Assembly (NCBI GenBank): GCA_025451895.1 | Contig: JANWJP010000103.1 | Span: 1-41,621, forward strand | Source of the DNA: Robertmurraya sp. | GTDB lineage: Bacteria; Bacillota; Bacilli; Bacillales; Cytobacillaceae | Reading direction: 5' to 3' | DNA: 41,621 nt | Shown: positions 1 through 41,621 of the stretch, piece by piece | Position numbering within the stretch: the first letter of the stretch is position 1 | Layout: each line of letters begins with the position of its first letter | Notes under the pieces: model-generated | Told to the model about the DNA's origin: nothing | Database searches by the model: none | The model's input: the letters and a program-made list of their open reading frames with translations, nothing else | Made by a program: the position numbers and the translations under genes

Positions 1-2
1 TA

Positions 3-905
3 TTAATGGGTTTTACATTTTTCATAAATTCCTCGCTCTTTCAAAACTTTGATTAAAGTGGAACCCATTTCCGCAGGGGTTGGCGCCACCGTTATGCCGC
101 ATTCATTCATTATGCGGATCTTTTCCTCAGCCGAGCCAACGCCTCCCGATATGATGGCACCGGCATGACCCATTCTTTTGCCGGGCGGTGCTGTTCTTCC
201 TCCGATAAAACCTACTACCGGCTTCTTCATATGATCCCTTACCCAAACAGCCGCTTCTTCCTCCGCATTTCCGCCGATTTCTCCAATCATTATGACCGCA
301 TATGTTTCAGGGTCATCATTAAATGCTTTCAATACATCAACAAAACTGAGGCCGTGGACAGGATCTCCGCCAATCCCGACTGCTGTTGACTGACCGATCC
401 CAGCCTGTGTGAGTTGATGGACCGCCTCATATGTTAATGTGCCGGAACGGGAAACAACGCCAATATGTCCTTTTTTATGAATATATCCGGGCATAATGCC
501 GATTTTGCATTCTTCAGCGGTAATGACCCCCGGACAGTTTGGCCCGATCAGTTTTGTTTTCTTTCCTTCCATATATCTCTTCACCTTTACCATATCAAGG
601 ACGGGAATGTGCTCGGTGATACAAATAACCAGGTCCAGTTCCGCTTCAACCGCCTCCATAATGGCATCGGCGGCAAACGGAGCAGGTACATAAATTACGG
701 ATGCGGTTGCGCCGGTTTCTCTGACTGCTTCCTGTACAGTATTAAACACCGGAACCCCTTCCACTTCCAAACCGCCTTTGCCGGGAGAAGTTCCTCCAAC
801 AATCTTTGTTCCATATTCAAGCATTTGCTTCGTATGAAAAAGGGCAGTTGAACCGGTAATTCCCTGAACAATCACCTTTGTCTCTTTATTTACAAAAATA
901 CTCAC
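3..905 (-). CDS. sucD: Succinyl-CoA synthetase (ADP-forming), alpha subunit
   Basis: Alpha subunit of succinate-CoA ligase, which converts succinyl-CoA to succinate with ATP formation in the TCA cycle, working with the beta subunit encoded just upstream. The 300-residue product is close to B. subtilis SucD along its whole length. It shows the N-terminal CoA-binding Rossmann region ([19 protein letters not shown]), the GPNCPGVI segment and the C-terminal [10 protein letters not shown] loop carrying the phosphorylated active-site histidine. The start chosen is GTG (V-S-I-F-V-N-K), preceded by an AAGGGGA ribosome binding site; a longer reading frame upstream has no match to the family. It lies 93 bp after sucC in the same orientation, so one transcript is likely. 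The stop codon is inside the window, so the gene is complete. Confidence 0.97.
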
Positions 906-998
906 ATCAATTCCCCTTTCTTCTTTTCCAGGCATACAAATTGGAAACAAATATTCTTTTCTCAAATATTAAAAGGAGTCATATATCTGTTTGTGAAA

Positions 999-2159
999 TC
1001 AATTAACCAATGAAACAATTTTTTTGGCGCCATCAGCCATTGAATCTGCAGGGACAATATTTAAACCGGATTCGGCAAGAATCTTTTTCCCAAGGGCCAC
1101 ATTTGTCCCTTCCAGGCGGACAACAAGAGGCACTTTTAATGCAACTTGTTTTGCTGCCTCAAGAATACCGTTGGCAATCGTATCACACTTCATGATTCCG
1201 CCAAAAATATTTACAAAAATGCCTTTCACTTTCGGATCCGAGAGGATGATTTTGAACGCTTCCGTAACCTTTTCAGCAGTCGCCCCTCCTCCTACATCAA
1301 GGAAATTGGCTGGTTCGCCGCCGTAGTATTTAATAATATCCATTGTCGACATGGCAAGCCCTGCACCATTTACCATACAGCCAATATTTCCGTCAAGGGA
1401 AACATAGCTTAAATCATATTTCGATGCTTCAATTTCCTTTGGATCTTCTTCATCAAGATCCCGGTATTGCAAAATATCCTGATTACGGTAGAGACCATTT
1501 GCATCAAAATTCAATTTCGCATCCAGGGCTGATATTTGTCCGTCACCGGTGACGACGAGCGGATTTATTTCCGCAATGGAACAATCCTTTTCAGTGAAAA
1601 CATGATAGAGACTTTGCATAAATTTAACTGCTTGATTTACTAACTGGCGGGGAATATTGATATTAAATGCGAGCCGGCGCGCTTGAAACGGAAGAAGGCC
1701 CACTGCGGGATCAATGACTTCTTTAAATATTTTTTCCGGGGTTTTTGCAGCCACTTCCTCAATTTCAGTGCCCCCTTCCTCAGAAGCCATCATAACTACG
1801 CGGGAAATTTTACGGTCGAGAACTAATCCTATGTAATATTCCTTTTGAATATCACATCCTTCTTCAATTAACAGTCGTTTAACCTCTTTTCCTTCAGCTC
1901 CCGTTTGATGTGTAACAAGTGTTTTTCCGAGAAGTTCTTCGGCATATAACCTGACTTCTTCAAGATTTTTTGCCACCTTGACGCCGCCGGCTTTTCCCCT
2001 CCCGCCGGCATGAATTTGGGCTTTTACAACACAAATGTCAGTTCCGAGTTCCCTGGCAGCTTGAACAGCCTCGTCAACAGTAAAAGCAACCTTTCCTCTC
2101 GGTACATTCACACCAAATTTCTTCAGAAGTTCTTTTCCCTGATACTCATGGATATTCAT
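999..2159 (-). CDS. sucC: Succinyl-CoA synthetase (ADP-forming), beta subunit
   Basis: Beta subunit of succinate-CoA ligase, carrying the nucleotide-binding ATP-grasp domain and the succinate-specific site. The 386-residue product begins with the family hallmark [12 protein letters not shown]. It contains the ATP-grasp glycine-rich segment ([13 protein letters not shown]), the Mg-binding part ([20 protein letters not shown]) and the C-terminal [11 protein letters not shown] and [10 protein letters not shown] motifs of the CoA-ligase fold. The ATG start has a GGGAGG site about 7 bases upstream; the frame is open for 20 more codons but those are unlike the family. It precedes sucD and has a sigma-A-like promoter in the long gap before it. 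In B. subtilis ylqG and ylqH lie between rnhB and sucC; neither is seen here. Confidence 0.97.
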
Positions 2160-2308
2160 ATTCCGTCCTCCCTTACCATTTGCTTCTTCAGATGACAAAT
2201 AAACCTCCCTGCAGTTCAAAGCGCTGTTTTTTTAAGGCCCGCCATCTGAAATGTTTATTGTGTTAATAGTCAAATAATTCCAACGATGTTAAAAATAGTA
2301 TTGTTTTT

Positions 2309-2337
2309 ATTTTATAAAACTGTAATTTTCTTGTCCA
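2309..2337 (-). promoter_or_regulatory. Probable sigma-A promoter of sucCD
   Basis: On the minus strand a TGGACA -35 box (2332-2337) and a TAAAAT -10 box (2309-2314) are separated by exactly 17 bases, one mismatch each to consensus. They lie in an AT-rich stretch about 150 bases upstream of the sucC start and downstream of the rnhB terminator. The long untranslated leader this implies is unexplained. Promoter activity is inferred. Confidence 0.55.
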
Positions 2338-2480
2338 CTAAAACATATTCTGTTGGTTCATTTTTATGAATACTATGAATATTTGTCTGTAAGTTTTCGA
2401 TTTTACATCCTTTTCAAAAAAAAACAGGAAAAACTGACCGCACGGAAAGCTTTTTTCATGTAAAATGACTGAATCCGGCC

Positions 2481-2517
2481 AAAAAAAATCGCACAAACCG
2501 AATGGTTTATGCGATTT
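2481..2517 (-). terminator. Intrinsic terminator after rnhB
   Basis: Arms of 14 bases (2486-2499 and 2504-2517) pair with a single mismatch around a 4-base loop and, read on the minus strand, run into a stretch of eight U residues (2481-2488). It ends the lepB-rbgA-rnhB transcript about 90 bases after the rnhB stop. Confidence 0.9.
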
Positions 2518-2608
2518 AGCCCGATAGCCTCCCAACACTACCGGCTGTGCCGAAAAGCTGAAATAATAAAAATGAAAGCGTTTACTATAGAATAAAAATA
2601 TTTGCATT

Positions 2609-3382
2609 TCAGTTGAAAAAGTCTTTTATCGGGGAAAAGGTTTTTCTGTGGTGAGGGGTAATCCCGTATTTTTCAATCGCTTGAATATGTTCCCTGGTTC
2701 CGTATCCCATATTTCTTGCAAATTGATAATGGGGATATTCTTTATCCAATTCCAGCATGATTTTATCCCTCGTCACCTTGGCAATAATGGATGCGGCCGC
2801 AATAGAGATACTTTTACTGTCCCCTTTAATAACAGCCTCCGCAGGATAAGGCGTTTGAAGTTTAACTGCATCAACCAGTAGAAAGTCAGGATTTACCGGC
2901 AAGCTGTTGACGGCAGCCAGCATCGCTTTTTTGGTTGCCTCAAAAATATTAACAGCATCAATTTCCCGGGGACCGATAATTCCCACCCCCACCGCCACGG
3001 CCTGTTCCTTAATCTTCTCAAAAAACTCCCCGCGCTGCTTTGCCGTCAACTTCTTTGAATCATTAATGCCGATGAGAGAAAAATCTTCAGGTAAAATTAC
3101 AGCTGCTGCAACAACCGGTCCGACAAGCGGTCCACGCCCTGCTTCATCAATTCCTGCAATCAACGAAAAACCTTCTTGCCTGAGTTTCCGTTCTAATGCG
3201 GTCATTTCATAAAACTTTTCTGCAGCCAGGGAACGGAATTCCAGATTTTTGTACCACCTGTCTAACAGTTTCTGTGCACCTTTTCTTTCATCATGTTTTA
3301 TTTCTTTAAGAAAAGGATGATTTCGTTCTTCAATCGTATGTAACTTCTCCTCAATTTCTTTTAACGTCAGTTTCTTCTTCAC
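2609..3382 (-). CDS. rnhB: Ribonuclease HII
   Basis: Endoribonuclease that cuts the RNA strand of RNA-DNA hybrids and nicks at ribonucleotides misincorporated in DNA. The 257-residue protein has an N-terminal extension of about 70 residues as in Bacillus RnhB, then the type 2 RNase H core. The core shows the GIDEAGRGPLVGPV motif with the catalytic Asp-Glu pair, NDSKKL, the third acidic residue in FLLVDAV, and GDSKSISIAAASIIAK. The start is GTG with an AAGGAG site 8 bases upstream. It follows rbgA by about 110 bp on the same strand and is followed by a strong terminator. Confidence 0.96.
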   Translation of the reverse strand: MKKKLTLKEIEEKLHTIEERNHPFLKEIKHDERKGAQKLLDRWYKNLEFRSLAAEKFYEMTALERKLRQEGFSLIAGIDEAGRGPLVGPVVAAAVILPEDFSLIGINDSKKLTAKQRGEFFEKIKEQAVAVGVGIIGPREIDAVNIFEATKKAMLAAVNSLPVNPDFLLVDAVKLQTPYPAEAVIKGDSKSISIAAASIIAKVTRDKIMLELDKEYPHYQFARNMGYGTREHIQAIEKYGITPHHRKTFSPIKDFFN

Positions 3383-3492
3383 CTTAATAACTCCTTATAT
3401 TGTTTGCCGTCAACAGATGTTTTTAATATCAGATCCGGATAAGAAAAGTTAAGACCTCCAAAAAGGAAGTCATTTATTAACTCAACTTATTC

Positions 3493-4344
3493 CTAAAAAT
3501 CAGATGGCTTTTCAAAGGACATCGCCCCAAACTGCAAACCTCTGATCTCACGAATTACTAATTCGGAAACCTTGTCATAATCAACTTCTCCTCCGCTCAT
3601 TAAACATCCGCGTCGTTTTCCGATTTCATTAAAGAGTTCAACAATATCTTCAGGAATTTCCTCGAGCCGGTACCGCTCCAAAAGGCGATCAGGATAATTT
3701 CTTTCTAGAAAACGAAGACCGTAAACACAAATATCTTGCAGATTTAGAATTGTATCTTTAATAGCTCCCGTTAAAGCTAATTTATAGCCTGTTTCCTGAT
3801 CTTCAAATTTGGGCCATAATATCCCCGGAGTATCAAGCAGCTCCAAAACTTTGCCGACTTTAATCCACTGCTGGGCTTTAGTTACTCCCGGTGTATTGCC
3901 TGTTTTCGCAATATTTCTTCCGGCAAGACGGTTAATCAAAGTCGATTTTCCCACGTTGGGAATGCCCACGATCATTGCCCGAATCGCTCTCGGTTTCAGT
4001 CCTTTTCTTTTCATTCGTTCTATTTTCTCTTTCAAAAGATCTTGTGAGGCTGCAACGATCTCTTTTGTGTTTGCGCCAGTCTGAGAATTAATGGCCAAAG
4101 CGGTTACACCTTGTTTACGATAGTATTGTATCCATTCCTCCGTAATAGATTTATCAGCCAGATCAGCTTTATTCAACAAAATCAGCCTGGGCTTTTGGCC
4201 TATGATTTCACCTATCATCGGATTTCTGGAAGAAAAGGGAATTCTTGCATCCACCAGTTCCATGATCATATCAACCAGTTTCAGTTTTTCAGTAACCTGT
4301 CTGCGGGCCTTTGCCATATGACCCGGAAACCATTGGATCGTCAT
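3493..4344 (-). CDS. rbgA: Ribosome biogenesis GTPase RbgA (YlqF)
   Basis: Circularly permuted GTPase needed for late assembly of the 50S ribosomal subunit. The 283-residue product matches B. subtilis YlqF nearly end to end, starting [15 protein letters not shown]. The permuted G-motif order is visible: G4 (LNKAD, near residue 58), then G1 ([14 protein letters not shown], near 127), G2/G3 region ([20 protein letters not shown]). The C-terminal domain that contacts rRNA includes [13 protein letters not shown] start with an AAGGAGG site. It sits between lepB and rnhB, all on the minus strand. Confidence 0.97.
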
Positions 4345-4412
4345 AATTGTGTTCCTCCTTTCCTTCCATTCTAAAATGTTTCAAGAATGATTCCCGCGGT
4401 ATTAACGGAATC

Positions 4413-4967
4413 TTATTCAACTACGCGAATATTCTTGATCGGCCAGATAACCAGTTTAGTCTCCCCAATCACTTCATCTAATGAGACAAATCCTATATGT
4501 CGGCTGTCCTTGCTGTATCGCCGGTTATCCCCCATGACAAAGATATGGCCTTCAGGAACTGTATCCCTTCCAGTGAGTTCTTTAAGATTGAACGGTTCCG
4601 TTAAAGGGCCGTCAATCACTTCTTTCTTGTATTCTTCCAGATACGGTTCATCATAAGCCTTCCCATTGATATAGAGGGTGTCATCCCTGTATTCCAGTCT
4701 GTCGCCGGGAAGACCAATCACTCTTTTTATGTAATCCTTGCCTTCCGGTGCATGAAAAACAACAATATCAAACCGTTCAGGTTCGCCGATTTTATAGCTT
4801 AATTTATTCACAAGCATTTTATCATTGCTGTTTAACGTCGGCATCATCGACGGTCCGTCGACAACAATGGGTGTCAGCAGAAAATAGCGCAGAAGCATGG
4901 CCAGAATCAAGGCTATTGCAATAACCTTCACCCATTCCCAAAGTTCACTTTTCTTCTCCTCCGCCAA
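4413..4967 (-). CDS. lepB: Type I signal peptidase
   Basis: Membrane-bound serine protease that removes signal peptides from exported proteins. The 184-residue protein has one N-terminal transmembrane segment (about residues 13-31), then box B with the catalytic serine in DGPSMMPTL, box D with the catalytic lysine in YIKRVIGLPGD, and box E in GDNRRYSKDSRHIG. Length and single membrane anchor fit the prokaryotic P-type enzymes (SipS/SipT/LepB group). The start is TTG (reading M-A-E-E-K-K) with a GGAGGG site 6 bases upstream. It is preceded by the rplS terminator, so it must have its own promoter in the 4968-5210 gap. I could not find a convincing -35/-10 pair there. Confidence 0.95.
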   Translation of the reverse strand: MAEEKKSELWEWVKVIAIALILAMLLRYFLLTPIVVDGPSMMPTLNSNDKMLVNKLSYKIGEPERFDIVVFHAPEGKDYIKRVIGLPGDRLEYRDDTLYINGKAYDEPYLEEYKKEVIDGPLTEPFNLKELTGRDTVPEGHIFVMGDNRRYSKDSRHIGFVSLDEVIGETKLVIWPIKNIRVVE

Positions 4968-5210
4968 TTTTTACCCTCCATTCTCCACAAAAATTCCCGG
5001 TACAAGTACTCCTTTTTGCACGTACAATCTGCTCTTTTTTGAGCCGGCTACTTTTATTTTACAACGTTTTTTAAAAACGGAATGTATTTTTTAAAGAGAA
5101 AATACAACCTTTTTTTATTATTTAACTACGCTCTGCCGAATCTCTCCCGCAGCTTGCCCCTTAAAAGTACTCCCTGCACAGCAGCGGTTGCAGACAAAAT
5201 TTTACAGAGA

Positions 5211-5239
5211 AAAAGGAGCTTGTTAACCAAGCCCCTTTT
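5211..5239 (-). terminator. Intrinsic terminator after rplS
   Basis: Arms 5211-5222 and 5228-5239 form a 12-bp stem with one G-U pair and a 5-base loop. On the minus strand the stem ends in a run of U within its own A-U base. It closes the operon that ends with rplS, 13 bases beyond the stop codon. Confidence 0.85.
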
Positions 5240-5251
5240 GCTTTGCAAAAA

Positions 5252-5596
5252 TTAAAGAATTTCTTTGATACGAGCTTTTTTACCGCGCAGTTTCCGCAAA
5301 TAATAAAGCTTAGCACGGCGTACTTTACCACGGCGGATCACTTCGAGTTTCGCAATTTTCGGTGTGTGCACCGGGAAGGTACGTTCAACACCTACACCAT
5401 AAGAGATTTTACGTACAGTAAAAGTCTCGCTGATTCCACCACCACGACGCTTAATCACAACACCTTCAAATACCTGGATACGCTCCCGTGAACCTTCGAC
5501 AACTTTCACGTGCACACGGACAGTGTCCCCGGGACGGAAACTTGGAAGATCAGTGCGGAGCTGCTCTTTTGTGATTTCTTGAATTAATTGTTGCAT
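5252..5596 (-). CDS. rplS: 50S ribosomal protein L19
   Basis: Ribosomal protein at the 30S-50S interface. The 114-residue product reads [13 protein letters not shown] at the start and has the SH3-like core ([40 protein letters not shown]) and a basic C-terminus typical of bacterial L19. The ATG chosen matches the family start; a slightly longer frame upstream does not. It follows trmD after a structured 122-base leader and is directly followed by a terminator, ending the rimM-trmD-rplS group. Confidence 0.98.
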
Positions 5597-5690
5597 CGTT
5601 TTCAACTCCTTCCAACAGATGCTCATGCATACTTAAACTATGCAGCGGAACATCGTTCTCAAAGCAGACCGGACATAATGCCCAAGTCAC
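5597..5690 (-). ncRNA. Structured leader of rplS, consistent with an L19 leader
   Basis: Between trmD and rplS the minus-strand RNA can form several compact helices. GAC/GGGC pairs with GUCC/GUC at 5667-5688, GAAC pairs with GUUC near 5650-5660, and a perfect 6-bp hairpin TGCATA/TATGCA lies at 5626-5644 just before the ribosome binding site. Firmicutes carry a known autoregulatory-type L19 leader at this position. I identify it by position and foldability, not by a covariance search. Confidence 0.55.
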
Positions 5691-5718
5691 AAAAAGAATC
5701 ATATCATAAATCAACTGC

Positions 5719-6471
5719 TCATTCAAGTGACTTTTTCTCTTTTCGCAGTTCCTCCAGCCATTTTTTTTGTTGCTCAGTCAGTTCTATTTTTTCAAGAAGA
5801 TCAGGACGCCTTTCCAATGTTCTTTTAATAGATTCCTTTTCCCTCCACTCCTCAATCAGACGGTGATTGCCTGATAAAAGAACATCCGGAACTTTCATCC
5901 CCCGAAAATCTGCCGGTCTTGTATAATGGGGATGTTCCAGCAAACCTGTACTGAAGGAATCTTTCCTGTGTGACTCCTCATTACCGAGCACTCCGGGCAA
6001 CAAACGGACCACGCTGTCAATCACAACCATGGCGGCCAATTCTCCGCCCGTCAATACATAATCCCCGATCGATATTTCATCAGTTATCAAATATTTTCTA
6101 ATTCTTTCATCATAACCTTCATAATGTCCGCACACAAAAATTAAATGCTCTTCCCCGGCCAGTTCCTCAGCCATTTTTTGATTGAAGGTCTTTCCCTGGG
6201 GGCATAGAAGAATGACTCTCGGACTGCCGGAACCGGCTTTTTCTTTCAAGTCGGAAACAGCATCAAAAATGGGTTGCGGTTTTAAAACCATACCGGCTCC
6301 GCCGCCGTAAGGATAATCATCCACCGTTTTATGCTTGTTTTCCGCATAATCGCGAAAGTTGACGATATTATATGTAACCGCCCCTTGTTCCCGGGCTTTT
6401 TTTAAAATTGAACTGCCAAAAATCCCAGTAAACATTTCCGGAAAAAGTGTCAATACATCAATTTTCATCAT
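5719..6471 (-). CDS. trmD: tRNA (guanine-37-N1)-methyltransferase
   Basis: SAM-dependent enzyme that makes m1G37 next to the anticodon, preventing +1 frameshifts. The 250-residue product opens [14 protein letters not shown] and contains the deep trefoil-knot SAM site: [24 protein letters not shown] and the long [12 protein letters not shown] segment followed by [12 protein letters not shown]. The first of two adjacent ATG codons overlaps the rimM stop by four bases (ATGA), and the second would give a one-base overlap; either implies translational coupling. A GGAAGG site lies upstream within rimM. Confidence 0.97.
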
Positions 6472-6986
6472 GATAGCAAACCTTCCATCGGCTCTATAGT
6501 AATAACCCGGTCTTGTATATCTACTTTCTTAACGACCGGTTCAATATACGGGATGAGAATATCTTTTCCATTTTTCCCTTTAACAACCCATACATCGTTC
6601 GCTCCTGGAGTCAATATTTCCTTGACCTCGCCGATTTCTTCCCCTGTTGTCGTCAAAACTGTGCAGCCAATAATTTGATGGAAATAGTATTCATCTTCGC
6701 CCAGTTGACCAAGTTGACTCTCATGAACTTTTAAAATGCCGCCCTTCATTTTCTCAACGTCATTTATATTATCGCAGCCTTCAAAGGTGAGTAAATCAAA
6801 GTTTTTATGGGTGCGATGGGAAGCAACAACCAGTTCAATCGGCTCGTTTGCATTTGGCATGAACAAAAATAATTTACTGCCTTTTGAATACCGTTCTTCC
6901 GGAAAATCTGTTTTAGAAATGACACGCACCTCTCCTTTGATTCCATGGGTATTAACAATCTTCCCTACATTAAACCATTTCTCCAT
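6468..6986 (-). CDS. rimM: 16S rRNA processing protein RimM
   Basis: Assembly factor for the head of the 30S subunit that binds S19. The 172-residue product has the N-terminal RimM beta-barrel ([19 protein letters not shown]) and the C-terminal PRC-barrel domain ([47 protein letters not shown]). Of several possible starts the ATG giving M-E-K-W-F-N is best placed, 6 bases after a GAGGTG site; upstream GTG/ATG codons overlap that site. It follows ylqD by 11 bp and overlaps trmD. Confidence 0.96.
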
Positions 6987-6997
6987 GATCATCACCT

Positions 6998-7384
6998 CTA
7001 GCGAATTTCAATTACAGTCCCATCCTTAATGATGATTTCCCTGTCTTTGACAATTTCCTCCCAGTTGTCTCCGACTTCAATATCCACCAGGGCCTGAACT
7101 TCCCCTTCCTTTAACTCGCTTCCTATTGGAAGCAATTGCAATTGCTCAATTTGAAACTCCAGAATTTTGATTTTCTCTTGTCTATTATGAATCTCTTTAT
7201 CAAAATGTTTTCTTAAGCTGACCGGATGAAATTTTTTTGTTTTCTCTAATTTTTTTGCTTCAAATCGAAGCTGCTCCTTTTCTTTTTCTAATTGGAGGCG
7301 GTTTTCTTCAAATTTTCTCAGAAGAGTTGCCTTGCTTTTTTCTGTCAGCACCTGCTTAACTGTAACATTTTTAATAATTTGCAA
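6998..7384 (-). CDS. ylqD: YlqD family protein
   Basis: Conserved Bacillus protein of unknown function found in the rpsP-rimM-trmD neighbourhood. With the TTG start chosen here the product is 128 residues, the length I recall for B. subtilis YlqD, and begins L(M)[15 protein letters not shown]. The middle (about residues 18-90) is a charged, heptad-like coiled coil rich in Glu, Lys and Leu. The C-terminal third is beta-rich ([27 protein letters not shown]). A strong GGGAGGTG site lies 6 bases upstream of the TTG. The frame is open 39 codons further but those codons run through an inverted repeat and do not look coding. Confidence 0.88.
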
Positions 7385-7447
7385 ACCTGACACCTCCCAT
7401 ATCGGCTGTAACGGGCCTTGTTCAAGCAAATGGTATGACGCTGCGGT

Positions 7448-7488
7448 TTTTCGCTCATTTTTCAGGACAACTGAAAAATGAGCGAAAA
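7448..7488. repeat. 18-bp perfect inverted repeat upstream of ylqD
   Basis: Arms 7448-7465 (TTTTCGCTCATTTTTCAG) and 7471-7488 are exact reverse complements around a 5-base spacer (gacaa). There is no U-run beyond either arm, so it is not a standard terminator. It lies between the khpA terminator and the ylqD start, in the 5' leader of ylqD-rimM-trmD-rplS if those are transcribed from this gap. Confidence 0.9.
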
Positions 7489-7506
7489 CAACAGGGTGCA
7501 CTGTCG

Positions 7507-7533
7507 AAAAAAAAGGAGGGTTTCCCCTCCTTT
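7507..7533 (-). terminator. Intrinsic terminator after khpA
   Basis: A 9-bp perfect stem (7512-7520 with 7525-7533, core GGAGGG/CCCTCC) with a 4-base loop is followed on the minus strand by eight U residues. It ends or attenuates the rpsP-khpA transcript about 40 bases after the khpA stop. Confidence 0.9.
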
Positions 7534-7572
7534 CCTGATGTTTTCAGATACCATGCAAGGATCTGAAAAGAG

Positions 7573-7803
7573 TTAATCAATAATTTCCAAGAATACTTTT
7601 TTCTGTCTTGAAGCACCTGCTGCATAGACAACAGTTCGTATAGACTTGGCAACACGCCCTTGTTTGCCAATGACTTTTCCCATATCGCTCCTGTGGCATT
7701 TTAACTGATATATGATCTTATCAGATTCTTCAGCCACAGACACTTCCACATCCTCGGGAAAATCAACAAGGGGTTTCACAATAGCTTCAATTAATTCTTT
7801 CAT
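7573..7803 (-). CDS. khpA: KH-domain RNA-binding protein KhpA (YlqC)
   Basis: Small single KH-domain protein. In other Firmicutes it partners KhpB/EloR in RNA binding and control of cell elongation and division. The 76-residue product is essentially one KH fold: MKELIEAIVKPLVDFPEDV, then the GKVIGKQGRVAKSIRTVV segment with the GXXG loop (G-K-Q-G). The ATG lies 10 bases after the rpsP stop, so the two are co-transcribed, and a terminator follows. Confidence 0.94.
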   Translation of the reverse strand: MKELIEAIVKPLVDFPEDVEVSVAEESDKIIYQLKCHRSDMGKVIGKQGRVAKSIRTVVYAAGASRQKKVFLEIID

Positions 7804-7813
7804 CGTTTATCGC

Positions 7814-8086
7814 TTATTTGCTGTTCTTCAGGTTATGGTATTTTTCCATAATTCCTTGTTTAGAGAAAAGGTTGCGAACTGTGTCAGAAGGCTTGGCTCC
7901 ATTTTGCAGCCATTTTAAAGCCAATTCTTCATTAATTTCAACTTGCGCAGGCTCTGTTACAGGATTGTAAGTTCCTACTGTTTCAATAAAACGTCCATCA
8001 CGCGGTGAACGAGAGTCTGCAACTACAATACGATAAAAAGGAGATTTCTTAGCTCCCATACGTTTTAAACGAATCTTTACTGCCAT
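7814..8086 (-). CDS. rpsP: 30S ribosomal protein S16
   Basis: Small-subunit protein that stabilises the 5' domain of 16S rRNA. The 90-residue product starts [26 protein letters not shown] and includes [13 protein letters not shown], both family signatures. An AGGTGCTTTAAATA-type leader with GGAGG precedes the ATG. A promoter candidate lies about 40 bases upstream, and khpA follows. Confidence 0.98.
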
Positions 8087-8125
8087 TATTTAAAGCACCT
8101 CCGAATAGTTTCACACAGATAATAA

Positions 8126-8154
8126 TATTAACAGAAAATAATCCAGTTTGTAAA
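8126..8154 (-). promoter_or_regulatory. Probable sigma-A promoter of rpsP
   Basis: Minus strand: TTTACA (8149-8154) and TTAATA (8126-8131) with 17 bases between, or TAATAT shifted by one with 18. It is the best sigma-A match in the 135-bp ffh-rpsP gap and would give a leader of roughly 30 bases. Confidence 0.6.
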
Positions 8155-8221
8155 GGTTTTTTTCTTGTCACATAATTTTTTCAGCGTATGCAACCGGACT
8201 TTTAGAAAATACCGGTTTTCC

Positions 8222-9574
8222 TTAAAAAGGATTAAACGGCATTTTAAATCCGCCTCTTTTTTTGCCTTTTTGCTGCATTCCCGACATTTGTTTCATCATT
8301 TTTTTCATATCTTCAAATTGCTTTAAGAGCCGGTTTACTTCCTGGACAGAAGTTCCGCTTCCTTTCGCAATCCTTCTTCTCCGGCTCGAATTGATAATTT
8401 CCGGATGAGTCTTTTCTTCCTTTGTCATGGACCGGATAATTGCTTCCACATGAGCGAGCTGCTTTTCATCAATTTTTAAATTGTTCAAACCTTTCATTTT
8501 GTTAAAGCCGGGCACCATTTTCAAAAGATCCTCAAGGGGGCCCATCTGGCGAACCTGTCCGAGCTGTTCGAGAAAATCATCAAGAGTGAAGGTGGCGGTC
8601 CGCATTTTTTTCTCCAATTCCTTCGCCTTTTCCTCATCCACAGTGGCTTGGGCTTTTTCAATCAATGTTAAAACATCGCCCATTCCCAATATACGGGAAG
8701 CCATCCGCTCAGGGTGGAAAGCTTCAAGAGCATCCATTTTCTCGCCAAGACCGACAAATTTGATCGGAGTATTTGTTACGGAACGAATGGATAATGCAGC
8801 ACCACCGCGGGTATCGCCATCCAATTTTGTTAATATAACTCCCGTAAGACCGAGCAGTTCGTTAAAACTCTCTGCAACATTAACCGCATCCTGACCGGTC
8901 ATGGCATCGACAACAAGGAAAATTTCATCAGGCTTTGTAACTTCCTTTATTTCTTTTAATTCATTCATAAGCGCTTCATCAATATGCAGACGTCCGGCAG
9001 TGTCAATCAATACATAATCATGATGTTCTTCTTTGGCCTTTTCAACAGCCTGCCTGGCAATTTCTACAGGGCTGACTTTGTCTCCAAGGGAAAAGACGGG
9101 CATATTGAGCTGGCGGCCCAGGGTCTCCAACTGTTTAATCGCAGCAGGACGATAAATATCTGCCGCTACCAGCAATGGTTTGCGATTGTGCTTTTTGCGG
9201 AGCAAATTCGCAAGCTTCCCGGTCGTGGTGGTTTTACCCGCCCCCTGTAATCCGACCATCATCACAACAGTCGGAGGCCGGTTTGCAACGGCAATTTTGC
9301 TTTGTTCTCCGCCCATTAACTCAGTAAGTTCTTCTTTTACAACCTTAATCACCTGCTGCCCCGGCGTCAAACTTTTAAGCACTTCCTGGCCGACAGCACG
9401 TTCGCTTACCTTTTTCACAAATTGTTTTACCACTTTAAAATTAACATCCGCTTCCAAGAGAGCAAGGCGGACTTCCCGCATCATCTCTTTTACATCAGCT
9501 TCAGAAACCTTCCCTTTTCCACGGATTTTTTTTATCGTACTTTGCAGTCGGTCGGCTAATCCTTCAAAAGCCAT
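8222..9574 (-). CDS. ffh: Signal recognition particle protein Ffh
   Basis: SRP54 GTPase that binds signal sequences of nascent membrane and secreted proteins and docks at FtsY. The 450-residue product has the N domain (about 1-90), the G domain with P-loop GLQGAGKTTTTGK, DTAGRLHID and TKLDGDTRGGAALS, and the methionine-rich M domain (GFNKMKGLNN, MKKMMKQMSGMQQ) ending in a basic tail. The SRP RNA-binding segment with SSRRRRIAKGSGTSVQEVN is visible near residue 385. It follows ylxM by 14 bp. Confidence 0.98.
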   Translation of the reverse strand: MAFEGLADRLQSTIKKIRGKGKVSEADVKEMMREVRLALLEADVNFKVVKQFVKKVSERAVGQEVLKSLTPGQQVIKVVKEELTELMGGEQSKIAVANRPPTVVMMVGLQGAGKTTTTGKLANLLRKKHNRKPLLVAADIYRPAAIKQLETLGRQLNMPVFSLGDKVSPVEIARQAVEKAKEEHHDYVLIDTAGRLHIDEALMNELKEIKEVTKPDEIFLVVDAMTGQDAVNVAESFNELLGLTGVILTKLDGDTRGGAALSIRSVTNTPIKFVGLGEKMDALEAFHPERMASRILGMGDVLTLIEKAQATVDEEKAKELEKKMRTATFTLDDFLEQLGQVRQMGPLEDLLKMVPGFNKMKGLNNLKIDEKQLAHVEAIIRSMTKEEKTHPEIINSSRRRRIAKGSGTSVQEVNRLLKQFEDMKKMMKQMSGMQQKGKKRGGFKMPFNPF

Positions 9575-9588
9575 CAGGCACGGACCTC

Positions 9589-9921
9589 CTAATTTAATTT
9601 CTCCAGTTCAGCAACCGCATCAATGAGAGCTTCTCTGGATAATGTTTTTTGACTTAAAATTTCCTTCATGTTGTTCAAAATGGCGCTCCGCTCCTGGAAT
9701 TTTCTAAAAAGGGACAGCTTTTCCTCGTATTCCTCGAGCATTGCTTCCGTACGTTTAATATTATCATAAACAGCTTGGCGGCTGACACCGAATTCCTCGG
9801 CGATTTCCCCCAGGGATAAATCATCAAGATAGTAGAGAGACATATAGTTTCGCTGCTTCGGCGTTAACAAGGATTGATAAAAGTCAAACAAGAAATTCAT
9901 GCGATTCGTCTTTTCCAGCAC
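9589..9921 (-). CDS. ylxM: YlxM, helix-turn-helix SRP-associated regulator
   Basis: Conserved protein encoded beside ffh in Firmicutes. In streptococci it binds the SRP and stimulates GTP hydrolysis; its fold is a sigma-70 region 4-like helix-turn-helix. The 110-residue product begins V(M)[12 protein letters not shown] and has the HTH segment [22 protein letters not shown]. The GTG start has an excellent AAGGAGGG site 7 bases upstream and gives the same length as the B. subtilis protein; the frame runs further upstream through the promoter, which argues against a longer product. In B. subtilis ftsY lies immediately upstream; here it is about 13 kb away. Confidence 0.95.
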
Positions 9922-9963
9922 CGCCCATCCCTCCTTGTTAAGTGAAAAGCCTTTACAAACACA

Positions 9964-9992
9964 AGTGTACACAGTATAAGCAAGCATGTCAA
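9964..9992 (-). promoter_or_regulatory. Sigma-A promoter of ylxM-ffh
   Basis: A perfect TTGACA -35 box (9987-9992) and a TACACT -10 box (9964-9969) are 17 bases apart on the minus strand, with the ylxM ribosome binding site about 35 bases downstream. This promoter explains how ylxM-ffh can be expressed apart from ftsY. Confidence 0.75.
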
Positions 9993-10109
9993 GAAAAAAA
10001 CTTTACAAGGCAAAAGAAACTCAGCTTACTGCGTTTGCGGACTTCCTTCCCGAAGTATCTCCGGATCCGGCAAAAAAACGGCTTATCATCTTGGAAGAAT
10101 CTTAAACCT

Positions 10110-12875
10110 TTATTTGTCTCTCCGCCGTTTTGCCTCCAACAGCCGGTGCAATTGCTGCTCCCTCACCTCGATGGACGAACGCTGGTTGTTTTTTTCAGTA
10201 TCCTTCCCTCTCCGTTTCTTTTCTTCATTTCCGGTCCCGGTATCCTTCCGTTGTGCCAGTTGTTCAGTTTTCTCAACAGTCGCCTTCGCTTTGGACTGCT
10301 GCTGAACCGTTTTTCTTATTTCTTTGGCGTTCCTGAGTTCCGTTCTCTGCAGGAAGGCCTTTTCAGTAAAAAACTTCAGACCAAAACGCCGGATCGCAAT
10401 TTCCGTAAAAAACAGCAAAAATGCGGAAAGAAGAAGCCACCGGCTCACAGATTGCTTTTCATAAGCCTTATTTTTGCTTTCCCGGAAAATATCTGCCGGA
10501 TCGGATAATTGCCGGCCTCCAGTTAGTTCCGCCAATTTACTGAGCAATTCCTTATTGGCTTTCTTGAACAAAAATTCCCCGGAATATGGAACAGTAAATC
10601 CTGTTTGAAAAATATTAACGGATCCGTCTTTATGCGTCTGCTTAACATTAAGAAAATATACTCCGCTTCCGTTTGGAACCGTCAGTTCATATTTCCCCGG
10701 TGCAATAAGCTTTGTTTTTACATCCACTTTCTCGCCGTGATCCGACACCAGCGCTGTTTCAACCGGCAATGCTTTATTTCCGGCTGCTTCAAGAAGGATG
10801 ATTGTCTCCCCATTTCTTTTTTCCAAAGAAATATGATAGGGCGTTGTTTGATATCGCGGCAAAATATTTGTGATCATTTTCGTGATAAAGGAAGGCCATT
10901 TTTCCCATCTTGCCCAGTCTCCCGACCATTTTCCCGAAAAATCAGCCGTGAAAGCGGCCGCACGCCCCATTCCATATTGCCATTGCGCATAAACGGGATC
11001 GTCTTTTTCACTAGTGATCTGCAGGTTTGCTCCACCTTTCGGAGTCGTTGCAATATAAGCATTCATCCTCGGAACTCCTGCATCAAACAGACCCTCCCAG
11101 TCTGCAGGGGATGAAACAATTGGATAAAAGGGTTCATCCTCTATATAAGTCCTTGTCGCCATGACGGTCTCACGGGAAAGAATCGTCGGAATGGAGCTTG
11201 TATCCGTTACATCATAAAATCTGCCTGCTCCCGCTTCGGCAAGGGCTTCAAGCAGCGCTTTGTCAGCATCGGCTCCCAATGCGACGGTGGACAGGGTGAT
11301 ATTGTTTTTCCTGCCTTCCTCAATCAATCCGAAATAATCACCGTCCCGCGCCGATTGCCCGTCTGTCAGTAAGATGATATGTTTCCGCTGAAGTTTGTGG
11401 CCGGAAAGGCTATCGTATGCCATGGCCAGGGAAGAAAAGATTTCTGTTCCTCCTCCCGGTCCGACGAAAAGTATTTTTTCAACGGCCTTTTCCTTATTTT
11501 TCAACGGTCCTGTTTCGATAATCACCCATGGACGATCATCAAATGCAATAAATCCCAATGTATCTTCTTCCCGAAGGAGTTCAACAGACCTTGCCGCCGC
11601 TTCCTTGGCAAGCTCAAGTTTGCTTCCGGTCATGCTCGATGACCGGTCCATCACAATGACAAGTCCGAGGGACGGCATCCGTTTCTTTCCTTTAATATCC
11701 ATTTCAACCGGAAGCAGTTTCTCTACAGGAGTTTTAAAATATCCGCCCAAGCCAAAACTGTTTTCTCCTCCGGCCATAACAAAACCTGTACCAAACTCCT
11801 TAACGGCCCTTTCAATCAGTTTCATCTGTTTCTCTGATACTTGGGTTGCAGGAACATTATTAAAAATAATTGCCTGATAGGCCAAAAACCCTGACAAGTT
11901 TGTCGGCAGTTTTTCCGGAGCAATTGTCTCAACTATAAACCCTGCATCTGAAAGAATTTGCCCGGCTCTTCCGTATTCCTCATTTTGCACAAGGAGCACT
12001 TTCGGAATCCCCTCTATATTTGAAACGCGGTAAAAAATATTGTTTTCAATATAAGCATCATTTTCGGCAGAAATTTCCCCTTTATACACAATTAAACCTG
12101 AAGAGGCCGTCTTATGGGAAAATGTATAGAGATTTGTACCTTTCTTGACATTAACCGTCTCTTTTAAAATCTCCCTGTTATTCTCCGAAATTCTAATCGT
12201 TGCTTTTTTGTCGGCATTGCTGTCAATTTGCACCTGAATTCTCGCTTCTTCTCCTTCATACATAAACGCCGGAACCTCAAGTCCGCTAAATGACAAATCC
12301 TCATATTGTTCACTTTCTAAAAGAACATAATCGATCTCAATTTGTTTATTTTTTAACAGGGCAGCTGCATCCAGACTGTTTCCCGCTGTTTCATTTCCAT
12401 CAGAAAGAAGCACAATTCGCCCGTTTTTGTGAGCGGGTATTAAAGAGGCGGCCAGATGTAATGCTTCCTCAATATTTGTTTCATTTGCGGAAACTGCTGT
12501 CCGGAAATCGGAAATAAGGGCAGAATCTTTGCCGGTCTGTTGCTCAACCAGAGCGTTTTCCCCGAAAGCTATAATGGCGTATGAGTCTTTGCCGTTTTTG
12601 TTTTCCACCCCTTTTTCAATCCAATCTAAAGACGTGCCCTGCTTGCTTTCCACACTTTTTGAGCGGTCAACCACAAAAACTACCGTTTCTCCCTGAACAG
12701 GCCAAAGTATTTGCGGCACAGTCAGAGCAGTGATCAGAAGAATATATACGCATGTTCTTAATCCGGCAATAACATAAGCCTGCTTTCCCCTGTTTGCCTT
12801 CAAATAAAAAAAGACAGTTATTCCCGCCGGAATCAGCAATAAGAACAAAAACGGAAACTTAAATTCTATACCCAC
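10110..12875 (-). CDS. Membrane protein with two VWA domains and a GATase-like domain
   Basis: Function unknown; last gene of the MoxR/VWA operon. The 921-residue product has two N-terminal transmembrane segments (about 6-24 and 34-54), then a first VWA domain from about residue 63 with a MIDAS motif (VVDRSKS, later LLSDGNE). A beta-rich stretch is followed by a glutamine-amidotransferase-like alpha/beta domain (about 290-390, with FVMAGGENSFGLGG). A second VWA domain from about 404 has a full MIDAS (VMDRSSSM, GGGTEIF, LLTDGQS). A transmembrane helix near 811-831 leads to a highly charged cytoplasmic tail of about 90 residues. Start: GTG with a GGGAGGTG site 7 bases upstream, overlapping the preceding gene by 17 bases. 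The domains should lie outside the membrane, by inference. No clear terminator follows. Confidence 0.85.
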   Translation of the reverse strand: MGIEFKFPFLFLLLIPAGITVFFYLKANRGKQAYVIAGLRTCVYILLITALTVPQILWPVQGETVVFVVDRSKSVESKQGTSLDWIEKGVENKNGKDSYAIIAFGENALVEQQTGKDSALISDFRTAVSANETNIEEALHLAASLIPAHKNGRIVLLSDGNETAGNSLDAAALLKNKQIEIDYVLLESEQYEDLSFSGLEVPAFMYEGEEARIQVQIDSNADKKATIRISENNREILKETVNVKKGTNLYTFSHKTASSGLIVYKGEISAENDAYIENNIFYRVSNIEGIPKVLLVQNEEYGRAGQILSDAGFIVETIAPEKLPTNLSGFLAYQAIIFNNVPATQVSEKQMKLIERAVKEFGTGFVMAGGENSFGLGGYFKTPVEKLLPVEMDIKGKKRMPSLGLVIVMDRSSSMTGSKLELAKEAAARSVELLREEDTLGFIAFDDRPWVIIETGPLKNKEKAVEKILFVGPGGGTEIFSSLAMAYDSLSGHKLQRKHIILLTDGQSARDGDYFGLIEEGRKNNITLSTVALGADADKALLEALAEAGAGRFYDVTDTSSIPTILSRETVMATRTYIEDEPFYPIVSSPADWEGLFDAGVPRMNAYIATTPKGGANLQITSEKDDPVYAQWQYGMGRAAAFTADFSGKWSGDWARWEKWPSFITKMITNILPRYQTTPYHISLEKRNGETIILLEAAGNKALPVETALVSDHGEKVDVKTKLIAPGKYELTVPNGSGVYFLNVKQTHKDGSVNIFQTGFTVPYSGEFLFKKANKELLSKLAELTGGRQLSDPADIFRESKNKAYEKQSVSRWLLLSAFLLFFTEIAIRRFGLKFFTEKAFLQRTELRNAKEIRKTVQQQSKAKATVEKTEQLAQRKDTGTGNEEKKRRGKDTEKNNQRSSIEVREQQLHRLLEAKRRRDK

Positions 12876-14637
12876 GTCTGAACACCTCCCACTCGGCCGC
12901 AATCAGTGCCAAAGCAAGCAAGGACAGCCAAAACCAGATTTGGTCATGATAAATGATGTCCTTTTTATTTATATTTTCCTGAAACTTATTAACCGTAAAA
13001 GCCTTTTCCGTGACCGGACTTTTTTCCCTGTCATCGAGGATGACCGAAAAATAATAAATGGTTTCTCCGGCAACAGCTTGATACACGCCCGGTTTTTGAG
13101 GGGCACGGAAATTTTCCGTTTCCGGGTTCACGGTATAAAGATGTTCATCCCTGTCATTATAGATCGCCCATGACAGTGATTTACCCCCTGCATTCAGCCA
13201 TTTTTCTTCTCCCGGTTCAAAAAATCCCTGAAAATGCGGCGGCTGTGATAGCCACTGGTAAGCGTTATATAAGAAAATTGGAAAACTTGGTTTTAATGGC
13301 CAATCTGAATCGGATAGTGAAAAATTAACAATGATTATTGGCTGGCCATTATAGATGCCTTTTTCAATTAAAGGGACGGAACCGCTTCTTAAAACCGTCT
13401 GCAGCGGTTGATCGGCTTTTAAAGCCTTTGTTGCCTGATAAATATAAATATTTTCATAATCCACATACTGAAGCAAAGCATCCTTATCTCCCGAAAAAGA
13501 AACTGTCAAAGGGATTTTCTCCGTTCCCGAATTAAATAGAATCACAGGTTGTGAAGGCAAATGATCCATATCTGCCGTTTCCAGCAGAAAAATTCCTTTT
13601 CTCCCTTCAACTGCTGACCCGGCATCCACCTGAAATACCTCTGTTCCAATCGTTTGAAACCCTTTAATCAGAAAGGGATTCAAATTTCCAAGCGCATAAA
13701 CAGGCGGATTGGATTCCATAAGAACAGAAGTGAGCCGGTTATCTGTTTCATAGCCGTCATCGGCAAGAATAACCGCTTCATAATATGGTTTTTCAGGCAA
13801 TGAAGGAATCTCGACGACCAGCTGCCCGCGGCCGGAAATCGTCAAATTCTTCTTAAATAACGGCTTCCCTCCGGTGCTTTGAATTAAAAATTCTGTTGTA
13901 ACTTCTTTAGTTGACTGATTTTCAATAACAGCAACCCCGCTTATTTCTCCGTTATATTTTGCAGCGCCGAATGAAAGCAAAGAAAGATTATTGACTTCCG
14001 TCCCGATATTATGTACCTCAATATATTGATTTTTTGGTGCTCTTACCAAATCATCTTTTGTAACAGAATCAGAAAAAATATAGATGGCGGAATTATCGCC
14101 TGAGGCGAGAGAATAGGCGAGTTCAAGAGCCTTCCCGATCGCATCGTAATTATATGTCAACTGCACTGCCTCAAGTTTCTTTTTTAACAGGGCCTTGTCC
14201 GATTCCCCGCTTATAAGAATTTCCGGCCTCTCTCCCGTTTGAATAAGGGTTACTTTTTGGCCGCTCACTTTGTCCAGCAACGCTGAGATTGCCTTTTTGG
14301 CTTCATCAAAACGCGTTGACTCTTCATACTCCGCCGACATCGTTGCGGAAGTATCAATAATGAAGATTACATGATCACCCTTTAAATCCTCTGTTACCCA
14401 ATATGGCCGTGCGAGAGCCAGCATAAGAAACAGCAGGGCAAAAATCTGCAGCCAAAACAAAAGATTCTTTTGCAGTTTCTTTAAAAACGGGGAAGCCTGC
14501 CACTCATTCCGGACCTCAACCCACAGCATATTGGAGGATATTTTTTGCTCCTCGTACCGTTTTCGGAAAAAATAAAATAATACAACGGCGGCCAGGAAAA
14601 AGCTTAATAATAAAAACCACGGATTCAATAATTGCAC
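12859..14637 (-). CDS. BatA-like membrane protein with VWA domain
   Basis: The 592-residue product resembles aerotolerance BatA-type N-termini: two transmembrane helices (about 8-26 and 62-77) linked by a short basic loop and ending in LALARPYW. A VWA domain follows at once (about residue 90 on) with the metal site motif IIDTSATM. Its middle is beta-rich, and a final transmembrane helix lies at about 566-584, followed by EWEVFRRGYR. The layout mirrors the next gene, with which it overlaps by 17 bases, suggesting that the two VWA proteins form a complex. The GTG start has GAGGTGAGG upstream. A 140-bp gap with a hairpin separates it from the DUF58 gene. Function unknown; metal-dependent binding of partner proteins is the family expectation. 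Confidence 0.85.
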   Translation of the reverse strand: MQLLNPWFLLLSFFLAAVVLFYFFRKRYEEQKISSNMLWVEVRNEWQASPFLKKLQKNLLFWLQIFALLFLMLALARPYWVTEDLKGDHVIFIIDTSATMSAEYEESTRFDEAKKAISALLDKVSGQKVTLIQTGERPEILISGESDKALLKKKLEAVQLTYNYDAIGKALELAYSLASGDNSAIYIFSDSVTKDDLVRAPKNQYIEVHNIGTEVNNLSLLSFGAAKYNGEISGVAVIENQSTKEVTTEFLIQSTGGKPLFKKNLTISGRGQLVVEIPSLPEKPYYEAVILADDGYETDNRLTSVLMESNPPVYALGNLNPFLIKGFQTIGTEVFQVDAGSAVEGRKGIFLLETADMDHLPSQPVILFNSGTEKIPLTVSFSGDKDALLQYVDYENIYIYQATKALKADQPLQTVLRSGSVPLIEKGIYNGQPIIIVNFSLSDSDWPLKPSFPIFLYNAYQWLSQPPHFQGFFEPGEEKWLNAGGKSLSWAIYNDRDEHLYTVNPETENFRAPQKPGVYQAVAGETIYYFSVILDDREKSPVTEKAFTVNKFQENINKKDIIYHDQIWFWLSLLALALIAAEWEVFRRGYRI

Positions 14638-14707
14638 TGAACCTCACCTCATTTATTCCCGGGACAACAGTGCGTCACTTCTAAAAAAGTGCCGGTATTT
14701 CCCCTCA

Positions 14708-14744
14708 TTGACGGGAAGGTGAAATCTTCCCGTCAAACTTTTTT
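14708..14744 (+). terminator. Hairpin inside the MoxR/VWA operon with the U-run on the plus strand
   Basis: Perfect 11-bp arms TTGACGGGAAG (14708-14718) and CTTCCCGTCAA (14726-14736) around 7 bases, followed on the plus strand by six T (14739-14744). In the plus direction this is a textbook intrinsic terminator, yet all neighbouring genes are on the minus strand. Read on the minus strand it has no U-run and may instead protect or pace the mRNA. Which role applies is not known. Confidence 0.6.
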
Positions 14745-14777
14745 ATCAAATAAGAAACTATCTATTTATGCCTGATG

Positions 14778-15644
14778 TTATTTAAGCAGGCCTAATCTTG
14801 GAAGTTTATGTAACAACAAAGTTTCCACCGGTTCATCATCCGCCGCCAAAATATAGGCGCCGCCGTAACGCCGGCAAATCATTTCAAGATTTTTGTTATG
14901 CTCCGCCAGCCGTTTTTCATAGTCCCGCAGCAGGGAAGGATGCATGCTTATATTCACACCCGAGTCTGTTTCAATATCAATCAATCTGACATCTCCTTCA
15001 TACCCGGGTGAGAGTTCCTCCCTGGACAACACTTGAAAAAACCAAAATTCCTGCTTTAAAGAAGCGATTTTTCGCAAAAGCGCTTCAATCCTCTCCAGAG
15101 GTTCAAGGCCATCGGAGATCATAATCGTCAGCTGTTGTGTTTTGGATACTGTGTTATAAAGCTGATTTGAAAAATCATCCAGTTTCTCCGTTTCTTCAAG
15201 CTGCAATATTTCCAGGAAAACCCCGCGGCTGTTCACCGCCCCTTTCCTGTGAATCGGCCTTGGTGAACGGGATCCTGCAGGCATAAAAGCCAGTCTGTCT
15301 TCTCCGGCCAAAACCACGTAACCTAAAGAAGCAGCCAATGTTTTCGCCATCTCCCATTTTGAAGGAATGAACCTCATGGAAGAACTGACATCGAAATAAA
15401 TTGCGACCGAAATATCTTGTTCATCAAGATACCGTTTAATATAATACTTCTGTGTTCTGCCATATACATTCCAATCAATCTGCCTTACGTCATCTCCGGG
15501 CTGATACTGTCTGAAATCGGAAAATTCCAGAGACGACCCGAATTTTCCCGAGCGCCTGAGACCTTTATGGATTCCTCTCTTTTTTGTTTTTACATTTATC
15601 TTTAATTTTTGCAGCCGGTTTAAATAAGTCTGGTGATGATTCAT
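14778..15644 (-). CDS. DUF58 domain protein
   Basis: The 288-residue soluble protein carries the DUF58 signature: RRSGKFGSSLEFSDFRQYQP, GDDVRQIDWNVYGR and YYIKRYLDEQD, followed by a VWA-like fold starting IYFDVSSSM. DUF58 proteins are nearly always encoded next to MoxR ATPases and VWA proteins, as here, and are thought to work with them as an assembly or chaperone module. The exact substrate is unknown. ATG start; 12 bp downstream of the moxR stop. A predicted N-terminal membrane anchor, seen in some DUF58 proteins, is absent, so this member is likely cytoplasmic. Confidence 0.9.
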   Translation of the reverse strand: MNHHQTYLNRLQKLKINVKTKKRGIHKGLRRSGKFGSSLEFSDFRQYQPGDDVRQIDWNVYGRTQKYYIKRYLDEQDISVAIYFDVSSSMRFIPSKWEMAKTLAASLGYVVLAGEDRLAFMPAGSRSPRPIHRKGAVNSRGVFLEILQLEETEKLDDFSNQLYNTVSKTQQLTIMISDGLEPLERIEALLRKIASLKQEFWFFQVLSREELSPGYEGDVRLIDIETDSGVNISMHPSLLRDYEKRLAEHNKNLEMICRRYGGAYILAADDEPVETLLLHKLPRLGLLK

Positions 15645-15656
15645 AAATACTCACTC

Positions 15657-16649
15657 CTATAGAGCGGTTTTATCCAGTATTTCCGAAATGATTTCATCAG
15701 CGGAAATACCCCTTGCTTCCCCTTCAAAATTCAAAATGAGGCGGTGCCTTAGAACAGGAATTGCCGTCTTTTTAATATCTCCCGTGGACACATTGTATCT
15801 GCCCATACAAAGAGCCCTTGCCTTTGCAAGTTGAATCAGACTTTGCAAACCGCGCGGACCGCTGCCGAATTGGACAAATTCCTTTACCATCGGCGAAGCA
15901 TCCCCTGATGCCGGGTGAGTGGCGGAAATAATCCGGACTGCAAATTCCAGGATATCTTCGGAAACTAAAATTTCCTTAACAAGATTTTGTAAACGGAGAA
16001 CATCCTCTTTATCGGCAATCGAATTCAGGACGATTTGATTGCTTCCCGTTGTTCTGATTGCAATTTCTTTCAATTCCTCGTTTGAAGGATATCCGACAAG
16101 GACTTTGCAAATAAAACGGTCCATTTGCGCCTCTGGAAGAGGATATGTGCCTTCCAAATCTATCGGGTTTTGTGTAGCAAGGACAAAGAATGGTTTTTCC
16201 ATTGCTTTTGTCTCCCCCATCACCGTGACCGTTTTTTCACCCATTGCTTCAAGAAGAGCGCTCTGTGTTTTCGGAGTAGCCCGGTTAATCTCATCAGCAA
16301 GAATAATATTTGCAAACAGGGGGCCTTTGTGAAAAACAAATTTCTGTTTCCCCTGTTCATCCGTTTGCAATATCATGGTTCCGGTAATATCCGCCGGCAT
16401 CAGATCCGGCGTAAATTGAATTCTTGAAAAATCAAGACTTAAACAATTTGAAATCGTTTTAACAAGCATCGTCTTACCCAAACCGGGCAAGCCCTCCAAG
16501 AGGACATGCCCACCGGCAAGAATACTCCACAATACCTGATCAATTACATCTTCCTGCCCGACAATAAAAGTTTTGATCTCTTCTCTCACTTGATTAATCA
16601 TATCGCGGGCAGACAGGAACTCCTGCTCTTTTTCTTTCAATGACGACAT
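15657..16649 (-). CDS. MoxR-family AAA+ ATPase
   Basis: AAA+ ATPase of the MoxR family, which typically acts with VWA proteins to remodel or activate partner proteins. The 330-residue product shows Walker A GLPGLGKT (about residue 50), Walker B IILADEINR, sensor 1 in VLATQNP, the PEAQMDRF segment and the lid domain with ATHPAS and GPRGLQSLIQLAKARAL. I chose the ATG giving M-S-S-L-K-E-K, about 10 bases after a GGGAG site; an upstream in-frame GTG sits inside that site. It begins 8 bases after the preceding stop and is followed by DUF58, the standard MoxR-DUF58-VWA order. Confidence 0.95.
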   Translation of the reverse strand: MSSLKEKEQEFLSARDMINQVREEIKTFIVGQEDVIDQVLWSILAGGHVLLEGLPGLGKTMLVKTISNCLSLDFSRIQFTPDLMPADITGTMILQTDEQGKQKFVFHKGPLFANIILADEINRATPKTQSALLEAMGEKTVTVMGETKAMEKPFFVLATQNPIDLEGTYPLPEAQMDRFICKVLVGYPSNEELKEIAIRTTGSNQIVLNSIADKEDVLRLQNLVKEILVSEDILEFAVRIISATHPASGDASPMVKEFVQFGSGPRGLQSLIQLAKARALCMGRYNVSTGDIKKTAIPVLRHRLILNFEGEARGISADEIISEILDKTAL

Positions 16650-16657
16650 TCCAGTTC

Positions 16658-18223
16658 TCACTCCCTGTTCGGATCAATATTTGAAAAATAAAATTCTACC
16701 ATTTCCTTGAGATCAGACGGCAGAGAGTACCGGTTTATGCTCTGCCTGTATGAGCGTTCATATTGCTGATAGACTTCGTCATAATGCATAAGCGTTCCTT
16801 TTACAACCGGGCCGCTCCCCTCCGTCCCGGATACATGGCTTCCTTCACCGAGCGGACCGCCGTCTGTTTCCATATTTTCGCCACCGCCGACTCTCTCAGG
16901 AACGGTAACAAATTCCCGTGAACCCTGACCTAAACCTGCACCTGTGCCACCGGTGCCGCTTCCATGTCCGCCGGAACCGTTTCCTTGTCCCCCGGCGCCT
17001 GAACCTGTTCCGCTATTATTTCCTCCGCTGCCGCTCTGTGAACCGCCGCTTCCGTTTCCGTTGTTATTTGTTCCCGGATCTTGACCGTTTTGCCCGGAAG
17101 ATGATCCATTCTGATTGTTTTGCTGTCCGCCCTGATTATTCTTTTCTCCCGATGATCCGGGTCCAAATGCAAACTGTGACGGCGGCATCCCGTTTTCGAT
17201 CATTTCCTGCTGTAAATTTTTGCCCGTCTCAGAAATACCGGAATGTGCCGCGGCAAGCTGTTCAATTTTCTCAGGGGACTTCAAGGCCTCTTCAATCTGT
17301 CTAAGAAGCCGGGCAAGTGTATCCTCATCAAATTTTCCATCTGTTTCCGAGAGATTGTTTAGCGCTGTTTGTTGTTCCGCGCTCAATTCATGGCGGTTTT
17401 CATTTAATTTTCGTAATTCCTTTTCAAGTTTTTCTAAATCTTTTTTATCAAGCAATTCTGCCAGTTCATTTAATCCGTTTTTAGACAATTCCTTTTTCCA
17501 ATTTTCCAGAGCGAGTTGCTTTTCTTTTTCCTTAAGAAGTCTCAATTCAAGATTTTGCATCTGCTTTTCCAGTTCCCGCAAAAACTTTTCCGGATCCTTT
17601 TCTTTTTTCACTTCCTGTAATGCCTCATTAAGAAGTTTTTTTGAATCAGGATCTGTTTCCTCATGTACTTTCTTCTTCAATTCTTTTGAGGCCTCTTTTA
17701 CAAGCCGGATTTCTGTCTCTCTTTGTGAGGCAGTTTTCATATTCTCTTCAGCAATTGTAAAACTCAGTAAAAAAGAAACAAGAATAAGAACGGCACCCGC
17801 TCCAAGCAATTTATAATCCGGAAAATATTTTTTCCGGTTTTGAACCTGAATGTGGACCTTTTTCATTTCGCCGACAGCATCGGCAAGCTGCAATTTTTCC
17901 ATCGTGCCTTCATTTTCCTTATAAGCGAATGCGGTGAGCACCCTGTCATCGCTTACATAAGAATTGTAAAGACAGGCAGCCTCATATAGATCAGGCTTTT
18001 TCCTCCAAATCCGAAAAATAAAAATGCCAATCAACCCTGCAGCCAAAATCAGAAAATAATAGCGCAAGAACGGGATGACAATAAAAGATGCCGCAAGAAG
18101 CAGGATAAAAGAAGCAGCTCCTGCTCCCATAAACAGGAACTGGAGCTCTTTAAAAATAAGCTGTAAAAGCAACTGCTTCCTGACCGTTTTTAAATAATGA
18201 ATAAATTGCTGCTTTTCTCTCAT
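16658..18223 (-). CDS. Membrane protein with coiled coil and Gly/Asn/Ser-rich segment
   Basis: No recognised function. The 521-residue product has two adjacent transmembrane segments (about 30-52 and 54-72) and a third near 139-158. A long charged coiled coil covers about 165-330 (many Glu, Lys, Leu). A low-complexity stretch of about 90 residues, rich in Gly, Asn, Ser and Gln, runs from about 350 to 440. A conserved-looking C-terminal tail contains YDEVYQQYERSYRQSINRY. Similar membrane proteins with a flexible segment accompany MoxR clusters. I prefer the ATG (M-R-E-K-Q-Q-F), 8 bases after AGAGGG; a GTG three codons earlier overlaps the permease stop. It may be a scaffold for the ATPase and VWA proteins, which is inference. 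Confidence 0.8.
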   Translation of the reverse strand: MREKQQFIHYLKTVRKQLLLQLIFKELQFLFMGAGAASFILLLAASFIVIPFLRYYFLILAAGLIGIFIFRIWRKKPDLYEAACLYNSYVSDDRVLTAFAYKENEGTMEKLQLADAVGEMKKVHIQVQNRKKYFPDYKLLGAGAVLILVSFLLSFTIAEENMKTASQRETEIRLVKEASKELKKKVHEETDPDSKKLLNEALQEVKKEKDPEKFLRELEKQMQNLELRLLKEKEKQLALENWKKELSKNGLNELAELLDKKDLEKLEKELRKLNENRHELSAEQQTALNNLSETDGKFDEDTLARLLRQIEEALKSPEKIEQLAAAHSGISETGKNLQQEMIENGMPPSQFAFGPGSSGEKNNQGGQQNNQNGSSSGQNGQDPGTNNNGNGSGGSQSGSGGNNSGTGSGAGGQGNGSGGHGSGTGGTGAGLGQGSREFVTVPERVGGGENMETDGGPLGEGSHVSGTEGSGPVVKGTLMHYDEVYQQYERSYRQSINRYSLPSDLKEMVEFYFSNIDPNRE

Positions 18224-18228
18224 CCTCT

Positions 18229-19074
18229 TCACCCTCTTTGCATATTGGGACGAAGCTTTTTAATACTAATCACCATAGATGCCGCCGCAATAATCGTATA
18301 GGAAATAAGAAAAGCCGCCCATAAGGGAAAATGAATCCCTGTGTATTGCGTCAGTTCATCATTGAAAGAAGGTTCAAGAACAGAAATCAACACAAAAAAC
18401 GGGTTCAACATGGCCGTAAAGTAGGGAAACGGAAAAAACCCGCTCACATTGCCGCCGTAATAACCATAACTTATTTCCGATAACAAAACTGTCAGGAAGG
18501 TCGTCCCTCCGGTCAAAAATAACAAAATGCTGTATGCCGTCACCATGGCAATGATCGTTCTGCGGATGAGGGTAGAGACCAGCACCCCGATAGTTCCAAA
18601 AGTAATAATGGAAAATAGATAAAACCCTGCCGTGATGAAAAATTGCCCGGGCGAAATACCGCCGAATAAAAAGACAATGCTGTATAACGGAAGGCTGGCA
18701 GCGATTAACAGCATTAAATAAGCAACAGAGGAAACGAGCTTGCTTACAATAATACTTGTCGAGCTTTGTGTCGTTGTGAGCAATATATTCAGTGTTTGCT
18801 TTTCCCTCTCACTGCTGATGACGCCGGCTGTTAAGCCCGGTGTAATAAACAGAACCAGCCCCAGTTGAAGCGCTGAAAGAAACATAAACATTTCCCGGCT
18901 TGCACTGGGTCTGAAAAAATTCTGTCCATATGCAATTGTTTCAATAAAAATAAACCCGATAATGATCAATCCGAGGGCAAGCAGGTAAAATAATATCCCC
19001 AAATAGCTCTTAAAAGAACGGAAACGCAGGGTAAGTTCCTTATTTAATACCGGATTTAATGTAAAATTTTTCAT
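18229..19074 (-). CDS. ABC-2 type transporter permease
   Basis: Membrane subunit of an ABC transporter, 281 residues with about six predicted transmembrane helices. It has the ABC-2 pattern NPVLNKELTLRFRSFKSYLG at the N-terminus, then GVISSEREKQTLNILLTT, the amphipathic coupling segment of the NatB/ABC-2 group. Its start overlaps the ATPase stop by four bases (ATGA), so the pair is translationally coupled and surely one transporter. The substrate cannot be read from sequence. The setting suggests export or membrane handling of something used by the VWA/MoxR proteins encoded in the same operon. Confidence 0.92.
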   Translation of the reverse strand: MKNFTLNPVLNKELTLRFRSFKSYLGILFYLLALGLIIIGFIFIETIAYGQNFFRPSASREMFMFLSALQLGLVLFITPGLTAGVISSEREKQTLNILLTTTQSSTSIIVSKLVSSVAYLMLLIAASLPLYSIVFLFGGISPGQFFITAGFYLFSIITFGTIGVLVSTLIRRTIIAMVTAYSILLFLTGGTTFLTVLLSEISYGYYGGNVSGFFPFPYFTAMLNPFFVLISVLEPSFNDELTQYTGIHFPLWAAFLISYTIIAAASMVISIKKLRPNMQRG

Positions 19075-20003
19075 GAAAGACTTGCCCCCTTTGTTATTTC
19101 CATGAATACATCTTCCAAATTTGCTTTCTCTTCTGAAAAACTGATAATCTGAAGATCTTGCAAAACAGCTCTTTTTAACAGTTCCATCTGTTCCTCTTCT
19201 GTCCCACGATAGACAAACTGCAACGAACCTTTTTCCATTTCCGTCAGTTTGGAAACAAACGGATCATCCTCAAAAAAGGAAATCACTCTCTTCGCTTCAC
19301 CCAGGAACTTTACCACAATAGTCCTTTCCTGATGAAGCATTGCCTGAATTTCGGAAACGGAGCCTTGCGCAATTAACCGGCCGTGATCTATGATTCCTAT
19401 GCTGTCGCACATATCGGCAAGCTCCGGAAGAATATGGGAGGAAATCAAGATCGTCTTTCCCATGGTTTTCAATTCTTTTAGAATTTCCCTCATTTCCACT
19501 CTTGCCCGCGGATCCAAACCGGAAGCGGGTTCATCGAGAATCAGAACCTCAGGGTCATGAATCAGACTCCTGGCCAAACATAACCGTTGCTTCATTCCCC
19601 GTGACAATAAATCAACATAAACATCCTTCTTGTGGGACAAATTTACGAGTTCAAGAAGCCTGGGAATCAGTTTCTGCCGTTCCTGATAAGGAATTCCGTA
19701 GCTTGCCCCGTAAAAATGCAAATACTCGGATGTTTTTAATTGATCATAAACCCCGAAAAAATCAGGCATGTAGCCGATTTGTCTCCGCACCGCTTTTGTA
19801 TCCTTTTGAATATTATAACCGTTAATAAAAGCAGTGCCGGAAGTGGGGGCCAAAAGAGTGGCAAGAATCGAAAAAGTTGTTGATTTTCCGGCTCCGTTTT
19901 GCCCGACAAATCCAAAAACAGTCCCCTTATTGATTTGTAAGTTTAAAGAATCAAGAGCTGTAAATTTTCCATATTTTTTTGTTAACTCAATTATTTCGAT
20001 CAT
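19071..20003 (-). CDS. ABC transporter ATP-binding protein
   Basis: Cytoplasmic ATPase of the ABC-2 transporter encoded next to it; 310 residues. Visible motifs are Walker A GQNGAGKST (about residue 35), the Q-loop region near IGYMPDF, signature LLSRGMKQRL (a variant of LSGGQ), Walker B VLILDEPASGLD and the H-loop in ISSHILPEL. The C-terminal extension of about 90 residues matches the CcmA/NatA/DrrA type. The start overlaps the upstream gene's stop by four bases. The signature deviates from LSGGQ (LSRGM), as is common in this subgroup. Confidence 0.94.
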   Translation of the reverse strand: MIEIIELTKKYGKFTALDSLNLQINKGTVFGFVGQNGAGKSTTFSILATLLAPTSGTAFINGYNIQKDTKAVRRQIGYMPDFFGVYDQLKTSEYLHFYGASYGIPYQERQKLIPRLLELVNLSHKKDVYVDLLSRGMKQRLCLARSLIHDPEVLILDEPASGLDPRARVEMREILKELKTMGKTILISSHILPELADMCDSIGIIDHGRLIAQGSVSEIQAMLHQERTIVVKFLGEAKRVISFFEDDPFVSKLTEMEKGSLQFVYRGTEEEQMELLKRAVLQDLQIISFSEEKANLEDVFMEITKGASLS

Positions 20004-22384
20004 GATTCCACCTCCCCTTTAACCGTAATTTCAGGGACTACCAATGGCATATCGTCTTCTGTATTTTTATTAATTTTAAAAACAATCTCTCCATTTTCAG
20101 AAATATAATTGCCGGCTTGATTCTCTTTCGTCAATTTCAAAGATGGTTTACCGCTCTCCAGTAGCATATATTCGCCTGTTTCCCAATTAAAAATCGAAAA
20201 TTCAATGTCAGCTGAATTTCTCAATAAAATATTAATACTTTCAAAAGTAACCGGTTTTCCTTCCAAATCCCCGGGGAAGGTAAGAATGAGCTCATACTCT
20301 CCATTATCAATCCATATCTCTTCCCGGTATTTGTCCATTTCCCGATTATAATAATTACCGCTCAAATCTTTTACTTTGATTTCAAACATATCAACTGTCA
20401 GAGCGAACTGACCTGTTATTTCATTCTTTACGGTTAAAGGAGCCACAATTAAATTCCAGTTATTTTCTTTTTGTTTTTTATTAACAAGCTTCACGTCGAT
20501 TACAGAATCAGCAGTCACTCCTCCAATAAAAGGCTTATTCTGCTCATTTGTGCTGTCTGTAAAAAGAAGTGAGGCTGCAGCAGTTTCAAGGCGTTCCTTT
20601 TTAAATTCTTCAAGATCATCATGATCATAATAGTGACTTCCGGAAAGCATCTCCGGCCGGAAAAGAAATTTTTGTGTTATTTTTTTATCAATCTTTTTCT
20701 TTTCTCCCTGCTTCAATGAACCAAGATCAATTTTTGTATTTCCTGACCATATAAAGACTTCATCAAAATCATAAGGAAAACGGTTTTCGATCACTCCGGT
20801 CAGTTTGCCGTTTTTCAGGGTCAAATCTGTGAAGAAGCTGCCATCATTGTATTTTTGAGCTTTTCCAAACACTGTTTTCGCAGACCAGTAAGGAACATCC
20901 TTAAAAATGATCTCAGATGTTTTTCTTTTTTCTTCGATTACACCGGCCATCTCCATATTACGGTCAAAAGTATCGAATGTGCTGGAAATAACTAAAAATT
21001 CCCCTTTTGGAACAGATAACCGGTAATTCCCGCTTTTATTGGACAACATCGTTGTTGCTTGCCAGCCTGATAAATATTCATCTGTCATCTGATAGACTCC
21101 CATTTGATTAAGCTGAGGGCGGGCAATCCGGTCTTTGGCCCCAAAAGCAAATACACCCAAAGCTGTCAATAATCCGACGGAAGGAATAATCCACCAGGTA
21201 TACTCGCGTTTATCGATTTTCTTCAGTAAAAGGTATAAAACGGGAACAATCAGAATGATATAGACGAGCATCAGGACGATTAGCACAGGAAGGCTGTATT
21301 GCGAAAAAGGAAAATATTCATTCGGCTCTCCGAGTTCCCTGTACAAATGGTAGTAAAAATCCTCCATGGGCCAGTACCCGGTGGAAGTTGAAACCGTTAC
21401 GTTTTTAAGCAAGTCCTCAAACCATAACCTGTATCCATCCCATGCAGACAAAGGCTGATCCCCGAGTGAAAAAGCCGTCTGCAAAATGAGCCCTTCACCA
21501 TAGGTTTTTTTAATTATTGCAGGGAGTCCGTTGCTTTCAGCCAAAATTTCTGCTTCCTTATCCACTTCTCCTGTAAAAAGAAGAATAGTTCCAAACGGAA
21601 TTTGTTTTCCGGATGTATCCAAGAACCCGGCGCTTCCTGTATGTTCCGACTCCGGTTTCATAGGCAATAATGAATGTAGTGTCCCGTAAATTCCTTTTCC
21701 GTCCGGCGCTCCGCCGGCAAATAAGGTTCCGCCTGACTGTATCCAGTCTTTAATGGCCTGCTGCTGGCTTTCCGTCAACTGTGACAGCGGATATTCGTCT
21801 ATTATTATATAATCTATCATTTCCAACCCCTGTGCTTCTTGAGGGATTTCTTCCTTTTTCAAAGGAATGATGTCAAAATTTGATGACGATAAGCCGCGGA
21901 GCTCCTTCAACCGGTCATAATTCTCACTGAGAACACCAATCGTTTTATAGTCGCTTTCGATAAATTTAGGGGTTAATTTTTTGTCCCCGCTAAAAGCAAC
22001 TTCCTTTCCTTTCATCCAGTCTCCTTCGTATAAACGGATCATCTTCTGATTTTGAAAATAAGCCGAACTATTATTAGTCAATCCCGGTAGAGTAATCGAA
22101 TAAGTTTTTATTTCATTTTCCGGCAGTTCAATATGTATTTTCTTCGAACCGCCGGCATAATCCGACGGCACATAATCGATCAGCAAGTCACCGCTGAAAG
22201 CCTTGCCGTGATTTTCGACTTTTATAATTACGGGAAAACCTTTGCCATTTTTTACTTTCCCGTCAAAACCGGGTTTAACAGTAATTTGAATCTTTCCCTG
22301 TTCTGCACCGGCGTGTTCAACCGGCCATAAAAAAACCAATAAAAAAACACCAATTAAAACGAAAAGTCTTAAAACCTTCGCCAC
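20000..22384 (-). CDS. Large exported membrane protein, first gene of the MoxR/VWA operon
   Basis: Function unknown. The 794-residue product has an N-terminal signal or anchor sequence (about 3-26, ending near HAGAEQG). An extracellular beta-rich region follows, then a GATase-like alpha/beta segment (YIIIDEYPLSQL, SGGTLFAGGAPDG at about 190-230). Two transmembrane helices lie at about 363-389 and 396-416, followed by a long C-terminal ectodomain. Start: the GTG has GAGGAGG 8 bases upstream. A TTG seven codons earlier sits at the predicted transcription start, so it cannot be used from that promoter. The stop overlaps the ABC ATPase start by four bases. It likely works with the transporter and VWA proteins at the cell surface; this is inference from context. 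Confidence 0.82.
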   Translation of the reverse strand: MAKVLRLFVLIGVFLLVFLWPVEHAGAEQGKIQITVKPGFDGKVKNGKGFPVIIKVENHGKAFSGDLLIDYVPSDYAGGSKKIHIELPENEIKTYSITLPGLTNNSSAYFQNQKMIRLYEGDWMKGKEVAFSGDKKLTPKFIESDYKTIGVLSENYDRLKELRGLSSSNFDIIPLKKEEIPQEAQGLEMIDYIIIDEYPLSQLTESQQQAIKDWIQSGGTLFAGGAPDGKGIYGTLHSLLPMKPESEHTGSAGFLDTSGKQIPFGTILLFTGEVDKEAEILAESNGLPAIIKKTYGEGLILQTAFSLGDQPLSAWDGYRLWFEDLLKNVTVSTSTGYWPMEDFYYHLYRELGEPNEYFPFSQYSLPVLIVLMLVYIILIVPVLYLLLKKIDKREYTWWIIPSVGLLTALGVFAFGAKDRIARPQLNQMGVYQMTDEYLSGWQATTMLSNKSGNYRLSVPKGEFLVISSTFDTFDRNMEMAGVIEEKRKTSEIIFKDVPYWSAKTVFGKAQKYNDGSFFTDLTLKNGKLTGVIENRFPYDFDEVFIWSGNTKIDLGSLKQGEKKKIDKKITQKFLFRPEMLSGSHYYDHDDLEEFKKERLETAAASLLFTDSTNEQNKPFIGGVTADSVIDVKLVNKKQKENNWNLIVAPLTVKNEITGQFALTVDMFEIKVKDLSGNYYNREMDKYREEIWIDNGEYELILTFPGDLEGKPVTFESINILLRNSADIEFSIFNWETGEYMLLESGKPSLKLTKENQAGNYISENGEIVFKINKNTEDDMPLVVPEITVKGEVES

Positions 22385-22413
22385 CCCATACTCCTCCTCT
22401 GCCAAAATCTCCT

Positions 22414-22441
22414 ATTATAATAGACGAATACGTCAGGTAAA
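22414..22441 (-). promoter_or_regulatory. Probable promoter of the MoxR/VWA operon
   Basis: A perfect TATAAT (22414-22419) lies 16 bases downstream of a weak TTTACC (22436-22441) on the minus strand, in a strongly AT-rich region. Transcription would begin near 22407, leaving a leader of about 23 bases before the GTG. This supports the operon being an independent unit separate from smc-ftsY. Confidence 0.55.
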
Positions 22442-22666
22442 AGGTTTGCTTTTTTTAAAATTTTTAGTAAATTATGTCACAATTTTTCGGAAATACAGAA
22501 ATGCTTTCTTTTTTAAAAAGGCTTTGCAGATAAAAAAAATGAAAAAAATATGTTTGAATTTTGTGATTAAGACAACCTTTTAATTTCAATTCTATGCCCG
22601 CAGCCCCGCAGCGGCACATAATTCTGAAATCAGTTAAATCCCGTCATTCCAAGCTTTTAAATACCG

Positions 22667-22700
22667 AAAAAAAGCATGGCATATCTCGCTGCCATGCTTT
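22667..22700 (-). terminator. Intrinsic terminator after ftsY
   Basis: Perfect 10-bp arms AAAGCATGGC (22671-22680) and GCCATGCTTT (22691-22700), followed on the minus strand by seven U. It stops rnc-smc-ftsY transcription about 190 bases after the ftsY stop and insulates the MoxR/VWA operon. Confidence 0.93.
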
Positions 22701-22888
22701 GTCAAATAAAAAAACTCCTGCACATACCGCATCAAAGAAACGTACCTGATAAACGATATTTTTTTTATTGCTTCCTGGAGAAATGTCATCAATCTTTCAA
22801 CTTATTCCGCTTTTGTGAAGTACGGTTTCATATAGAAGCAAAAATCCTTCCAATCGCACTTTCAAAGTTAAATAGAGGGATATGCAAT

Positions 22889-23884
22889 TTATTCCGCCGC
22901 TGAATCTTTCTCAATTAGGTCAGCAAAAAGTCCGTACACATATTGCTCCGGATTAAATTTCTGCAGATCATCCATTTTTTCACCCAGACCGACGAATTTC
23001 ACAGGGATTTTCAGTTCATTGCGAATAGCAAGAACGATTCCCCCTTTGGCCGTTCCGTCAAGCTTTGTTAAAACGATGCCCGTGACATCTGTAGCTTCCT
23101 TAAACGTTTTTGCCTGTACCATGGCATTTTGTCCTGTTGTTGCATCAAGAACAAGGAGCACTTCATGGGGAGCACCGGGAACTTCCCTTTCGATAACCCG
23201 CTTGATCTTTTCAAGTTCCTTCATTAAATTGACTTTATTTTGTAAGCGGCCGGCTGTATCACATAATAACACATCAACATTTCTGGACTTAGCGGCATGA
23301 ATCGCATCAAACATTACCGCAGCCGGGTCAGAACCGGGACCCTGTTTGATTGTTTCTACGCCAACTCTTTCACCCCATACTTCCAACTGTTCGATCGCAC
23401 CGGCGCGAAAAGTGTCACCTGCTGCCAACAGAACTTTTTTTCCTTCCGACTTATATTTATGTGCCAGTTTGCCGATTGTTGTGGTTTTTCCGACACCGTT
23501 TACTCCGACAAACAGGATCACTGTCAAACCTTCTTTTGCCATATTCAACTCAGCCGAAGTATTGTCCCCCTGCTGATAAATTTCCACAAGCTTTTCAGAG
23601 ATGACACTTTGGACCTCTGCCGGGTCTTGAATATTTCTTTTTTTGACCTCCAACTTCAGAGCATCAATCAATTCCATTACTGTATGAAATCCCACATCAG
23701 CTCCGATCAATATTTCCTCAAGTTCCTCAAAAAAATCCTCGTCCACCTTGCGATAGCGGGCTACAAGATCATTTACGCGCCCGGCAAAACTGTCCCGGGT
23801 TTTTGTCAAACCCTCCTTAAATTTTTCCGTTACAGAACTTGTTTGCTTTGAAATTGTTTCCTTTAACTTCTTAAAAAAACTCAT
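22889..23884 (-). CDS. ftsY: Signal recognition particle receptor FtsY
   Basis: SRP receptor GTPase that docks Ffh-ribosome complexes at the membrane. The 331-residue product has the charged N-terminal region, an N domain and a G domain with [34 protein letters not shown] and [10 protein letters not shown], ending [14 protein letters not shown]. It has no long acidic A domain, as is usual for Bacillus FtsY. ATG start; it follows smc by 14 bp in the conserved rnc-smc-ftsY order. The next gene in B. subtilis, ylxM, is displaced here. Confidence 0.98.
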
Positions 23885-23898
23885 GGATCCACTTCCTT

Positions 23899-26800
23899 TT
23901 ACGATTGTTCTACCAGTTTATCCGATTCTTCCAGACGAACAGAAACAAGCTTGGATACTCCGGATTCTTGCATCGTTACCCCGTAAAGGACATCAGCCCC
24001 CTCCATTGTTCCTTTGCGGTGGGTAATGACGATAAATTGGGTCTCTTGGCTGTAATTCTTTAAATATTGGCTGAAACGGTAAACGTTCGCTTCATCCAAA
24101 GCCGCTTCAACTTCGTCCAATATACAAAACGGCACAGGACGGACCTTTAGAATGGAAAAAAGGAGGGCAATTGCCGTCAAGGCGCGTTCTCCCCCGGAAA
24201 GAAGCCCGAGATTCTGCAGTTTTTTGCCCGGAGGCTGGGCAACAATCTCGATTCCCGTATTGAGAAGATCATCCGGTTCCGTTAACCGCAAATCAGCTCT
24301 CCCCCCGCCGAATAAAGCTTGAAAAACATTCTCAAAATGCGAACGGACTCCGGCAAACGTTTCTGCAAGCCGTTTCTTCATTTCCTCATCCATTTCGTCG
24401 ATGACCCGGTATAAAGTGTCTTTTGCTTCCTCAAGATCTTTCTTTTGTTCCTGCAAAAACTGGTATCGCTCGGATACACGCTCAAATTCTTCGATGGCAC
24501 CCAGATTAACCGTCCCGAGTTCGTCAATGGCCAGTTTGAGCAATTTCACTTTTTTTCTCGCTTCCTCCGGAGCAACGGTTAACGGATACTCTTCTTTCGC
24601 TCCTTCAAAAGTGAGGAAATACTCCTCCCGCAAATGAGCAAGCAAATTTTCCAATTCCACATCAAGTCTGTTTAATTGAACCTCTTCATCTTTCAGGCTG
24701 ATTGAAAGGCCCTTATGGCGGCGCTTCAGTTCTTTTATTTCCAGCTCATCGTCTTCAACACTTGTATGCAGCTTCAACCTTTCTTCTCTCAAAGAAGTAA
24801 TTCGTTGTATCGTATCATTCTTTTCAGCGAGCTTTTTTTCAATCGCTCCTGCAAGCTGTTCTTCATCAGAGAAGTGAGCGCTTATTTCAAAGGAAATTTT
24901 TGTTAACTTTTCTTCTTCCGCCGTTTTTCTTGCGCTATATTCCTCCAACTCTTCAACAAGATTGCGTATTTTTTCATTCGCATGCTGTATTTGTTCTTTT
25001 TTGGCAGCCAATTGAATCTTTAATTCATTAATTTCCTCTGCCAGTGACTCTCTTGAAGAAATTTGTGATTGTCTCCGTTCACTGAGAGAAGTAATTTCAC
25101 GGTCAAGTTCTGCGATCTCCCCGCCAATTTGCCTGAGAAGAAGACCAAGTTCATCCCGTCTTCGTATAAGATCATTGAATTCTTCGTTCAGCCGGGATTT
25201 GTCCAGATCATAAAAAGCCAGTTTTTCATTGATATTCTTCTCTTCAATTTCCGCCTCCCGGAGATTTCCTTTAACGGATTGTTCTTTTATACGGAGTTCT
25301 TCCCCTTCTTTACGGAGGTTTTCCAGGTTTTGCTCGCGTTTCTTCACTTCGTCATCTAAATTCTTTACCTCTTCCCGGATTTTCGCCGCTTTTGCTTCCA
25401 TATCGAGAATTTTGACTTTTAAATCATCTAATTCTCCTTTCCTGCTCAGCAGTGAAGAGGACTGTTTCTTGACAGAGCCCCCGGACATGGAACCCCCGAT
25501 GTTTACTACATCCCCTTCAAGCGTCACTATACGAAGACGGTATTGAACCGATTTGGCCATTTCATTGGCACTTTTTAAATCTTTGGCAACAACAACCGTA
25601 CCCAGTAAATTCTCAATAATATTTCTGTACTTACCGTTAAAATTTATTAAATCTGAGGCCATTCCCACATAGGAAGGATGGCGCTGAATAATCGCCAGTT
25701 GTTCCGGTGACGGCGCTCTTCCTGTGATGACATTAAGAGGAAGAAAAGTCGCCCGGCCAAAGCCGTTCGCTTTTAAATATTGAATCGCTTTTCTTCCGCT
25801 TTCTTCGGTATCTACCACAATATGCTGCATGGCACCGGAGAGGGCAGTTTCAACGGCCGTTTCATACTCCTTTGGAACCTGAATCAATTCGGCAACGGCA
25901 CCTTCTATACCGGTTAATTTTCCTTCACGTGCCTTAAGGATCTCTTTAACTCCCTGATAGAAGCCGGCATAATGATCTTCCATTTCCTGCAAGGTATCTT
26001 TTCTTGACTTTGTTTTCTGCAATAACTGATAAATCTGATGAAGAGCAGCTTCCTTCTTTTGAAAAAGCTCACGCGCATCATTGAGTTTCTGTTGTTCTTC
26101 CCGATATAAACGAATCTGTTCTTCCAATTGTGCAGAAATGGCAGCAAGTTCTTGTGAAATCGTTGCTTTTTTTTTCTCTATCTCCCTGCGCTCCGTTACA
26201 TGTTTTTCATTTTCCATCTCAAGTTTCCGGGTCTGGTTTTCATTTTGAGTGATTTGCTGTTCAATATTTTGCAGTTCATTTCTCGATGATGCCTGCCGGT
26301 TTAATAACTCGATATAATCACTTTTTAAAGATTCAATTTTGTCATCGATATTCACACTGTATTGGGTAAGCAGCCGTTGTTTTTCAGTCAGTCTGTTCTT
26401 TAAAACTGCATACTCTTCTTCAAAACGGGCGGCCGTTTCCCCCTGAAGGCTTTTCTGTGAAGTCAATTCAGAAATTTTTCCGGTTAATTCAACAATTGCT
26501 TTTTCCAGATGTTCTTTCGTCTTTTCAGCATTCTTTTTTCTTTCTTTTAAAACTTCTTTCTGCCCTTCTAATTTCTCTACTTCTTCACTTGTCGAAAGCA
26601 GAATTTCCTGCAGACCGTTTATGGAATCGTCCAGTTCCCGGATTTTCCATCTTACTTCTTCAATTCCCGCTTCCTTCGTTTGAATCGTCGTTGAAAGCTC
26701 CAATTCAATATTCTTATGATCCTCCACACGGATGGAAAGTTCTTCCCATTTTTCATGCAATTCCTCTATTTCATGAACAGTCAGCGCAACCTCATAATTC

Positions 26801-34719: not shown

Positions 34720-36399
34720 TTACTCAATGGCAAAAATAAAAGCATACAACGGTTGATTTCCATCATGTACTTCTATTTCAACATCTGCAAATTCACTTTC
34801 AACATATTCAACCAATGCCTCGACATCCTCATCAGAGGCGTCTTCCCCTTTTAGAATTGTCAAAATTTCCGAATCTTCGTCTATCATTTCTTTCAGAAGA
34901 TTTTTGGCGGCATTCAGATAATTCTCATCTTTAACGATAATATTTCCGTCATAAATTCCCATGAAGTCATCTTTCTTAATTTCCATGCCATTGTATGTTG
35001 TATCACGCACAGCGAAAGTAATCTGGCCGGTTTTTACATATTTCATGGCTTCAGTCATTTCTGATTTATTCGACTCTAAATCAGCTGTAGGGTTAAATGC
35101 AAGCAATGCTGACATCCCCTGCGGCACAGTCTTGGAAGGGACGACAGCCACATTTCTTCCGGAAACCTCTGCCGCTTGTTCTGCAGCCATAATAATGTTT
35201 TTATTATTCGGCAGAATAATGATCTTTTCCGCATTAATCTTTTCAATAGCTTTGATAAAATCCTCCGTACTCGGATTCATCGTTTGCCCGCCTTCAATCA
35301 CTTCATGTGCGCCGATGCTGCGGAACAAATCGGCAATTCCGCTTCCCATGGACACAGTGATGATGCCGTATTCAAGCTGCTGTTCTTTCTTGGACGTCAT
35401 ATCAGCGGGAGTTTTTTGATCCTTCTCCACAATCGCGGAATGCTGCTCTCTCATATTTTCAATCTTAATATTAATAAGATTTCCATATTTCAGTCCATAA
35501 GTGAGGACTTCTCCCGGCTTCTCAGAATGAATATGCACTTTCACCACATCGTCATCGGCCACTACTAAAAGAGAGTCTCCGAATTTACTGAGATCATTGC
35601 GGAATTTCTCTTCAGAAAAAGGGTGAACAGCTGTCTTTTCATCTTCAAATCGAACCATGAATTCTGTACAATAGCCGAACTCAATATCTTCAGCATCCAA
35701 TTGTCCCTGAACGCTCTTATGGTGTTCGGCACTGACCAGTTCCTCCATAGTCGGAACCGCCACATCGGCTTCGGTAATCTTTTCACCTTTTAATTCAGCG
35801 AGGAAGCCTTCATACACAAAAACAAGACCCTGTCCTCCACTGTCCACTACCCCGACTTCTTTGAGCACCGGGAGCAAATCAGGAGTCCGCTGCAATGAAG
35901 CCCTTGCTTCCTTCACAATATCTTCCATTATTTTAACAATGTCCTTGTTTTTCTTTGCCGATTCGACTGCCTTCCTTGCTGAATCTTTAGCAACGGTCAG
36001 AATGGTGCCTTCGACAGGTTTCATGACCGCCTTATAGGCAGTTTGGACGCCGGCTTCAAACGCTGCTGCAAACGCTTTGCCGTCTACAACAGACTTTTGC
36101 TCAATAGATTTTGCAAAACCGCGGAAAATCTGCGATAAAATGACACCGGAGTTTCCTCTTGCTCCCATCAATAAACCTTTTGACAAAGCAAGACCGACTT
36201 TTCCGATATGAGCTTGGACATTCTTCTTTACTTCTTTTGCCCCGGATGTCATTGACAGGTTCATATTGGTGCCTGTATCCCCATCCGGAACAGGGAACAC
36301 ATTCAATGAATCAACATATTTTGCATTTGCTGACAAACGGGCTGCTCCCTGGAATATCATCTCAGCAAATCTCTTTCCGTCTAAAATCTCGATAGACAC
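34720..36399 (-). CDS. yloV: YloV, fatty acid kinase ATP-binding subunit FakA family
   Basis: DhaL-domain kinase of the FakA family. In Staphylococcus FakA phosphorylates fatty acids carried by a FakB (DegV-family) protein so that exogenous fatty acids can feed PlsX/PlsY. The 559-residue product opens with the DhaL domain (SLNVFPVPDGDTGTNMNLSM near residues 31-50, GARGNSGVILSQIFRG near 79-94), followed by the middle FakA domain (GVVDSGGQGLVFVYEG) and the C-terminal DegV-like domain with IILPNNKNI and SALLAFNP. The start is GTG after TGAGGAGG. It follows yloU by 19 bp. The FakA role is inferred from the family; a partner FakB is not in the window. Confidence 0.9.
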   Translation of the reverse strand: MSIEILDGKRFAEMIFQGAARLSANAKYVDSLNVFPVPDGDTGTNMNLSMTSGAKEVKKNVQAHIGKVGLALSKGLLMGARGNSGVILSQIFRGFAKSIEQKSVVDGKAFAAAFEAGVQTAYKAVMKPVEGTILTVAKDSARKAVESAKKNKDIVKIMEDIVKEARASLQRTPDLLPVLKEVGVVDSGGQGLVFVYEGFLAELKGEKITEADVAVPTMEELVSAEHHKSVQGQLDAEDIEFGYCTEFMVRFEDEKTAVHPFSEEKFRNDLSKFGDSLLVVADDDVVKVHIHSEKPGEVLTYGLKYGNLINIKIENMREQHSAIVEKDQKTPADMTSKKEQQLEYGIITVSMGSGIADLFRSIGAHEVIEGGQTMNPSTEDFIKAIEKINAEKIIILPNNKNIIMAAEQAAEVSGRNVAVVPSKTVPQGMSALLAFNPTADLESNKSEMTEAMKYVKTGQITFAVRDTTYNGMEIKKDDFMGIYDGNIIVKDENYLNAAKNLLKEMIDEDSEILTILKGEDASDEDVEALVEYVESEFADVEIEVHDGNQPLYAFIFAIE

Positions 36400-36418
36400 A
36401 AAATTTCCTCCTCACACA

Positions 36419-36781
36419 CTAAGGGTTCGTTACACGAACACCTTGAACATAAATATTTACCGAATCTATATTTATCCCCAAAGTTTTTTTAAGGATATAT
36501 TTTACTTGTTGCTGCACATTATGGGCCACCTCGGAGATTTTCGTTCCATAACTGACAATGATATACATATCAATATGTACCTGATCATCTTCCTGGCGAA
36601 CGATCACTCCGCGGGTAAAATTTTCTTTGCGCAAAATTTCTGCAATACCATCTTTAATTTGTTGTTTTGAAGCCATTCCGACAATGCCGTAGCATTCAAC
36701 GGCAGCTCCGCCTGCCACTGTGGCAATGACATCGTTGGAAATATCGATTTGCCCGTATTTCGTTTTAATTTCAATAGACAT
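36419..36781 (-). CDS. yloU: Asp23/Gls24 family envelope-stress protein YloU
   Basis: Small Asp23/Gls24-family protein. Members are linked to cell-envelope homeostasis and often sit next to yloV/fakA. The 120-residue product reads MSIEIKTKYGQIDISNDVIA and contains the typical AAVECYGIVGMA and VSYGTKISEVAHNVQQQV segments. ATG start after AAAGGGGG. It is the first gene of the yloU-yloV pair, on the opposite strand from rpmB. Confidence 0.94.
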   Translation of the reverse strand: MSIEIKTKYGQIDISNDVIATVAGGAAVECYGIVGMASKQQIKDGIAEILRKENFTRGVIVRQEDDQVHIDMYIIVSYGTKISEVAHNVQQQVKYILKKTLGINIDSVNIYVQGVRVTNP

Positions 36782-37096
36782 TAACCGTTCCCCCTTTGGA
36801 ATTGTCCTAAAGCTAAAATTATTTTACTATAAGCAATTTGATTTTAAAAGACACACTTTAAACTATAATAGCCTGCTCTTATTATAAGAACATTCTTTCT
36901 TAGTATATGTCAAGGTAAATTTCTTGAATCATCTTTGCATCTATTGCATTTCAATCACTTATATGGTAAATTATTAAAGTATCTTTTAATGGTTGAAAAG
37001 CATTTTTGTTTTTCGCATTTTTTATAATGTAAATTTGACCGGCCATTAACGGCACGGAGGAAGCTCCATGCTTTTTGTAATAAGGAGGGAAAGAAC
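36782..37096. other. Divergent intergenic region between yloU and rpmB (315 bp)
   Basis: AT-rich region that must hold promoters for yloU (minus) and rpmB (plus). On the minus strand a perfect TTGACA (36908-36913) and a perfect TATAAT (36881-36886) occur but 21 bases apart, too far for a normal sigma-A promoter. On the plus strand a TATAAT (37023-37028) lies about 70 bases before rpmB without a clear -35. I see no gene except the short leader frame before rpmB. Confidence 0.5.
37023..37028 (+). promoter_or_regulatory. Probable -10 box of the rpmB promoter
   Basis: A perfect TATAAT on the plus strand lies about 70 bases before the rpmB start, within an AT-rich run. No good -35 box at 16-18 bases is seen; TTGAAA lies 24 bases upstream. 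Confidence 0.45.
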
Positions 37097-37115
37097 ATGC
37101 CGCGTAAATGTGTGA
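37068..37115 (+). CDS. Possible 15-residue leader peptide overlapping rpmB
   Basis: An ATG placed 7 bases after GGAGG starts a 15-codon frame ([15 protein letters not shown]) that runs through the rpmB ribosome binding site and ends 16 bases inside rpmB in another frame. Both its site and spacing are good. If translated it would affect access to the rpmB start. Expression is unproven. Confidence 0.35.
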
Positions 37116-37285
37116 TCACTGGTAAGAAAACATCAACCGGAAATTCACGCTCCCATGCGATGAATGCTACCAAGCGCAAATGGGGAGCTAATCTTCAAAA
37201 AGTGCGTATTCTTGTAAACGGCAAACCCAAGCGTGTTTGGGTTTCTGCAAGAGCACTTAAATCAGGTAAAGTGGAACGTGTATAA
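37097..37285 (+). CDS. rpmB: 50S ribosomal protein L28
   Basis: Large-subunit ribosomal protein. The 62-residue basic product begins [20 protein letters not shown] and continues [18 protein letters not shown], as in Bacillus L28. ATG start with AAGGAGG 7 bases upstream. It is the only gene on the plus strand, in the same inverted position as in B. subtilis. A terminator follows closely. Confidence 0.98.
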
Positions 37286-37290
37286 AAAAT

Positions 37291-37325
37291 AAAAGAGCGG
37301 CGCCTGTCCGCTCATTTTCTTTTCT
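37291..37325 (+). terminator. Intrinsic terminator after rpmB
   Basis: GAGCGG (37295-37300) pairs with CCGCTC (37308-37313) around 7 bases; it is preceded by A-rich sequence and followed by a T-rich tail. It lies about 10 bases after the rpmB stop. Confidence 0.8.
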
Positions 37326-37352
37326 GCCGGATTATTAATTTTTGCGGCAGAA
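37322..37352. repeat. 8-bp inverted repeat downstream of rpmB
   Basis: TTCTGCCG (37322-37329) and CGGCAGAA (37345-37352) are exact reverse complements around a 15-base AT-rich loop. There is no following T-run. It is the second of four hairpins between rpmB and spoVM. Confidence 0.6.
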
Positions 37353-37368
37353 CCGCTTTAAAACGACC

Positions 37369-37397
37369 AAGAGCATCCGGCCCGGCGGGATGCTCTT
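37369..37397. terminator. 10-bp hairpin between rpmB and spoVM
   Basis: AAGAGCATCC (37369-37378) pairs perfectly with GGATGCTCTT (37388-37397), with a GC-rich interior. Short pyrimidine runs follow in the plus direction and GTTTTAAA in the minus direction, so it may act as a weak bidirectional terminator. Confidence 0.5.
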
Positions 37398-37432
37398 TCC
37401 TTAATTAACGGCTGCGGTAAAGATGCCTCATC

Positions 37433-37470
37433 AAAAAATATAAACTTCTCACCTTTTTTGTGAAAAGTTT
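37433..37470 (-). terminator. Intrinsic terminator after spoVM
   Basis: On the minus strand AAACTTTTCAC pairs with GTGAGAAGTTT (37442-37452 with 37460-37470) with one G-U pair, followed after three bases by a run of six U (37433-37438). It lies about 90 bases beyond the spoVM stop. Confidence 0.8.
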
Positions 37471-37561
37471 TTGAAAGATAGCATAAACCGCATGACCAAA
37501 TAATCAACAATTGAGCCAATAATGAAGGAAAGTATCGGGAACGGGCGTTGTTTACATATTC

Positions 37562-37642
37562 TCAGCCTTTTTTAAACGCCCCCAGCATCGCGCGGACAAG
37601 ACCGCCCAAAAACTTCGGCAGTTTAATGGTATAAAATTTCAT
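37562..37642 (-). CDS. spoVM: Stage V sporulation protein M
   Basis: Tiny amphipathic-helix peptide that recognises the curved forespore membrane and anchors SpoIVA to build the spore coat; it is also a substrate or inhibitor of FtsH in B. subtilis. The 26-residue product starts MKFYTIKLPKFLGGLVRAML and ends in GAFKKG, nearly the same as B. subtilis SpoVM, with the conserved Pro9. GAGGAGGG lies just upstream; an extra ATG directly before the start could add one methionine. It sits between thiN and rpmB as in B. subtilis and shows the organism is a spore former. Confidence 0.96.
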   Translation of the reverse strand: MKFYTIKLPKFLGGLVRAMLGAFKKG

Positions 37643-37741
37643 CATGTCCCTCCTCATCATCTCAACGATACAGCTTCAATATTCATCGCCTTAATATCAT
37701 ATTCAATAAAATGAATTAAGTACTTTTTCGGATAAGGATTT

Positions 37742-38389
37742 TTAATCAGAACTCCTTATCACCATTAATATGCCGTCAGAAAACGAAAAAGTACCCTCAT
37801 CACAAATAAGTTCATTGCTTATGCACAGCGTTGAGCCGAAAGAGACAGTACGATTTGTGAGCGGATATTTAAATCCGGTTAAAGTCAGCTTTTTAACCAG
37901 AGGGGTAACAGGCACAAAAGAAATATATTTCATGTCATCCCGCTTTTTTATTGTGTAGGCTCCCGGACCTTTGCTGAAAACCACATTTTTCTTATCTATG
38001 ATTTTGATTGGAACATGATTCCCTTCTAAAACGGGTTTGATAAGAAGCTGAATATTGGCCATAAAATGATCCGCTCTTCCGCCGGTGGCGCCAAAAATCC
38101 TTATTTTGTCCGGTTTTTCCTGCAAGGCCCAATTGAGGGCAAGTTCAAGATCCGTCTCGTCCTTTTCAGGCCGAAAAACGTGAACAGTCTCAATTTCCTT
38201 TTGAATTAATTGATATTCTTCTTCAGTAACAGAGTCAAAATCCCCGAATGCATGAACTGGTTTCAAATTTTGGGAAAGGAGCGTGAAAACCCCTCTGTCC
38301 ACACCAACCCAGACAACTTCTTTCCCATTGTAATTTAGCAAAGAAGGAAGTAAATAAGGTGGTCCGCCGGCAAGAATATTGATGATCAT
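37742..38389 (-). CDS. thiN: Thiamine pyrophosphokinase
   Basis: Converts thiamine to thiamine diphosphate with ATP. The 215-residue product has the TPK catalytic domain: VWVGVDRGVFTLL, HAFGDFDSVTEEE, PEKDETDLELALNWAL and IFGATGGRADHFMANIQLL, followed by the beta-rich thiamine-binding domain (YISFVPVTP, LTLTGFKYPL). ATG start after AGGAGTG. It follows rpe after a terminator-like gap. Confidence 0.96.
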   Translation of the reverse strand: MIINILAGGPPYLLPSLLNYNGKEVVWVGVDRGVFTLLSQNLKPVHAFGDFDSVTEEEYQLIQKEIETVHVFRPEKDETDLELALNWALQEKPDKIRIFGATGGRADHFMANIQLLIKPVLEGNHVPIKIIDKKNVVFSKGPGAYTIKKRDDMKYISFVPVTPLVKKLTLTGFKYPLTNRTVSFGSTLCISNELICDEGTFSFSDGILMVIRSSD

Positions 38390-38440
38390 AGTACACTCCT
38401 CTTTTTTAAAAAATTGTAAAAACCGTTGAATTTCAAGAAT

Positions 38441-38472
38441 AGAAAGAAGCCAGCCTGTTCAGCTGACCCTTT
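38441..38472 (-). terminator. Probable terminator after rpe
   Basis: GTCAGC pairs with GCTGGC (38462-38467 with 38449-38454, one G-U pair) around a 7-base loop, with further A-U/G-U pairs outside and a U-rich tail (UUCUUUCU) on the minus strand. Moderate stability; it lies 15-20 bases beyond the rpe stop. Confidence 0.55.
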
Positions 38473-38487
38473 CCTTTTTAGTATGAA

Positions 38488-39132
38488 TTAGCCGCGCAAT
38501 TTTTGAATTGCTTCACGGCGGTTTTCTTCGTTAAATACAGCTGAACCTGCCACAAGCACAGTTGCACCGGCTTCAACGCAAAGTTTTGCTGTTTGTTCAT
38601 TTACGCCGCCGTCTATTTCAATTTCAATGTCTGCTCCTTTTGCAACAGCCATCTCTTTTACTTTCTTTATCTTCGGCAAAACAGACGGAATAAACTTTTG
38701 TCCGCCGAATCCGGGATTAACGGACATAAGCAGAACCATATCGATATCTTCTATAATATGTTGAATCATTTCTACCGGAGTTGACGGGTTCAGGACTACC
38801 CCCGCTTTCACACCGGCTTCTTTGATCTGATATATCGTGCGGTGAAGATGCTTGCAAGCCTCCACATGAACCGTAATGTAATCGGCGCCCGCCTTTGCAA
38901 ACGCATCAATATATCGCTCGGGATTTTCAATCATCAAATGAACATCAAGCGGCAGTTTGGTCACAGGGCGGATCGCTTCCACGATCAGCGGTCCGATCGT
39001 TATATTCGGGACAAAATGGCCATCCATTACGTCAACATGAATCCAATCTGCCCCTCCTTGTTCGACATCTTTAATTTCCGCGCCTAATCTGGAAAAATCT
39101 GCTGATAAAATCGATGGTGCAATTTTAATCAT
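38488..39132 (-). CDS. rpe: Ribulose-phosphate 3-epimerase
   Basis: Interconverts ribulose-5-phosphate and xylulose-5-phosphate in the pentose phosphate pathway. The 214-residue TIM-barrel product starts [20 protein letters not shown] and has the metal-site and signature segments [46 protein letters not shown] and [16 protein letters not shown] start; only a weak GAGG site lies upstream, 3 bases from the rsgA stop, so translation may be coupled to rsgA. Confidence 0.98.
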
Positions 39133-39135
39133 TTT

Positions 39136-40020
39136 TTAATACCTCGGCTTTCTGTCTTTAATTTCCTGCAAAAATAATTGATAATGGTCATAGCGATATT
39201 GTGGAATTTCGCCTTTTTCGACCGCTTTTTTGACGGCACATTGCGGTTCTCCCATATGAAGGCAGCCTCTGAATTTGCATTGATTGCTCAACCGGGCCAT
39301 TTCCGGAAAACAGGAATCCAAATCCTCCGCATTGAGCGATTGAAAATCCAATGAACTGAAACCCGGTGTGTCAGCCACCAGCCCGCCGTCTATTTCAATT
39401 AATTCCACATGGCGGGTCGTATGTTTTCCCCGTCCCAAATGAGAGGAAATATCCGCTGTTTTTAACTCCAATTCAGGCCGGAGAGCATTTAACATAGAGG
39501 ACTTTCCCACACCGGATTGTCCGGCAAATACAGATGTTTTTCCTTTCAAATATTCTCTTACTTTTTCTATTCCTTCGCCCGTTTCGGCAGAAGTTAACAG
39601 GACCGGATATCCGGCATTTTCATAATCATTTGCATACCTTTTTATTTTCGCCAATTCGTCTTCATCTAAAAGATCTATTTTTGTAATGCAAATGACTGGT
39701 TTTATACAATTGGACTCAATCAGCACTAAAAACCGGTCAAGAAGTGAAGGGCTGAAATCAGGTTCAGTCGCGGAAAAGACGAGAATGGCCTGGTCCACAT
39801 TGCTAATCGGCGGCCTGATAAGCATATTCTTTCGTTCCTTCACTTCCAGAATATAACCTTTTTGCCCGCTTTCCAATTGAAAAACAACATAGTCGCCGAC
39901 AAGGGGAGTTATTTTATGTTTACGAAAAACTCCTCTTCCGCGGCATTCAATAATTTCATTCTGATCTGTCAGTACATAATAAAACCCGCTTAAAGCTTTA
40001 ACAATTTTACCTTCATGCAT
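39136..40020 (-). CDS. rsgA: Ribosome small subunit-dependent GTPase RsgA (YloQ/CpgA)
   Basis: Circularly permuted GTPase that checks late maturation of the 30S subunit; in B. subtilis CpgA also affects cell shape and is phosphorylated by PrkC. The 294-residue product has an N-terminal OB fold (MHEGKIVKALSGFYYV), then the G4 motif CITKIDLLD, G1 FAGQSGVGKSSMLN, G3 DTPGFSSLDF, and a C-terminal zinc site (CKFRGCLHMGEPQC pattern C-x4-C-x-H-x5-C). ATG start; it follows prkC by 24 bp, the conserved prkC-rsgA-rpe-thiN order. Confidence 0.98.
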   Translation of the reverse strand: MHEGKIVKALSGFYYVLTDQNEIIECRGRGVFRKHKITPLVGDYVVFQLESGQKGYILEVKERKNMLIRPPISNVDQAILVFSATEPDFSPSLLDRFLVLIESNCIKPVICITKIDLLDEDELAKIKRYANDYENAGYPVLLTSAETGEGIEKVREYLKGKTSVFAGQSGVGKSSMLNALRPELELKTADISSHLGRGKHTTRHVELIEIDGGLVADTPGFSSLDFQSLNAEDLDSCFPEMARLSNQCKFRGCLHMGEPQCAVKKAVEKGEIPQYRYDHYQLFLQEIKDRKPRY

Positions 40021-40044
40021 AGCAGCCCTCCTTCATACCACCGG

Positions 40045-41621
40045 TCAATTCACAGAGTAATTAAACTTCTCTTCCCTAATCACCTTACCGTCCCGGACAA
40101 CGCGGAGATATGCCGATGAATCCGGAGCAATTAAAAATTCAACTTTTTTCGTTGTGTTTTTCCTAATCTTAAATTCTTCCGCCAGTTCATCAATATCCCT
40201 GTTCACATCGCCAATATAGATTTGCACGACCTGCTCTTTCCCTTCTTCGGAAGGTTCATAAGGGATAATAAATTCATAAGGATAGGGTTTAAAAGGAAGA
40301 TTCGATTTTCCTTTTGATAGGATGACTTCGACTTTATCTCCTTTATGAAGTTCTGTTCCTGCTTCAGGCTCCTGGGAAATCACGAGTCCCTTGTCCACTG
40401 TTTCCGAGTATCGTTCTTCAATCACATCAATGACAAGACCGGTTTCATCTGCATAATCGTTAAGAGCTTTTTGATTGTAACCTGTCAAATCCCTGAGTTT
40501 TATCACTTCCGGGCCTTTGCTGACCGTAAATTCAATTATCGTATCCTCAGGAACAACTTTCTCGCCGGCCGGAATCGACTGCTCTATGATTGTACCGGGA
40601 TCTGAATCGTGAAAGACTTCATTTTTTCTGATATCTTTAAAATTCTTATCCGCTAAAAGTTTAAACACATCAGAATAAGAGCGGTCTTTATAATCGGCCA
40701 ACTCAAATCTGTTTTTGCCGAGACTGACATAAATATCGATGGTTGTTCCTTCCTTAACCATTCTGCCTGCCCTCGGGTCAGTCCGGATCACATGCCCCTC
40801 TTTTACTTCATCATTGGTAAGTTCTATCTTTTCTCCAATGACAAATCCTGCATCCTTTAATTCTTTTTCAGCATGTTTGACTGCAAGGCCGTATAAATCA
40901 GGAACCTCTATATCTTTCGGGCCGAGTATTCCCGGAAGAACAGTCAAAGCTAATATCGTCAGCATAACCAGGGTAATAAAGACCGATATTAATATTATGG
41001 GTCCTTTTTTTCTTTTCCCGGCGTTTGCGCCTCCCGTTGTTTCCTTGTCTTTATTTGTTGCCGGATTATTTTTGCCGTGGACACGGGTATCCCCTAAATC
41101 CTTCAGGCTATAATCCTCTGTAATGACAGGAATCGCCTTTGTTGCATCCGTATCCTCCGGAAACACAAGTTTTTTCTCATTGATTCTCTCCGGATCAAGG
41201 GCTGTTCGCAAATCATTCTCCATTTCCTCGGCACTTTCGTAACGGTGAAAAGGATCCTTCGCCGTCGCCTTAATTACAATATTTTCTACACTTTGGGGAA
41301 TGGAAGGATTCCAGCGGCGTACAGAAGGTGTAACAGATTGCAAATGCTTTAAAGCAATTGAAACGGCGGATTCTCCCGAGAACGGAAGCCTGCCTGTCAA
41401 TAATTCAAACATTACAATTCCCAGGGAATAAATATCTGACTTCCTGTTGGCCATCCCGCCCCTTGCTTGTTCCGGAGACAGATAATGAACAGAGCCGAGG
41501 ACCGAATTCGTCTGTGTGATGCTTGTTGCACTTAATGCCAACGCAATTCCAAAATCCGTTATTTTCACAGTCCCATTTTCATCAATCAAAATATTTTGCG
41601 GTTTAATATCACGGTGAATGA
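40045..41621 (-). CDS. prkC: Serine/threonine protein kinase PrkC, C-terminal part (cut by the window edge)
   Basis: Membrane Ser/Thr kinase that senses muropeptides and controls spore germination and cell-wall-linked functions. The gene runs off the window, so only about the last 525 codons are seen. They start inside the catalytic loop (HRDIKPQNIL, then DFGIA), continue through the kinase C-lobe, a long linker, one transmembrane helix (GPIILISVFITLVMLTILAL region) and three extracellular PASTA repeats (each ending like YVSLG, FTVSKG or VILSKG), then a C-terminal beta domain. rsgA follows 24 bp later. The true start lies outside the window. Confidence 0.97.
   Translation of the reverse strand, partial: IHRDIKPQNILIDENGTVKITDFGIALALSATSITQTNSVLGSVHYLSPEQARGGMANRKSDIYSLGIVMFELLTGRLPFSGESAVSIALKHLQSVTPSVRRWNPSIPQSVENIVIKATAKDPFHRYESAEEMENDLRTALDPERINEKKLVFPEDTDATKAIPVITEDYSLKDLGDTRVHGKNNPATNKDKETTGGANAGKRKKGPIILISVFITLVMLTILALTVLPGILGPKDIEVPDLYGLAVKHAEKELKDAGFVIGEKIELTNDEVKEGHVIRTDPRAGRMVKEGTTIDIYVSLGKNRFELADYKDRSYSDVFKLLADKNFKDIRKNEVFHDSDPGTIIEQSIPAGEKVVPEDTIIEFTVSKGPEVIKLRDLTGYNQKALNDYADETGLVIDVIEERYSETVDKGLVISQEPEAGTELHKGDKVEVILSKGKSNLPFKPYPYEFIIPYEPSEEGKEQVVQIYIGDVNRDIDELAEEFKIRKNTTKKVEFLIAPDSSAYLRVVRDGKVIREEKFNYSVN

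Follow-up and report, generated by a model that had tools for sequence, protein, structure and literature searches.

What does a MoxR-DUF58-VWA gene set do when it shares one operon with an ABC transporter? Such sets are widespread and, to our knowledge, nearly all of them lack a known substrate. The window analysed here, a 41,621-nucleotide stretch of Robertmurraya sp. DNA, was originally predicted to hold an eight-gene MoxR/DUF58/VWA/ABC operon between ftsY and ylxM-ffh. The ORF list of the window indeed contains eight co-directional minus-strand ORFs in the 10110-22441 region between these genes, and profile searches found the domains that had been named (Table 1).

Table 1. Features of the operon and its flanks in the window, in the order of transcription.
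Feature	Position	Strand	Evidence or remark
ftsY (flank)	22889-23884	-	ORF, flank annotation
ftsY terminator	22671-22700	-	terminator scan
ECF-sigma-type promoter AAC-N17-CGTCTA	22421-22446 (AAC 22446, CGTCTA 22426-22421)	-	
Gene 1, ectodomain protein	20000..22384	-	ORF; without Pfam match
Gene 2, ABC ATPase, DrrA/GldA-like	19071..20003	-	PF00005 1.2e-29
Gene 3, ABC-2 permease, 6 TM	18229..19074	-	PF12679 (ABC2_membrane_2) 27.6 bits
Gene 4, 3-TM coiled-coil membrane protein	16658..18232	-	ORF, topology
Gene 5, MoxR AAA+ ATPase, cytosolic	15657..16661	-	AAA_3 1.5e-62
Gene 6, DUF58, cytosolic VWA-type, MIDAS DVSSS	14778..15644	-	PF01882 2.7e-29
13-bp hairpin in 140-nt DUF58-VWA1 gap	14708-14736		terminator-like on + strand
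Gene 7, BatA-type membrane VWA protein, VWA outside	12859..14637	-	PF07584 2.2e-15, VWA_2 6.9e-16
Gene 8, VWA2 (VWA x2 + GATase1-like)	10110..12902, real start ~12875	-	
Promoter-like site before ylxM-ffh	9992-9964	-	
ylxM (flank)	9589-9987	-	ORF
ffh (flank)	8222-9574	-	ORF

The tight packing ascribed to the operon holds for most junctions, with 4-nt overlaps at every junction of genes 1-5, a spacing of 12 nt between MoxR and DUF58, and an overlap of genes 7 and 8, but not between DUF58 and the first VWA gene, which stand 140 nt apart. Gene 1 likely starts at the GTG at 22384, which has a strong RBS, replacing the TTG at 22405. The predicted terminator of ftsY is real. In the gap between the operon and ylxM, a search for a terminator found none, so read-through into ylxM-ffh is possible. 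Elsewhere in the window, at 5616-5656, we noted an L19 ribosomal protein leader (Rfam RF00556, 52.2 bits).

The eight genes behave as one inherited unit. Profiles of genes 1 and 7 matched the identical 50 of the 151 genomes of the window's family, spread over 12 of its 25 genera. Across a sample of 300 genomes of the phylum, gene 1 was found in 48 and gene 7 in 43, and both together in 33 against about 7 expected if they were independent; the corresponding p of ~1e-23, which is not corrected for relatedness, is an overstatement because the sampled genomes are related. A search with the DUF58 protein led to 34 loci, and ORF mapping showed that Bacillaceae loci, Paenibacillus oceani and a Chloroflexota MAG (L033) share the full set of eight genes in an unchanged order. 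All 43 full-set loci, which take in a Paenibacillus, distant Bacillota and one Chloroflexota MAG, are co-linear, with recurrent 4-nt and 17-nt overlaps. Likewise, separate trees of the ABC and MoxR halves have 20 of 26 splits in common, compared with 0.16 for shuffled labels, and their two supported conflicts both fall among distant loci. This co-inheritance rules out an accidental grouping of the eight genes.

In Lederbergia sp. (L026:13036-16624), an inserted stretch interrupts gene 8, and in Peribacillus asahii (L015:12615-15368) the gene reads as two ORFs, which possibly reflects decay of the operon. Two records, Pseudomonas sp. ISL-84 and Paenibacillus sp. FSL R5-0490 (L025; L008), hold Cytobacillus-like operons and look misnamed.

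The position of the operon had been described as an insertion by comparison with B. subtilis, and this point of the original prediction did not stand. We located ftsY in all 151 family genomes and found 48 of the 50 family operons 185-8540 nt downstream of it; the remaining two are an operon on a separate contig and that of G016, which lies elsewhere in a genome with an intact ftsY-ylxM-ffh. The three flanking genes are contiguous in all eight operon-less family members examined. The ftsY site is therefore inherited at the family level and old, B. subtilis is one of many operon-less lineages, and the patchy presence of the operon within genera points to losses. A mobile or recent insertion within the family is ruled out by the 48 of 50 operons at ftsY and by the empty site in other members; a plasmid search returned only distant DUF58 proteins, all below 60% identity. 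The expectation that the set moves together at varied loci fails within the family, where the inherited ftsY site means that it does not move freely, but applies in other lineages: the Fredinandcohnia, Litchfieldia and Lederbergia loci carry the operon at places other than ftsY, and in distant Bacillota it stands beside unrelated genes such as polA, purA, comA and yqeC. Among these distant Bacillota loci, we found no recurrent conserved neighbour that could hint at a function.

The two halves of the operon are nevertheless separable, since each occurs without the other. Genes 1-3 stand without the MoxR half at six loci (L073, L074, L076, L080-L082), which indicates that the ABC half is able to work without MoxR. 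At the two of these whose upstream genes were scanned, L073 (841-6977) and L082 (1081-7296), an ECF sigma gene and a PD40 beta-propeller gene precede the ectodomain protein, the ABC ATPase and the permease, so that the ABC-half-only form is again tied to ECF control. Conversely, L030 and L036 hold the MoxR half only, and some Chloroflexota and Myxococcales loci consist of the MoxR-DUF58-VWA core only. The genome of the window itself has, on contig C162 (L002), a second MoxR-DUF58 pair with a MoxR 44% identical to that of the operon, which we take to be probably of the yeaC-yeaD type of B. subtilis.

What the encoded proteins may form was approached through domains, topology and structure models. 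On the basis of hydropathy and charge, three whole proteins (MoxR, DUF58 and the ABC ATPase) are predicted to be cytosolic, as are one loop each of gene 4 (65 residues) and gene 7 (33 residues) and the gene-8 tail; every other large part of the eight proteins is predicted to lie outside the cell. Genes 1 and 4 of the window matched no Pfam family. By the same topology prediction, gene 1 runs from a signal peptide through an external CARDB-like and GATase1-fold domain to two TM helices, joined by a short cytosolic loop, and external C-terminal beta domains. Its AlphaFold model (mean pLDDT 82.6) places a beta domain, a GATase1-like domain, two TM helices and further beta domains in this order, with the GATase-like STM1381 and STM3548 as best PDB matches; among 20 gene-1 homologues, 17 matched DUF7408 and five DUF4350 (best 1.6e-4). 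Gene 4 comprises a conserved cytosolic loop, an extracellular coiled coil, a Gly/Ser-rich linker and a conserved C-terminal motif; no known domain could be assigned to it, its Pfam matches being at chance level and its PDB matches low-complexity only. The solved structure nearest to MoxR is 2r44 (E 9e-110). DUF58 has no TM helix and keeps the first Asp and last Ser of its DxSxS MIDAS in 25 of 25 sequences.

Gene 8 is ordered as an N-terminal BatB-like VWA, a beta domain, a GATase-like domain, a last TM helix and a disordered tail. In its model (mean pLDDT 80.5), the GATase-like parts (~316-408 and ~611-677) flank a second, nested VWA. The tail ends in RLLEAKRR, and the motif RLLxAKxR is conserved after a highly variable linker. 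Among the 1649 ORFs of the loci, it closes 35 gene-8 proteins and one gene-8 fragment and nothing else; it is missing from some gene-8 proteins. In 25 diverse sequences, the Asp/Ser/Ser of the VWA-domain MIDAS is nearly invariant, and the GATase regions of genes 1 and 8 have no conserved Cys, which rules out an active glutamine amidotransferase. Of the surface machine that had been proposed, the ABC pair, the two GATase-fold ectodomains and the VWA MIDAS sites are supported, but the GATase folds are without their catalytic Cys. Altogether, topology and the two structure models predict a machine outside the cell whose GATase folds are inactive and whose VWA metal sites are intact.

The best functional clue, putative control of the ECF/sigma-M type, had been overlooked. 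A promoter of the operon's own is present upstream of gene 1, as expected, but an ECF-type reading suits it better than the sigma-A match that overlaps it at 22441-22414. The latter was rejected: it matches 10/12, but two such sites were found in the region against 1.7 expected. In 23 of 43 loci, the window included, the sequence AAC-N16/17-CGTC[TA]A occurs no more than 220 nt upstream of the operon, where its frequency in the rest of these sequences would predict 0.07; since many matches come from close relatives, 23 is not a count of independent events. Paenibacillus oceani and four distant Bacillota loci are among the matches, and 20 of the 43 loci are without the motif as written. A second motif, TG[TA]AGGG-N17-CGTCTA, with the same -10 and a different -35, precedes the operon in eight of the 43 loci (L004, L006, L010, L020, L022, L023, L027, L091; 0.01 expected) and perhaps belongs to another ECF sigma factor.

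The company that the promoter keeps points in the same direction. In the operon's own genome, the stringent motif is found at two places, before this operon and 244 nt before spx, a count that alone proves nothing because a reversed control pattern gives four matches. In 20 relatives, AACTTTN13-14CGTCTAT gave 40 matches against 21 for the reversed control; of the 40, 13 precede this operon and 10 precede DUF1002 (YpuA) genes, and a rodA-type and an LtaS-type gene have one each. The ltaS-type gene yfnI is under sigma-M control. In B. subtilis, sigma-M recognizes a -10 consensus CGTC and has promoters at rodA and spx (PMC6827917; PMC6057675), and YpuA, likewise under sigma-M control, marks a block in the membrane steps of wall synthesis (PMC5343580). 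The operon thus resembles the B. subtilis sigma-M regulon in its -10 CGTC promoter, common to spx-, rodA-, ypuA- and ltaS-type genes, but the model organism itself, which has no BatA-family protein, is without this operon. The genome of the window encodes a SigM-family sigma factor (150.7 bits, cut-off 147.95), and SigW and SigX are present too. The open frame of the SigM-family gene (L109, own genome C111) is missing its N-terminal part, perhaps through an assembly error. No self-regulated sigma gene carrying the operon motif was found in this genome. From promoter sequence, we infer that sigma-M, over other ECF sigma factors, may drive the operon; because the promoter preferences of these factors overlap, this assignment is provisional.

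Considering gene content, co-inheritance and order, predicted topology, the VWA metal sites, the GATase loss and the promoter motif with its company, all of which are read from sequence, we tentatively favour a wall-facing membrane machine, induced by a sigma-M-type ECF sigma factor when wall synthesis is disturbed and serving envelope upkeep or remodelling, and we give this reading somewhat less than an even chance. Upon such a disturbance, the sigma factor would induce the operon. The ABC ATPase and permease would then spend ATP on shifting or straining the large ectodomain protein, in the way that has been suggested for GldAFG, the coiled-coil protein would extend into the wall via its Gly/Ser-rich linker, and the BatA-type and double-VWA proteins would grip extracellular partners through their MIDAS sites. 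Since genes 7 and 8 have their VWA domains outside, MoxR-DUF58 would reach these proteins only via cytosolic handles. In the cytosol, a MoxR ring that uses DUF58 as VWA adaptor, much as NorQ uses NorD, would grip the handles of the complex, mainly the conserved tail of gene 8, and the result would be assembly, reset or dismantling, with a net role in envelope maintenance or remodelling during wall stress. MoxR rings work together with VWA partners: in NorQD, the VWA finger of NorD enters the NorQ pore, the NorD C-terminus touches NorQ, and a linker is put under strain by the ring (PMC13036017; PMC9976466). By analogy, DUF58 would be the natural MoxR partner in this operon, and the conserved tail of gene 8 is our guess at the best candidate handle for the pair. 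We also infer that MoxR would cooperate with the ABC half. The fuller proposal, namely that ABC and MoxR motors act in one transmembrane complex of Bacillota and some Chloroflexota, deployed by an ECF sigma factor under wall stress and gripped by MoxR-DUF58 at RLLxAKxR, we hold a little more doubtfully still.

Several other functions may be proposed. The operon could encode a system for secretion or for export of surface proteins, of the kind proposed for archaeal arCOG01314, in which the ABC half drives export or release and the VWA proteins provide an external platform. The vWA proteins and MoxR of the operon, together with an ectodomain that may be of the GldG-like/DUF4350 type, are the ingredients of the systems of Makarova et al. 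2015 (PMC5898192), which unite a GldG-like membrane-anchored flavodoxin-like ectodomain protein, a secreted vWA and MoxR in one operon; a dedicated ABC ATPase and permease, DUF58, a BatA-type protein and a coiled-coil wall protein are not described in the parts consulted, and the archaeal Ig/S-layer partners given there are absent from the eight-gene operon. Gliding Bacteroidota likewise combine, in GldAFG, a DrrA/GldA-like ATPase, an ABC-2 permease and a large ectodomain protein, and loss of gldG impairs secretion in Flavobacterium (PMC5682007). Gene 2 is GldA-like and gene 3 has weak similarity to GldF, but both miss the NCBIfam cut-offs (249 bits against 402.6 for GldA TIGR03522; 24.9 bits, far under 288.5, for GldF TIGR03518), the GldG model gives no match, and the linkage to MoxR and VWA proteins is a further difference; the ABC half resembles GldAFG in composition only. 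Moreover, a cargo or S-layer gene is never recurrent beside the operon, and its neighbours in distant Bacillota are unrelated. We consider export unlikely, though it is the strongest of the competing readings.

The MoxR half suggests other parallels. A maturation chaperone like NorQD, CoxDE or MxaR, with MoxR-DUF58 inserting metal into or remodelling one membrane enzyme and the ABC half being an unrelated, co-regulated transporter, would agree with the way MoxR-VWA pairs of known function act (PMC13036017; PMC9976466), and with the occurrence of the two halves apart. As in NorQ-NorD, the MoxR gene here stands beside that of a cytosolic VWA-type candidate partner with an intact MIDAS; DUF58 takes the place of NorD, however, no enzyme gene recurrently linked to the operon was found, metalloenzyme linkage included, and across two phyla the halves stay in one order and have congruent trees. 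This makes such a chaperone rather improbable, and MoxR-DUF58 probably has membrane proteins of the operon itself as its clients. A Bat-type stress (aerotolerance) module is more improbable again: MoxR, DUF58 and a BatA-type VWA do follow in the Bat order, and the first VWA of gene 8 has a BatB fold, but this BatB-like fold inside gene 8 is all that is present beyond BatA, none of the eight proteins matches the BatC/D/E models, gene 8 has a GATase-like domain with a nested VWA, and the ABC half is an addition. Furthermore, deletion of bat in Leptospira had no oxidative phenotype (PMC3557215). Finally, MoxR scores 47.9 bits against the bpMoxR profile (cut-off 27 bits), which recalls the MoxR-vWA ternary systems of conflict and defence, but a beta-propeller is found in none of the eight proteins, the operon has no effector gene, PADLOC gave no specific match, and the long vertical inheritance at one site also argues against defence, which we regard as highly improbable.

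The wall-facing machine thus remains our preferred reading. Its parts are known, and the eight-gene combination and its regulation appear undescribed: in the open-access literature, we found no description of this ABC-coupled, ECF-controlled form. In this operon, two ATP motors may serve a single surface complex, which makes it a compact example of such a pairing, and the likeness of its promoter to the switch of cell-wall-repair genes is the first testable functional clue. With a fixed eight-gene unit and a predicted wall-stress promoter, the question of the MoxR-DUF58-VWA substrate becomes testable in cultivable non-model Bacillaceae. If our reading is true, the sigma-M response of these bacteria would extend beyond the set known from the operon-less B. 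subtilis.
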